Shown: piece by piece, positions 1 to 64,000 of the stretch
Layout of the letters: each line of letters opens with the position of its first letter
Numbering within the stretch: the stretch's first letter is position 1
NCBI GenBank assembly: GCA_947475245.1
Contig: CANJLW010000004.1
Location: 124,001 to 188,000 of the forward strand
DNA from: Acetobacteraceae bacterium
GTDB lineage: Bacteria > Pseudomonadota > Alphaproteobacteria > Acetobacterales > Acetobacteraceae
DNA: 64,000 bases
Direction of reading: 5' to 3'
Notes under the pieces: generated by a model
Told to the model about the DNA's origin: nothing
Databases searched by the model: none
The model's input: the letters and a program-made list of their open reading frames with translations, nothing else
Translations under genes and position numbers: made by a program

Positions 1-835
1 GCTCGCCGTGATGTCCGCTCAATTGCTCAATCCGCGCATGCAGCCCGTAAAACGGCAGCCCATGCCCCGGCAGCACCAGCACGTCCGGCCCGACATCGCC
101 GCGCAACGCGCGCAGATCGTGCAGATAGGTGCCCAGCGCGTCCTGTTCCGGCTCCATCGGATGCACGCTGACATTGGGAGAAATCTTCGCGATCACCTGA
201 TCGGCGGCGAACAGGATGCGCTCGCCCGCCTGATGCAGCATTGCCTGCTCCACGGCGTGACCGCCGCCGGTCAGCACCTCAAACCCACGCCCGCCGACGC
301 GCCATTCGTCGCGGTGGCGCACACGGCGATAGGTAGGCGGCGCCATCGTGGTGCGTTTCAGGTACCCGTGACCGCGACCCATCACCAGTTCAGTCGCCTC
401 ATCGCCCAGGCCGTGCATGCGATAGAAATCCCGATGCGCTTCGCCGGTCATATCCCCGCCCGGCTGACGTGCCTGGAGGTGAAACAGATACTCGGTGCGC
501 GGCATCGCCAAGCGCAACCCATAGATTTCCGCCAGCCATCCGGCCAGCCCGACATGATCGGGATGGAAATGCGTCACCAGCATGCGTGACAGTTTCTGCC
601 CCTTCAGCGGGCCGTTCATCACCGCATTCCAGCCCGCCTTGCACTCGTCCGTGGCAAGCCCGGTGTCCAGCACCATCCAGCCGCCATCGTCCTCCAGCAA
701 GTAGATGTTCACGTGGTTCAGCGCGAAGGGCAGCTTCAGACGAAACCACAGCACGCCGGGCGCGACCTCGGTCACCTCCCCATGCGCGGGCGGAGTGTCG
801 AAGGGATAGGTCAGTGTCGAGGGATCGTATTGCAT
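1..835 (-). CDS. MBL-fold metallo-hydrolase (partial, runs off left edge)
   Basis: My reverse-strand reading from ATG at 835: MQYDPSTLTYPFDTPPAHGEVTEVAPGVLWFRLKLPFALNHVNIYLLEDDGGWMVLDTGL...VTHFHPDHVGLAGW; HxHPDH motif. Open at the edge, so absent from the ORF track. Confidence 0.88.
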   Translation of the reverse strand, partial: MQYDPSTLTYPFDTPPAHGEVTEVAPGVLWFRLKLPFALNHVNIYLLEDDGGWMVLDTGLATDECKAGWNAVMNGPLKGQKLSRMLVTHFHPDHVGLAGWLAEIYGLRLAMPRTEYLFHLQARQPGGDMTGEAHRDFYRMHGLGDEATELVMGRGHGYLKRTTMAPPTYRRVRHRDEWRVGGRGFEVLTGGGHAVEQAMLHQAGERILFAADQVIAKISPNVSVHPMEPEQDALGTYLHDLRALRGDVGPDVLVLPGHGLPFYGLHARIEQLSGHHGE

Positions 836-917
836 CCCGCCAGTCTAGCCCCGTTGGCGCGCATTGCCAGCCACGCCATCCTGTTCAATGCTGCGATCGA
901 CGAACGGGGGAACAACC

Positions 918-2543
918 ATGGCCAACGACGCCGATACTTATGATTTCATCGTGACCGGTGCCGGATCGGCCGGCTGCGTGCTGGCCGCGCGGCTGTCGGA
1001 ATCCGGCCGCTACCGCGTTCTGCTGCTGGAAGCCGGCGGCAAGGACAGTTCCCCCTGGATTCACATCCCGATGGGCTACGCGAAGACCTTTGTCGATCCA
1101 AAGGTGAACTGGATGTTCGAAAGCGAGCCGGAAAAGGAACTGAACGGCCGCACCATGTACCAGCCACGCGGCAAGGTTCTGGGCGGCACCAGTTCCATCA
1201 ACGGCATGATCTATATGCGCGGCACCTCCGCCGATTACGACCAATGGCGGCAGATGGGCAACGAGGGCTGGGGCTACGACGACGTGCTGCCCTATTTCCG
1301 CAAGGCGGAGGACAACGAGCGCGGCGCCAACGAATTTCATGGCACGGGCGGGCCGTTGCGGGTGTCGAATCAGCCGTACAAATGGGAAATCGCCGAGGCA
1401 CTGATCGAGGCCTGCAAGCAGGCGGGTATCCCCTATAACGAGGATTTCAACGGCGCCACGCAGGAAGGCTGCGGCTACTATCAGACCACCACCAAGGACA
1501 AGCGACGCTGGAGCACGGCCGCCGCCTATCTGAAACCGGCCCGCAAGCGCCCGAACCTGGTGGTAAAAACCCACGCCCACGCCACCAAAATCCTCGTGGA
1601 AGGCGGCAAGGCCGTCGGCGTAGAATTCGAAACCCGCGGTCGCCGCGAAACCGCGCGTGCCGGGCGGGAGGTGATCGTCTCCGGCGGTGCCTACGGATCG
1701 CCGCAACTGCTGCTGCTCTCCGGCATCGGCCCGGCGGAGCATCTGCGCGACATGGGCGTCGAGGTGGTCAAGGACATGCCCGGCGTCGGGTCGAACCTGC
1801 AGGACCATTTCAACACGTTCTGCACCTATAAGATTTCCCGCAATCTGTCCCTGAACGCGTTGCAGTACAGCCTGCCGCATCGGCTGGTCGCCGGCGCGCG
1901 CTATGTGTTCTTCCGCTCCGGCCCAATGTCCGGCAACGGACTCTATGTCGGCGCGCTCGTGCGCACCGACAAACGCCTAGAACGCCCCGATATGCAGTTG
2001 AACATCTCGGCCTGGAGCACGATCGAACGCCGGCGCGACGGTATCATCTCCCATCCCTTCCCCGGCATTTCCATCAGCCCGGTGCATCTGCGCCCGGACG
2101 GACGCGGCACCGTGCGGCTTAAAACCAACGATCCGCTGGCCCCGCCGGCGATCCATTTCAACTTCCTGCGATCCGACTACGACATGCAGGCGATGCTGGC
2201 GGGCATGCGCATCGCGCGCTCCATCGTGCGTCAGCATGCGATGCAGAAGCTGATCGTGGAGGAAACCGCCCCCGGCATCCATATTCGCACCGATGACGAA
2301 ATGATGGCCGACGTGCGCGAGCGCGGCGTGTCGAACCTGCACCCCGTCGGGAGTTGCGGCATGGGGCATGGCCCGCAGGCGGTGGTCGATCCCCGGCTGC
2401 GCGTGCACGGGATCCCCGGCCTGCGGGTGGTCGATGCCTCCGTCATGCCGTCGATCATCGCCGGAAATACCAACGCCCCCACGATCATGATCGCCGAAAA
2501 AGCCTCCGACATGATCCTGGAGGATGCGAGGGCGGCGGCATGA
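918..2543 (+). CDS. GMC-family oxidoreductase (choline dehydrogenase-like)
   Basis: [24 protein letters not shown] motif, [15 protein letters not shown]-type signature, C-terminal HPVGSCGMG and [17 protein letters not shown]. Confidence 0.93.
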
Positions 2544-3409
2544 CCCTTCGCATCCGCCAACTGCATCTGTCCTTCGCCGCGGAAGTCGAGGGCCTCGACC
2601 TGAGCGCGCCCTTGGCCGAGACGACCATCGCCGAACTGACGGAGGCAATCGATCAGTACGGTGTGCTGGTCTTCGCCGAACAGACGCTGGACGATGCCGC
2701 CCAGATCGCATTCGCCAATCGCTTCGGCCCGCCGGAGCGGTTCGTGTTGACCTATCGAAAGGATTTCGCGCCGCGGCTGTCGCGCCCGGAAATGGTGGAC
2801 GTCTCCAACCTCGACCCCGCCACCGGCGCGCCGCAGGGGGCCGATGCCCGCTTTCGCATGATCAACCTGGGAAACCGGCTATGGCACACCGACAGTTCGT
2901 TCCGCGCCCCGTGCGGCGCGCTGTCGATGCTGTTTGCGCATGCCGTGCCGCCCGCCGGCGGGGAAACCGAATTCGTCGATACCGTCACGGCCTATTACGC
3001 GCTGCCGCCGGCGACCCAGGCCGCTTTGGACGGTCTGATCGCCGAACACTCCCTCATGCACTCCCGCGCCATGCTCGGCTTTGACGATTTCTCGGCCGAG
3101 GAGCGTGCGGCGCTGCCCGCCGCACGCCATCCGGTGGTGCGTACCTGCCCGCGCACCGGGCGCAAATCGCTTTACCTCGCGTCTCATGCGTCCCACATCG
3201 TCGGGATGCCCGTGCCGGAGGGGCGGTTGATGCTGCTGGAACTGATCGAGGCCGCGACGCGCCCCGACCGCATCTATCGCCACGCATGGCGGGTGGGCGA
3301 TCTGGTGCTGTGGGACAATCGCCGCACCCTGCATCGCGGCCTCGCCTTCGACGAGCGTTTCGCCCGCGATCTGCGTCGGGTCACGACCTCCGACCAGGCA
3401 GCGGCCTGA
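2540..3409 (+). CDS. TauD/TfdA-family Fe(II)/2-oxoglutarate dioxygenase
   Basis: ATGA overlap with the upstream gene; WHTDSSFR (HxD) and DNRRTLHRG distal His motif. Confidence 0.92.
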
Positions 3410-3412
3410 ACC

Positions 3413-3697
3413 TCAGCGCAGCGCCGCGTCGATATCGGCGCTGGTCAGCCGCCACGCGTTATCCAGTTCGGCGACAACGTCACGCATGAAGCGTTCGCTG
3501 AGCGCCAGCGCGCGCGGGCCGTCCCCGAAATGATCGGCCAGGATCGCCAGCGCCAACTGGCGCGGACCATCGCCTTCATAGGTCCATTCGAACCCGGCCG
3601 GACTGAACCGCTTCAGGTCGAAGCGCGGATCGAGCGGCTTGCCATCAACCGTCACCACGGCACCGTCCAGACTGCGCCCGCCTTCATAGATCTTCAT
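3413..3697 (-). CDS. small conserved hypothetical protein (94 aa, MKIYEGGRSLDGAVVTVDGKPL...)
   Basis: ATG at 3697 overlaps the ADH stop; tail of track ORF 3413..4534 is the real frame. Confidence 0.7.
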   Translation of the reverse strand: MKIYEGGRSLDGAVVTVDGKPLDPRFDLKRFSPAGFEWTYEGDGPRQLALAILADHFGDGPRALALSERFMRDVVAELDNAWRLTSADIDAALR

Positions 3698-4794
3698 GTG
3701 AACATCACCACGCTCCGCACGGTCTCCCCGCGCTTCAGGGCCGCGAATCCCTCGTTGATCTGTTCCAGGCCGATGCGGGCGGAAATCATCTCGTCGAGCT
3801 TCAATCTGCCATCCAGGTACGCCCGCGCCAGCATCGGGAAGTCCTGCTGCGGCTTCGCGCCGCCATAGGAACTGCGCACGATCCGCTTTTCCTGCATCAG
3901 GCTGCCCCAACGAAACGCCATCTCCTCGTTCACCGCGACCTTGCCCAACCAGACGATCTGACCGCCGGGGCGGACGGCTTCGGCGGAGAGGCGAAATCCG
4001 GCGGGCGCGCCGGCGGACTCGATGACGACGTCGGCGCCGCGTTCCTCGGTCAGGGAGCGCGCCAGCGCGATTGCCTCCTCGGGCGAGGCCGCATGAGTCG
4101 CGCCGATGGCGCGGGCGAGTTGGCGACGCGCCGGATTGGGATCGACGGCAATGATGGAACCGGCACCGGCCAATACACAGCCCTGCACGGCGGACAGGCC
4201 GACGGCGCCGCAGCCAATCACCATGGCGACATCGCCCCAACGCAACGCCGCGACGCGGGTGGCGGCACCGACCCCGGTCATGACGCCGCAGCCGATCAGC
4301 GCGGCGCGGTCGAACGGTATGGTATCGGGCACGCGAACCGCGGATTGCGCCGGCACGATGCAGTATTCCGCGAAGCCGCCGAGATACATCAACTGGTGCA
4401 CCGGAACGGCATCGCAGGACAGGCGCGGTCGCCCGTCGAAATGGAAGCCTTTCGGGCCGTTGGTCAGGAACCGCCGACACAGGATCGGCTGCGCGCGTTC
4501 GCAGTAAAAACAGGCCCCGCAATGCGGGTTCCACGACAGCACGACTCGATCGCCCACCGCGAGATCGCTGACGCCGTCGCCGATCGCGGCGATCTCTCCG
4601 GCGGCTTCATGGCCGAGAACGGCGGGAAGGTTAAGCGCCAGCGCGCCTTCCATCGCTTCCAGATCGGTGTGACACAGGCTGGCGGCGCGTATGCGTACCA
4701 GGACATCCCCGGCGGCCACCGGGCCGACATCCAGGGTTTCGATGCTCATCGGCGCGCCTACTTGGCGCAGAACGGCAGCTTTGGCCTTCACCAT
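3694..4794 (-). CDS. Zn-dependent alcohol dehydrogenase (class III/NDMA-type-like)
   Basis: MVKAKAAVLRQVGAP...ASLCHTDLEAMEG, GHEAAGEIAAIG, Cys-rich structural Zn loop, VIGCGAVGLSAVQG. Confidence 0.92.
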   Translation of the reverse strand: MVKAKAAVLRQVGAPMSIETLDVGPVAAGDVLVRIRAASLCHTDLEAMEGALALNLPAVLGHEAAGEIAAIGDGVSDLAVGDRVVLSWNPHCGACFYCERAQPILCRRFLTNGPKGFHFDGRPRLSCDAVPVHQLMYLGGFAEYCIVPAQSAVRVPDTIPFDRAALIGCGVMTGVGAATRVAALRWGDVAMVIGCGAVGLSAVQGCVLAGAGSIIAVDPNPARRQLARAIGATHAASPEEAIALARSLTEERGADVVIESAGAPAGFRLSAEAVRPGGQIVWLGKVAVNEEMAFRWGSLMQEKRIVRSSYGGAKPQQDFPMLARAYLDGRLKLDEMISARIGLEQINEGFAALKRGETVRSVVMFT

Positions 4795-4828
4795 CGGTGG
4801 GTCCTCCCACCCGCAGCATAGCACAGGG

Positions 4829-5536
4829 TCAATCGGGTTTCGCGACCTGCGCCGCCTGCCCCGCGAATTCGCGAAATTGCGCGACGGTGACGACGGGCGT
4901 CGGGTCCGGGATCAACCGCCCGACGACGGCCTGGGTCTTGGCGTAGACCGCGTTGAAGCGAGCCAGAAGCTCCGATTCCCCCTTCGTCGCCAGGGCCGAG
5001 AGTTCGCGCCCCACATAGGTGATGAAGCCACGGCTGTCGTGATATTCGACCAGCAGCGCAAGCTTCCCGCGCTGGATCGCGGCGGCGTATTCGCCGGCGG
5101 CGGCATCCATGGTGTCGGCGCAGATTTGCAGCCGATCCGGCAGGGAGTCCCGCAGGCCCGACGGCACCAGTTCCTTGGCTTTCGCCAGCGTGGCCAGGGT
5201 GGCCTGATAGCGAGTTTCCAGGTCCTGCCCATAGGGCGCGGCGGCAGCGGCGGCTTCCAGCCCGGCAAGTTGCCGGTTGAAGCCGGGGAAGTTCTTTTGC
5301 TTCAGATATCCCGAGACATCGTCGTACAATTCTCGGACCGGATGCCCGAAGTGCGGCAGTGCCAGGTTCGCCTTACGCGCCTTGATCAGATCGTGCGCGA
5401 CGATCAGATGACCTTCCATCAGGCCGAGTCGAAAGTAGAAATCGCGATCCTCGGCGGTGCCCGCCGAAGCCCGATACGGCGCGACGACGAGTCCCAGGAG
5501 CAACATCAGGCCCACAAACATGGCTTTGATCGGCAT
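4829..5536 (-). CDS. exported hypothetical protein, 235 aa
   Basis: N-terminal signal peptide MPIKAMFVGLMLLLGLVVAPYRASAG; divergent to 5600..6145 across a Fur-box-like site. Confidence 0.75.
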   Translation of the reverse strand: MPIKAMFVGLMLLLGLVVAPYRASAGTAEDRDFYFRLGLMEGHLIVAHDLIKARKANLALPHFGHPVRELYDDVSGYLKQKNFPGFNRQLAGLEAAAAAAPYGQDLETRYQATLATLAKAKELVPSGLRDSLPDRLQICADTMDAAAGEYAAAIQRGKLALLVEYHDSRGFITYVGRELSALATKGESELLARFNAVYAKTQAVVGRLIPDPTPVVTVAQFREFAGQAAQVAKPD

Positions 5537-5548
5537 CGCACCCTCATT

Positions 5549-5563
5549 TAATAATAATTATCA
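5549..5563. promoter_or_regulatory. putative Fur box (7-1-7 type)
   Basis: TAATAATAATTATCA versus consensus TGATAATnATTATCA: 13 of 14 defined positions match; lies in the AT-rich divergent intergenic region. Confidence 0.65.
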
Positions 5564-5599
5564 ATTGCAATATCGGGCGCCGCGTGTCAACTCCCGGAT

Positions 5600-6145
5600 A
5601 TGGACATATACGGATTCAGCGCCCCCCATATTCCGGTGGATCTGCTTGCCGCCATCGCAACCAGTGAGCCGCGCCTGTGGATTTATGGGATGGACGCGGT
5701 GCATGGGGCATTTCGGCTCACGCATCTTTGCGCCGTTGTCGCCTTTCTCGGCCCCGTCATCGTCCTCAACCTCGCTCAACTCGGCCTGATCGCGCCGTCA
5801 TCGGTCCAGCCGGTTCGAGCCGCGCTGACGCGCATGGTAAAGGTCGCATTCGGCATCGCGATCGTCAGCGGCCTGGGACTGTTCGTCTATGACCCCATCG
5901 GCGCAGGACTGCACACGATGTTCCTGCCCAAGCTGGTGCTGATCGTCGTCGGCTACCTCGCGGCCCAATGGCCGCCCGCCGCTCTCCGTCAAGGCCCCCG
6001 GCCGCCGATCCGACGCGTCTTCGCATCGCTTTCCCTGCTGACGTGGCTATCAGTGATGGCGGCATCGACCTGGAACCACATCGAACACCCGGTCAATCCC
6101 GGTGAATCCTCCAGCCTCGACGAAGGGCGCGAGAGCAGCCGTTAA
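5600..6145 (+). CDS. integral membrane protein (about 4 TM; DUF6644-like)
   Basis: [58 protein letters not shown]...; hydrophobic segments. Confidence 0.7.
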
Positions 6146-6819
6146 AGCGCCACGATACGCCCGTCGCGCAGCGTGACGGTGCGATCCATCCGCGCCGCCA
6201 GATCGGGGTTATGCGTCGCGATCAACGCGGCAACGTTCTGTCCGCGCACGATCGCCAGCAATTCCTCGAACACCGTCGCGGCGGAGCCGACGTCGAGATT
6301 GCCGGTAGGCTCGTCCGCCAGCAGCACTTTCGGCCGGTTCGCCAAAGCGCGCGCGATGGCCACGCGCTGCTTTTCGCCACCTGACAGCTTGCCGGGCAGA
6401 TGCTCCGCCCGGGCCGCCAGACCGAAGCCGGTCAGCAGCGCGAGCGCCCGTTGCTCCGCCGAACGGCGCGGCACGCCGGCGATCATCTGCGGCAGCACGA
6501 CGTTTTCAAGCGCGGTGAACTCCGCCAACAAGTGATGGAATTGATAGACGAAGCCGATGGTATCGCGGCGGATCGCCGTCCGCTCGCCATCCGTCAGGGC
6601 ACCCGCGTCGCGGCCTTCCACCAGCACCGCGCCGCCGTCGGGACGATCCAACAGACCGGCGAGATGCAGCAGCGTCGATTTGCCCGCGCCGGAAGGGGCC
6701 ACCAACGCCACGATCTCCCCCGCCGCCAAGGTCAGATCGGCGCCGGACAGGATCGGCAAATCGCCGCCCTCCCCACGGTAAGTACGATCCACCCCGCGCA
6801 GGATCAGCGGCTCATTCAT
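6142..6819 (-). CDS. lolD: Lipoprotein-releasing ABC transporter ATP-binding protein
   Basis: Walker [10 protein letters not shown]-type (APSGAGKST), [15 protein letters not shown], next to lolC/E-like permease. Confidence 0.9.
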
Positions 6820-8065
6820 GGCGCAGCGCCTCTACCGGGTCTGTCCTGGCGGCGCGCCAGCTTGGATACAGCGTGGCCAGCAGCGACAGCGTCAGACCCA
6901 GCACCACGACGCGTACGACATCGCCCCAATCCACCTGATCGGGCAGAGCCGTCAGCATGAACACCGAGGAGTCGAACACCCTTCCGCCGGTAATATCTTC
7001 CACGAAATGCTGCACGGCGACGATGTTGCGACAGAAGACGACGCCGATGGCGGTGCCGATCAGGGTGCCCGACACGCCGACGAACGCGCCGCACATCAGG
7101 AAGATCCGCAGGATCGCGCCGCTGCTCGCTCCGATCGTGCGCAGCACGGCGATATCGGATTTCTTGTCCTTGACCAGCATGATCAGCGACGAAATCACGT
7201 TGAACGCCGCTACCAGAACGATCATTCCCAGCACGATGAACATCGTGTCTTTCTGGACCCGGAGCACACCGATGATGGTGTCGTTGGCATGTCGCCAGTC
7301 CCGCGCCACCACCTGCCGATCGCCCAGTATCTGATACAGCGGCGCGCCGATCGTGCCGACCTGCTGAGGATCGGCCATACGGATTTCAATCGCGCTGACG
7401 CCCGCCGGCTTCTGGAAGAAGATTTGCGCCGACGACAGCGGCAGGAACACGACCGAGGTGTTGTAGTCGTTCAACCCCGCATCGAATATCGCGACCACCT
7501 TATAGGCGCGCACACGGGGAATGGTGCCGAACGCGGTCGCCGCGCCCTGCGGCGAAATCAGCGTCAGCGCATCGCCGATCTTCAGCCGATAAGATCGCGC
7601 CAGCGCCACGCCAATCGCAAGCGCGTCATCGCCGGCGAAATCGTTCAGACTACCGTCCACGATATGATCGCCAATGCGCGGCAACGCCTTCAGATCCGCC
7701 TGCGTCACGCCGCGCACCAGGCCGCCGCGCGAACCGCCCGAACTGGTCGACAACAGCACCTGCCCATCCAGGACCGGCGTGACAGAGGTCACGTTGGGGA
7801 TCGCCTTGATGCGGTCCGCCAGGGTCTGGTACCCCTCGATCTTCTGCCCGGCATAGGCTTCGACCGTCACATGCCCGTTCACCCCCAACACGCGGGAGAC
7901 GAGCTCGGTCTGAAACCCGCTCATGACGCTGGTGACGACGATCAAGGTCGCGACCCCCAGGGCGATGCCGACCAGGGAAAAGATGGCGATGATGGAGACG
8001 AAGCGCTCGCCCTTGCGGGCGCGTAGATAGCGCCCGGCCATCATCCGCTCGAAGGGTCCGAACAT
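6812..8065 (-). CDS. lolC: Lipoprotein-releasing ABC transporter permease LolC/E family
   Basis: [51 protein letters not shown]; LolC/E signature. Confidence 0.93.
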
Positions 8066-9402
8066 CAGCGCGTCGCGCGCACCCTTGCCAGCGCTTCCTC
8101 GGGGGTGACCTCGCTGCGTTCGCCGCCGGCGCGCCGCTTTAACTCGACCTTGCCGGCCGCCGCCCCGCGTGGGCCGACGATGATCTGCCAGGGATGGCCC
8201 ATCAGGTCGGCGTCGTTGAACTTCACGCCCGGACGCTCATCGCGGTCGTCGTAGAGCGCGTCGGCGCCCAGGGCGGCATAAAGCTGCTCGCAGACCCTGT
8301 CGCAGGTCGCGTCGCCCTTTTTCAGATTCAGGATCGCCGCCGCGAAGGGCGCGATGCTGTCCGGCCAGATGATGCCCGCGTCGTCATGGCTCGCTTCGAT
8401 GATCCCGCCGACGAGGCGTGATACGCCGATGCCGTAGCTGCCCATTTCCGGATGGAACGGCTTGCCGTCCGAACCGGTCACGGTAACGTTCATCGCCTTG
8501 GTATATTTGGTACCGAAGTAGAATATGTGCCCCACTTCAATGCCGCGCCCCTCGCGCCGCCGAACCGCCGGCACCTCGGCCCACTTGGCCGTATCGTGCT
8601 TTTCGTCGGTGGCGGCGTAGTAGGAGGTCATGGTCTGGAAGAAGCGCTCCATGTCCTCGGTCTTGGCGTAATCGAAGGTGGAACCGATCCAGTCGATCGC
8701 TTCGAAATCGCCGTCGTAGAACACCTGGCTTTCGCCCGTCGGTGCCAGGATGATGAACTCGTGGCTCAGATCCCCGCCGATCGGACCAGTGTCGGCGACC
8801 ATCGGGATTGCCTTCAGGCCCATGCGCTGGAAGGTGCGCATATAGGCGAGCATCATCTTGCGATAGGCCAGCACCGCGCCCTCGCGGTCGGTGTCGAAGG
8901 AATAGCCATCCTTCATCAGGAATTCCCGCCCGCGCATCACACCGAAGCGCGGTCGCACCTCGTCGCGGAACTTCCACTGGATATGGTATAGGTTGAGCGG
9001 CATGTCGCGGTAGCTCTTCACCGACTGGCGGACCAGGTCGGTGATCATTTCCTCGTTCGTCGGCCCGTACAGCATGTCGCGACTGTGCCGATCGACGATG
9101 CGCAGCATCTCCGCCCCATAATCGTCGTAGCGTCCGCTCTCGCGCCACAGCTCCGCCGATTGGATCGTCGGCATCAGCAGTTCCTGCGCCCCGGCGGCGT
9201 CCTGCTCCTCGCGCACGATCTGTTCGATTCGGCGCAGCACCCTCAGACCGGTCGGCAGCCAGGCGTAAATGCCCGCCGATGTCTGCCGAACGAGTCCGGC
9301 GCGCAGCATGAGACGGTGCGAGGCGATTTGCGCCTCGGACGGGGTTTCCTTGATCGTCGGGATGAAGCCGCGGGAAAGGCGCATGTTCGGGTTCAAATCC
9401 AT
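8065..9402 (-). CDS. proS: Prolyl-tRNA synthetase
   Basis: [67 protein letters not shown]; class II aaRS motifs. Confidence 0.96.
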
Positions 9403-9497
9403 TCTGTCGTCGAGCGGGACCCTAGCCTGACCGGCCATTATCCGCCAGATCGATGATACAGTGGTCAGGTGGCGGTTCGATTGTTCGTGTAGCAATA

Positions 9498-9514
9498 ATT
9501 GTGCGCCGCACAAT
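9498..9514. promoter_or_regulatory. 17-bp perfect palindrome upstream of proS
   Basis: ATTGTGCG-C-CGCACAAT, 8-bp arms; operator-like. Function unknown. Confidence 0.35.
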
Positions 9515-9732
9515 GTGAAAGCAGCAATAAAAGTGCAGTTCAGGTGGCTTTTTCGAACAAAACGACGTGACTCCGGGTAAATATTTGGTTAATGACCGAC
9601 TTGGTCGTCAGCCGGACTTTGTGGGGGCCAGGTTTGGGGAGGAAACGCCAACCGCCCGGCAGGTGAGGACACGATCCTCTACCTGACCGAGGTGGTGGTA
9701 AACACACTCCACCACCCCCTCAATCCCTCTCC

Positions 9733-9993
9733 TCAGCCGCTCGGCATTGCCAGGAACCCCTGGCGGAAGCTGAACAATTCGCTCGTGATTACAAACCACA
9801 GCCCCAGCCAGATCACCGCCGATACCAGCGTGGTAACGATAACCTTGAACAATATCCGCGGACGCGCCGGGGCACCGCGCCATCCGCTGTGCGTGTCGGC
9901 GACCTCGACGGCGCGAGTCCCGATCGGCAAAACCGCGAATAACGCGGTCCACCAGATCAACGTATAAAGGACAAGTCCCGTAACCCAGGTCAT
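9733..9993 (-). CDS. DUF1467 family membrane protein
   Basis: 86 aa, two TM segments, located between rnj and proS as in many alphaproteobacteria. Confidence 0.85.
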   Translation of the reverse strand: MTWVTGLVLYTLIWWTALFAVLPIGTRAVEVADTHSGWRGAPARPRILFKVIVTTLVSAVIWLGLWFVITSELFSFRQGFLAMPSG

Positions 9994-10000
9994 CGGTTCG

Positions 10001-11659
10001 TCACACCCGAATCAGATGAACGTCCACCATCGGTCGCTTTTGCAACTTGCGCCCCAGTCCTCGACGCAACGCCGCGCGCGCGGCTTCCAGCAACGCCGCC
10101 TCGTCCCGCCTTGTCGCCGCCGGCAAATCCGCCAACGCCGAGGCGAGTTCCGTGGCGACTCGGTCGGCCTCGGGGTCTTCCGGTTCCAACAGTCCGGGCG
10201 CGCTGACTCGCGGCTTGCCCCGCACGCGACCGTTTTCATCCACCGCGACGGACGCCACCACGACACCGTTGAACAGCATGCGACGACGCGCCGCCATCAC
10301 CTCTCCCTTGAGCGGCACGATGCGCGACCCATCCAGCACCATGCGCCCTACGGGAGCGCTGTCGATGATCTCCGGCCGATCCGGTGCCAGACCGAGAATG
10401 TCGCCATCCTCCATCATGAAAGCCGTCGCCCCGGTCTCGCGCGCCAATTCGGCATGCGCGGTCAAATGCCGCCATTCGCCATGCACCGGCACGCTGTAGC
10501 GCGGCTTGACCAGGCGGTAGAGCCGCCGCAACTCATCGCGCGCGGGATGGCCGGACACGTGAACCATGTCGTCCCCGTCGGTAATCAATCGCACGCCGCG
10601 ACGCACAAGATTATCCTGCACCGTGCCAATCGCGCGCTCGTTGCCGGGAATGACGCGGGAGGAGAAAATGACGGTATCGCCCTCGCCCAACGCCACCCGG
10701 GGATGATTGTCCTGCGCGATTCGTGACAACGCGCTGCGCTCCTCCCCCTGGCTGCCGGTGACCAGGATCAACAAATTGTCGTCGGCGATGTCGTCGACAT
10801 CGTCCTCCCCCAGGAACGGCGGCAACGATTTCAGATAGCCGCACTCCCGCGCCGCCGCGGAGATATTGCGCAGGCTGCGCCCGACCAAAGCGACGCTGCG
10901 CCCGGCATCGCGCGCGGCCAGCGCCACGGATTCCATGCGCGCGACGTTGCTGGCGAAGCAGGTCACGGCGACCCGCCCGCGCAAGTCGCGGATCAACTTG
11001 CTCAGATTGGTGCGCACTTCGTATTCGCTGCCGGAATGCCCCTCGACCATCGCATTGGTCGAATCGCAGATCATGGCGAGCACGCCGCGATCGCCCAACG
11101 CGGCCAGGGCGGTTTCATCGGTCGGCGGGCCGACCAGCGGTCGGGGATCGATCTTCCAGTCGCCGGTGTGCAGCAGCAGCCCGAATGGTGTGTCGATGAC
11201 CAGAGCCTGCGCTTCCGGAATGGAATGCGCCATCTGGATGAATTTCAGCTTGAACGGCGCCAACTCGAAACTGCCGCCCGGCGCTATGACGTGGATCTTG
11301 ACCTGGTTGAGGATGCCTGCCTCGCCCAGTTTACGGCGCAGCAACGCGGCGGCGAACGGCGTGGCATAGACGGGGCACCGCAGTTGCGGCCACAGATGCG
11401 CGACCGCGCCGATATGATCCTCGTGCCCATGGGTGATGACCAGACCGACCAACCGATCGCGCCGTTCGGCGATGAAGCCGACATCCGGCATCATGACATC
11501 GACTTCCGGGTGCTCCGCGCCCCCGAAGCCGATCCCGCAATCCACCGCCAGCCAACGATCCCCCGACCGCGTGGCGCAGCGGTAAAGGTTGAAATTCATA
11601 CCGATTTCGCCCGTCCCACCTAAAGGCAGGAAGGCAAGGTCACCACTGGTCGCATCCAT
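10001..11659 (-). CDS. rnj: Ribonuclease J
   Basis: MDATSGDLAFLPLGGTGEIGMNFNLY...THGHEDHIGA; beta-CASP MBL fold, PVHGEWRHL. Confidence 0.95.
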   Translation of the reverse strand: MDATSGDLAFLPLGGTGEIGMNFNLYRCATRSGDRWLAVDCGIGFGGAEHPEVDVMMPDVGFIAERRDRLVGLVITHGHEDHIGAVAHLWPQLRCPVYATPFAAALLRRKLGEAGILNQVKIHVIAPGGSFELAPFKLKFIQMAHSIPEAQALVIDTPFGLLLHTGDWKIDPRPLVGPPTDETALAALGDRGVLAMICDSTNAMVEGHSGSEYEVRTNLSKLIRDLRGRVAVTCFASNVARMESVALAARDAGRSVALVGRSLRNISAAARECGYLKSLPPFLGEDDVDDIADDNLLILVTGSQGEERSALSRIAQDNHPRVALGEGDTVIFSSRVIPGNERAIGTVQDNLVRRGVRLITDGDDMVHVSGHPARDELRRLYRLVKPRYSVPVHGEWRHLTAHAELARETGATAFMMEDGDILGLAPDRPEIIDSAPVGRMVLDGSRIVPLKGEVMAARRRMLFNGVVVASVAVDENGRVRGKPRVSAPGLLEPEDPEADRVATELASALADLPAATRRDEAALLEAARAALRRGLGRKLQKRPMVDVHLIRV

Positions 11660-11679
11660 ATGCCGCGTATCGATCCCGT

Positions 11680-12489
11680 TCAGTCTTGTTCGAGGAGCCG
11701 TGTTCTCTCTCGGGGTAATGTGGGCACTGGGTTGCGTTCCGCCAACAGGCGAAGGCCGTCCAACGTAAGATCGGGCTCGATATGCTCGATCATCATGGTG
11801 CCTTCCGCGAAGAGAGGCGCCAGACCGCCTGTCGCCACCACCTTCATCGGGCCACCGAATTCGGCCTTGATGCGTCCCAGAAGCCCTTCGATCAGGCCGA
11901 CATACCCCCAATAAACGCCCGACTGCATCGCCGGGACGGTGGAGCGTCCGATCACCGATTGCGGCCGACCAATTCCGATGCGCGGCAGACGCGCCGCCGC
12001 CTGATGCAAGGCTTCAAGCGATAAATTGATGCCCGGCGCGATCACGCCGCCTAGATAGGCACCCGACTTGTCTACCACATCGAACGTCGTCGCCGTACCA
12101 AAATCGACGATGATCATCGGCCCGCTGAAGCGACGATGCCCGGCCAGCGCATTCAGCAGCCGATCCGCGCCCACCTCGTTCGGATTGTCGATCCGGATTT
12201 CGAAGCCCCAATCCAGCGACGCCCGCGCCACCAGCGGTTCGACCGAGAACCAATCGCGGCATAACCGGCGCAAGTGATACAACGCGGCCGGCACTACCGT
12301 GCCGATCACCGCCGCGTTCACGTCGTCCCGCCGCAAACCCGCGTGACCAATCAACGCCAACAGCCAGACGGCGTATTCGTCCGAGGTACGCTGCGCATCC
12401 GTGCGGATACGCCACGTCCCACGCCATCCGGACTCATCGCGGACCGCGAAAACTACATTGGTATTACCAGCATCGATGACGAGCAGCAT
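11680..12489 (-). CDS. coaX: Type III pantothenate kinase
   Basis: [44 protein letters not shown]. Confidence 0.95.
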
Positions 12490-12597
12490 TGTCGAACGTC
12501 CCATCCGCCTTGCGGCAGCTTGCCCAATGACAGGACGAAGACAGTATGTCAACCCGAAGATTGATATACTGCATTGATATCACGGCTATATTTAGCG

Positions 12598-13365
12598 TCA
12601 GGCTGGAATTTGGCCCGTGCAGACGAAATGCGGATTGTCCCATCCGGCCTTGCCATAGCCCAATGCCGCGCCATCCAGCGTGCATACCGCGCCGCCAGCC
12701 GCCTCCAACACCGCCTGCGGCGCGCAGGTGTCCCACTCCATCGTTCGGCCAAAACGCGGATAGAGATCGGCAACCCCCTCCGCTACCCGGCAGAATTTCA
12801 GGCTGGAGCCGAAGTTCAGCACGCTGGCGACACGCCGCCCCGCCAGATAGCGGTCGAGTTGCGCGGTATCGCCGTGATGCTTGCTCGCCAGGATGGTCAG
12901 CCCCTCCCGCGGCGGCACGCGCGCGACCACCGGCGTCTGCACACCGTTCAGCCGCTTCCAGGCCCCGACGCCGACGATGCCGCCGAACAATTCACCGGTC
13001 GCCGGCACGCCGACAACCCCCAACACCACCTTGCCGTCGCGCACCAGCCCGATATTGACCGCGAACTCGTCGTTGCCGGATGTAAACTCCCGCGTGCCGT
13101 CCAACGGATCGACGAGCCAGAAGGTCGGAGTCACGCGGGGCACGTACCCCGCCGCGACCTCCTCCTCGGCGATCACCGGAATCTCCGGCAACGCGGCGCG
13201 CAGGCCGGCGACGATGATCGCCTCCGCCGCGTGGTCCGCTTCCGTCACCGGCGACCAATCCGCCTTGCGCTGCACGTCGAAACCCCGCGCCCGCACATCC
13301 AGAATGGCCGCCCCCGCCCGCAGCGCCAGCGCGGCCGCCAACTCAAGGCAATCCCGATCGTTCAC
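12598..13365 (-). CDS. cysQ: 3'(2'),5'-bisphosphate nucleotidase CysQ
   Basis: inositol-phosphatase fold: WSPVTEADHAAEAII, FWLVDPLDGTREF, WDTCAPQAVLEAAGG. Confidence 0.9.
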   Translation of the reverse strand: MNDRDCLELAAALALRAGAAILDVRARGFDVQRKADWSPVTEADHAAEAIIVAGLRAALPEIPVIAEEEVAAGYVPRVTPTFWLVDPLDGTREFTSGNDEFAVNIGLVRDGKVVLGVVGVPATGELFGGIVGVGAWKRLNGVQTPVVARVPPREGLTILASKHHGDTAQLDRYLAGRRVASVLNFGSSLKFCRVAEGVADLYPRFGRTMEWDTCAPQAVLEAAGGAVCTLDGAALGYGKAGWDNPHFVCTGQIPA

Positions 13366-16300
13366 GCCGCCGCGTCCCGACGCGCCGATCCCCGCCGGCC
13401 TTTTCGCTTCGGTTCGGCCTCGACGACTTCGACGACTTCGACAAGCTCAGCCACCTCTTCCACCAGCTCGACCGCCGTCGGACGCGCCAACATGAACTCG
13501 GCGGTCTGGAACACCAGCGACGGCTCCAGCAACCGCAAACATGCCAACGACCGCGGACAATCTTCCGCCTTCGCCAGGTAGCACGGGCTGCACGTCATGT
13601 TCCGTCGCAGCGCCACCGCCCGTCGGCCCACAGGCCCCCATTCGGTCGCGTCCACCACGCCGGAGTGAATGCCGATCGTCGCCAATCCCAACGCCGCCGC
13701 AATGTGCTTCGGACCACTGTCATTGCCGATATACAGCACGCAGGCCGCCAGCAGCCGCGGCAGATCGGCCAGCGACGTCTGCCCGACCATCGAGGCAATC
13801 GACTCGGGGTGCTGCACATTCTCCACCAGCGACGCCGCCAGTTCCGCCTCGTCCGGGCCGCCGACCAGCAGCACGTTCACCGCCGATCGCTCGATCAGCA
13901 GATCGACCAGCGCGGCGAAATGCTCCTCCGGCCATTGCTTGGTGATATTGCCCGCGCCCAGATGCACCGCGACCACCGGACGAGCGAACAGCGCGCGCAC
14001 CGGTTCCGCCAGATCATCCAGCGGCATCGGTGTCGGCGGTGGTTGGATGATGTCGCGATCCGTCTCGCACGCCGATCCGATCGCACCCACCAGCGCCAGC
14101 AGATCGTCGACCACATGGCCGCGCTTGCGCTGCAAGGTCTTGTCACCATCCCATTCCAAAGCAATGTCCAGGAACGGGAACTGGCCCATATAATCAAAAC
14201 CGGCCAGAAGCTTCGCGCCGGTGAACTTCAACACGTCGCGGGTGGACAGATGCTTGCGCAAATCCACCGCAAGGTCGAACCGATACGGAGCCAACTGCGT
14301 CAGCAGTTCGTTATAGTCGTCGGCCGTCAGTTCCCGCTCTCCCAACTGCGAACGCGCATGGAAGAAATCGAAGGGAATGAACGCATCGATGCAGGGGTCG
14401 GCATCCGCGAAAGCACGCGACGCCCGCCCGCCCAGCACCGTGATCTCTGACTGCGGGAACAGGGTCTTCAAACGCCGGATGGCCGGCAATGCGGTCACGA
14501 AATCGCCGATGTGATCCAGCTTTACCACCAGAATGCGACGAATATCGGCCGCCTCGAACAACGGATGCGCCGCGAACACGGTCTGCACCCCCTCATCGTC
14601 AGGCCGGTAATCGTCGGCGTGACGGGACAAGCGCGGATTGAAGTACGGATCCCCCGCGGTAAACAACGACTTCCAGGCCGCGTTGAAATGCGTCAGATCG
14701 AAGACGTCCTTCAGCCTGTCGCGGCTGGCGAGTTCATGGTGGATCAACGACGCGAACGGCGTGAACACCGTCAACAGTCCGGCGCGATGCACCCGCAGGC
14801 AGAAATCCAGATCGTTGTTAACGATCTGATGCGCCTCGTCGAAACCGCCCAGGGAGTCGAAAACCTCCCGCCGCACCAACATGCAGGCACCGGTGACCGC
14901 GATCACATTGCGCTGCGTCAGCGCCAGGCCGAAATAGCCGGGCTCGTCTTCCGCCGCAAAGCGGAATGCATGACGCCCGATACCATTGCTCGACAGGAAC
15001 ATACCGGCGTGCTGCACCTTTCGATCGGGGTACAGCAACTGCGGCCCGACAATCCCGACCTCCGGACGCGCGGCGCTTTCCAGCAGAATATCGAGCCAGT
15101 CATCCTGTAGTATTTCGATATCGTCGTTCAGGAACAACAGGTAATCGCCATCCGATGCTGCAGCGGCCAGGTTGTTGAAACGCGACCAGTTGAACGCGTC
15201 GGGAATTTCCACCACGCGATCGGCGTTCTGCTGCACGTAAATCTTCCAGACCGGCATATTCTCCGGAATGTTATCGATTACGACGATTTCGTAGTTCTTA
15301 TACGCGGTATTCTCGCGCAGCGTCGTCAGGCAGGTCTCGATATAGCCCTTGGCCGCGCAGGTCGGAATGATGATCGACACCTTGCCCGACGCGGGCGCAG
15401 TCCGTCGCACCCGCCACACGTTCGGCACCTGAGTCTCCAGCACCTCCGCCGCGAAGCCGCGCCTGACCGCCGCCGCCGCCAGCGCCAGACGCGCCGTCGC
15501 GTCATGGCCGAGGTCCTGATCCGCGCTGACGCATAACAGCTTCGAAACGTGCTGCACCGACCGCGCCTGTTCCGTGCAACGCAGCACCAGATCGTAATCG
15601 CCGTCGGAGAGCAATGACGCCGGCGTAACGCCCGTGGCCCGGATCAACCCCGCCTCCGCCAGCCAGGGACGCCCGATATAGTTGCGGGACATCAGCAAAT
15701 CGGGGGAGAAATCGGGCTTGAAAAACGCCTCCCGCTCCCGGCTCGCCGGGCTGCGACAGGCTTCGTCGGCATAAAGGAAATCGGCCGCCGGTCGCAATCC
15801 GCGCGCCACCGCCAACTCCGCCAGCGCGTCGCATCCCAGCTCGTCGCCCGGCGACAATACACCGATCAACGTCGTGGCATCGGCGGCATCCGCCAAGGAC
15901 GCGGTCCAGGCCGCGTCGGCGCCGGACACGATGGCGATGCGATCGGTCAGGTCGGCGGCACATTCGCCGACGATCAGCCCCATCGCCAGCGCGTCGTCCG
16001 CGCCTTCGACCAAAATGCGCAGCGACCAGTCTTGCGCCACCTGAGTGCGTAACGCACCAAAGGTCGCATTCAAACGGGCGATATCCAGCGCCCCGTGCTG
16101 AATTAGATAGAGCCGGAACGACGGACGATACCCCACGTCGCGCAGCACATCGTCGTAAAGATTGGCCTCGACGCGCGAAATCCGCCGACGAATGGTCGCG
16201 ACATCGTCCGCGTCCTCGGCCTTTTTGATCGTCGCGGTAAATCGCTGGACATGGGTCTGGCCATTATTCGCGCGCACCGTGACGCGGAACTCATGCTCCC

Positions 16301-18221
16301 CGTCGCGCAAGCTCCGCGGCGGACAATGGAACGCATAGCCGCTGCGCAACGCGTTGTCCCAGTCCGGGAACGCCTGCCCCACGTCCTGGCGCGCCAGACC
16401 GTAATGCGCCTCTCCCAGGCGCTGATCGTCGATATACACTTCCATCGACGCGACGCCGGATCGCGCCAGGATCCATCCTTCGATCGTCAGGCGGCCGGTA
16501 ATCGTTTCCGCCACCACCCCGTCCGTCGTCGCCGGCGCGTCCAACTGAAACCGGAACTCGTTCGGATCAGCCTGCTCCTGTGCCGGTTCGGCGACCGGCT
16601 CGGGCACATGCTCGACGATCGGGGCCACAACCTCGATCGTCTCGGTCTTTTCGTCGTTCGCACCGTTGCTGACGACGATGGTCACGCCATGCGCGCCCTG
16701 GATCGCATCCACGACCGCGCGATCGAACCGAAAGCCCGAATACCGGGCCGACGGGATTGCATGATATTCCTCGCCGACGTCCGGGCGCTCGTGACCGATT
16801 TCCGCCAATCCGACCAACGAGTCGTCCAGCAGGATCGCGACACGCGCGATACCGGCGGCGCATACCGCCCAACCCACGACTTCCAGCCGCCCATCCGCGC
16901 CAAGGGTCGCGAAATCGCAGAACATATGGATGTCGCGGCGCACTTCCGGGGCGGCTTCGATCGGTGCCGGCGCCGCGGGTTCGGCCGGCGCTTCCATCAG
17001 CGGCGGTGGCGGCACCACCCCGGCCCCCACCATCGGTCCCTGCTGTATCCGAAACGCCGCCGTCAACTGATAGCTCGGCGTCTGATCAATCAGTGAGAAA
17101 TTGGCCGACGGGGCCGGCGCAACCGGCGCAGGGGCGGTCGGCGCAGGGGCCGCTTCCGGCAATTTCATCACCGGCAACGCGTCAGCGGTCCGTTCCAACG
17201 GCACGAGCACGCTGTGCGAAATCCCGCGCAGGCAGACGGTCTCGATCCGCAGATGCGTCGCGCCGCGATCCGCTTCCGGAACATGACCATTCAGCAGAAA
17301 GCCCGACGATCGTCCGTTGGGATAGGCGGGAAAGGCCGCCTCCACATCGCCACGCTCGGTCCCCAGACGGGCCGCGCCAATGCGCGTATTGCCCGCGAAT
17401 ACCTGAATCGCGACGACCGAGGACCGCGACACCGCCCAACCATGCAACAGTAAAGTACCGTTGTCGTCGCACGCGGCACGCTCGACATAACAAACCACAG
17501 GCGTCAGTACGACGCTCAACCCATGGGCGGAGCCGGCGGGACCGGAAACCAAACGCACCTTCGTGGGGTAGTTTGGCGTGATCGCCAGGGCAAATCGATG
17601 CTCCTCGAACGCCCCGGATTCGGTATGCGCGACCAGTCGGCACTCACACGGGCCGGTGGCGCTTTCCAGGATACGCGGGATATGGAACTGAAACGCCCGC
17701 CAGCCGTCGTCCGGCCTGCCATGCGTCGTGGCATGAGCAGTCGACACACCATACTGTATCCGACCGAACTCATACCCGTCGGCGAGCAACACCACTTCCT
17801 CGATCGGATCGTCGCTGTGGATGCGGCCGCGCAGTAACGTGTCGAAGCGACCGTGAATGACGCCGCCGCTGACCTCGGGATCGATGATCAGACGCATGCC
17901 CGGCTGCGGCGCGTCAACCTCCGGTTCGTCCGGCTCCGGTTCGACTGCCTCAGGCTCGGGTATCGATGGTTCGAGTATTGGCGCTTCGACCGCAGCGGCC
18001 TTCGCGGAACGTCGGCGGGGACGCTTAACCTCCGGTTCCCGTGCAACAACGGCAGGCGATTCGTCCTCTGCCACGACCGGTTCGGGTTCGGGCGACACGG
18101 CAACGATTGCCTCGGCCTCCGTGCCATCGGCCTCGCGCGTGACCGTCTCCTCCACGGTCAGGTCGGCGACAATGACATCCTGATCCAGCCGAACCTGCTT
18201 GGCGACTTTCCTGCGTTTCAT
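13362..18221 (-). CDS. 1619-aa multidomain glycosyltransferase: tandem beta-type GWA modules, GT2, C-terminal GT9 (heptosyltransferase-like)
   Basis: KVSIIIPTCAAKGYIETCLTTL and FLNDDIEILQDDW (GT2); RILVVKLDHIGDFVTALPAIRRLKTLFP and VHLGAGNITKQWPEEHFAALVDLL (GT9). Confidence 0.9.
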   Translation of the reverse strand: MKRRKVAKQVRLDQDVIVADLTVEETVTREADGTEAEAIVAVSPEPEPVVAEDESPAVVAREPEVKRPRRRSAKAAAVEAPILEPSIPEPEAVEPEPDEPEVDAPQPGMRLIIDPEVSGGVIHGRFDTLLRGRIHSDDPIEEVVLLADGYEFGRIQYGVSTAHATTHGRPDDGWRAFQFHIPRILESATGPCECRLVAHTESGAFEEHRFALAITPNYPTKVRLVSGPAGSAHGLSVVLTPVVCYVERAACDDNGTLLLHGWAVSRSSVVAIQVFAGNTRIGAARLGTERGDVEAAFPAYPNGRSSGFLLNGHVPEADRGATHLRIETVCLRGISHSVLVPLERTADALPVMKLPEAAPAPTAPAPVAPAPSANFSLIDQTPSYQLTAAFRIQQGPMVGAGVVPPPPLMEAPAEPAAPAPIEAAPEVRRDIHMFCDFATLGADGRLEVVGWAVCAAGIARVAILLDDSLVGLAEIGHERPDVGEEYHAIPSARYSGFRFDRAVVDAIQGAHGVTIVVSNGANDEKTETIEVVAPIVEHVPEPVAEPAQEQADPNEFRFQLDAPATTDGVVAETITGRLTIEGWILARSGVASMEVYIDDQRLGEAHYGLARQDVGQAFPDWDNALRSGYAFHCPPRSLRDGEHEFRVTVRANNGQTHVQRFTATIKKAEDADDVATIRRRISRVEANLYDDVLRDVGYRPSFRLYLIQHGALDIARLNATFGALRTQVAQDWSLRILVEGADDALAMGLIVGECAADLTDRIAIVSGADAAWTASLADAADATTLIGVLSPGDELGCDALAELAVARGLRPAADFLYADEACRSPASREREAFFKPDFSPDLLMSRNYIGRPWLAEAGLIRATGVTPASLLSDGDYDLVLRCTEQARSVQHVSKLLCVSADQDLGHDATARLALAAAAVRRGFAAEVLETQVPNVWRVRRTAPASGKVSIIIPTCAAKGYIETCLTTLRENTAYKNYEIVVIDNIPENMPVWKIYVQQNADRVVEIPDAFNWSRFNNLAAAASDGDYLLFLNDDIEILQDDWLDILLESAARPEVGIVGPQLLYPDRKVQHAGMFLSSNGIGRHAFRFAAEDEPGYFGLALTQRNVIAVTGACMLVRREVFDSLGGFDEAHQIVNNDLDFCLRVHRAGLLTVFTPFASLIHHELASRDRLKDVFDLTHFNAAWKSLFTAGDPYFNPRLSRHADDYRPDDEGVQTVFAAHPLFEAADIRRILVVKLDHIGDFVTALPAIRRLKTLFPQSEITVLGGRASRAFADADPCIDAFIPFDFFHARSQLGERELTADDYNELLTQLAPYRFDLAVDLRKHLSTRDVLKFTGAKLLAGFDYMGQFPFLDIALEWDGDKTLQRKRGHVVDDLLALVGAIGSACETDRDIIQPPPTPMPLDDLAEPVRALFARPVVAVHLGAGNITKQWPEEHFAALVDLLIERSAVNVLLVGGPDEAELAASLVENVQHPESIASMVGQTSLADLPRLLAACVLYIGNDSGPKHIAAALGLATIGIHSGVVDATEWGPVGRRAVALRRNMTCSPCYLAKAEDCPRSLACLRLLEPSLVFQTAEFMLARPTAVELVEEVAELVEVVEVVEAEPKRKGRRGSARRDAAA

Positions 18222-18285
18222 GCGCTATGCATCCCTGTCGCGGCCATTGCGGTTCCTCGATCCATCGACTTGATCCCGGGACCGG

Positions 18286-18681
18286 TCACATACCGAACGG
18301 CAGTCGTCCTTCGCGATACCCATCCTCGTCGAAATGGGCCTGACCCGACGCGATGATTCCCTTACGCACGCTGTCGCCGATATCCGCGTAGGTCTGTTGA
18401 TACCAACGCTCGTCCACCCGCATCGGAAACGGCAGCCGCCCCTCGAAATACCCATCGTCCACGAAATGTTGCCGAGCGGACTTGATGGACCCTTCGCGGA
18501 CTGCCTTGGCGATATCCTCGTAGGTTTTCAGATACCAGGCTTCGTCGATCTCGATCCCGGAGATCATTTGCTTCAGTAGCTTGACGAAATCTTCATAGGA
18601 AACGCTGACACGCAGTTCGCCGCGCACCGTGGCGATTTCAACGGAGCGTCGGATCAGATCGAATGGCGGAAGATACTTCAC
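18286..18681 (-). CDS. 131-aa protein with two tandem WYxxTY-DI-HF-DGY-EGR repeats
   Basis: Repeats IDEAWYLKTYEDIAKAVREGSIKSARQHFVDDGYFEGRLPFPM / VDERWYQQTYADIGDSVRKGIIASGQAHFDEDGYREGRLPFGM. Confidence 0.85.
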   Translation of the reverse strand: MKYLPPFDLIRRSVEIATVRGELRVSVSYEDFVKLLKQMISGIEIDEAWYLKTYEDIAKAVREGSIKSARQHFVDDGYFEGRLPFPMRVDERWYQQTYADIGDSVRKGIIASGQAHFDEDGYREGRLPFGM

Positions 18682-18847
18682 TATGACCCCATGACGTCGT
18701 GGCTGGTTCGGTTGCGGCCGATTGGCCGATCAATAGCGATTTCACTCGGCCGATGGAACACTGACGATATTTTTTTTACGCGTGCGGCGAGGCGTTCAGG
18801 CTGCTATCCATCCCGCCGCTCGTATCCTCCGACGACGAAAGCATCGC

Positions 18848-20338
18848 ATGACCGACCGCCCGGAAAAACGCGCAAACGACGCCGAACTCGCCGCCATCGT
18901 GCGACATTTCCAGAATGCCCGTATTCTCGTCATCGGCGACATCATCCTTGATCGCTACGTTATCGGCGGCGTTCAGCGCCTGTCGCCGGAAGCGCCGATC
19001 CCGGTGCTGCGCCCCACCAGCACCCGTGCCACACTCGGCGGCGCGGCCAACGTCGCGCTTAACATCGCCACGCTCGGCGGCAACGCGACGCTGATCGGCG
19101 TTATCGGCGACGACGACGCCGGACGCGCGGTAACCGACCTGCTCGATGAAACACCCGGGATCGCGCACAACCTGATCGCGGTGCGCAGCCGCCCCACAAC
19201 CGCGAAGACACGCTTCATGGCCGGCGCGCACCAGTTGCTGCGCCTGGATGAGGAAACCAACGCCCCGGTCGACGATCACACCGCCCAACGCCTCCTCGGC
19301 GCGATCGAAGCCGCGCTGCGCACGAACGACATCGTCATCCTGTCGGACTATGCCAAGGGCGTGCTCACCGACCATGTCCTGCGCGAATCCCTGACCCTGA
19401 CAACCGCCGCCGGCCGCCTGGTCATTGCCGATCCCAAGCGCACCGACTTCAGCGCCTATCGCGGCGTGTCGGTCCTGACCCCGAACGAACACGAGGTCCG
19501 CGCCGGCACCCATATAGACGCCGAACACGATGCCGAAGCCGACCGCGCCGGGCGAGCAGCTTTGGAGGCAACGGGCGGCGCCGCGGTGCTGGTGACGCGT
19601 TCGGCCAAGGGCCTTACGCTCGTGCGCCGCGACTGCCCCGCACTGCATCTGCCCACCCGCGCGCGCGAAGTCGCCGACGTCTCCGGTGCCGGAGATACCC
19701 TCGTCGCGGCACTCGCCGTTGCCCTGGGTGCCGGGGCGGAACTGCCCGACGCCGCCATGCTCGCCAATGCCACCGCCGGTATTTCGGTCGGCAAACAAGG
19801 CACCGCCACCGTCAGCCGCCAGGAGCTGCTCGGCGTACTACATTTGCAGGATCTCGTCGCCACCGACCGCAAGGTCGTGGATTGGGACGGTGCCATCGCG
19901 CAAACCGCCGCATGGCGCGCCGCCGGCCTGCGCGTCGGCTTCGCCAATGGCTGCTTCGACCTGATCCACCCCGGCCATGTCCGCCTGTTGAGCGAAGCGC
20001 GCGCCGGGTGCGATCGCCTGGTCGTCGCGCTGAACACCGACGCCTCCGTCAGTCGGCTGAAAGGCCCCACGCGGCCTGTCCAATCAGAAGCATCGCGCGC
20101 CATCGTCATGGCCTCGCTCGCGCCGGTCGATCTTGTCACGCTGTTCGACCAGGACACGCCGCTGGAACTGATCAAGGCGCTGCGGCCGGATGTGTTGGTC
20201 AAGGGGTCGGACTATACCGTCGATCAGGTGGTCGGCGGCGACCTGGTACAGGGCTGGGGCGGTCGCGTGCTGCTGGTGACCCTGGAAGAGGGTCACAGCA
20301 CCACCGGCACGATCCGCCGCATGGCGCTGCCGGGATGA
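18848..20338 (+). CDS. hldE: Bifunctional D-glycero-beta-D-manno-heptose-7-phosphate kinase / 1-phosphate adenylyltransferase
   Basis: ILVIGDIILDRYVIGGVQRLSPEAPIPVL; VSGAGDTLVAALAVALG; VGFANGCFDLIHPGHVRLLSEAR. Confidence 0.96.
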   Translation: MTDRPEKRANDAELAAIVRHFQNARILVIGDIILDRYVIGGVQRLSPEAPIPVLRPTSTRATLGGAANVALNIATLGGNATLIGVIGDDDAGRAVTDLLDETPGIAHNLIAVRSRPTTAKTRFMAGAHQLLRLDEETNAPVDDHTAQRLLGAIEAALRTNDIVILSDYAKGVLTDHVLRESLTLTTAAGRLVIADPKRTDFSAYRGVSVLTPNEHEVRAGTHIDAEHDAEADRAGRAALEATGGAAVLVTRSAKGLTLVRRDCPALHLPTRAREVADVSGAGDTLVAALAVALGAGAELPDAAMLANATAGISVGKQGTATVSRQELLGVLHLQDLVATDRKVVDWDGAIAQTAAWRAAGLRVGFANGCFDLIHPGHVRLLSEARAGCDRLVVALNTDASVSRLKGPTRPVQSEASRAIVMASLAPVDLVTLFDQDTPLELIKALRPDVLVKGSDYTVDQVVGGDLVQGWGGRVLLVTLEEGHSTTGTIRRMALPG

Positions 20339-20727
20339 CGGGTTCCCCCGGGTTCAAGGCCTTGATCGGCAAGCGCTATTTGAGCCTGGAAACCAGACGC
20401 AAGAACGGAATCGCGGTACGCACCCCGGTCTGGTTCGCCGCGTCCGCCGATGATCCCGACACGCTTTATGTCTATTCGCGACCGGACGCCGGCAAGGTCA
20501 AACGCCTGCGGGCCGACGGCCGAGCGCGCATCGCGCCGTGTGGCGTCGCGGGGAGAATAACCGGCAGTTGGATCGACGCGCGAGCGACGATCGCGGCAGG
20601 CCCCGCCGCCACCGCAGGCATGGCGCTGCTGGACCGCAAATACTGGCCGTGGAAGCGGATCGGCGACATGTTCACTCGCCTGAGGTCGAGACCGCCGAGC
20701 GCGGTGATCGCGATCCGTCCCGCTTAG
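20335..20727 (+). CDS. PPOX-class (pyridoxamine 5'-phosphate oxidase-fold) protein
   Basis: MTGSPGFKALIGKRYLSLETRRKNGIAVRTPVWFA...LYVYSRPDAGKVKRLRADGRARIAPC; ATGA overlap with hldE. Confidence 0.8.
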   Translation: MTGSPGFKALIGKRYLSLETRRKNGIAVRTPVWFAASADDPDTLYVYSRPDAGKVKRLRADGRARIAPCGVAGRITGSWIDARATIAAGPAATAGMALLDRKYWPWKRIGDMFTRLRSRPPSAVIAIRPA

Positions 20728-23700
20728 CCGGCCTTCCGCGTCTTCTTCTTCTCCCAGACCACGACCGGCAGCTTCGGCATCACCCGCTTCTCCGGCTTCG
20801 TCCAGACCATGACCGGCAGGCGACGGGCAATCGGCTCCACCACCGGTTCCACGTCCACAGTCTCCAGCCCCACCGCGCGTTCCATGGCCGAACGCACAGA
20901 GGCCGTCGCGTAGTGCCGTTCGATCATCGTCAGCCCGGCCGCGGCGCGGGAGCGGTTCAGTCCGGATTGGTGATGCAGATCGCAGATCATTTCCGCCATC
21001 GCTTCCGGCGAATGCGCGACAAGATCAAGCAGTGGACCGGACAGCGGCAGTCCTTCCGCCGCGATCGGCGACATCACGCAGGGCAGACCCGCCGCAAAAC
21101 TATCGAGCACCTTGCCCTTGAGCCCGGCGCCGAACCGCAGCGGCGCCACCGTCAGTCGCACCGTGTCGAACACTTCGTCCAACCGTCCGACCTGACCGAC
21201 AAAGCGCATCCGCGCATCCATCGACGCCGCCAGCTTCGACGGCCAGTCGGGCCCGACGATCAGACACGCCATATCCGGGTCGCGCGCCCATACCAACGGC
21301 ATCACAACGTCGTGCAGCCAGCGCACCGCGTCGGGGTTCGGCGCATGACGATACCCGCCGACGAAGGCGATATCCGCCCGCTTACGCAGTGGCACCAGCC
21401 GTTTACGCGCCGTCACGGCCCAGGGCACGACATGCACCCGCGCGCCCGGAGCCTCCGCCGCCAGGTAAGCCGCTTCCTCGGCGGAATGCGTGATCACCGC
21501 GTCCACCTGCCGCATCGCGGCCAGTTCCCGCCGCTTCAGCATCATCGCATCCTGCGCCTGTTCGGCGTTGGCATGCACCGCCGCCTGACGCGCCAGACGC
21601 ACATGATGCAGATCGGCCACACTGTATAAAATCCGCGCCCGAGGCTGCCAGCCGCGCGCCATCGCCGCATAGGTTTCCGCGTTCGACAGCCGGTGCAGAT
21701 AGACCAACTCGTACGTGTTCTGCTTGCGCCGCAGCAATTCCTCGACCGAGGCGATTTGCGGCGCGCGATGGCAGATGACACCCCAGGCCCGCAGCGCCGC
21801 CGCCGCCTCGTCGGCCCGTGCCAGCTCTCGGGCGGCGACGAACTCCACCTCCCACCCCAGCGCCTGCAACGCCTCGATATGGCCCAACACCGCGTTGGAC
21901 CCCGCGTCGCGATCCCTGCGCGGAATACGGTCGTCAACAATCAACGCCCGCTTCTTCCGCGCCCCGCCGGTCGGTGCCCAGGCGATCAACCGGTCGTCGC
22001 CCGGCTTGTCCGGACGGAACGCCGACCGCAGGCGGCGCACATCTTCCACCCCATCCAGCAGCGTCGCCATCATTGCATCCAGGGTCGACGCATCGCCCGC
22101 CACTCCGATCGCGGTATCGATGGCGCGACGAGCGTCTTTCAGCAGGTCCTTGCGATCGTAAGGCTCGACCACCAGCGGAGACCCCGGCAGTTCCTTGCCG
22201 TCCGTCACCCGGCGCACGCGCAATTCATGCCGTGTCAGTGGCGACAGGCTGCGGGCCAACCGCAATTCGAAGCCGTGCCGGCCATCGCCGATGCCCGCCG
22301 CTTCGAGATCGCCGCGAAAGCGATTGGCGGTGACGCGCGCGATCAGCCCGTCGCCGTCCAGGACTTCCAGAGTCACCGGGCTGTCGGGTCGCGTCGGATC
22401 GAATGCCCAGCCGACGATGGACGTGCCTTCTACCCCGTCCAAACTGCCTTGCAGCGGGCCGCTGCGCGCGGTGTCGATGGTTTCGATGCCGGCGCGCGCA
22501 TCGATCGTATGGCGCACACGGTCCAGGATCGGGCCGGATTCGATGCGCGGCGCGCAGAACTGCCACTTCGCGGCGGTATCCGTGGGATACAGCGCACCGT
22601 ATTCCTGCGCGTTGTGGAACATCCCGCGACTGTCGCAATCGACGAAGGTTTCCGCCGGCGCGCTCTCGGCGAAGATCACATCGTGCTGTTCAAGCTCGAT
22701 ATGGAAGTAGCGGATCGGGTCAATGTCGGGGCAACGCACGACCGACACGCCGTTGACCAGATGTTCCGCCTGGATCAGCACGTCGTCGAAGAACATCGCG
22801 TGCAGCGGCGACACATACAGATCGCGCGCCGGAATGCCGCGCCCCAGCGCGCCTTCCTTGATCAGGATGGGGATGACGTCGCGATTGCCGGCGGCGAAGG
22901 CCGAGGCATAGGCGCGCTTGCCGATCCACTTGATCGGTTTGGCCTCTCCCGACAGGGTCATGACCCGATCGCCGATCGCCAGTTGCTCCACCAGAATCTC
23001 GCCGCGATCCGTGCGGATGCGAGTCCCCGCGAGGTAGCAGGGCGTGGTGTTCTCGGTGATGAAGCTGTTGCCGCCGGAATTGCTGAAGTGGAAGAAGTTG
23101 CCGGCGTAGCTCTGGTTCGGGTCCAACGTCACATTCAGCGGCCCGCCGGACGACAGGCTGATCTTCAGCGTGTTGGTGTTGACGATGTCGGTCGCCGTCA
23201 CGGTCTGGCCCAGGACCTCGATCGTCTGTCCCGCGACCATGCCGGAAATCACGTTGGTCGGCGTCGCCGCCGTTCCGAACGCCAGAACGTCGCCTGTCCC
23301 GGACCCAAAGCTGATCGTGCCCGTGCCCGCGATTCCCGCCGCGCCCAGGATGACGGTGCCGGAGTTGATCAGCAGCCCCTTCGATCCGCCCAATCCGCCC
23401 GTTCCGCCCAGGGTCAGCGACGACCCGGCGGCGAGACTGATAGTCCCCTTGGTGGCCGCGTTCACATTGCCCGAGAACGTGAACGAATAAGGGTTGTTGC
23501 CGAAGGAATCGATGCCGCCGGTATTGATCGCCGTCAGCGCGTTCAGCGCCGCCGTCTCGGTCCCCAGCGTGAAACTGTTGTAGATCACAGCCGCCTTGCC
23601 GGCGGAATCCTGCACGACCGACAACCCCGTCGTCGGCCCGCCGGAATACTTGATCGATTCCGAGGTTCCGCCGCTGGTGATCTTCAACACACCGCTGGTA

Positions 23701-25301
23701 ACCGACACCGATGGTGTGCCCGTATAAGTCAGCCCGGCGAAATCAAGCACGTTGCCCGCCGAGAAGGCAGACACAGTATTCGCCAGCGTGCCGCCACTGG
23801 CCAGCGCCGTTGATTCGATCTGCAACCGGCCGAACAGCGTGCCAAAGGTAATGGCGGCGTTGCCGGCCGCGGTCGCGTTGGTCAGGTCCAGCGTGCCGCC
23901 GCCGCCGATATTGGCGACGCCGTTGATCAGATTGGCGGCGCTGAGGACCACCTTACCCGCGCCACCGACGACAATGGTTCCGGTGTTCGAACCGTTGCCG
24001 GCGCCCTTTTGGTCGATAATCGTATCGGCGACGGTCACCGATTGTCCGACACCCGGCGAGAACGTAATCGCCTGACCCGACCCATACAGGAAGATGCCAC
24101 TGCCGAACGCGGAACCGCTCGTTCCGGCGTTGGAATGCGCGCCGGTCCCGCCGGCGCCGCCGGTGACCGAACCGCCGGAGACCGTGCCCGTCTGAAAGAT
24201 CAGGCTGCCGCCCTTATAGACGAAGATACCGCCGCCCGCGCCCACCCCGCCGCCGCCGCCGCCGCCGTACAGCGCATGGCCGGCGAAGACACCGCCGGTC
24301 CCGCCGCCAAAACCCGCGGCGCCGTTGCTGCCACTGCCGCCGCCCCAGCCGCCAACGCCGTAGTCGCCGCCGCCGCCGCCGCCGAAGCCGCCCTTGCCCG
24401 CCGAGGACAGCCCGCCGCCGCCGCCGCCGCCAAACCCGCCGGCACCGCCAGTGCTGCCGTAAATACCACTCGCCGAAGTACCCGCCGACCCGCCGATGCC
24501 GCCGCCGCCGGCCGCGCCGCCGATGGTAACCAGAACGCCGTTATGCGCCGTCGTGCCAAACCCGCCGCCGCCGCCCTCGATCCCGCCCGAACCCTTGCTG
24601 CCGCTCGCCGCGCCCGCGCCGCCGCCGCTCGCATTGTCGATAATCCCCGCGCCCGCCGTGGTCGCGCCCGTAGGCGTGGCACCGACCGCCGTGCGGCCGA
24701 TGCCGCCGCCGCCGCCGCTGCCCTGAGCGCCGCCGCTAGCTGCCGCGAACCCGCCGCCGGCACCGCCCATGCCGCCGCCGCCGGCATAGAACCCATTCGC
24801 GGTATACGCGCTCGACCCCGCCGTCGAATTGCCGCCCGCGCCGCCGACCGCCTTGTTTCCGGTGAAATAAACGCTGCTGAGGGTCACGACCGCGGTCTTA
24901 CCGACAAACAACCCGCCGCCCAGCCCAGCCCCGCCGCCGCCCGCGAAGCTCGGCGAATTGCCGCCCGCTCCACCCGTCGCGACCGCGTTCTTAATTGTCA
25001 GGTTGTTGACCTGAACGTTGCCGCCATAGGCAAACAAGCCGCGGAACGTGTTCGTCCCGTTGGTGCCGATCAGAGTATGGCCCGCCCCCTCGATCACCAG
25101 GGTCACGCCGGTTTTCAGGTTGATCGCCGTCAAATCGGGCAGAACCGTCGCGCCGTTCAGGACCGTCGTCAGATTGCCTTCGGTGATATCCGCCCCGAAA
25201 GTAACCGCGTACGTCCCGGCGACCGCCGTGGCGTTTATGTTCTGGATCGCGGTATCAAGTGCCGCTTCCGTCGAAACGGTGCCAACATTGGTGATCGCCA
25301 T
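20724..25301 (-). CDS. 1525-aa fusion: Gly-rich/beta-helix passenger + Hint (Hedgehog/intein-type) domain + GWA-like module + GT4-like glycosyltransferase
   Basis: Gly-rich GGGGGG... tract; Hint-like CYLAGTRIRTDRGEILVEQLAIGDRVMTLSGEAKPIKWIGKRAY...SPLHAMFFDDVLI; GT4-like GGYRHAPNPDAVRWLHDVVMPLV...APLRFGAGLKGKVLDSFAAGLPCV. Confidence 0.88.
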   Translation of the reverse strand: MAITNVGTVSTEAALDTAIQNINATAVAGTYAVTFGADITEGNLTTVLNGATVLPDLTAINLKTGVTLVIEGAGHTLIGTNGTNTFRGLFAYGGNVQVNNLTIKNAVATGGAGGNSPSFAGGGGAGLGGGLFVGKTAVVTLSSVYFTGNKAVGGAGGNSTAGSSAYTANGFYAGGGGMGGAGGGFAAASGGAQGSGGGGGIGRTAVGATPTGATTAGAGIIDNASGGGAGAASGSKGSGGIEGGGGGFGTTAHNGVLVTIGGAAGGGGIGGSAGTSASGIYGSTGGAGGFGGGGGGGLSSAGKGGFGGGGGGDYGVGGWGGGSGSNGAAGFGGGTGGVFAGHALYGGGGGGGVGAGGGIFVYKGGSLIFQTGTVSGGSVTGGAGGTGAHSNAGTSGSAFGSGIFLYGSGQAITFSPGVGQSVTVADTIIDQKGAGNGSNTGTIVVGGAGKVVLSAANLINGVANIGGGGTLDLTNATAAGNAAITFGTLFGRLQIESTALASGGTLANTVSAFSAGNVLDFAGLTYTGTPSVSVTSGVLKITSGGTSESIKYSGGPTTGLSVVQDSAGKAAVIYNSFTLGTETAALNALTAINTGGIDSFGNNPYSFTFSGNVNAATKGTISLAAGSSLTLGGTGGLGGSKGLLINSGTVILGAAGIAGTGTISFGSGTGDVLAFGTAATPTNVISGMVAGQTIEVLGQTVTATDIVNTNTLKISLSSGGPLNVTLDPNQSYAGNFFHFSNSGGNSFITENTTPCYLAGTRIRTDRGEILVEQLAIGDRVMTLSGEAKPIKWIGKRAYASAFAAGNRDVIPILIKEGALGRGIPARDLYVSPLHAMFFDDVLIQAEHLVNGVSVVRCPDIDPIRYFHIELEQHDVIFAESAPAETFVDCDSRGMFHNAQEYGALYPTDTAAKWQFCAPRIESGPILDRVRHTIDARAGIETIDTARSGPLQGSLDGVEGTSIVGWAFDPTRPDSPVTLEVLDGDGLIARVTANRFRGDLEAAGIGDGRHGFELRLARSLSPLTRHELRVRRVTDGKELPGSPLVVEPYDRKDLLKDARRAIDTAIGVAGDASTLDAMMATLLDGVEDVRRLRSAFRPDKPGDDRLIAWAPTGGARKKRALIVDDRIPRRDRDAGSNAVLGHIEALQALGWEVEFVAARELARADEAAAALRAWGVICHRAPQIASVEELLRRKQNTYELVYLHRLSNAETYAAMARGWQPRARILYSVADLHHVRLARQAAVHANAEQAQDAMMLKRRELAAMRQVDAVITHSAEEAAYLAAEAPGARVHVVPWAVTARKRLVPLRKRADIAFVGGYRHAPNPDAVRWLHDVVMPLVWARDPDMACLIVGPDWPSKLAASMDARMRFVGQVGRLDEVFDTVRLTVAPLRFGAGLKGKVLDSFAAGLPCVMSPIAAEGLPLSGPLLDLVAHSPEAMAEMICDLHHQSGLNRSRAAAGLTMIERHYATASVRSAMERAVGLETVDVEPVVEPIARRLPVMVWTKPEKRVMPKLPVVVWEKKKTRKAG
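24200..24960. repeat. GCC/CCG triplet-rich low-complexity tract encoding poly-Gly/Ala/Asn region
   Basis: Multiple runs such as ccgccgccgccgccgccgcc at about 24247-24267 and 24366-24383. Confidence 0.9.
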
Positions 25302-25534
25302 TGGCGCCTGCTCCTGAATTCTTAATCCGTCCCCGATCCGCGCCCTTCCAAGTCGTCACGATACGTCAGGCATGACGTACGTTCGAATACTCACAGGGCG
25401 CTTCGATCCCGGTCACTCTGGCACGCGATCAGATGGGTATGCAATGGAGGGGTGCGCCGATATTTGTGAAAATTAACGACACCCCCTGGGGCTAAAGTCA
25501 ACTATTTGATTTATATAACAATTCCGACCCACCT

Positions 25535-25561
25535 GCTCTCCCGCCGCACGGGTGGGAGAGC
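25535..25561. repeat. solitary GCTCTCCC...GGGAGAGC hairpin, related to palindromes at 61.8-62.6 kb
   Basis: gctctcccgccgcacgggtgggagagc, 8-bp stem just 3' of the sulfotransferase stop. Confidence 0.55.
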
Positions 25562-25579
25562 GATTGTTCATTGTCTGGC

Positions 25580-26410
25580 TTAAATGACGGTAACGCCCCG
25601 CACATTGATCTCGGGATTCAACCAAAACGAGTCGTTCTCGACCCGCCGCACCAAATCCGGCGGCAACACCGTCTGCCGGGTCACGGGCCGTACCGACCGG
25701 CCAACCTCATGTAGCCCGGGCGCGCCCAGCCTGGCATCGAACTCCGAAGCCTCAAATTGGATGTTTTCAAAATCGTGGGCGAACGGAGGCTCCTCGATAA
25801 AGGCATAAACCGCCGCCAGGGCGCGCGCCGGATGGGTGGTCAGGGTTTCATAAGTCAGCAGCATCAATCGATCCGCCTCCTCCCCAAAATACGCCTCCCG
25901 CAAGGCATTCCAGGCAAAACCGACCATGCCGCTGCCCGCTCCCAACCCCTCCACCCGCGAATAGACCGTGCCCGTGGGATCGAAATTGAAAATCTTCGAC
26001 GGCTCGAAATGGTTGCGGCGAACCAAACGCTCAATGCTGTCCAGAATCCACGGCACGTTCCGCACGCAGGCGATCACGCGCGCCTTGGGATACAAAGCCT
26101 TGATCGTCGGTAGTTTCGAACACCACAGGCGATTGGTATCGAACACCACCTGATCGGCGTGCTCCCGCGCGTAATACGCGGACACCACCGCGCGCAGCAC
26201 CGACTCCCGCCGTTCGTTATCAATGAACACCGATGTCTCGTTCTCCTGGCTCATTTGCCGCAGCATCGCGGTAAGCAACGAGCCGACCGGGCTGGTCATA
26301 CCGGCGTGAAACCTAGTATTCTGACGGAGGATCGCGGCAAGCAGGGTAGAACCCGATCGTGGCAGACCGGAAATGAAATGGATCCCGTTGTTCAATGTAT
26401 CCTCCCGCAT
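25580..26410 (-). CDS. PAPS-dependent-type sulfotransferase family protein
   Basis: GIHFISGLPRSGSTLLAAILRQN (5'-PSB-type motif), RVIACVRNVPWILDSIERL, LLTYETLTTHPARAL. Confidence 0.87.
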   Translation of the reverse strand: MREDTLNNGIHFISGLPRSGSTLLAAILRQNTRFHAGMTSPVGSLLTAMLRQMSQENETSVFIDNERRESVLRAVVSAYYAREHADQVVFDTNRLWCSKLPTIKALYPKARVIACVRNVPWILDSIERLVRRNHFEPSKIFNFDPTGTVYSRVEGLGAGSGMVGFAWNALREAYFGEEADRLMLLTYETLTTHPARALAAVYAFIEEPPFAHDFENIQFEASEFDARLGAPGLHEVGRSVRPVTRQTVLPPDLVRRVENDSFWLNPEINVRGVTVI

Positions 26411-26518
26411 GGCATCGACCGAATGGGTTATATCCGCGCGCCCACGGTTTGTAGACCCCGCATTCCCGCCATCGTCGGGCGTGCTATGATCGGCGCAACA
26501 AAACGGGGAACGACCACC

Positions 26519-27565
26519 ATGATCGGGACAGATTTACGCCTTCGCCGCCGCCACGCCGTGCTCGGAGGACTCGCCGCCGGACTCGTCACACCGGCCATGG
26601 CGCAGAGCGACGCGCTGAAAGCCCTGTACGAAGCCGCCAAAAAAGAACGCGAGCTGACCTGGTACACGTCGCAAATCCTGGGCGAAACCGCGCAGCGCAT
26701 CGTCACCGCGTTCAACGTCCTGTATCCCGACATCAAGGTAAACCTGCTGCGCGCGTCCGGCCAGGTGCTGTACCAACGCGTGATGCAGGAATTGTCGATG
26801 AACGCGCTTCAGGCCGACGTCGTCAGCCTGTCCGACACCGGCGGCCAACAGGAAGAGCTGAAACAGGCAGGCCATTTCGCCCAGTATCGCCCCCTGCGGG
26901 CGCAGGAAGTCTCCCCCGCCTTCCAGAACGCCGACCCCGACAATTACTACCACATCACGGTCGTCGCCATCACGATCCTGGTTTACAATACCAACCTGAT
27001 CAAACCCGCCGACATGCCGAAAGCCTGGTCCGACCTCGCGGATCCCCGCTGGAAAGGCAAACTCGCCATCGGCCATCCCGGCTTTTCCTCCCTCGCCACC
27101 GCCTGGGTTACCAAGATGAACGCCCTGTATGGCTGGGGCTTCCTGGAAAAGCTGGCCAAGAACGATACGCAGGTAACCCGCAACATCAACGACACAACCA
27201 CGCTGGTCACCGCCGGGGAACGTGCCCTGGGCGTCACGCCCGCGCCCACCGCGCGCCCCGGCGTCGCCAAGGGCAACCCGATCGGCATCATCTACCCGTC
27301 CGACGGTGCCCTGCTTGCCGCCTCGCCGTCCGGCATCGTCAAGACCTCCAAACACCCCGCCGCCGCCCGACTGTTCATGGAATTCCTCCTCGGCCCCGAG
27401 TGCGGCAAGGTGATCGTCGCCGACTTCGGCGATTCCATTCGCCCCGACGTGCCGTCGCTGGGCGGACAATCCCTGGCCGACATTAAGACCGTCGCGCCGA
27501 CCGCGGCGGAGTCGAAATCCATGAGCAGCCTGGTCGAACCCTTCCGAAACCTGTTCGGCTTCTGA
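26519..27565 (+). CDS. ABC transporter substrate-binding protein (Fe(III)-type, Tat-like signal)
   Basis: RLRRRHAVLGGLAAGLVTPAMA signal; YEAAKKERELTWYTSQILGETAQRIVTAFNVLYPDIKV. Confidence 0.88.
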   Translation: MIGTDLRLRRRHAVLGGLAAGLVTPAMAQSDALKALYEAAKKERELTWYTSQILGETAQRIVTAFNVLYPDIKVNLLRASGQVLYQRVMQELSMNALQADVVSLSDTGGQQEELKQAGHFAQYRPLRAQEVSPAFQNADPDNYYHITVVAITILVYNTNLIKPADMPKAWSDLADPRWKGKLAIGHPGFSSLATAWVTKMNALYGWGFLEKLAKNDTQVTRNINDTTTLVTAGERALGVTPAPTARPGVAKGNPIGIIYPSDGALLAASPSGIVKTSKHPAAARLFMEFLLGPECGKVIVADFGDSIRPDVPSLGGQSLADIKTVAPTAAESKSMSSLVEPFRNLFGF

Positions 27566-27567
27566 TC

Positions 27568-29247
27568 GTGCGCGCCCGCCCGAGCCTTGCCACGCTGCTG
27601 TTCGCCGCGGCGGGCGTCATCCTGTTGTTCATTGTCATCGCGCCGCTGACGAAGCTGGTGATGGCCAGCTTCCAGGACGCACGCTCCGGCACCTTCACGG
27701 TGGCCAACTACATCGCCGCCTACGGCAACAACCGCCATATCGTCGCATTGACCAACACGCTGGCGATGGGCTCGGGAGTCGTCGTGTTGTCCACCCTGTT
27801 CGCGGCTCCGCTGGCCTGGGCGTGCTGTCGTACCGATATGCCGGGGCGGCGTTTCATCCGCATCGCCGTCGTCGGCGCATTCGTCACGCCGCCCTACCTC
27901 GCCGCCATCGCCTGGATCCTGCTCGCCGGCCCCAATGCGGGCTGGATCAACCGTCTCTGGATCGCGACCACTGGCGCCGATCACGGCATCGTCAATGTCT
28001 TCAGCTATTGGGGCATCGTGCTGGTCATGGCGACGAACCTGTTTTTCTTCCTGTTCGTCTTCCTGTCCAGCGCGCTCGACATGGTGTCGTCGGAATCCGA
28101 GGAAGCCGCCAATATCCTGGGCGCCAGCGTCTTTCAAACCGCCTTTCGCATCACCTTTCCACTGATTCTGCCCGCGCTTCTCGGCGGCATGGTGGTGATC
28201 TTCCTCCAATCCATCGCCCTGTTCGGCGTGCCCGCGCTGCTGTCCCCGGCGGCGAAATTCCCCGTCGTGACCACGCAGTTGTTACAGTTCTTCGAGTATC
28301 CGCTGCGCGTGCAGGTCGCCGCCGCCTATTCCGTGCCGCTGGTCGCCATCACCATCCTGCTGTTCTCGATCCAACGCATCGTGCTGTCGCGCAAGGGCTT
28401 TGTCTCCGTCACCGGCAAAGGTGGAGAGCGCCGACCGATCAGCCTTGGCGTCTGGCGTTGGCCGGTCTTCGGCTATGCGATGTTCGTCTGCGCGCTCTCG
28501 GTGTTTCTGCCCTGGTTCATCCTGGTGCAGACCGCGTTCAGCAGGGCCTGGGGCGCCGGGCTGTCCTGGGCCAACCTGACGATACGCAATTTCGCGACCA
28601 TTCTGTTCGAACTCGACCTCGCCCGCGACGCGATGATCCGCAGCCTGAACTATGCCTCGCTCGCCGCCGTCGGAGCCTGCGCGCTGGGGATGTGCATCGC
28701 CTATATCGTGGCGCGCAACCTGACCCGCTTCGGCCAGGTGCTGGGTATTCTCTGCATGATCCCGCTGGTGATCCCCGGCATCGTGTTGGCGATCGGCTTC
28801 TATGCCACCTATGCGCCGCCCCCCTTGGCGCTCTACGGCACCGCCACCATCCTGGTACTCGCCTTCGTCACCCGCTTCCTGCCGCTGGCCTATACCGGCT
28901 GCGCCTCCGCCATTCGCAACATCCATCCGGAAATGGAGGAAGCGGTGCGCATTCTCGGCGGCAGCCAGTTGACCGTGCTGCGCAAGGTGGTGATCCCGCT
29001 GCTGAAGCGCCCCTTGGTCGGCGTGTGGATTCTGGTGTTCGTGCCCGCCGTGCAGGAACTCTCGACCGCCGTGTTCCTGGTCGGCCCGCGCACCCGCGTG
29101 ATGTCGCTGGTGCTGCTGGATTTCAGCGAGCAGGGCAATCTGGAAATGGTCGCCGCCGCAAGCTGCCTGCTGCTGCTGATCATCCTGTTCGTCGTCGTCA
29201 TCGGCTTCCGCGTGATCGGGCGCGACTTCATGCTGCGGAGCACCTGA
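27568..29247 (+). CDS. ABC transporter permease (FbpB-type, two permease units)
   Basis: About 12 TM segments; two EAA-like loops (SEEAANILGASVFQTAFRITFPLILPALLGG; EEAVRILGGSQLTVLRKVVIPLLKRPL). Confidence 0.92.
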   Translation: MRARPSLATLLFAAAGVILLFIVIAPLTKLVMASFQDARSGTFTVANYIAAYGNNRHIVALTNTLAMGSGVVVLSTLFAAPLAWACCRTDMPGRRFIRIAVVGAFVTPPYLAAIAWILLAGPNAGWINRLWIATTGADHGIVNVFSYWGIVLVMATNLFFFLFVFLSSALDMVSSESEEAANILGASVFQTAFRITFPLILPALLGGMVVIFLQSIALFGVPALLSPAAKFPVVTTQLLQFFEYPLRVQVAAAYSVPLVAITILLFSIQRIVLSRKGFVSVTGKGGERRPISLGVWRWPVFGYAMFVCALSVFLPWFILVQTAFSRAWGAGLSWANLTIRNFATILFELDLARDAMIRSLNYASLAAVGACALGMCIAYIVARNLTRFGQVLGILCMIPLVIPGIVLAIGFYATYAPPPLALYGTATILVLAFVTRFLPLAYTGCASAIRNIHPEMEEAVRILGGSQLTVLRKVVIPLLKRPLVGVWILVFVPAVQELSTAVFLVGPRTRVMSLVLLDFSEQGNLEMVAAASCLLLLIILFVVVIGFRVIGRDFMLRST

Positions 29248-29263
29248 ACACCCCCCCGCCCCG

Positions 29264-30265
29264 TCAACTCGGCATTTGTTCCGCCAGATGACAGCGCGCG
29301 AATTGCCCGGGCACGATCTCTCGCAATGCCGGCGCTTCTTCCCGACACCGCGCCACCGCATGGCGGCACCGCGGATGAAAATAACACCCCGTCGGCGGTG
29401 CCGCCGGACTCGGGACCTCCCCCCCCAACACACCGTCGGCGGTCGCCACCCGCGGATCGGCGACCGGCACGGCGCGCATCAGCGCGGCGGTATAGGGGTG
29501 GCGCGGGCTGCTGAACAACATGTCGGTCGGTGCCAACTCAACGAGTTGCCCGACATACATCACGGCAATCCGGTCGGAGATGTGCCGCACTACCGACAGA
29601 TCGTGCGCCACGAACAGAAACGTCAGCTTCAAACGCTCCTGCAACTCCAGCAGCAGGTTCAGCACCTGCGCCTGCACGGACACATCCAGCGCCGAAACCG
29701 GCTCATCCGCCACGACAAGCCGCGGGTTGGTGGCCAAGGCGCGCGCGATGCCGATGCGCTGACGCTGCCCGCCGCTGAACGCATGCGGGAAGCGGTGCAT
29801 GAATTCCGGCCGCAGACCGACCAGACGCAGCAACTCCGCCACCTTGTCCGCCCGCTCGCTCCGATTGCCGACACCGTTGACCAGCAGCGGCTCCCCGACA
29901 TTGTCCAGCAGCGTCATGCGCGGGTTCAGCGACCCGAAGGGGTCCTGGAAAATCATCTGGATTTCCGCGCGCAGCGGCCGCAGTTCGGCCGGACGAAGTT
30001 TTGCCAGGTCGACCGTTTCGCCCGCGCGGGTGCGATACAGGATTTCGCCCCCGGTCGGATCGATCGCGCGCAGAATGCAGCGAGAGGCCGTGGTCTTACC
30101 GCAGCCGCTTTCACCGACCAGCCCCAGCGTCTCCCCTTCCGACAGAGTGAAATCGACTCCGTCCACGGCCCGCACATGGCCGGTCACGCGCTGCATAAAC
30201 CCTTTCGTAATTGGAAAGAATTTTTGCAGTCCACGCACATTCAGAAGCGGCGGTTCGGCGGTCAT
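29264..30265 (-). CDS. Oligopeptide/dipeptide ABC transporter ATP-binding protein (OppF-like)
   Basis: [54 protein letters not shown]-terminal [11 protein letters not shown]. Confidence 0.93.
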
Positions 30266-31305
30266 GGCGCGCTCTCCGCTTCGCTGTGCAGGAAACAGCT
30301 TGTCATGCGATCCACGCCGACATCTGCCAGCGCGGGGACCGCGGTCGCGCAGCGATCCATCGCATCCGGACAGCGCGGGTGAAAGGGACACCCGCGCGGG
30401 CGGTTGAACGGGTGCGGCAGCGCACCGGAAATCACCGGCAACGGCACCCGGGTCCGCCCGTGCAACCCGGGCATCGAGCGCAGCAGCGCCTGGGTATAGG
30501 GATGCTTCGGCGCATGGAAGATGTCGTCCACCGGGCCTTGTTCCATCACGCGGCCAAGGTACATGACCACGACATAGCTCGCCATCTGCGCGATCACGCC
30601 CAGGTCGTGGGTGATGAAGATGATCGCCGTGTTGTACTTGACCTTCAGATCGCGCAGCAACGCCAACACCTGCGCCTGAGTCGTCACATCGATCGCCGTC
30701 GTCGGCTCGTCCGCGATCAGAAGACGAGGGCGACAGGACAGCGCCATCGCGATCATCGCGCGTTGCCGCAGTCCGCCGGACAACTGCCAGGAATAGGCGT
30801 CGATGCGTTGTTCCGGCATCGATATGCCGACATCGCGGAAGAGCCCGATCGTGATCTCCCGCGCCTCGCGCCGCGACACCGATCGGCCGTCCGGGCGCCA
30901 GCGATGCGCGTGCAGTTGAATGGCCTCCACGATCTGATCGCCGACGGTATGCACCGGACTGAACGACGCCATCGGCTCCTGCGGGATCAGCGCGATTTCG
31001 CCGCCGCGAATGTCGCGCAATTCCGGTCCCTTGGGCGGCAGGCGCGCGATATCCACGACATCCTCCACCTCCCCCCGCCGACGACGAAACCGGATCTCCC
31101 CCTGGGTAACCCGGCCGGGCCGGTCGACCAGTTGCAGAATCGCCTTCATCGTCACGCTTTTCCCGCAACCGCTTTCGCCGACGATGCCCAACACCTGACC
31201 GGGCAGCACGTCGAAGCTCACGCCGTCGACCGCCTGCACAACGCCGTCGTCCAGCGTGAACGACACGCGCAGGTCGCGTACGGAGAGCAATACAGGGTCT
31301 GTCAT
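30262..31305 (-). CDS. Oligopeptide/dipeptide ABC transporter ATP-binding protein (OppD-like)
   Basis: [61 protein letters not shown]. Confidence 0.93.
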
Positions 31306-31314
31306 CGTCGCGCT

Positions 31315-32442
31315 CTATTGGCTGTACGGATCGGCGGCATCGCGCAGTCCGTCACCGACGAGGTTGAATGCCAAAACCGAAACGATCACCACGAGCCCCG
31401 GAATCAGCAGCCATGGCGCGAGTGCCAGGGTCTGAATGTTCTGCGCCTCTTGCAGCAGCACGCCGAGGCTGATGGCCGGCGGCCGAATCCCCAAACCCAG
31501 GAACGACAGCGAGGTTTCGTTGATGATCATCACCGGAATCGCCAGCGAACTGGTGGCGATGATGTGGCTCAGGAACGTCGGCATCATGTGGCGCAGAATG
31601 ATCCGCGCGCGCGAACACCCGGCCAGACGCGCGGCCAGGACGAAGTCTTCTTCCCGCAAGGCCAGGAAACGGCCGCGCACCTCCCGCCCCAAGGTCGTCC
31701 AACCCACCAGCGACAGGATCACGGTGATCGCGAAAAACACCTGCACCGGCGTCCAGTCGCGCGGCAGGGCGGCGGACAGGGCAAGCCAGATCGGAATCGT
31801 CGGCACGGATTGCAGTAACTCGATCAGCCGTTGGATCACCTGATCGGTCTTGCCGCCGACATACCCGGACAAACCACCCAGTACGATGCCGAGGATCACG
31901 CTGAGCGCGACCGCGACCAGCCCGACTGTCATGGATGTCTGCGTGCCATGCATGATGCGCGACCATTGATCTCGTCCCAACCGGTCCGACCCCAGAAGAA
32001 AGATGCGCTGCTTCGGATCGGCCGGGGCGATCAGATGAACGTTCGTCTCAAACAACCCGAACACTTTCCAACTCGGCCCGGGCGCGAGGAAGTGGATACG
32101 CACCTTCTTCGACGTGTCGGTCTGCCATTCCATCCGCAGCGTCACCGGATTGCGCTTGCCGACGATCGCCGGCACCCAGGGCGACAAGGCCCCGTCGTCG
32201 AACAGATGGATCGACTGTACCGGAATGAACGCCTGACGCGCATCGGTGCGCTCGGGGTCCTGAGTCGCAAAGAAGTCAGGCAACAGCACGACGATATACA
32301 GGCACGCCAGCAGCGCGGCGCTGGCCATCGCAAGATGATGGCGCCGAAAACGCCACCACACGAGCCGCCAGTTGGACGCAACCGCGACTCGGTCCTCGGC
32401 CGCGGCGCCGCTCGGGGAGGAGGTAGTGGCTTCTACCGACAT
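31315..32442 (-). CDS. Oligopeptide ABC transporter permease (OppC-like)
   Basis: GTDxxGRDQ-type [38 protein letters not shown]. Confidence 0.92.
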
Positions 32443-32446
32443 CGGG

Positions 32447-33433
32447 TCAGTTCTCCACCCGGATGCGCGGATCGATCAGCGCCAACAGGACATCCGACAG
32501 CAACGTGCCGAGGATGGTCAGAAACGAGTAGATCAGCAGAATGCCGCCCGCCAGATACATGTCCTGATTGATCAGCGCGCGCAGCAGCAGCGGGCCGATA
32601 TTCGGCAGGTTCATGACGGTCGCGACGATCAGACTGCCGGAGAACAACGCCGGCAAATACCATCCGATCGTGCTGACCAGCGGATTGAACGCCAGCCGCA
32701 CGGGATAGCGCAACACCAGCCGCCATTCGCGCATGCCCTTGGCGCGCGCCGTCACCACATAGGGCTTGTTCAATTCGTCCAACAGGTTGGCCCGCATGAT
32801 CCGGCTCAATCGCGCCGTACCGGCGATGCCAAGAACAAGACCGGGCAGCCAGATATGAGCAAGCAGATCGAGCACGCGCGCGATGCTCCACGGCGCGTCG
32901 ACGAATTCCGGCGAATACAGCCCGGTAATGCCGATGTCGAACCAGGCGAACGCGACCCACATCAGAATCAGCGCCAGCATGAAGTTCGGCGTCGCCACGC
33001 CGACATAGTTGATCACCGTCAGCGCATGATCGACGAAAGAGCGCGGATGCATCGCCGAATAAATGCCGGCAGGCACCGCGATTGCCCAGGTCAGGACAAA
33101 GGAAAACAACGCCAACGCGATGGTCAGGCCCAGTTGCTCCCCGATCAAATCCGCGTTCGGACGCTGGTACTCCAGCGACAATCCCAGGTTGCCCTGAAAC
33201 AGGCTTTTGACCCATAGCCAGTACTGCACGATGAACGGCTGATCGAGACCGTAATCATGCCGCAGCGCCTGAATCTGATCGGCGCTGATCGAACTGCCCG
33301 ACGATGCCAGCGTCGCCACATAGGCGGTCAGAAAATCCCCCGGAGGGGCCTGCATGATCGCGAAAATCACGAAGGAATAGACCACCATCAGCAACGGCAG
33401 CAGCGCCATGCGCTGGGCGATGAAGCGAATCAT
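32447..33433 (-). CDS. Oligopeptide ABC transporter permease (OppB-like)
   Basis: MIRFIAQRMALLPLLMVVYSFVIFAIMQAPPGDFLTAY. Confidence 0.92.
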   Translation of the reverse strand: MIRFIAQRMALLPLLMVVYSFVIFAIMQAPPGDFLTAYVATLASSGSSISADQIQALRHDYGLDQPFIVQYWLWVKSLFQGNLGLSLEYQRPNADLIGEQLGLTIALALFSFVLTWAIAVPAGIYSAMHPRSFVDHALTVINYVGVATPNFMLALILMWVAFAWFDIGITGLYSPEFVDAPWSIARVLDLLAHIWLPGLVLGIAGTARLSRIMRANLLDELNKPYVVTARAKGMREWRLVLRYPVRLAFNPLVSTIGWYLPALFSGSLIVATVMNLPNIGPLLLRALINQDMYLAGGILLIYSFLTILGTLLSDVLLALIDPRIRVEN

Positions 33434-33472
33434 ACCGAGAGCGTCCCTCGCCCTCGGCCGATCCGTCGGATG

Positions 33473-35404
33473 TTATCGAGCAAAGTAGAACTGCTCGGTG
33501 CGCGCGTTGCCGGGGCTGCGCAACGGCCAGTCATTGCCCAGGGTCGTAGGCACGTTGCGGAACTTCGTCGCCGCGACGACGACGCCCTGCACCATCGGGG
33601 TCAACCCGACCGTGCCGATCTCGTACACATTCTCCGCCCAGTTACGATAAAGCTCCTGCGACAGCTTCACCTGTTCGTCCGGACCGACCGTGCGCGCGGT
33701 ATCGACGATCTGCACGATACGCTTCATCTCCGGTGGCGGCTCCATCCCGTCCTTGCCGGCCGTGGCATACCAGCGACGCCACAGCGGCCCCATGGTCAGG
33801 ATCGGCGCGTTGCGCGGATCGACCTTGGCGTTTCCGGTATAGGGGAAGGCGCTGGTATCCTCGTTCCAGACTTCTGCCATCAACTCGTTGTTCTCATTCA
33901 TTTTAAAGTGCAATGCGCGCTCACGGATCTGCACGATCGTCTTGATGCCGACCGCTTCCCAATCCTTCGCGACCAGCAACGCCACATCCGGCCATGCGCC
34001 GAAGGCGGGCACGACGCTGATCTCGATCGTCGCGGGCTTGCCGTTCGGCAGTATCCGAATGCCCTGCGCATCGCGCTTGGTCAGCCCGATGCCGTCGAGC
34101 AGCTTGTTCGCCTCCGCCGTATCGTGCGCGGTGTGCTTCTGCGCCCATTCAGCCCCCGGGAAATATGGATGCCACGGAGCAGGCACGCCCTGACGCGCCT
34201 CCCCCAGCCCCAGGAACACCGACTCCTTGATCTGGTCACGATTGATCGCGAGCGAGAGCGCCACGCGGAAGTTCTTCTCCGCCATCACCTTTCCCATGGC
34301 CGGATCGGCCGTATAGGTCTGGTTGATCGCGATCACCGCATCCGCGCCGCCAAACGTCGGCCACGTGATGACGCGGTACTTGCCGGTCTTTTCCTGATCC
34401 TTGAAGACCGGGAAATTGGTCATCTGGATATGGCGTTCCTGCATGTCGAAATTTCCGGCGATGGCCGCCAGATTCAACGCCTGCACGTCGGCGAAATAGG
34501 TGAAGCGCACCTCGTCGAGATACGGCAACTGATTGCCGGCGGAATCGACGCCGACGTAATACGGATTGCGCCGCAACGTGAACACCGGATCGCTGGCGCG
34601 CGATGTCGGTGCCCAGGCAGCCATTGTCGGACGTTCCGGATTTTCCGGCGGCGCGTTGCGGTTCGCGAACAGTTCCGTCCAGGTCTTGAAACCCGCTGCC
34701 TGCACCGCCTTGTCGATGTCCTCCTTCGCCGCGTGCGACGGATGGAACTTCTTCAGGTAATGCCCAGGCAGGAACATCGCATAGGTGCGATCGGCGCCGT
34801 CCTGATTGGCCACCGCCGTCAGGAAAAGCGTCGCCGGCGCGGCGTAGGTGAAGCGCACCGCGTAGTCGTTGACCTTCTCGACCGCCGCCGCCGTCCCGTC
34901 GGCGTTACGGATCCAGCCCGGCAACGTCGGCGTCAGTTCCTTGTTCAGCAGCACGTCCTTGTACCAGAACAGGATATCGTCGGCCGTAAACGGCGTGCCA
35001 TCGGACCACCGCGCGCCCTTGCGAAGGTTGATCGTCCAGCTCTTGTAATCGGCCGACGGCTCCGCGCCGGCGGCGATCTTCGGTTCGATCTTCGCGCCGT
35101 CGGGGGAAAAGCGGAACAGCGCATCATACACCACCCGCACATAGTTATTCGCATCCGCCGGGCCCAAAAACGCTCGGCGCCATACGCCGCCGTACTCCCC
35201 GACCTTCTCCACCACCGGCACCAATAACGGGTTTTCCGGCAGCCGATCCTTCACCGCCGGCAACTTCCCGGAACGAACCTGTTCGGCCAATATCGGCGCG
35301 TCGCGATACGACGCGGATTGCGCCCAGACCGAGGACGTCATGCCGACCAACAGCGCGCCGACCGTTGCGCCCAGCGCGGTTCTCCGCCTGAAAATTGCGT
35401 TCAT
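33473..35404 (-). CDS. Peptide ABC transporter substrate-binding protein (SBP family 5)
   Basis: MNAIFRRRTALGATVGALLVGMTSSVWAQ signal; WTINLRKGARWSDGTPFTADDILFWYKD. Confidence 0.92.
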   Translation of the reverse strand: MNAIFRRRTALGATVGALLVGMTSSVWAQSASYRDAPILAEQVRSGKLPAVKDRLPENPLLVPVVEKVGEYGGVWRRAFLGPADANNYVRVVYDALFRFSPDGAKIEPKIAAGAEPSADYKSWTINLRKGARWSDGTPFTADDILFWYKDVLLNKELTPTLPGWIRNADGTAAAVEKVNDYAVRFTYAAPATLFLTAVANQDGADRTYAMFLPGHYLKKFHPSHAAKEDIDKAVQAAGFKTWTELFANRNAPPENPERPTMAAWAPTSRASDPVFTLRRNPYYVGVDSAGNQLPYLDEVRFTYFADVQALNLAAIAGNFDMQERHIQMTNFPVFKDQEKTGKYRVITWPTFGGADAVIAINQTYTADPAMGKVMAEKNFRVALSLAINRDQIKESVFLGLGEARQGVPAPWHPYFPGAEWAQKHTAHDTAEANKLLDGIGLTKRDAQGIRILPNGKPATIEISVVPAFGAWPDVALLVAKDWEAVGIKTIVQIRERALHFKMNENNELMAEVWNEDTSAFPYTGNAKVDPRNAPILTMGPLWRRWYATAGKDGMEPPPEMKRIVQIVDTARTVGPDEQVKLSQELYRNWAENVYEIGTVGLTPMVQGVVVAATKFRNVPTTLGNDWPLRSPGNARTEQFYFAR

Positions 35405-35547
35405 GCCGATGTTTCCCCTTTGGTTCGCTTCGCTCTACCGTTGCCCGGAACTCTCCGGAGTGCGCCCCAGGAAGTCAAGGGATCGATAGCATTCACGGAA
35501 ACCGCACGGGTCTTCCCGCGCGACGCGGTTCGCCGCAAACTGCGGGC

Positions 35548-36717
35548 ATGACGCTCCCTTCGCTCTCCGCGCGCATTCGCGCGACCTTCGCCGCCCCCAT
35601 TCCCACCGCCAAGGCGTGGATCAACCGCTATGACGGTCGCGCCGGCCCGGTCGTCGACCTGACCCAGGCCGTGCCAGGCTACCCCACGCACCCCGATCTG
35701 GCCCAACGCCTGGCGGAAGGCGCGGAATCCCCGATCCAGGCCCGCTACGGCACCATCGACGGGGACGAAGCCCTGCGTTCGGCCCTGGCCGGCGATATCA
35801 ACCGAGTCTATGGCGCGGACATCGCCGCCGGCGACGTGGCGATCACCGCCGGCGCGAACCTCGCCTTCACCATGGCAATGACCGTGCTGTGCAGCGTCGG
35901 CGATCAGGTCATGCTGCCGGTGCCCTGGTATTTCAACAACGCCATGGCCCTGACCATGCAAGGGTTGGAGCCGCTGGCCCTGCCATGTCTGGCCGAGGAC
36001 GGCTTCATCCCCGATCCCGACCGCGCGGCGGCGCTGCTCACAGAACGCACCCGCGCCATCGTGCTGATTTCCCCTAACAATCCCACCGGCGCGGTCTACC
36101 CGCCCGAGATCATCGCCCGCTTCGCCAAGCTATGCCGGGAGCGCGGGATCTGGCTGATCGTCGATGAATCCTACCGCGACTTCCTGTCGCCCGAAATCGT
36201 GCCGCACCACCTGTTTCAGGACCCCGACTGGCGCGACGGCGTTCTGCACCTTTACTCATTCTCCAAGGCCTATTGCGTCGCCGGACATCGCGTCGGCGCG
36301 ATGGTCTGCGGCCCCAGAGTACGGTCGGAATTGAACAAAGTGCTCGACACCATGCAAATCTGCCCGCCGCGCGGGCCGCTGCCTGGGCTGACCTGGGCCA
36401 TCGGCGCCCTGGATGAGTGGAAGTCCGGCAACCGCGCGATCATCGCCGAACGCGCGCGGGTCTTCCGAGAGGGCGTGGGACAATTGCAGGACTGGAAGAT
36501 CGACGCCCTGGGCACCTACTTCGCCTATATGCGCATCCCCGACAGCGCCAAGGACGCCATGATGGCCGCGGAAACACTGGCGACGGAATGCGGTCTGGTA
36601 TCCCTGCCGGGTCCATTCTTCGGGCCCGGCCAGGACCGCCATCTGCGCCTGGCTTTCGCCAATGTGGGGCTTGAAGCCATCGCCGAGGTGCCGGCCCGCC
36701 TTCGAGCGCTGACGTAA
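35548..36717 (+). CDS. PLP-dependent aminotransferase class I/II
   Basis: ISPNNPTGAVYPPEIIARFAKLCRERGIWLIVDESYRDF; LYSFSKAYCVAGHRVG. Confidence 0.93.
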   Translation: MTLPSLSARIRATFAAPIPTAKAWINRYDGRAGPVVDLTQAVPGYPTHPDLAQRLAEGAESPIQARYGTIDGDEALRSALAGDINRVYGADIAAGDVAITAGANLAFTMAMTVLCSVGDQVMLPVPWYFNNAMALTMQGLEPLALPCLAEDGFIPDPDRAAALLTERTRAIVLISPNNPTGAVYPPEIIARFAKLCRERGIWLIVDESYRDFLSPEIVPHHLFQDPDWRDGVLHLYSFSKAYCVAGHRVGAMVCGPRVRSELNKVLDTMQICPPRGPLPGLTWAIGALDEWKSGNRAIIAERARVFREGVGQLQDWKIDALGTYFAYMRIPDSAKDAMMAAETLATECGLVSLPGPFFGPGQDRHLRLAFANVGLEAIAEVPARLRALT

Positions 36718-36766
36718 GGGAAACGCTACCGGTTGGCGGCCTGGGCCGGAGGTTCGGCCGCCATCC

Positions 36767-38803
36767 TCACCACCGCGGCACGTTCCGCTCCAAATCCGCC
36801 ATCCACACCGCCGCGTTTCCGTCCGACGGCGCGCGCCAATCCCCGCGCGGCGACAGCGATCCTCCGGCCGTTACCTTCGGGCCGTTCGGCATCGCGCTGC
36901 GCTTGAACTGGCTGAACGCGAAGTAACGCCGCATGAAGACCTCCATCCAATGCCGGATGGTGGCCAGATCGTAGGCCTTGCGCCGCTCCTCCGGGAAATG
37001 CGGCGGCCAGGCGCCGCGTGTCGCGTCCTCCCACGTATGCAGCGCCATGAACGCGATCTTTGACGGCAGGAACCCATAACGAAGCGTGTAGAACAGCGTG
37101 AAATCCTGCAACGCATAAGGCCCGATCTTAGCCTCCGTGCTCTGCGGTGCCTCCCCTTCCCCGGCCGGCACCAGTTCCGGCGAAATCTCGGTCGAAACAA
37201 TCGCGTCCAGCGTTTCCAACACCGCATCGGGGAACTTCTTCGACCCGATGATCCAGCGGATCAAATGCTGGATCAACGTCTTCGGCACACCCGCATTTAC
37301 GTTGTAATGCGCCATCTGATCGCCGACGCCATATGTGCACCAGCCCAGCGCCAGTTCGGACAAATCGCCGGTACCGATCACGATGCCGCCGCTGTGATTG
37401 GCAAGGCGAAACAGATAATCCGTCCGCAACCCCGCCTGCACATTCTCGAACGTAATATCGTACACCGACTCACCGTCGGAATAGGGATGCCCGATATCGC
37501 GCAGCATCTGAATCGCCGCCGGACGGATGTCCAACTCCGCCGCCGTCACCCCCAAGGCCGTCATCAACTGCCACGCATTGCCCTTGGTATAATCCGATGT
37601 GGCGAAGCCCGGCATCGTATAGGCATGAATATTGGACCGAGGCAGGCCGAGCCGATCGAACGCCTGCGCGCACACGATCAACGCCTGCGTCGAATCCAAC
37701 CCACCGGAAATTCCGATCGTGACGCTCTTTAACCCCGTCGCGCTCAGCCGCTGCATCAGGCCGGACACCTGTATACTATAGGCCTCGTAACAATCCTGCT
37801 CCAACCGCGCGACGTCCGCCGGCACGAATGGAAACCGCTCGTAACGACGCAGAAACCCCACATCGCCCATCGGCGGGTCCAGCCGGAACGTCACCGTGCG
37901 AAACGCCCGCTTATGCCGACGTCGGTTCGTATCGAACGAACCCATCTGCAAACGCTCCTGCCGCAGCAGGCCAATGTCGATATCCGCGATCGCGGCCCGA
38001 TCCTCGGTCGGGAAACGCTCGGTCTCCGCCAGCAACGCGCCGTTCTCGAACACCGACGCCTGACCGTCCCACGCCAGATCCGTGGTCGATTCCCCCGCCC
38101 CGGCGGCGGCATAGACATAGGCCGCCAGACAGCGCGCCGATTGCGACTGGCACAGCAGGCGGCGAGTCTCGGCCTTACCCACCGTAATGTTGCTGGCGGA
38201 CAAATTCGCCAGCACCGTCGCCCCACCCACCGCCGCTTCCCCGCTGGGAGGGTTCGGCACCCATACATCCTCACAAATCTCGGCATGCACGACGAAATCC
38301 CGCACATCGTCGGCGGCGAACAACAAATCCGTCCCAAACGGCGCGTCATGCCGACCGATCGCGATCGACCCGCCGTCGGACCCGTCGCCGCTCACGAAAT
38401 GCCTGGGCTCGTAGAACTCGCGATAGTTCGGCAAGTGAATCTTCGGCACCACGCCCAACAACCGTCCGCGATGAATCGCCAACGCGCAGTTGTACAACGC
38501 CCCAAGATGACGGATCGGCGCGCCCACCAGCAGCAGAGGCATCAGATCGGCCGATCCCGCGATCACCGTCTCGATCCCAACCTCCACGGCATCCAGCAAG
38601 GCGTGCTGTTGCAACAGATCGCCGATGGAATACCCGGACAATCCAAGCTCGGGAAACACCGCCAGCGCGACCGATTGCGCGTCGCAATGGCGCGCCATCG
38701 CCAGAATGGTCGCGGCGTTCGTCGCCGGATCGGCGAGCGACGTCCGTGTCGTACAGGCGGCGACACGGGCGAAGCCGTGCCGATACAGCGATCGAAAGCT
38801 CAT
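36767..38803 (-). CDS. nadE: Glutamine-dependent NAD(+) synthetase
   Basis: N-terminal nitrilase-type amidase (AVFPELGLSGY, EICEDVW) plus GISGGLDSTQALIVCAQAFDRLG synthetase domain. Confidence 0.95.
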   Translation of the reverse strand: MSFRSLYRHGFARVAACTTRTSLADPATNAATILAMARHCDAQSVALAVFPELGLSGYSIGDLLQQHALLDAVEVGIETVIAGSADLMPLLLVGAPIRHLGALYNCALAIHRGRLLGVVPKIHLPNYREFYEPRHFVSGDGSDGGSIAIGRHDAPFGTDLLFAADDVRDFVVHAEICEDVWVPNPPSGEAAVGGATVLANLSASNITVGKAETRRLLCQSQSARCLAAYVYAAAGAGESTTDLAWDGQASVFENGALLAETERFPTEDRAAIADIDIGLLRQERLQMGSFDTNRRRHKRAFRTVTFRLDPPMGDVGFLRRYERFPFVPADVARLEQDCYEAYSIQVSGLMQRLSATGLKSVTIGISGGLDSTQALIVCAQAFDRLGLPRSNIHAYTMPGFATSDYTKGNAWQLMTALGVTAAELDIRPAAIQMLRDIGHPYSDGESVYDITFENVQAGLRTDYLFRLANHSGGIVIGTGDLSELALGWCTYGVGDQMAHYNVNAGVPKTLIQHLIRWIIGSKKFPDAVLETLDAIVSTEISPELVPAGEGEAPQSTEAKIGPYALQDFTLFYTLRYGFLPSKIAFMALHTWEDATRGAWPPHFPEERRKAYDLATIRHWMEVFMRRYFAFSQFKRSAMPNGPKVTAGGSLSPRGDWRAPSDGNAAVWMADLERNVPRW

Positions 38804-38906
38804 GCCCCCACTATGACGCGCCCGTCGCCTTTTCACCACCGGCGCCGCTTTCCCGACACAGAGTCGAGCGAATATGCGCCCGCAGCACCCAAGCCGAGGA
38901 CACACG

Positions 38907-40667
38907 ATGCGTTTCCTGCGAGTCTATAGCCGCGTGCTGCACCTGCTCGGGCGCGACCTTCGACTCGCGGGCCTGCTCGCCCTCGCCAACCTGGCAGTCG
39001 CGGGTCTGCAATTCCTCGACCCGCTGCTGTTCGGGCGCATGGTCAATCTGCTGGCCGCCTCCGACACCATGGCACCCAAGGCCCTGTGGTCCGACGCCGC
39101 CATGCTGCTGGGATTCTGGGGGATGGTCGGGGTCGGCGGCATCGTCTGCAACATCGGCGTCGCGCTGCAAACGGAGCGTCTGGCCCATCGCCACCGCCTC
39201 GCCGCCATGCACCGGTATTTCGGCCACGTGCTCAGCCTGCCGCCCGCCTTTCACGGCGACACCCAGTCGGGCCGGGTCATCAAGACCATGCTCTCCGGCA
39301 CCGACGGCCTGTTCGGCACCTGGCTCGTGTTCTTCCGCGATCAACTTTCCACCATTCTTTCCGCCGTCGTGCTGCTGCCGTTGACGCTGTTGCTGAACTG
39401 GCGCCTGGGGCTGGTGCTGATCGTGCTGGTGCTGGTCTTCCTGGCCGTCACCGCGCTGGTGATCCGCAAGACCGAACAGGGACAGCGCGAGGTAGAGCAT
39501 TACAACTCCACCCTGTCCGGTTCGGCGCAGGACGCGTTGACCAACGTCGTGGTCGTGCAGGCCTTCACCCGGCTGGGGTCGGAATCCCGCATGTTCGGCG
39601 ACATCGCCAACCAGATCATCCACCACCAGTTCCCGGTGCTGAACTGGTGGGCGCTTTTGAACGTCATGACTCGCGCCTCCAGCACTCTGTCCGTCATCAC
39701 CATCGTCGGTATCGGTACCTGGCTCCACGTGTCGGGCCTTGCCTCCGTGGGCGAAATCGTCAGCTTCATGGGATTTGCCATGCTGCTGATCGGGCGGCTG
39801 GAATCCGCCACATCGTTCGTCGCATCCCTGTTCTTTCGCCTTCCGGCGCTGGAGGACTTCTTCGCGGTGCTCGACGCGTGCAGCAGCGTGCCGGAAGCGG
39901 CGAATGCCGCGACTCTGGTGGCACCGCATGGCGGCGTGGTGTTCGATCGAGTCTGCTTCGCCTACCCCGGCGGCGCCGATGTCGTGAACGATCTGTCGTT
40001 CACCGCCCCGCCCGGCAGTTGCATCGCCCTGGTCGGCCAAACCGGCGCGGGCAAATCCACCGCCATGGCGCTGTTGCAACGCCTCTGGGACCCGACCGGC
40101 GGCACCATCTCGATTGACGGTCAGGACCTGCGCGACGTTACTCTGGACTCATTACGTGCCCATATTGGCATCGTGTTTCAGGAGAGCATGCTGTTCAACC
40201 GGTCCATCCGCGACAATCTGCTGGTCGGCAAGCCCGACGCGACGGATGCCGAACTGGAACAGGCCTGCCGCATGGCCGATGCGCACGAGTTCATTGTTCG
40301 TCAACCCGCCGGCTACAACACGATGATCGGGGAGCGCGGCACCACGCTGTCGGGCGGGCAACGCCAACGTCTCGCCATCGCACGGGCGCTGTTGAAAAAC
40401 CCGCCGATCCTGATCCTGGACGAAGCAACGAGCGCGCTTGACGCCGCGACCGAAGCGCGCGTCGCCCGTGCCCTGAAGACCCTGATGGCCGGTCGCACCA
40501 CCTTTATCATTGCCCATCGCCTGTCCACCGTGCGCGACGCGAACGAAATCCTGGTGTTCGATGGCGGACGCATCGTCGAACAGGGCAGCTTCACCGCGCT
40601 GCTGCGCCAGAACGGTCGCTTCGCCGAACTGGTCGCCACCCAACTCGCGCCGGCGACGGCGGCATAG
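38907..40667 (+). CDS. ABC exporter, fused TM and ATPase (glucan-exporter NdvA/ChvA-like)
   Basis: MRFLRVYSRVLHLLGRDLRLAGLLALANLAVAGLQFLDPLLFGRM; GQTGAGKSTAMALLQRL; LSGGQRQRLAIARALLKNPPILILDEATSALD. Confidence 0.9.
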   Translation: MRFLRVYSRVLHLLGRDLRLAGLLALANLAVAGLQFLDPLLFGRMVNLLAASDTMAPKALWSDAAMLLGFWGMVGVGGIVCNIGVALQTERLAHRHRLAAMHRYFGHVLSLPPAFHGDTQSGRVIKTMLSGTDGLFGTWLVFFRDQLSTILSAVVLLPLTLLLNWRLGLVLIVLVLVFLAVTALVIRKTEQGQREVEHYNSTLSGSAQDALTNVVVVQAFTRLGSESRMFGDIANQIIHHQFPVLNWWALLNVMTRASSTLSVITIVGIGTWLHVSGLASVGEIVSFMGFAMLLIGRLESATSFVASLFFRLPALEDFFAVLDACSSVPEAANAATLVAPHGGVVFDRVCFAYPGGADVVNDLSFTAPPGSCIALVGQTGAGKSTAMALLQRLWDPTGGTISIDGQDLRDVTLDSLRAHIGIVFQESMLFNRSIRDNLLVGKPDATDAELEQACRMADAHEFIVRQPAGYNTMIGERGTTLSGGQRQRLAIARALLKNPPILILDEATSALDAATEARVARALKTLMAGRTTFIIAHRLSTVRDANEILVFDGGRIVEQGSFTALLRQNGRFAELVATQLAPATAA

Positions 40668-40781
40668 ACCTATCGGAAACTGTTGCGCCGCGCCCTACGA
40701 CACGCGCAAACTAACCGCCCGGGCGCCCGATCCAGCGATCCCCATCAAAACGCGCCCACCGGATACCAGGGAGGATGCGTC

Positions 40782-41216
40782 ATGACAGTCGCGGCAATCC
40801 TGAAACACAAAGGCTATCAGGTCGCCACGGTCGACCCCGCCGCAAGGGTCCGCCACATCGCCGCGATCCTGACCGAACGCAAGATCGGCGCGGTCCTGGT
40901 AATGGATGCGACCGAACAACTGCTGGGCATCGTCAGCGAACGCGATATCGTCCGCGCATTGTTCGCCAATGACACGGCAACCCTGGACATGACAGCGGGC
41001 CAGTTGATGACCCGCGCCGTCCAGGTCGCCCGGACGGACACCACAATCGCAGAGGCCATGCACATGATGACCGCCGGGCGCTTCCGCCACCTACCGGTGG
41101 TCGATCGCGGCGTCGTCATCGGCATTGTCAGCATCGGTGACGTGGTCAAGGCCCGCATCATGCAGCAGGAGAACGAGGTGGATAGCCTCCGCGCCTATGT
41201 CTCCGGCTCCGGCTGA
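40782..41216 (+). CDS. CBS-domain pair protein
   Basis: MTVAAILKHKGYQVATVDPAARVRHIAAILTERKIGAVLVMDATEQLLGIVSERDIVRAL. Confidence 0.92.
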   Translation: MTVAAILKHKGYQVATVDPAARVRHIAAILTERKIGAVLVMDATEQLLGIVSERDIVRALFANDTATLDMTAGQLMTRAVQVARTDTTIAEAMHMMTAGRFRHLPVVDRGVVIGIVSIGDVVKARIMQQENEVDSLRAYVSGSG

Positions 41217-41231
41217 CCCCACCCGTCGCGA

Positions 41232-41816
<585 letters not shown>

Positions 41817-42128
41817 TTACCGCTCGTAGGCGGGTATCTCTCGCCACCGTCGGTAGCAAACCGCAACCTGGGGATAATACCCAGGCGGATCGTCGCACAC
41901 ATAGTAAAACCGTGTCATCGAGTAACCACCATAGGGATAGGTCAACTGATCGGGCCGCCAGGACCACCCGCCGCCGCGACGCCCATGCAGACCGGTATCC
42001 CTGCTCGGCGGGTAATGCAGTCCAAGTTCGCCGCGATGCGCGTACTCGCCAAATGCGTCACGCGCATCGGCCGGCGCGGCCAGCGCGGCCGCAAGGCCAA
42101 CGATCGGCACAATGCATAGGACGTTCAT
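41817..42128 (-). CDS. exported hypothetical protein, 103 aa
   Basis: Signal peptide MNVLCIVPIVGLAAALAAPADA; Tyr/Gly-rich mature part. Confidence 0.65.
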   Translation of the reverse strand: MNVLCIVPIVGLAAALAAPADARDAFGEYAHRGELGLHYPPSRDTGLHGRRGGGWSWRPDQLTYPYGGYSMTRFYYVCDDPPGYYPQVAVCYRRWREIPAYER

Positions 42129-42192
42129 CGGGGTCGCTTCCTGTTCGGGAAGACAACCCTGACTCCGGAAGGTTAAGAATCCGTGAAGTGCG

Positions 42193-43329
42193 TCACAGCA
42201 TCCGCTGCAAAATCAGCTTCTGCACATCCGACGTGCCCTCATAAATCTGGCACACTCGCACGTCGCGATAGATCCGCTCCACCGGGTAATCCGACAGGAA
42301 TCCATACCCGCCCAATGTCTGGATCGCGGTCGTGCACACGGCTTCCGCGGCTTCGGAGGCGAACAGCTTCGCCATGCAGGCCGCTTCCAGCGCCGGCTTG
42401 CCTTCCGCCTTCAGACGCGCCGCGAACAGCGTCAATTGCCGAGCGGCTTCGAGCTTGGTCTTGGCTTCGGCGAGGCGGAAGCCGACGGCCTGGAAGTCGA
42501 TGATCGCACCGCCAAACGCCTTACGCTCGCGGGCATAGTTAATCGCGTAATCAAGCGCCGACCGCGCCATGCCGACGCTTTGCGCGGCAATGCCGATCCG
42601 CCCGGATTCCAGCGTGGACAGAGCAATTTTATAGCCCTCTCCTTCCGCGCCGATCCGCTGATCTTCCGGCACTTCCACGTCAGTGAAGGTCAGCGCGCAG
42701 GTGTCCGACGCCTTTTGCCCCAATTTTTCTTCCGTCCGCGCGACGGCGAAGCCAGGGTGAGTCTTGTCGATGACAAACGCCGACAGGCCACGCTTGCCCG
42801 CCGACGGATCGGTCACCGCGAAAAACACGATGCTGCCGGGATGCGTGGCATTGCTGATGAACTGCTTGGCGCCGTTGACGATATACTTGTCGCCCTTCTT
42901 CACGGCCCGGGTCTTCAGGTTCGAAGCGTCCGAACCTGCCTGTGGCTCCGTCAACCCGAAGGAGCCGACATGCTCGCCGGTCGCCAGTTTGCGCAGCCAG
43001 CGATCCTTCTGCGCATCGTTGCCGTAATTGCCGATCACGATGCAGGTGGGGGAGTTGTGCACCGACACCATGGTGGACACGGAACCGTCGCCCGCCGCGA
43101 TTTCCTCCAGGGCCATCGCATAGGTAACGGGATCGATCTCGCTGCCATCCCAGTCCGCGGAGGTCGTGGCCCCGAAAATCCCGAGATCGCCCAGTTCACG
43201 GATGATCTCCGGCTCGATCCGGGCTTTCTTCTCACGGTCCGCGGCGTGCGGGGCCAGGCGCTCCTGCGAGAAGCGACGGACCATATCGACGATCATCGTG
43301 TCGCCGGTGGGGGAGATGCTGTCTGGCAT
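42193..43329 (-). CDS. Acyl-CoA dehydrogenase
   Basis: FGLTEPQAGSDASNLKTRAVKKGDKYIVNGAKQFISNA; AIQTLGGYGFLSDYPVERIYRDVRVCQIYEGTSDVQKLILQRML. Confidence 0.95.
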   Translation of the reverse strand: MPDSISPTGDTMIVDMVRRFSQERLAPHAADREKKARIEPEIIRELGDLGIFGATTSADWDGSEIDPVTYAMALEEIAAGDGSVSTMVSVHNSPTCIVIGNYGNDAQKDRWLRKLATGEHVGSFGLTEPQAGSDASNLKTRAVKKGDKYIVNGAKQFISNATHPGSIVFFAVTDPSAGKRGLSAFVIDKTHPGFAVARTEEKLGQKASDTCALTFTDVEVPEDQRIGAEGEGYKIALSTLESGRIGIAAQSVGMARSALDYAINYARERKAFGGAIIDFQAVGFRLAEAKTKLEAARQLTLFAARLKAEGKPALEAACMAKLFASEAAEAVCTTAIQTLGGYGFLSDYPVERIYRDVRVCQIYEGTSDVQKLILQRML

Positions 43330-43461
43330 GGTACGCCTCGTGCGGTGAGTATTACAGCAAGGTTTAACCCGCCGACGGGTGCGGGTGAACCCCAAGGGTC
43401 CGAGCCGAACGTAAACAGTCAGCGCGCCTGACGATCGAAACCGCGCAGGCTACACCAACCC

Positions 43462-44124
43462 CTATCGCCCAATCCCAAACCACCTGGCGATCTGCGCGAA
43501 CTGCGCCTTGATCACCGCCCATATCAGTGTGTGCGCCGCCAGAGGCACAGGCTCCGCCGGCGGAGGAGCCGGACGCGGTGGCGGCGACACGGCGGCAACA
43601 ACGGGCGCGACGATCGCATCGTCCGTTACCGCCGCCACCACCGGTTCAACTGCAACCTCGGGCACGTCGTCCTTGGCGAACTCCGCCGCGCAACGCTTGG
43701 CGAAGTCGGCCATGATCAGGTTCGCCACCGCGATGCCGCCCGTCTTGGCGAAATCCGCCAGGACGCCGCCCAACTCGGCATCGGACACGATCTTGACCAG
43801 CGTCGTCGGTGTCGCCGCGGCAAGATCGTCGTGCAGGCTGAATGTCACCTTCACGCCGATTCGGGCGGCCCGCATGTCGGCCGCCCCGCGCCCCGTCACC
43901 ACCCCGGTCAGGTTGTCGAAGTCAAACTCGCAGGTTGCCTTACCCTTGAAGTTAATCCTCTTCGGCCCAAACGACACCACCATCGCACCGGGCCATGTCC
44001 CGTCCTCGGCCTGCGGTTCCAGCAATGCGCCGGGCATGCAGCTTGCCATGCGCGGTATGTCGGCAAAGCGACGGATGACATCCGCCGCCTTGCCGGGAAC
44101 CCGGAGTTCTCCTTCGAAATGCAT
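43462..44124 (-). CDS. CoxG-like SRPBCC protein
   Basis: MHFEGELRVPGKAADVIRRFADIPRMASCMPGA; C-terminal Pro/Ala linker and hydrophobic tail. Confidence 0.85.
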   Translation of the reverse strand: MHFEGELRVPGKAADVIRRFADIPRMASCMPGALLEPQAEDGTWPGAMVVSFGPKRINFKGKATCEFDFDNLTGVVTGRGAADMRAARIGVKVTFSLHDDLAAATPTTLVKIVSDAELGGVLADFAKTGGIAVANLIMADFAKRCAAEFAKDDVPEVAVEPVVAAVTDDAIVAPVVAAVSPPPRPAPPPAEPVPLAAHTLIWAVIKAQFAQIARWFGIGR

Positions 44125-44130
44125 CGCAGC

Positions 44131-45801
44131 TTATTTCACGGGACGCAGCAGCGGCGCCTTGCTCGGGATCCCGTAATACACTTTGCCATGCGGATCGCTC
44201 GGCGTCGTCGGGGAAACCCGCGCGTCGATCAGATACAGCCCGCCCTTGCGCAGACCTTCCTGAATCGCGCCCGGCAGGTCGCTTTCCTTCGTCAGCAACA
44301 CACCGTCGCCGCCGAACGCCTTGGCGATCGCCACGAAATCCGGCGAGTCCCAATGCGACTGCCCCATCTCGAAGCCCTTCGGCACCAGCTTATGCACTTC
44401 CGCGCCATACCCGCCGTCGTTCCACACGATCAGCACCATCTGCTGCTTGAAGCGCGTGACCGTATCCAGCTCCTGGATATGGAACAGCATGCTGCCGTCA
44501 CCCTCAATCACGATATGCGGACGGCCCGGATTGCCCGCGCCGGTGCCGATCGCCAGCGGCAGACCCTGTCCCACCGCGCCGAACTGGTACGAGAACTGGA
44601 TTTCCGCGCCCTTCGGCAGAGCGGTGTACATCGCGGGGAACGAGAAGAAATGCCCCGCGCCGCAGGTCACCAGACAATTCTCCGGCAAGCCGTAAGCGAT
44701 GTAATGGCCGACCGCGCGCGGATCCAGGCCATCGGCCGGCGCATCGAATTTGTGCGCCGGCGCGTCCAGAATCGCCCGCGTTTCGGCATTGCGATAGCCT
44801 TCGCTGCGGACCTGACGGGTTTCCAGCGCCTCGCTGATCGCCGCCACGCTCCTGCGCGCGTCGCCCTGCACGAACAGGCCCGGGATCACGCCGATTTCCT
44901 CGGGCATCGGCTTGATGTCGATGCGCGCCACTTCCGCGCCGGGGAACAGCAGCCCGCCTTCGGTCGTGTAGTAACCAAGCTCCGCGCCGACACCCAGGAC
45001 GAAGTCGGCTTCGGCCAGCAGTTGTTCCGACGGTTCCGACGCAAAGGCACCTGCGATGCCGACATCCCATGCCTCTCCGGCGAAGTACCCCTTGCCTTGC
45101 AGCGACGTCGCCAGGATCGCGCCGACCCGATCGGCCAGACGGATGATCTCCTCCCGCGCGCCGGACGCGATCGCGCCCTTGCCGGCGATGATCACCGGCC
45201 GCTTCGCCGCCGCCAGCTTTTCCACGACCGGTGCCAGCACGTCGGGATGCGGGTTCATCACGCGCGGCGGCAGGAAATCGGTGGAAGGACGATACTCGAA
45301 GTCCCAGTCGAACTCGCGGTCCTGCAAGTCCATGTTCAGGTTCAGTACGACCGGCACGCGGTGCACGCGGGCGGTATAGAACGCCTCGGCAATTTCCTCG
45401 GCCATGTTGTCGATGCTGGTGACGGTATGAAACCGCGCCGCACAGGCTTCCGTGAACCGCTTCTGGTCCATCGATTGAGTCTTGTTCTTCGCGCCCGGAT
45501 CGATCTCTCCGGTGATCAGCACCATCTGCGAACGATTGCGCGCGGCGATCATCAGCGTCGTGCCGCACTGCGTCAGACCGGGTCCGCAGGTGACCATGGC
45601 CACGCCTACTTTACCGGTGGTGCGGGAATAACCGTCCGCCATCGACACGGCCGCGGCTTCATGCCGAGCGGAAATGATCTTGAAACCCTCGTGTTTGACG
45701 AGAGAGCCCCAGAGCCACATGTTCCCGTCGCCCATCAGGCCGAACATATCCAGGCAGCCTTCCGCGATCAGGGCCTGGGCAATCGCCTCATATACTTTCA
45801 T
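44131..45801 (-). CDS. Thiamine-pyrophosphate-dependent enzyme (acetolactate synthase-like)
   Basis: MKVYEAIAQALIAEGCLDMFGLMGDGN; ISARHEAAAVSMADGYSRTTG; EGDGSMLFHIQELDTVTRFKQQMVLIVWNDGGYG. Confidence 0.93.
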   Translation of the reverse strand: MKVYEAIAQALIAEGCLDMFGLMGDGNMWLWGSLVKHEGFKIISARHEAAAVSMADGYSRTTGKVGVAMVTCGPGLTQCGTTLMIAARNRSQMVLITGEIDPGAKNKTQSMDQKRFTEACAARFHTVTSIDNMAEEIAEAFYTARVHRVPVVLNLNMDLQDREFDWDFEYRPSTDFLPPRVMNPHPDVLAPVVEKLAAAKRPVIIAGKGAIASGAREEIIRLADRVGAILATSLQGKGYFAGEAWDVGIAGAFASEPSEQLLAEADFVLGVGAELGYYTTEGGLLFPGAEVARIDIKPMPEEIGVIPGLFVQGDARRSVAAISEALETRQVRSEGYRNAETRAILDAPAHKFDAPADGLDPRAVGHYIAYGLPENCLVTCGAGHFFSFPAMYTALPKGAEIQFSYQFGAVGQGLPLAIGTGAGNPGRPHIVIEGDGSMLFHIQELDTVTRFKQQMVLIVWNDGGYGAEVHKLVPKGFEMGQSHWDSPDFVAIAKAFGGDGVLLTKESDLPGAIQEGLRKGGLYLIDARVSPTTPSDPHGKVYYGIPSKAPLLRPVK

Positions 45802-45848
45802 TGGTGTTCATCCCCTTGTCTGAAATCACTATGCCACCCCGACGCCGG

Positions 45849-46859
45849 TCAGGCGAGGCGGCCGGTGAATTTTTCCAGCGCCGCCCACGGCTCCTCCCCG
45901 AAGCGCGCGCGTAACTCTTTGTAATAACCGGCCGTACGCAGTCGATCGCGAAAACTCAACTGATCGATCGTCGCCACGATCATGCCCTGCGCCGACAGGA
46001 AATCCACCATGGCGAACTCCATTTGCGCGGAATCCTCCCGCTGCGCCAGCGCCGCGGCGTTCAGCGCGTCGGCCACGATCGGCTTGAACCGGTCTGGCAG
46101 GCGGTTCCATGTGTTGCCGTTCATGCACAGCCACTGCCCGTCCCAGACATGGTTGGTCAGCGCGCAGTCCGACTGCGCCTCGAAAAGTCGGGCCGCGACG
46201 ATCAGCGGCAAGGGGCCTTCCTGGGCATCGACAATGCGTTCGCGCAAAGCCTGAACCAAGCTGCCCAACGGCAGAGAGAGCGGCACCGCCTTGAATGCCC
46301 GGAAAAGCGTGACGAGATCGGTTTCCCCCGCGATCCGGATGCGCTGCCCGTCCAGATCGGCGGCGACCCGCACCGGCTTGGCGCTACTGGTGATCTGGCG
46401 GAAGCCGAAGTCCAAACAGCGCTCCATCGCCACCAGCCCGACGCGGGAGGCGATCTGATCGCGCACCAGCTTGCCCAGCGCGCCGTCCATCGCCGGCCAC
46501 AGCGCGTCGTATCCGGTGAAGGCGAATCCCGTCAGCGGCAACGCCGCGATTGCGATCGCCGAGGCAAGCGCCTGCCCGGTCACCGGCGTCATTTCCAAGG
46601 CACCGGAGCGCACCTGCCCCAGCAAGCCCATTTGATTACCGAGTTGGCTGTCACCGACGACGTTCAGTTCGATCCGCCCGCCGGATTCCCGCGCGATGGT
46701 CGCCGCCGCTTCAAGCAGGCGGACATGCAGTGGGAACGAGGCGGGGGCCGTGTGACCCAGCCGCCAGACGAACTCCGCCGCGCGGGCATATTTCGGTAAG
46801 GCCGGCATCGCCAACGCGCCGGCTCCCGCGCTCAGCGCTCCGCGTCGAGTGATCTGCAT
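45849..46859 (-). CDS. TRAP-type transporter substrate-binding protein (DctP-like)
   Basis: MQITRRGALSAGAGALAMPALPKYARAAEFVWRLGHTAPASFPLHVRLLEAAATIARESGGRIELNVVGDSQLGNQ. Confidence 0.88.
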   Translation of the reverse strand: MQITRRGALSAGAGALAMPALPKYARAAEFVWRLGHTAPASFPLHVRLLEAAATIARESGGRIELNVVGDSQLGNQMGLLGQVRSGALEMTPVTGQALASAIAIAALPLTGFAFTGYDALWPAMDGALGKLVRDQIASRVGLVAMERCLDFGFRQITSSAKPVRVAADLDGQRIRIAGETDLVTLFRAFKAVPLSLPLGSLVQALRERIVDAQEGPLPLIVAARLFEAQSDCALTNHVWDGQWLCMNGNTWNRLPDRFKPIVADALNAAALAQREDSAQMEFAMVDFLSAQGMIVATIDQLSFRDRLRTAGYYKELRARFGEEPWAALEKFTGRLA

Positions 46860-46873
46860 GCGACGGCATCCCT

Positions 46874-47557
46874 TCAGGGTTTCGACGGCACGCTCCGAAA
46901 CCCGGTCGCGACCACGTACAGTTCGCTCGATCCCTTGCGGCTGGCGGGCGGCTTCGCGTGGCGCACCAACGCGAAATGCCGCCGCAACCGGTCCAGCATC
47001 TGCTTCTCCGACCCGCCCTGAAACACCTTGGCGACGAAGGAGCCGCCGTCGAGCAGCACGTCCTGCGCGAACGCCAGCGCCATGTCGGCAAGCGCCATGA
47101 TGCGCAGATGGTCGGTCGCGTTATGACCGGTCGTGTTCGGCGCCATGTCGGACAGCACGAGATCGACCTTGCCGCCGAGTTCGTTGGCCAGCCGCTCCGG
47201 CATCTCCGGATCGGTGAAGTCGCCCTGGATGATCGTCGCGCCCTCGATCGGATCAAATGCCAGAAGATCGATCGCCAGCACCGACGCCGCGCCGCGCTTG
47301 GTCGCGACCTGCGTCCAGCCGCCCGGTGCCGCGCCCAGATCCAAGACCCGCGCGCCCTTGCGGATCAGTTTGAATTTATCGTCCAGTTCCAACAGCTTGA
47401 ACGCGGCGCGGGACCGCCAGCCTTGCTCCTTGGCCGCCGCGACATAGGGGTCGTTCAACTGCCGCATCAGCCAGCGCTGCGACGCGGGACTCCGACTCTT
47501 GGCCGTACGCAGCATGACCGACAGGCCACGCGACGTCGAAACAGGCGATTTACTCAT
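46874..47557 (-). CDS. rlmE: 23S rRNA 2'-O-ribose methyltransferase RlmE/FtsJ
   Basis: DPYVAAAKEQGWRSRAAFKLLELDDKFKLIRKGARVLDLGAAPGGWTQVA. Confidence 0.95.
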   Translation of the reverse strand: MSKSPVSTSRGLSVMLRTAKSRSPASQRWLMRQLNDPYVAAAKEQGWRSRAAFKLLELDDKFKLIRKGARVLDLGAAPGGWTQVATKRGAASVLAIDLLAFDPIEGATIIQGDFTDPEMPERLANELGGKVDLVLSDMAPNTTGHNATDHLRIMALADMALAFAQDVLLDGGSFVAKVFQGGSEKQMLDRLRRHFALVRHAKPPASRKGSSELYVVATGFRSVPSKP

Positions 47558-47558
47558 G

Positions 47559-48626
47559 CTATTTGCCGACCCCGCGGCGGCGCGGCTCTCCGCGCGCGTA
47601 TCTGCCGCCCTCATTACGCATCATGCGCAACAGCATGCCTTCCCGTAAGCCGCGATCCGCGACAATGACCTGTTCGGCGGGCCACAGACGCGCGATCGCC
47701 GCGAAAACCGCGCAGCCCGGCAGCACGAAGTCGACCCTTTCGGCCCCCACGCAGGGGTGCTGGATCAGGCCCTCCCGACCGAGATCGCGCAGATTTTCCA
47801 AGGCTGCCTCGGCTTCCGGCAACGTCAGCGCGACGCCATCGACATCGCAGCGACGATAGCGTTCCAGATTTAACGCGACCCCGGCCAGGGTAGTGACCGT
47901 GCCGCTGGTGCCCAGCAGCCGCACCCCGCCATCGCGGATTTCATGCCCGATACAATGGATCCGCTCGAACGGGCGCAGCCGTTCCACGACATCGTCGACC
48001 ATCGCCTCGAACCCCTGCCGCGTGAAGCCGGCCGGCCCCCAGCGTTCCGCCAGGGTCACCACGCCGATGGGCAGCGATTCATAGCCGATCAGATGCGGCC
48101 GACCACCGGTCAGGCGCACCCAGGCCAGTTCCGTGGAGCCACCGCCGATATCGAACAGCAGCGCGCGCCGCCCTCCTCCCGCCAGCAAGGGACCGCAGGA
48201 TTCCAGGGCCAGTTCGGCTTCTTCCCGGCTGGAGATCACGCCGATATCCAACCCGATCTCGTCGCGCACGCGGTTCAGGAAGGCGCGCCCGTTCGTCGCC
48301 CGCCGACAGGCTTCGGTCGCGATGGCGCGAAACTGCACGATATCGCGGCGCACCAACCGGGTCTGACAGGCGCGCAGCGCGTCGATGGCGCGATCCATCG
48401 CGGCATCCGCCAATTGCCCGGTATGATGCAGTCCTTCGCCGAGGCGAACGATGCGCGAAAAGCTGTCGATCACCCGAAACCCGTCGCCCGACGGCGCGCC
48501 CACGAGCATACGGCAATTATTCGTGCCCAGGTCGAGCGCGGCAAAGGCCGGCCCGGAATACCGGCGTGCCTGTTCCTGCCGCGTGGCGGCGGGGTCAACC
48601 CGAACCGAGGCCGGAAGCTGCATCAT
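47559..48626 (-). CDS. Ppx/GppA family phosphatase
   Basis: ALDLGTNNCRMLVGAPSGDGFRVIDSFSRIVRLGEGL; LLFDIGGGSTELAWV. Confidence 0.94.
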   Translation of the reverse strand: MMQLPASVRVDPAATRQEQARRYSGPAFAALDLGTNNCRMLVGAPSGDGFRVIDSFSRIVRLGEGLHHTGQLADAAMDRAIDALRACQTRLVRRDIVQFRAIATEACRRATNGRAFLNRVRDEIGLDIGVISSREEAELALESCGPLLAGGGRRALLFDIGGGSTELAWVRLTGGRPHLIGYESLPIGVVTLAERWGPAGFTRQGFEAMVDDVVERLRPFERIHCIGHEIRDGGVRLLGTSGTVTTLAGVALNLERYRRCDVDGVALTLPEAEAALENLRDLGREGLIQHPCVGAERVDFVLPGCAVFAAIARLWPAEQVIVADRGLREGMLLRMMRNEGGRYARGEPRRRGVGK

Positions 48627-48722
48627 CCTTACATTGTCACCGCCCACGCTGACCGGGGCAAGCACCGAATGTTAACAGCCCCCCGTCTTGCGATTAATTC
48701 ACTCCCAAACCGCCCATGGACT

Positions 48723-49607
48723 TCAGGCCAACGCCACACGCCATCCGTCGCCGCCCGCTTCCCCCGCCGCATCCGCCGCGATCCGCGCCCGCCGCAGCAG
48801 CCCCCGCGCATCGTCGGCCATCCCAAAACTCCGTTCGGCAATCCCGATCGACAGGGTCTGGCGGCGACCGGGTTCCTCCTCCTCCGCGCGATCATCCATC
48901 GCGATCCGCCGCCGCACCAGATTTTCCGCCCGCTCGGCCGCCGTCATGTGATCCATGCCGCCCGTCCAGACCGCGAATGCGTCGCCGTCGACCCGCCCGA
49001 CGATGTCGCCGGGCCGCACCATCGCCCGCAACAACCCGGCGATCCTGATCAACATCCGATCTCCCGCCGCTCTGCCAAACAGCGCGTTCACCCGACGCAG
49101 TTGATCCAGATCGACGACCATCATCGTGCCCGCCTGCCCGTCGCGGTCCAGACGCCCGATATGCCGATCGACCTCCGCCAGGAAATACAGGCGATTGGGC
49201 ACGCCGGTCAGCGCGTCGAGTCCCGGTTCCGTCGCCCCCTGACGCGCCATAACCCCGATGAGCGCGGCCACGCCCGCCCCAAACAGCCGATCCGCCGCCG
49301 TCCACCGCGCCCCGTTCGGCGTCCGCCACAGCACCAACCCGCCGCGCCGCCCGCCGGTCAGTCGTCCTTCCCATGGGCACGCCAAAACCGCGCGCCCGTC
49401 CGTCGCCGACGCAAAACCGACCGCGTCGCGCGCCAACAGTGCCCGAGCCTCCGCCGCCACCGGCGCGAAATCGCCGCCGAAGCGATGCGTGACGACGATC
49501 GTCCCCTCCGCCCCGGCCTCCAGCGTCGCCGCTCCCTCCAGCCCCGCGGTCCGGCACAAAGCCTCCAACCCCGCCTCGACGCTTCCCTTAACGGCATCCG
49601 GCGCCAT
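48723..49607 (-). CDS. GGDEF-domain protein with degenerate signature
   Basis: LDALTGVPNRLYFLAEVDRHI; MMVVDLDQLRRVNALFGRAAGDRML; signature reads RVDGDAF. Confidence 0.88.
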   Translation of the reverse strand: MAPDAVKGSVEAGLEALCRTAGLEGAATLEAGAEGTIVVTHRFGGDFAPVAAEARALLARDAVGFASATDGRAVLACPWEGRLTGGRRGGLVLWRTPNGARWTAADRLFGAGVAALIGVMARQGATEPGLDALTGVPNRLYFLAEVDRHIGRLDRDGQAGTMMVVDLDQLRRVNALFGRAAGDRMLIRIAGLLRAMVRPGDIVGRVDGDAFAVWTGGMDHMTAAERAENLVRRRIAMDDRAEEEEPGRRQTLSIGIAERSFGMADDARGLLRRARIAADAAGEAGGDGWRVALA

Positions 49608-49917
49608 CCGCGTTTCTCCCTGTCCGTAGGCCTATCTTATCCCGCCGCATAAGCCGGTCTATGCTGCGGTGGAATGGGACGGACGCACATGCGGGCTGTT
49701 TGGTATGATTGCCAGGGCCGCGGCACGGTGCCGGCCAACTCTTTGGGCGTTATTCCCAACAGCGACCCCACCGGCACGATACCCCCAGACGCATGCTGTC
49801 CGTCGCCGATCGCTTTCCGCTATAGGTGACCGCGAACGCATCTCTCGGTGGAACACGGCGATAAGGTCGTAACCGTCGCCATCAATTCCGCCTGTTAACT
49901 GGAACAAGGACTCCTTC

Positions 49918-50607
49918 ATGCCCCAACACTCGACCGCGCTGATCGTCGGCGCCAATCGCGGCATCGGTCTCGGCGTCGTCCGCGAATACCTGTCTCGCGG
50001 AGTCTCGGTCATCGCCACCGCGCGCAATCCCGACGCCGCCGCGGAACTGCGCGCGCTGGCCCAGGCCAATCCCGGCCGCGTCGACATCCGGGCGCTGGAC
50101 ATGAACGACGGCGCGCAAATCGACGCCTTCACCGCGACTCTGCCGGAGATCGACGTGGCCCTGGTCAACGCCGGCGTCTCCGGCCCCGACCACCGCACCG
50201 CCAACAAGGCCAGTGCCGCCGAAATCGGCGCGCTGATGTTCGTCAACGCCATCGCTCCCACGCGACTCGCCCGCCATCTGATGCCGAAACTCCGCGCCGG
50301 CGGCGTGCTGGCCTTCACCAGCTCCGTCATGGGCAGTGTCGCGCTCAACCCCGGCGGGCACGAGCTTTACCGCGCCAGCAAGGCGGCGCTGAACTCCCTG
50401 ACCCGGGGCCTGCATCCGGAACTGCGCGGACGCGGCATCGCCTTGCTGACCATGCATCCGGGCTGGGTGCGCACCGACATGGGCGGCCCCACCGCCGCCG
50501 TCTCGGTCGAGGACAGCGCGCGCGGCATGGTCGACACGATCGCCTCCGCCGCCGGGTCCGAGGACCACCGCTTCCTCGACTGGAAAGGCGACACGATCGC
50601 CTGGTAA
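49918..50607 (+). CDS. SDR-family oxidoreductase
   Basis: TALIVGANRGIGLGVVREYL; VNAGVSG; YRASKAALNSLTRGL. Confidence 0.94.
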   Translation: MPQHSTALIVGANRGIGLGVVREYLSRGVSVIATARNPDAAAELRALAQANPGRVDIRALDMNDGAQIDAFTATLPEIDVALVNAGVSGPDHRTANKASAAEIGALMFVNAIAPTRLARHLMPKLRAGGVLAFTSSVMGSVALNPGGHELYRASKAALNSLTRGLHPELRGRGIALLTMHPGWVRTDMGGPTAAVSVEDSARGMVDTIASAAGSEDHRFLDWKGDTIAW

Positions 50608-50619
50608 GGCGACATCGCC

Positions 50620-53091
50620 TTGGACAAAGCGCTGTTTCCCGATCTGCCCGACCTCGGCCTCCCGGTCAGCGATGCGCTGCCGGATCTGGCGCGGGTATTG
50701 GCCAGCGGGCGCAACGCCGTCCTGGTCGCGCCGCCGGGCGCGGGCAAAACCACGCTCGCGCCCCTCGCCCTCCTCGGCCAGTCCTGGATGGGCGATCAGG
50801 GCATCGTCATGCTCGAACCGCGCCGCCTCGCCGCTCGCGCGGCGGCGACGCGCATGGCATCGCTGATCGGGGAACAGGTCGGCCAAACCATCGGCTTCCG
50901 CACCCGCCTCGACTCCGCCGTCTCCGCCGCGACCCGGATTGAAGTCGTGACCGAAGGCCTGCTGGTGCGCCGCCTGCAATCGGATTCCGCGCTCGACGGC
51001 GTCGGTGCGGTCATCCTCGACGAAATCCACGAACGCTCGCTCGAATCCGACCTTGCGCTCGCCTTCCTGCTCGATTTGCAGCGCGTGCTGCGACCGGAAC
51101 TGCGCCTGATCGCGATGTCCGCCACCGCCGACGGCGCTCGCCTTGCCGGGATCATGGACGCCGAAGTGGTGGAGAGCGCCGGACGCATGTTCCCGGTCGA
51201 CGTACGCCACGAAAAGCGCGACATCGCCACCGTCCGCGACCTCAGCGGGGCGATGGCCGCCGCCATCCGCGCCGCGCTGGCCGACCATCAAGGCGACATC
51301 CTGGCCTTTCTGCCCGGCATGGGCGAAATCCGCCGCACCCAGTCCGCGCTCGACCGCTGCGGCGCGCTGGTGCTGCCGCTGCACGGCGACCTGCCGCCCG
51401 CCGAACAGGATCGCGCGCTGCGTCCCGCCGAAGGGCGCAGAGTCGTGCTGGCGACCTCCATCGCCGAAACCTCGCTGACCGTCCCCGGCGTACGCATCGT
51501 CATCGACGGCGGCTGGCGACGCTCCCCGCGCCTCGATCCCGCCACCGGCCTGACCCGGCTCGCCACGCTGCGCATCTCCCGCGCCGCCGCCGATCAACGC
51601 GCCGGGCGCGCCGGGCGGGAGGCACCGGGCGTCGCCATCCGCCTCTGGTCCACGGCGCTGCATCGCGGTTTGCCCGCCTATGACCGCCCGGAAATCCTGG
51701 AAGCGGAACTGTCGTCCCTGGCCCTGGATTGCGCGGGCTGGGGCACGCCGCCCGCCGATCTGCCGTTTCAGGACCGCCCCCCCGCCGGCGCGCTCGCCGC
51801 CGGCAACGCGCTGCTCGCAGATCTCGGCGCGCTCGCTACCGACGGGCGCATCACCGAAATCGGCCGCAAGATGGTGCGCCTGGGCGCGCATCCGCGCCTC
51901 GCCGCCATGATGCTGGCGGCGGAAACCCCGCCGGAAAGCGCGCTCGCCGCCGATCTCGCCGCCCTGTTGGAGGAGCGCGACCCGTTGCGTGGAGTGGCGG
52001 GCGGAGCACAGGACTCCCCCGCCGACATCGCGCTGCGCCTGCAAGCCCTGCAATTCGGCGATGCCAACGCCGATCGCGGCGCGCTGTCGCGCATCCGCCG
52101 CTCCGCCGAACAGTTCCGCCGCCGCCTCCGTCTGCGCGCCGATCTCCTCGGCGGTGGCGATCCGGGCAAACTCCTCGCCGCCGCCTTCCCCGACCGTATC
52201 GCCCAACGCCGCGGCGAACCCGGTTCCTTCCGCTTTTCCGGCGGCGGCGGCGCGCGCCTGCCCAACGCCGATCCCCTGGCCAAGGCCGGCCTGCTGGTCG
52301 TCGCCTCGATGGAGGTCAAGGCCGGCGCGCGCATCCGCCTCGCCGCGCCGCTCGACCCCGACGCGCTGCCCCAGGTCCTTGCGGCACGCGCGACGGAGCA
52401 GGTGGAATTCGGCTACGACGCCGCCTCCGGCTCGGTCTTCGCGCGCCGCCGCCGCCGCCTGGGCGCGCTGATCCTGAGCGATCGCACCGTCCCCGCCGAT
52501 CCCGCCCAGGTCGCGCCCGCCTTGGCCGCGGCGGCGGCGGCCGAGGGGCTGCGGGCGCTGCCCTGGACCGACGATATCCGCCAGTTCCAGGCCCGCGTCG
52601 CGCTGATGCGCGGCCTGGAGCCGGATGACGACTGGCCCGATCTGTCCGACGCCGTCCTGGCCGCGACCGCCGCCGAATGGCTGGTGCCCTATCTGTCGGG
52701 CATGATGCGGCTGACCGACCTGCAACGCCTCGATCTGCCGACCATCCTGCGTTCCATGCTCCCTTGGGCGCTGCTGTCCCGCCTGGATCGCGCGCTGCCG
52801 ACCCACCTTGCGCTGACCGGCGGCCGTTCGCGGGTGGACTATACCGAGGCCGTGCCAATGGCCTCCGCGCGCGCACAGGCGTTCTACGGCATGACCGCGA
52901 CGCCGTTGCTGGCCGACGGCCGTATTCCGCTGCGCCTCGCCCTGCTCTCCCCCGCCGGCCGGCCAATCGCCGTCACCGCCGATCTCGCGGGTTTCTGGAA
53001 AGGTGCCTGGGCCGATGCCCGCCGCGACATGCGCGGACGCTATCCCAGGCACAGCTGGCCGGAAGACGGCGGCAATCCGGGCGCAGGGTAG
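50620..53091 (+). CDS. hrpB: ATP-dependent helicase HrpB
   Basis: APPGAGKTTLAPLALL; DEIHERSLESDLALAFLLD; QRAGRAGREAPG; TTG start in track. Confidence 0.94.
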   Translation: MDKALFPDLPDLGLPVSDALPDLARVLASGRNAVLVAPPGAGKTTLAPLALLGQSWMGDQGIVMLEPRRLAARAAATRMASLIGEQVGQTIGFRTRLDSAVSAATRIEVVTEGLLVRRLQSDSALDGVGAVILDEIHERSLESDLALAFLLDLQRVLRPELRLIAMSATADGARLAGIMDAEVVESAGRMFPVDVRHEKRDIATVRDLSGAMAAAIRAALADHQGDILAFLPGMGEIRRTQSALDRCGALVLPLHGDLPPAEQDRALRPAEGRRVVLATSIAETSLTVPGVRIVIDGGWRRSPRLDPATGLTRLATLRISRAAADQRAGRAGREAPGVAIRLWSTALHRGLPAYDRPEILEAELSSLALDCAGWGTPPADLPFQDRPPAGALAAGNALLADLGALATDGRITEIGRKMVRLGAHPRLAAMMLAAETPPESALAADLAALLEERDPLRGVAGGAQDSPADIALRLQALQFGDANADRGALSRIRRSAEQFRRRLRLRADLLGGGDPGKLLAAAFPDRIAQRRGEPGSFRFSGGGGARLPNADPLAKAGLLVVASMEVKAGARIRLAAPLDPDALPQVLAARATEQVEFGYDAASGSVFARRRRRLGALILSDRTVPADPAQVAPALAAAAAAEGLRALPWTDDIRQFQARVALMRGLEPDDDWPDLSDAVLAATAAEWLVPYLSGMMRLTDLQRLDLPTILRSMLPWALLSRLDRALPTHLALTGGRSRVDYTEAVPMASARAQAFYGMTATPLLADGRIPLRLALLSPAGRPIAVTADLAGFWKGAWADARRDMRGRYPRHSWPEDGGNPGAG

Positions 53092-53192
53092 CCAAAAGCC
53101 TCCCACCGCCATTGGACCGAAGCGCGATTCCCCCGCGTCGGCTCCGCAAAAGCGTGGCGGGATATGTTGCGGATCGCTAATCTTATACAGCC

Positions 53193-54356
53193 TTGCGACA
53201 AACCCCGGCAAACGCCATGTCCGCTGCAACCCTGTTCGAAACCGAGTCCCGCGACACGATGCTTCCACGCGCCGCCATTGCCTGCTTGATCACAGCCTCG
53301 CCCCGCTTGCGCATGCTGACCCTTGGCCTTGCTCTGATGGTCGCCGCCTGCGGTGGCCTGCCCGCCGACGCCGTCGCGCGCGGCGCGCCCGACAGCTTTT
53401 CCCCGCTCGTGAAAAAAGTCCTCCCGGCCGTCGTCAACATCGCGGTGACCGAAACCGTATCCGGGCGCGATATCGCCGCCGAATTGCCGGCGGAACTGCG
53501 CGACACCCCGATCGGGCGCGAATTCCGCCGCCGCTACGGCAACCGCAAGGAATCCGTCACCGGCGCCGGGTCCGGCTTCATCATCGACCCCTCCGGGATC
53601 ATCGTCACCAACAACCATGTCGTCGGCCGCGCCGACTCGATCGTCGTGTCGCTGACCGACGGCCGCCAGCTTCCCGCCATCGTGCTGGGGCAGGACGAAC
53701 TGACCGACATCGCCGTGATCAAAATCAAGGGCAGCCAGGCGCTGCCCTTCGTCCCCTGGGGCAACTCCGCGAAAATGGAGGTCGGCGACTGGATCCTCGC
53801 CGCCGGTAACCCCTTCGGCCTGGGCGGCTCGGTTACCGCCGGGATCATCTCCGCCTATGGCCGCGACCTCGGCTCCGGCCCGTTCGACAATTTTTTGCAG
53901 ATCGACGCGCCCATCAATCCCGGCAATTCCGGCGGTCCGATTTTCAATATGGATGGGCAGGTCATCGGCGTCAGTTCCGTCATCGTGTCCCCCACCGGTG
54001 CCTCCGTCGGCATCGGCTTCGCCATCCCCAGCGACGCCGCCAGCCGAATCGTCGCCCAACTCCTCGCCCGCGGCTCCATCGAACGCGGCTGGTTGGGCGT
54101 ATCGGTCGACGACCGCGACAGCGGCGTGCTGATCGCGGCGCTGGACCGCACCGGACCGGCCGCGCGCGCGGGCATCCGCCCTGGCGACATCGTCCTGTCC
54201 ATCAACGGCGACAAAATCGAGTCCGCGCGCGGACTGATCCGCGCCGTCGCCGCCGTATCGCCCAACAACGTCGCCCGAGTCGTCGTGCGACGCCAGGGTC
54301 GCGAAATCGACATTCCAGTCACCGTCGGGCGCCGCCCCACGGATCAATCCGGCTAA
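53193..54356 (+). CDS. HtrA/Deg-like serine protease with PDZ domain (start uncertain; 53217 or 53313 possible)
   Basis: SGFIIDPSGIIVTNNHVV, ELTDIAVIKI, NPGNSGGPIFN triad plus C-terminal PDZ; LALMVAACGG could be a lipobox. Confidence 0.92.
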   Translation: MRQTPANAMSAATLFETESRDTMLPRAAIACLITASPRLRMLTLGLALMVAACGGLPADAVARGAPDSFSPLVKKVLPAVVNIAVTETVSGRDIAAELPAELRDTPIGREFRRRYGNRKESVTGAGSGFIIDPSGIIVTNNHVVGRADSIVVSLTDGRQLPAIVLGQDELTDIAVIKIKGSQALPFVPWGNSAKMEVGDWILAAGNPFGLGGSVTAGIISAYGRDLGSGPFDNFLQIDAPINPGNSGGPIFNMDGQVIGVSSVIVSPTGASVGIGFAIPSDAASRIVAQLLARGSIERGWLGVSVDDRDSGVLIAALDRTGPAARAGIRPGDIVLSINGDKIESARGLIRAVAAVSPNNVARVVVRRQGREIDIPVTVGRRPTDQSG

Positions 54357-54374
54357 AGAAGGAGGTCAGACGCA

Positions 54375-55058
54375 ATGCGCATCCTGGTGGTCGAGGACGA
54401 CAAGGACGTCGCGGGCTTCGTCGTCCGCGGCTTGAAGGAAAGCGGCCATGTCGTCGAGCACGCCGATAACGGCCGCGACGGCCTGTTCCTGGCGGCGAGC
54501 GAGAAGTTCGACGCCATCGTGCTCGATCGCATGCTGCCCGGCGGCATCGACGGGCTGCATATCCTGGAAACTCTGCGCGGACAGAAAAACGCTGTTCCGG
54601 TGCTGATCCTCTCCGCGCTCGCCGCCGTCGACGAACGCGTCAAGGGCCTGCAGGCCGGCGGCGACGACTATCTGACCAAACCGTTTGCCTTCTCCGAACT
54701 CCTGGCCCGTGTCGAGGCCCTCGGCCGGCGCGGCAACAGCGAAGGTCCGGTCACGCGGTTAAAGGTCGAAGACCTGGAACTCGACCTGCTGGCGCGCCAG
54801 GTTCGGCGCGCCGGGCAGAAAATCGACCTGCAACCGCGCGAATTCCGGCTGTTGGAATATCTGATGCGCCATGCCGGTCAGGTCGTGACACGCACCATGC
54901 TGTTGGAAGGCGTGTGGGACTACCACTTCGACCCGCAGACCAACGTGATCGACGTCCATGTCTCGCGCCTGCGGCAAAAAGTGGATAAGCCCTTTCCGGT
55001 GTCGCTGATCCAGACCGTCCGCAACGCCGGTTACATGCTGCGCGCCGAACCGGTGTGA
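54375..55058 (+). CDS. OmpR-family response regulator
   Basis: MRILVVEDDKDVAGFVVRGLKESGH; winged-helix REFRLLEYLMRHAGQVVTRTMLLEGVWDYHFDPQTNVIDVHVSRLRQKV. Confidence 0.95.
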   Translation: MRILVVEDDKDVAGFVVRGLKESGHVVEHADNGRDGLFLAASEKFDAIVLDRMLPGGIDGLHILETLRGQKNAVPVLILSALAAVDERVKGLQAGGDDYLTKPFAFSELLARVEALGRRGNSEGPVTRLKVEDLELDLLARQVRRAGQKIDLQPREFRLLEYLMRHAGQVVTRTMLLEGVWDYHFDPQTNVIDVHVSRLRQKVDKPFPVSLIQTVRNAGYMLRAEPV

Positions 55059-56428
55059 TCGGCAATATCCTGCTGCGTTCGGCGGGGTTCCGCTTCGCCG
55101 TCATCTATGCCGCGCTGCTGGTTGCCAGCGCCTTCGGTCTGGCGTTCTTCCTGTGGTGGTCCACCGCGGGTCTACTCGATCGCCAGACGGAAGCCGCGAT
55201 CCAGACCGACGCTGAAAGCCTGTGGGAACACTGGCTGGAAGACGGCATGCGCGGGCTTGTCGCCACGATCGAGGATCGCGTCGCGCAGAACATCGACGAC
55301 GACGCGATCTATCTGCTGGTCGATCCGCAGGGCAGACGGGTCGCCGGAAATCTGGAACGCTGGCCGACCGCGGTGGCCGAGGCCGGACAGGTGTTCGAGT
55401 TGCAATTGCAGCGCGCGGGCATGCGGTCGATGGCGCGCGTGCAACGCTTCGACGTACCGAACGGCTATCACCTCCTGATCGGGCGCGACATTCAATTGCG
55501 CCTGCAATTGCGCGCCTTGCTGAAAAACGCCCTGCTCTGGGCCGTGACCGTCGTCGCCGTCATGGCGGCGATCGGTGGCCTGGTAGTGCGCAACCTGTTC
55601 CGACGAGCGCTGCATTCCGTGTCGGTTACTGCCGCCGCCATCGCAGCCGGCGATCTGGCGCAACGCGTCCGCCACTCCGGCCGCGGCGACGAATTTGACC
55701 AGCTCGCCGATGTCATCAACGACATGCTGGATCGAATCAGCCGCCTCATGGACGGCGTGAAGCAGGTATCCAACGCCATCGCGCACGACCTGCGCACCCC
55801 GATCACCCGCGCCCGCACCCGCCTGGAAGATGCTTTGCTGCACGCCGCGACGCGAGAGGAACTGCAAGCCGCCATCGAAAGGGCGACCGCCGATCTGGAC
55901 GACATCGTGCGCGTCTTCCAGGCGTTGATGCGCATTTCGGAAATCGAGGCCGGATCGCGCCGATCCAGCTTCGAGCGCATCGATCTGGCGCCGCTGCTGC
56001 GCGGGGTCGAGGACATGTACGGCGTGGTGGCCGAGGAACGCGAGATCGCCCTGGCGGTCGAAGTGCCGAACCAGCTCAATGCTTATGGCGATGCCGCGCT
56101 TATCCAGCAGGCCGTCGCCAATCTGGTCGATAACGCGATCAAATTCTCGCCCTCCGCCGCCACGGTGCGGCTATCCGCGGTCGTCGGGCCGACCGGGATC
56201 GAGATCGTCGTCACCGATCAGGGACCCGGCATCCCCAAAGCGGATGTCGGCAAGGCGACGGAGCGCTTCTTCCGCGGCGAAAGCGCGCGCAGCACGCCCG
56301 GTGCGGGGCTGGGCCTGTCGCTGGTGCAGGCCGTCGCGCAACTGCACGGCGGTGCCCTGCGCCTGGAAGACGGCACGCCGGGCCTGCGCGCGGTTTTATT
56401 CCTGCCCCAGGCCGACGACGCCACATGA
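55055..56428 (+). CDS. Sensor histidine kinase
   Basis: HAMP plus AIAHDLRTPITRARTRLED H-box; NLVDNAIKFSP; DQGPGIPKAD; start overlaps response-regulator stop. Confidence 0.94.
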   Translation: MIGNILLRSAGFRFAVIYAALLVASAFGLAFFLWWSTAGLLDRQTEAAIQTDAESLWEHWLEDGMRGLVATIEDRVAQNIDDDAIYLLVDPQGRRVAGNLERWPTAVAEAGQVFELQLQRAGMRSMARVQRFDVPNGYHLLIGRDIQLRLQLRALLKNALLWAVTVVAVMAAIGGLVVRNLFRRALHSVSVTAAAIAAGDLAQRVRHSGRGDEFDQLADVINDMLDRISRLMDGVKQVSNAIAHDLRTPITRARTRLEDALLHAATREELQAAIERATADLDDIVRVFQALMRISEIEAGSRRSSFERIDLAPLLRGVEDMYGVVAEEREIALAVEVPNQLNAYGDAALIQQAVANLVDNAIKFSPSAATVRLSAVVGPTGIEIVVTDQGPGIPKADVGKATERFFRGESARSTPGAGLGLSLVQAVAQLHGGALRLEDGTPGLRAVLFLPQADDAT

Positions 56429-56485
56429 CCGTGTTTTCATGCGTGCATCACGCTGAGGAGAGTCGCACCGGCGCATAAGGACCCG

Positions 56486-56776
56486 ATGAAGTCGAACCTT
56501 GCCTTATGGCGCGCGCCGGCCCTCCTTCTGACCGGGTTTCTCCTCCTCGGCACGGGTGCCTCGGCACAGGAGCCGGTTTCGCTGGTGACCAGCGACACGG
56601 CCGAATACTGCGCCCACTTGTCCACCCGCGTGCGATCAATGCTGAGATCGCCCCACCTGATCGAAGCCGCCGCCCTGTCCGACGCCGGACGACGGATGTG
56701 CGACAACGGCCAGACGCGCGGCGGCATCCTGCGCCTGCGCAGGGCGCTGACACTTCTGCACGGCGGCACGGACTGA
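56486..56776 (+). CDS. small exported hypothetical protein (96 aa)
   Basis: Signal peptide LLLTGFLLLGTGASAQ; two Cys in mature region. Confidence 0.65.
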   Translation: MKSNLALWRAPALLLTGFLLLGTGASAQEPVSLVTSDTAEYCAHLSTRVRSMLRSPHLIEAAALSDAGRRMCDNGQTRGGILRLRRALTLLHGGTD

Positions 56777-56959
56777 CCGCCGAAGGCTATCCGCGTGCGA
56801 TGACTAAAAATGCACCTCCCGGCCCCGTTGTTGCATTACCCACCGCCTGCCGGTCTAATATCCCGAGGGTGGTCGACGCCCTCCGATCGGGGCGTGCATC
56901 CGCGCGACGGTTGGGCTAAATCCCGACCCCGGCAGTCGGATACGAACGGGGGGAACGCA

Positions 56960-57430
56960 GTGCCCGCATATCAGCCATGGAACGAGGATCAGGCAGCGCT
57001 GGTCATCGCAGCGGGCCAGGATCAACCCGGCGCGACCCTGCCCATTCTGCACGCGATCCAGGCCGCGTTCGGCTGCGTTCCAACCGACGCGATCCCGATG
57101 ATCGCGCGCGCCCTGAACCTAAGCCGAGCGGAAGTACATGGAATAGTGACGTTTTATCATGAGTTTCGGCGCACGCCGCCGGGCCGTCACATACTGAAGC
57201 TATGCCGCGCGGAAGCCTGCCAGGCGGTTGGGGCGGACGGAGTGGCGAGGCATGCGAAGGACCGCCTGCGGGCCGATTGGCACGAAACAAGCGCTGACGG
57301 CGCGGTGACGCTGGAACCCGTCTTCTGTCTCGGCCTCTGCGCCATCGGTCCGGCAGCGCTGATCGACGACGAACCGTTGGCACGCCTGACGCCCGAGCGT
57401 CTCGACGCGGTTTTGGAGAGCGCGTCGTGA
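56960..57430 (+). CDS. fdsG: NAD-dependent formate dehydrogenase gamma subunit (NuoE-like 2Fe-2S), GTG start
   Basis: LPILHAIQAAFGCVPTDAIPMIARALNLSRAEVHGIVTFYHEFR; LCRAEACQAVG, CLGLCAIGPAA. Confidence 0.92.
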   Translation: MPAYQPWNEDQAALVIAAGQDQPGATLPILHAIQAAFGCVPTDAIPMIARALNLSRAEVHGIVTFYHEFRRTPPGRHILKLCRAEACQAVGADGVARHAKDRLRADWHETSADGAVTLEPVFCLGLCAIGPAALIDDEPLARLTPERLDAVLESAS

Positions 57431-58935
57431 CCCGCGTCTTCGTCCCACGCGACGCCGCCGCCATCGCCCTCGGCGCCAACGCGGTTGCCGCAGCACTCAC
57501 GCCCCATGCGACGGTGGTGCGCACCGGCTCTCGCGGGATGTTCTGGCTGGAACCGATGATCGAGGTGGAAACGCCGACCGGTCGCATCGCCTATGGCCCG
57601 ATCGCCGCCGCCGATGTGCCTGGCTTGCTCGTCGCCGGCGCGCTGACCGGCGGGGCACATCCGTTGCGGCTGGGCGCGCCGAACGCGATCCCCTTCCTGG
57701 CGCGCCAGACACGGTTGACATTCTCCCGTTGCGGCGTCGTCGATCCCCTGTCGCTCAACGACTACCGTGCCACCGGCGGCTTGAAGGGCCTGGCGCGCGC
57801 GCGCGACATCGGACCGGAGGCGACGATCGAGGCGGTGCTGAAGTCCGGGCTGCGGGGCCGCGGCGGCGCGGGTTTTCCCACCGGCATCAAGTGGAAAACG
57901 GTCGCCGACGCGATCGGCGCGCGCAAATACGTCGTCTGCAACGCGGACGAGGGCGACTCCGGCACCTTCGCCGATCGCATGCTGATGGAAGGCGACCCGT
58001 TCCATCTGATCGAGGGCATCGCCATCGCGATGTTCGCCGTCGGCGCCACGCAGGGCTACGTCTACACACGCTCCGAATACCCGCACGCGATCGCGACGTT
58101 CGACGCCGCGCTGCGCACCGCGCGGGAGGCCGGAATTCTGTATCCAGGCTTCGATATCGAACAGCGAGTCGGTGCCGGGGCCTATGTCTGCGGGGAAGAA
58201 ACCTCTCTGCTGGAAAGCCTGGAGGGTCGGCGTGGTCAGGTGCGCGCCAAACCGCCGCTGCCAGCGCACCGTGGCTTGTTCGGGCAGCCGACGGTCGTCA
58301 ACAACGTGATCACCCTGGCCACCGTGCCGGTGATCCTGGCTGATGGCCCGGACGCCTATCAGGCGTTGGGCATGGGCCGTTCGCGCGGCACCAAGCCGAT
58401 CCAACTTGCCGGCAACATCCGCTTCGCTGGGCTGTTCGAAGCGGGCTTCGGCGTCACCCTGGGCGAATTGGTCAACGACATCGGCGGCGGAACTTTGTCC
58501 GGCCGTCCGGTGCGCGCGGTGCAGGTCGGCGGCCCGCTGGGCGCCTATTTCCCGCCCGCCTTGTTCGACACCAAGTTCGATTACGAGGCCTTCGCCGCCA
58601 AGGACGGGCTGATCGGCCACGGCGGTATCGTCGTGTTCGACGACACCGTCGACATGGCGCGTCAAGCGCGCTTCGCGATGGAGTTCTGTTCGGCGGAATC
58701 CTGCGGCAAATGCACGCCGTGCCGCATCGGTTCGGTGCGCGGCAAAGAAACCGTGGACAAAATCCTGGCGGGGATCAACGTGGACGCCAACCTCGAACTG
58801 CTGCGCGACCTCTGCCACACCATGAAATTCGGCTCGCTCTGCGCGCTGGGCGGGTTCATCCCCTACCCCGTCCTTTCAGCCATGGACTACTTCCCCGAAG
58901 ACTTCCGCGCCCCCATTCGGCAGGCGGCGGAATAA
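57427..58935 (+). CDS. fdsB: NAD-dependent formate dehydrogenase beta subunit (NuoF-like)
   Basis: GLRGRGGAGFPTGIKWKTV; VCNADEGDSGTFADRMLMEGDPF; ESCGKCTPCRIGSVRG. Confidence 0.95.
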   Translation: MTRVFVPRDAAAIALGANAVAAALTPHATVVRTGSRGMFWLEPMIEVETPTGRIAYGPIAAADVPGLLVAGALTGGAHPLRLGAPNAIPFLARQTRLTFSRCGVVDPLSLNDYRATGGLKGLARARDIGPEATIEAVLKSGLRGRGGAGFPTGIKWKTVADAIGARKYVVCNADEGDSGTFADRMLMEGDPFHLIEGIAIAMFAVGATQGYVYTRSEYPHAIATFDAALRTAREAGILYPGFDIEQRVGAGAYVCGEETSLLESLEGRRGQVRAKPPLPAHRGLFGQPTVVNNVITLATVPVILADGPDAYQALGMGRSRGTKPIQLAGNIRFAGLFEAGFGVTLGELVNDIGGGTLSGRPVRAVQVGGPLGAYFPPALFDTKFDYEAFAAKDGLIGHGGIVVFDDTVDMARQARFAMEFCSAESCGKCTPCRIGSVRGKETVDKILAGINVDANLELLRDLCHTMKFGSLCALGGFIPYPVLSAMDYFPEDFRAPIRQAAE

Positions 58936-58948
58936 CAGGAGTACGACG

Positions 58949-61786
58949 ATGCCCCTGGTCCAGGAAATCGACTACGGCACCAAGCAGATCGCGGCCGCCA
59001 CCATGGTGACGCTGACCATCGACGGCCATGCCGTGACCGTGCCCGAAGGCACGTCGATCATGCGCGCGGCGATGGAACACGGCACCAAAATTCCGAAACT
59101 CTGCGCCACGGACTCGCTCGACAGCTTCGGCAGTTGCCGCATGTGTCTGGTGGAGATCGAGGGACGCGCGGGTACACCAGCGTCCTGCACGACATTGGTC
59201 GCGCCCGGCATGAAGGTGCGCACGACCACCGATAAGCTGCGCAAGCTCCGCAAGGGGGTGATGGAGCTTTACATCTCTGACCATCCGCTGGATTGCCTGA
59301 CCTGTTCGGCCAACGGCAATTGCGAATTGCAGGACACGGCGGGCGAGGTCGGGCTGCGCGAAGTGCGCTACGGGTATGAGGGCGAAAACCACCTGGAAGC
59401 CGTGGTCGATGGATCGAACCCGTATTTTCAGTTCGACTCCTCGAAATGCATCGTCTGCTCCCGCTGTGTGCGGGCGTGCGAGGAAGTGCAGGGCACCTTC
59501 GCGCTGACCATTCAGGGGCGCGGGTTTGACTCCAAGGTCTCCGCGGGGATGGGCGAGTCGTTCCTGGGCAGCGAATGCGTATCGTGCGGTGCCTGCGTGC
59601 AGGCCTGTCCGACGGCGACGCTGATGGAAAAATCCGTGGTCGAGATCGGCCAGCCCGAGCATTCCGTCGTCACCACCTGCGCCTATTGCGGCGTCGGATG
59701 CAGCTTCAAGGCGGAAATGCGCGGCGATACCGTCGTGCGCATGGTGCCGTGGAAAGACGGCAAGGCCAATCACGGCCATTCCTGCGTCAAGGGCCGCTTT
59801 GCCTGGGGGTATGCCAACCACCCCGACCGCATCCTGAACCCGATGGTGCGCGCCAAGACCACCGATCCCTGGCGCGAAGTCACCTGGGACGAGGCGATCG
59901 CCCATGTCGCCAGTGAGTTCAAGCGCATCCAGGCATCGTACGGCAAAGGCGCGATCGGCGTCATCACGTCGTCGCGCTGCACCAGCGAGGAGACCTATCT
60001 GGTGCAGAAACTGGCTCGCGCCGGTTTCGGCAACAACAACACCGACACCTGCGCGCGCGTCTGCCACTCCCCCACCGGCTATGGGCTGGGCAAGACCTTC
60101 GGCACCTCCGCCGGGACGCAGAATTTCGATTCGGTCGAGCATTCCGACGTCATCGTTGTGATCGGCGCCAATCCCACCGACGGGCATCCGGTGTTCGCCT
60201 CCCGCATGAAAAAGCGCCTGCGCGCGGGTGCCAAGCTGATCGTGATCGACCCGCGCCGGATCGATCTGGTGCGGACCCCGCATGTGGAGGCCGCTTATCA
60301 CCTGCCGCTGCGTCCGGGCACCAACGTGGCAATGCTGACGTCCCTGGCGCATGTCATCGTGACCGAAGGGCTGGTCGACACCGCTTTTGTGACCGAGCGT
60401 TGCGACGCGGAGGCCTTCGCCGATTGGGCGGCCTTCGTCGCCGAACCGCGCAACAGTCCAGAAGCACTGCAATCCGCCACCGGTGTCGACCCGGCGCTGG
60501 TGCGCGGCGCGGCGCGCCTGTTTGCCACCGGCAGCAACGGGGCGATCTATTACGGGCTGGGGGTGACGGAACACAGCCAGGGCAGCACCGCCGTCATGGC
60601 GATCGCCAACCTCGCGATGGCGACGGGCAATATCGGGCGTGTCGGCGTGGGCGTAAATCCCTTGCGTGGTCAGAACAACGTCCAGGGCGCCTGCGACATG
60701 GGCAGCTTCCCGCACGAGTTGCCGGGCTATCGCCATGTCTCCGGCCCCGCGGTGCGGGCGATCTATGAAAAAGAATGGGGCGTCACGCTCGACCCGGAAC
60801 CCGGACTGCGCATTCCCAACATGCTCGACGCCGCGGTGGAGGGCACGTTCCGCGGCCTTTACGTGCAGGGCGAGGACATTGCGCAATCCGATCCCGACAC
60901 GAAGCACGTCGCGGCCGGTCTGGCGGCGATGGAATGTCTGGTGGTGCACGATTTATTCCTGAACGAAACGGCGAACTACGCTCATGTCTTCCTGCCGGGT
61001 TCGACCTTCCTGGAAAAGGACGGCACGTTCATCAACGCGGAACGGCGGATCAATCGGGTACGCGAGGTCGTCGCCCCGCGTGCCGGGTTGGCGGACTGGG
61101 AGGTGACCCAGGCGATCGCCAACGCCATGGGCTATAAGATGGACTATGCGCACCCGTCGGAGATCATGGACGAAATCGCGCGCACGACCCCCACCTTTGC
61201 CGGAGTGAATTACGGCAAGCTGGAAATGGGCGCCGTGCAGTGGCCCTGCAACGACGCCGCACCGGACGGCACGCCGATCATGCACGAAAGCGGCTTCGTG
61301 CGCGGCATGGGCAACTTCGTCATCACCGAATACGTGCCGACCGACGAGAAGATCGGCCCACGCTTTCCACTCTTGCTGACCACCGGGCGCATTCTGTCGC
61401 AATACAATGTGGGCGCGCAGACCAGACGCACCTCCAACGTCGTGTGGCATCCGGAGGATGTGCTGGAGATTCACCCGCACGACGCCGAACAGCGCGGCGT
61501 GAAGGACGGCGACTGGGTGCGTTTGGCCAGCCGAGCGGGGGAGACGACGCTAAGGGCGGCGGTGACGGAACGGGTGGCACCGGGTGTTGTTTACACCACG
61601 TTCCACCATCCCGTGACACAGGCGAACGTGGTCACCACGGAGTTTTCCGACTGGGCAACGAACTGTCCGGAATACAAGGTGACGGCGGTGCAGATTTCTC
61701 CTTCAAACGGCCCCAGCGCCTGGCAAGACGACTACAGCCAGATGGCCGCGCAAAGCCGTCGGATCGAGACGGTTCCGGCGAAGTGA
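58949..61786 (+). CDS. fdsA: Formate dehydrogenase alpha subunit (Mo-bis-PGD)
   Basis: N-terminal 2Fe-2S and 4Fe-4S motifs; CAYCGVGCSFKAEMRGD; CARVCHSPTGYGLGKTFGTSAGTQNF. Confidence 0.96.
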   Translation: MPLVQEIDYGTKQIAAATMVTLTIDGHAVTVPEGTSIMRAAMEHGTKIPKLCATDSLDSFGSCRMCLVEIEGRAGTPASCTTLVAPGMKVRTTTDKLRKLRKGVMELYISDHPLDCLTCSANGNCELQDTAGEVGLREVRYGYEGENHLEAVVDGSNPYFQFDSSKCIVCSRCVRACEEVQGTFALTIQGRGFDSKVSAGMGESFLGSECVSCGACVQACPTATLMEKSVVEIGQPEHSVVTTCAYCGVGCSFKAEMRGDTVVRMVPWKDGKANHGHSCVKGRFAWGYANHPDRILNPMVRAKTTDPWREVTWDEAIAHVASEFKRIQASYGKGAIGVITSSRCTSEETYLVQKLARAGFGNNNTDTCARVCHSPTGYGLGKTFGTSAGTQNFDSVEHSDVIVVIGANPTDGHPVFASRMKKRLRAGAKLIVIDPRRIDLVRTPHVEAAYHLPLRPGTNVAMLTSLAHVIVTEGLVDTAFVTERCDAEAFADWAAFVAEPRNSPEALQSATGVDPALVRGAARLFATGSNGAIYYGLGVTEHSQGSTAVMAIANLAMATGNIGRVGVGVNPLRGQNNVQGACDMGSFPHELPGYRHVSGPAVRAIYEKEWGVTLDPEPGLRIPNMLDAAVEGTFRGLYVQGEDIAQSDPDTKHVAAGLAAMECLVVHDLFLNETANYAHVFLPGSTFLEKDGTFINAERRINRVREVVAPRAGLADWEVTQAIANAMGYKMDYAHPSEIMDEIARTTPTFAGVNYGKLEMGAVQWPCNDAAPDGTPIMHESGFVRGMGNFVITEYVPTDEKIGPRFPLLLTTGRILSQYNVGAQTRRTSNVVWHPEDVLEIHPHDAEQRGVKDGDWVRLASRAGETTLRAAVTERVAPGVVYTTFHHPVTQANVVTTEFSDWATNCPEYKVTAVQISPSNGPSAWQDDYSQMAAQSRRIETVPAK

Positions 61787-61795
61787 CCATTGCCT

Positions 61796-62066
61796 CTCCT
61801 TGTGGGAGAGATCGGAGTGTTCGGCGACACCCTCACCCGCGCCGCTTCGCGTCGCGACCTCTCCCGCAAGCGGGAGAGGTAAGTCCATCCAACACCTCCT
61901 CCTCTGGGAGAGGTTGGAGTGCGTCAACGCTCCGGGTGAGGGATGGTCAACACCCTCACCCGCGCCGCTTGGCGTCGCGACCTCTCCCGCAAGCGGGAGA
62001 GGTAGGGCTGTCCAACACCTCTCCCTCTGGGAGAGGTCGGAGTGCGTCAGCGCTCCGGGTGAGGGA
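61796..62066. repeat. array of REP-like palindromes; includes two direct copies of a 51-bp unit (61830-61880 and 61953-62003)
   Basis: ccctcacccgcgccgctt[c/g]gcgtcgcgacctctcccgcaagcgggagaggt; perfect 11-bp-arm palindrome acctctcccgc-aa-gcgggagaggt at 61857-61880 and 61980-62003; acctctccc-tct-gggagaggt at 62017-62037. Confidence 0.92.
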
Positions 62067-62399
62067 AGTGGCCTCGACAGTCAAAGCATACCAAATCCGA
62101 TCTTTAACCAGATCGGGCTGGAACAAAACGTCGGCGTTCCAAAACCGCAGCACTTGCCAACCTTCCGCCGCCAACCACTCATCGCGAACCCTATCAGTCA
62201 GCGAGTCCACATGCCCGCTGCCATCCAACTCAATCACCAATCGGTGGGAAAGGCAGGAAAAATCCGCGATATACCGCCCAATCGGATGCTGCCGCCGGAA
62301 TTTGATCGTCCCGAACTGCCGATTGCGCAGCAGCGCCCAGAGCGTCCGTTCAGCAGGCGTCGGGTTGGCCCGCATCTGGCGAGCAAATGAATCTGCCAT
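61956..62399 (-). CDS. DUF559-type (Vsr/restriction-endonuclease-like fold) nuclease with repeat-encoded C-terminal tail
   Basis: MADSFARQMRANPTPAERTLWALLRNRQFGTIKFRRQHPIGRYIADFSCLSHRLVIELDGSGH...WQVLRFWNADVLF; tail LTRSADALRPLPEGEVLDSPTSPACGRGRDAKRRG is translated repeat DNA. Start could be 62420. Confidence 0.88.
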   Translation of the reverse strand: MADSFARQMRANPTPAERTLWALLRNRQFGTIKFRRQHPIGRYIADFSCLSHRLVIELDGSGHVDSLTDRVRDEWLAAEGWQVLRFWNADVLFQPDLVKDRIWYALTVEATSLTRSADALRPLPEGEVLDSPTSPACGRGRDAKRRG

Positions 62400-62440
62400 G
62401 CGGGAACCATACGACGCCAATCCTTCAGGAACGGTTAACC

Positions 62441-62491
62441 ACCTCTCCCGCTTGCGGGAGAGGTCGCGACGCGCAGCGGCGCGGGTGAGGG
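62441..62491 (-). repeat. inverted copy of the 51-bp palindromic unit
   Basis: Reverse complement ccctcacccgcgccgctgcgcgtcgcgacctctcccgcaagcgggagaggt differs from 61830-61880 at one base. Confidence 0.93.
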
Positions 62492-62533
62492 CTTACCCCC
62501 CCGCCCCCAACCATGACCGGACCGCCCCCCCCC

Positions 62534-62557
62534 ACCTCTCCCACCCGCGGGAGAGGT
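62534..62557 (+). promoter_or_regulatory. palindrome overlapping fdhD Shine-Dalgarno
   Basis: ACCTCTCCC-acccgc-GGGAGAGGT, 9-bp stem; GGGAGAGG then taaaa then ATG at 62562. Confidence 0.6.
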
Positions 62558-62561
62558 AAAA

Positions 62562-63359
62562 ATGCCAACCACCTCCGTCACCCGCACCGTCTGGCGCGAC
62601 AACACCGCGTCCTCCGGCGCGCGCGTCCTGCCCGAGGAAACCCCGATCGCGCTGACCTACAACCGCGCCACGCACGCGGTCATGCTCGCCTCGCCCGCCG
62701 ATCTTGAGGACTTCGCGGTTGGCTTCAGTCTCGCGGAAGGTATTATCGCATCCGCCGCCGACATTGAAACGCTCGATGTTGTTACTGTCCCGGACGGTAT
62801 CGAACTGCGTATGGATCTGATCGGCCCGCGCCTGGATGCGTTGACGCGGCGACAGCGGCGGTTGGCGGGGCCGAGCGGGTGTGGGTTGTGTGGGATGGAC
62901 AGTTTGGCGGGGGCGATCAGGCCGACGCCCCAAATCGTTTCAAATGCCCACTTCACGCCGGATCACATCGCAACGGCCATGGCGTCAATGCCGCCGGCGC
63001 AGACGCTGAACCACGCGACCCGCGCCGTGCATGCCGCCGCGTTCTGGACGCCGACCCAAGGGCTGGTCGCATTGCGCGAGGATGTCGGTCGGCACAACGC
63101 TCTGGACAAGTTGGCGGGCGCATTGGCGCGACAGGGTATCCCCGCGCATGATGGGCTGCTGCTGCTGTCCAGCCGGGTTTCCATCGAAATGGTGCAGAAA
63201 GCCGCGACCCTGGGCGCGCCGGTCATCGTCGCCGTCTCCGCGCCCACCGCGCTGGCGGTGCGCGTCGCGGACGCAGCCGGCATCACCCTGATCGGCATCG
63301 CGCGTCAGGATGGGTTTGAGGTTTTTACCCACACGGAAAGGGTGCGACATGTCGCCTGA
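62562..63359 (+). CDS. fdhD: Formate dehydrogenase accessory sulfurtransferase
   Basis: EETPIALTYNRATHAVMLASPADLEDFAVGFSLAEGII; GCGLCGMDSL; REDVGRHNALDKLAGAL. Confidence 0.95.
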   Translation: MPTTSVTRTVWRDNTASSGARVLPEETPIALTYNRATHAVMLASPADLEDFAVGFSLAEGIIASAADIETLDVVTVPDGIELRMDLIGPRLDALTRRQRRLAGPSGCGLCGMDSLAGAIRPTPQIVSNAHFTPDHIATAMASMPPAQTLNHATRAVHAAAFWTPTQGLVALREDVGRHNALDKLAGALARQGIPAHDGLLLLSSRVSIEMVQKAATLGAPVIVAVSAPTALAVRVADAAGITLIGIARQDGFEVFTHTERVRHVA

Positions 63360-63561
63360 AGACAAGCTCGCTTACATGGCCAACCAGATCGGCCGCTTCT
63401 TCGCCAGCCAAAAGCACGACGACGCGGTGGCGCAGATCGAGGATCATTTGCGGAAATTCTGGGACCCGCGCATGCGGGCCTCGATCCTCGCCCATCTCGA
63501 CACCGTGACGCTCGACCCGCCGGTCCGTTCGGCTGTCGAACGCCTGCGCCCGGCCGCTTAG
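63349..63561 (+). CDS. fdsD: Formate dehydrogenase delta subunit
   Basis: MSPEDKLAYMANQIGRFFASQKHDDAVAQIEDHLRKFWDPRMRASILAHLD. Confidence 0.92.
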   Translation: MSPEDKLAYMANQIGRFFASQKHDDAVAQIEDHLRKFWDPRMRASILAHLDTVTLDPPVRSAVERLRPAA

Positions 63562-64000
63562 CCGGTGTTTTTATTCCGCGTCGCGTGCGGATCGAGCCAA
63601 CCCATCGTCGCGTTCGGCTCACTGTCGGTCGTGCGCAGGTATGGCTTGATATCGAGCAACGGCGTGCCGTCCAGACAATCGAGGTAACGCACGTTCAGCA
63701 CCCCCGGTTCCGCGAACCCGTCGAAGGCGACGACGGACAGGCCGATCGGATTGGGCCGACGCGGTCCGCGCGTCGCGAACACCCCGCGCGGCTGCGGATC
63801 GAATGGCGGGGTAAACACCAGCTGTGCCGATTTCGTCTGATCCAGCCAGTACAGCAGGATCAGATGCGAAAATCCCTCCAGGCTTTGCAGCCCGTCGATA
63901 AACTCCGGCAACACCGCCACGGTGCACGGCGGCGCCGGATCGGGTTGGCGCCCGTTACGCGGGCATTCCGCGATCGTACGCCAGGGAGTGTGGATCGTGC
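63558..64000 (-). CDS. TsaA/TrmO-like tRNA methyltransferase family protein (partial, runs off right edge)
   Basis: My reading extends past the track GTG: TIHTPWRTIAECPRNGRQPDPAPPCTVAVLPEFIDGLQSLEGFSHLILLYWLD...ATRGPRRPNPIGLSVV. Confidence 0.88.
   Translation of the reverse strand, partial: TIHTPWRTIAECPRNGRQPDPAPPCTVAVLPEFIDGLQSLEGFSHLILLYWLDQTKSAQLVFTPPFDPQPRGVFATRGPRRPNPIGLSVVAFDGFAEPGVLNVRYLDCLDGTPLLDIKPYLRTTDSEPNATMGWLDPHATRNKNTG

Follow-up and report, generated by a model that had tools for sequence, protein, structure and literature searches.

In REPIN/RAYT systems (REPtrons), one small nuclease-type gene is flanked by palindromes, gene and repeat variants are matched, hairpin-forming pairs of inverted palindromes are dispersed through the genome, and the distribution is spotty. 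The enzyme, RAYT, is a HUH tyrosine transposase (PF01797), and RAYTs have been reported to occur as a single copy and to be incapable of mobilising themselves (PMC3116915). Short palindromes in inverted pairs are also common in Alphaproteobacteria as CGTC-tagged or untagged REPs with no known transposase, and the survey which reported CGTC repeats as lacking a dedicated transposase asked whether untagged palindromes accompany specific DNA-binding proteins (Di Nocera 2013, PMC3733652). Among nucleases, the EDxHD homing endonuclease I-Bth0305I (3r3p) is encoded in mobile DNA, and the Vsr mismatch endonuclease (1vsr/1cw0) and Caulobacter VsrA share their fold class with the DUF559 proteins, which are called Vsr-like.

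The DUF559 system described here works like REPIN-RAYT with an unrelated enzyme. It has all of the REPIN/RAYT features listed above, but its enzyme is of the PD-(D/E)XK/EDxHD type (PF04480), its palindromes show no conserved GTAG tag, and the cassette itself moves and can be multi-copy. Unlike the tagged REPs, its palindromes are without CGTC and have pyrimidine/purine arms. With I-Bth0305I it has the catalytic fold and core motif in common, whereas the DUF559 gene is palindrome-bracketed and encodes a protein of ∼115 aa without extra DNA-binding modules; DUF559 cassettes lie intergenically between intact genes, not inside an intron or intein. In contrast to Vsr, no cytosine methyltransferase accompanies the cassette, and palindromes are found instead. 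Escherichia coli YcjD and Neisseria gonorrhoeae NGO0050 (PDB 3hrl) belong to the same family, and similar palindrome units, although partly decayed, occur near both genes. DUF559 is a known domain, while its link to palindromes appears unreported: we found no paper on it in the open-access literature, and closed-journal work could exist. With a probability of roughly 0.7, we read the DUF559 gene together with its outer inverted palindromes as one mobile cassette and the gene-less palindrome pairs as its non-autonomous, REPIN-like derivatives; the protein would recognise its own palindrome variant and cut, and the host would repair.

The insertion between fdsA and fdhD

The window, i.e. the whole stretch of 64,000 nucleotides analysed here, belongs to a genome of 5.2 Mb in 89 contigs (G000) with one strong DUF559 gene. 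It contains an fds formate dehydrogenase operon, in which fdsA (58949-61786) and fdhD (62562-63359) are separated by a 775-bp insertion. It carries seven palindromes related to one another and a single DUF559 gene, which is read from the minus strand (Table 1). The initial annotation had described this gene as bracketed by 51-bp units, two direct (61830-61880 and 61953-62003) and one inverted (62441-62491), and this arrangement was recovered exactly, the direct units being 98% and 96% complementary to the inverted copy. Each unit does contain the 11-bp-arm palindrome claimed for it; the loop is 2 nt long (ACCTCTCCCGC-AA/TT-GCGGGAGAGGT). Four extra palindromes had been listed as well; those at 62017 and 62534 were found again, and those at 61796 and 61894 proved to be only imperfect relatives. 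The 24-mer palindrome has four matches in the window and the pattern CCTCTCCC-N0-14-GGGAGAGG has five, versus none of either in 100 shuffles, and a chance origin of the window palindromes is excluded.

The presence of two direct 51-bp copies is due to a 123-bp tandem duplication. Sorted by orientation, the array consists of three gene-less inverted pairs and one half unit beside the gene, with palindromes pointing outward and GGGTGAGGG/CCCTCACCC boxes pointing inward.

Table 1. Coordinates of features in the fdsA-fdhD insertion (window numbering)
Feature	Coordinates	Strand	Remarks
Entire fdsA-fdhD insertion	61787..62561		775 bp; same junction 8-11 bp in four congeners
Gene-less inverted pair 1 (left palindrome imperfect): palindrome ... 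CCCTCACCC-stem-loop-palindrome	61793..61880		DNA fold z -3.3
Tandem duplication of 123 bp bearing the direct 51-bp copies	61815..62060 (61815-61937, 61938-62060)		89% identical
24-bp palindrome, 11-bp arms	61857..61880		sequence and shuffle control
Gene-less inverted pair 2: palindrome-stem-loop-GGGTGAGGG ... CCCTCACCC-stem-loop-palindrome	61894..62003		DNA fold z -5.7
DUF559 nuclease gene	61956..62399	-	ATG at 62399; ORF open also from TTG at 62420
24-bp palindrome, 11-bp arms	61980..62003		sequence and shuffle control
Half unit adjoining the gene 3′ end: palindrome outward, GGGTGAGGG inward	62017..62065		likely left end of the cassette
DUF559 domain (PF04480) with conserved E-x-D-G-x-x-H...D core	62082..62393	-	profile match
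Gene-less inverted pair 3, gene 5′ side: palindrome-stem-loop-GGGTGAGGG ... palindrome (second inner box degenerate)	62441..62557		DNA fold z -3.9
24-bp palindrome, 11-bp arms, reverse complement of 61857..61880 and 61980..62003	62441..62464		
24-bp palindrome, 9-bp arms	62534..62557		sequence and shuffle control

The DUF559 identity of the gene was confirmed by the PF04480 profile (E 1.6e-36, 124.9 bits, cut-off 20.6). Residues E64, D66, H70 and D76 are invariant across 44 sequences. The predicted structure of the protein (pLDDT 88) retrieved 3hrl (DUF559, 6e-7), 3r3p (I-Bth0305I, 7e-5) and Vsr (1e-2) in Foldseek, and sequence profiles agree. The protein has a nuclease fold of the Vsr/EDxHD type, in line with the PD-(D/E)XK-like fold proposed for it earlier, and the conserved acidic and histidine residues are all intact. 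Due to these invariant catalytic residues and fold matches, the window nuclease is probably active. The final ∼40 codons of the ORF (61956-62081) consist of the palindromic repeats at its 3′ side, which are a source of repeat-derived protein tails. Cassettes inspected in detail contain no second gene and no transposase ORF. A reading as a defence system was dropped, as PADLOC gave no convincing match.

A known RNA family was also considered for the window units. In Rfam, four end units within 61829-62066 match the full model of whalefall-1 (RF01762) below threshold (19-24 bits where 37 are needed, E 0.0017-0.058), and 20 related loci gave no match at threshold. The match was kept as a lead, namely that the whalefall-1 ‘RNA’ may be the end unit of a DUF559/palindrome DNA element.

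Palindromes beside DUF559 genes and across genomes

To define the association at the gene, 180 DUF559 loci were chosen on protein similarity only, and a locus was called both-sided if a pyrimidine-arm palindrome occurred on each side within 260 bp. Both-sided palindromes were present at 98 of the 180 loci versus 1 of 704 neighbouring ORFs (Fisher 2e-78), and random placement gave 2 in 2380. Because many of the loci are orthologous, independence was checked by synteny clusters, and 68 of 128 independent clusters were both-sided and 102 had at least one palindrome. None of these hairpins was near the gene at 36 of the 180 loci, which counts against the cassette model. At 100 class-sample loci picked by HMM score only, hairpin density was 5-8/kb up to 100 bp from the domain versus 0.13-0.47/kb at 250-5000 bp. 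The same hairpin pattern was found at 80 further named loci from Alpha-, Beta- and Gammaproteobacteria, Desulfobacterota and Nitrospirota, and eight further named records (E. coli ycjD, the N. gonorrhoeae NGO0050 homologue, two Deinococcus, Azospirillum, S. meliloti, Sphingomonas and Synechocystis) all have such units, partly degenerate, near the gene.

The two sides of a cassette also resemble each other. Palindrome similarity between left and right was 0.85 within a locus versus 0.48 between loci, with inverted orientation prevailing 43 to 8, and 36 of 64 dispersed palindromes were paired, <160 bp apart. Across 135 units, conservation does not extend outward past the palindrome, where no conserved tetranucleotide tag was detected over 30 nt, but continues inward as a G-rich box. 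The general cassette boundary is the palindrome alone, with the G-rich box on its gene-ward side, and the 51-bp unit, which had been taken as the bracket, does not generalise. The palindromes are intergenic, GC-rich and strong hairpins, as would be expected if they were transcription terminators or mRNA hairpins which happen to surround a small gene. Left-right matching of variants and the near absence of both-sided palindromes from other ORFs refute terminators or mRNA hairpins alone, and together with dispersed copies and presence/absence differences they make this explanation very improbable.

Association was likewise strong at the genome level. Among 387 genomes of the class, at least five CCCTCYCCC palindromes were present in 62 of 95 genomes with a strong DUF559 gene versus 15 of 292 without (odds ratio 35, P = 5e-33), and 27 of the 34 families holding both kinds of genome show the same direction (within-family permutation P = 5e-5). 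Several DUF559 genomes without the CCCTCYCCC variant have a different one. Among 58 relatives, the genomes of the window's genus in which a strong standalone DUF559 gene was detected are G000, G012, G015, G022, G023 and G024; copies of the CCTCTCCC pattern in these genomes numbered 52, 0, 57, 30, 39 and 3, respectively, and 0-2 in the remaining congeners. The DUF559 gene of G012 is interrupted by a stop codon.

Conversely, five palindrome-rich genomes (G019, with 131 palindromes, G026, G053, G227 and G406) have no detected full DUF559 gene. Some assemblies are fragmented, and G037 retains a decayed DUF559 copy; the five exceptions fit enzyme loss, an assembly gap or an additional enzyme. The 131 palindromes of G019 are of the CCCCCTCCC type, and the only DUF559-like domain there is part of a longer, unrelated protein (L078), so the enzyme may be lost, unassembled or different. 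An ordinary RAYT/HUH-driven REPIN system in which DUF559 is incidental would have the same layout of a gene, flanking palindromes and dispersed inverted doublets (PMC3116915). PF01797 was not found in G000, G015, G022, G023, G024 or G019, which contradicts RAYT as the mobiliser in this genus, and the palindromes carry no conserved outer tag, so we regard such a system as hardly credible.

In the genome of the window itself, the 52 CCTCTCCC-N0-14-GGGAGAGG palindromes compare with none for the reversed control pattern. The 51-bp unit was counted genome-wide, as the initial annotation had proposed: the palindrome is dispersed and 88-90% relatives of the unit occur at ∼16 further places, mostly inside one ∼200-bp MITE, but near-exact units (96-98%) are restricted to the fdsA-fdhD locus. 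This MITE has roughly 20 copies with ends CAGGGTGATCGCATTTGG, 10-bp target duplications (e.g. AGGTCGTGGG, CCCGCCGCAT) and a palindrome pair inside, and it carries ∼27 of the 52 palindromes. The MITE-borne palindromes were probably spread by another transposase, hence we do not count them as DUF559 events. Copies of the MITE are present at many contig ends (L050:2150-2400, L052:2200-2420, L049).

Genome comparison also reveals that gene-side and dispersed variants are matched. The cassettes of G015, G022, G023 and G024 bear a CCCCCTCCC palindrome instead of CCTCTCCC, and these genomes contain 54, 31, 42 and 229 copies of CCCCCTCCC, respectively, versus 0-6 in other congeners except G019. Agreement extends to the loop in G023, where CCCCCTCCC-CTTGA-GGGAGGGGG, the palindrome of the cassette, is more frequent than any other dispersed form in the matches listed for this genome. 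The prediction that genomes with CCTTCYCCC cassettes should be those rich in CCTTCYCCC was tested; ten such genomes had a median of 16 dispersed copies versus 0 in 63 other DUF559 genomes (P = 1e-6). Likewise, CCCTCY cassettes predict dispersed CCCTCY copies (P = 2e-10), and G188 has 387 CCTTCY and no CCCTCY copies, matching its own cassettes. This matching would be explained most simply if the nuclease recognised the palindrome and thereby drove movement.

Occupied and empty sites

Mobility of cassettes and gene-less pairs is apparent from comparison of orthologous junctions, and the polymorphism between empty and occupied sites that the initial annotation had proposed to look for was found at two of them. 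The fdsA|fdhD junction measures 8-11 bp in G002, G009, G013 and G020, contains the DUF559 insertion in G000, and holds in G015 a gene-less pair of that genome's own variant. The M3 peptidase|ABC1 kinase junction measures 4-9 bp in seven congeners; G015, G022, G023, G024 and G427 carry a DUF559 cassette there, which widens it to ∼460-560 bp, and G420 has a 63-bp remnant with one palindrome. In G188 (-189..+162) and G109 (-91..+83), homology between paralogous cassettes of the genome starts and stops exactly at the palindromes. The sister species G342 and G403 differ by a gene-less pair, which only G342 has, and two Deinococcus species (L397, L401) carry a DUF559 cassette in the same hpa operon but not at the same junction. 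Together with the association and the variant matching, these sites support the earlier proposal of a REP-like mobile cassette in which the nuclease is dispersed with its palindromes, and no outcome that the initial annotation had named as refuting it was observed.

At the fdsA|fdhD junction of G006 (L266), G010 (L262), G017 (L261), G018 (L279) and G021 (L264), CGTC-like repeats (CGTCATGGCCGGGC...) are present and no strong DUF559; two repeat families alternate at this one hot spot. Orthologous 10-kb pairs and longer contigs revealed no consistent target-site duplication or fixed target, and none was seen at clean junctions. Two longer palindrome-bearing inserts (L300 versus L312; L323 versus L341) have direct flanking repeats of 7-8 bp (TCATGAA, CTGATGGT), which may be a target duplication or a deletion scar.

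The E. coli ycjD-fabI intergenic region (L405, L406, L407) contains three degenerate palindrome units downstream of ycjD. E. coli genomes carry a 41-bp unit from there at 18 places each (median), and the ycjD-fabI query is at least 80% covered at one place in 3334 of 5426 complete E. coli genomes. An empty ycjD site was sought in E. coli, and in the ycjD-less strains that were opened an efflux operon occupies the place, so these are not clean empty sites. The ycjD-side repeat may be connected with ‘boxC’, a long-known repeat of E. coli.

In several clades the DUF559 gene is kept at one conserved locus (Variovorax to Comamonas), with stable syntenic copies in Burkholderiales and Sphingomonadales, hence the gene is not always mobile. 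These stable copies and the Vsr-like fold would suit a nuclease that serves the host or limits the palindromes (repair, anti-REP control or VSP-like repair) and is kept beside its substrate without mobilising it; a role in mismatch repair has been proposed for the Caulobacter DUF559 protein VsrA, which causes an SOS response (PMC12907096). Yet occupied and empty sites, palindrome-bounded paralogues and inverted, variant-matched ends are marks of a mobile unit, and a controlling enzyme should reduce copy number, whereas gene presence goes with more copies; we consider this role improbable. Immobility in some clades also bears on the possibility that another enzyme in trans moves palindromes and cassettes, with DUF559 as cargo or as a passenger homing into existing palindrome pairs. 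The palindrome-rich genomes without detected DUF559 speak for such an enzyme, and gene conversion into gene-less pairs could create cassettes. However, no other gene is present in the cassettes inspected in detail, RAYT as the obvious candidate is absent from the key genomes, and matching of gene-side and dispersed variants with within-family co-occurrence is hard to obtain from a free cargo, so that we find such an enzyme unlikely, if worth keeping in mind.

A putative mechanism and its meaning

What the sequences show is a mobile unit with palindromes as its limits and a set of gene-less derivatives that share its variant; the part played by the nuclease in moving them is inferred. For a DUF559 cassette that moves by its own nuclease, the most likely version would be a homing- or excision-like process without a transposase. 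The DUF559 protein would recognise its own palindrome variant, as a duplex, an extruded cruciform or a single-stranded hairpin, and would cut at or near it. The host would then repair the break or re-join the excised hairpin, by which cassettes and gene-less pairs would be copied to new intergenic sites. Two routes may be envisaged. In one, which has been proposed for RAYT, the enzyme would cut at the hairpins and the excised DNA would be inserted anew; in the other, as in homing, target palindromes would be cut and the cassette copied into them by repair.

The DUF559 unit looks like overlooked mobile DNA because its gene lies between matching palindromes of which close copies are scattered in the genome. 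Beyond this locus, we lean slightly towards the view that standalone DUF559 proteins are dedicated mobilisers of bacteria-wide untagged palindromic repeats in Proteobacteria, Desulfobacterota, Nitrospirota, Deinococcota and Cyanobacteria, including those near E. coli ycjD, and so represent a Vsr/EDxHD-driven class of mobile elements without transposase or integrase. If the nuclease is indeed the mobiliser, these cassettes would be a new class of mobile element and would join RAYT/REPIN and classical MITEs as a third kind of mobile DNA with small palindromes. DUF559 proteins are candidate enzymes for abundant palindromic repeats to which no enzyme had been assigned, and a testable function is offered for a family still named ‘unknown function’, of which the member structure 3hrl was solved in 2009 without context. 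E. coli strains differing in ycjD are a ready model.
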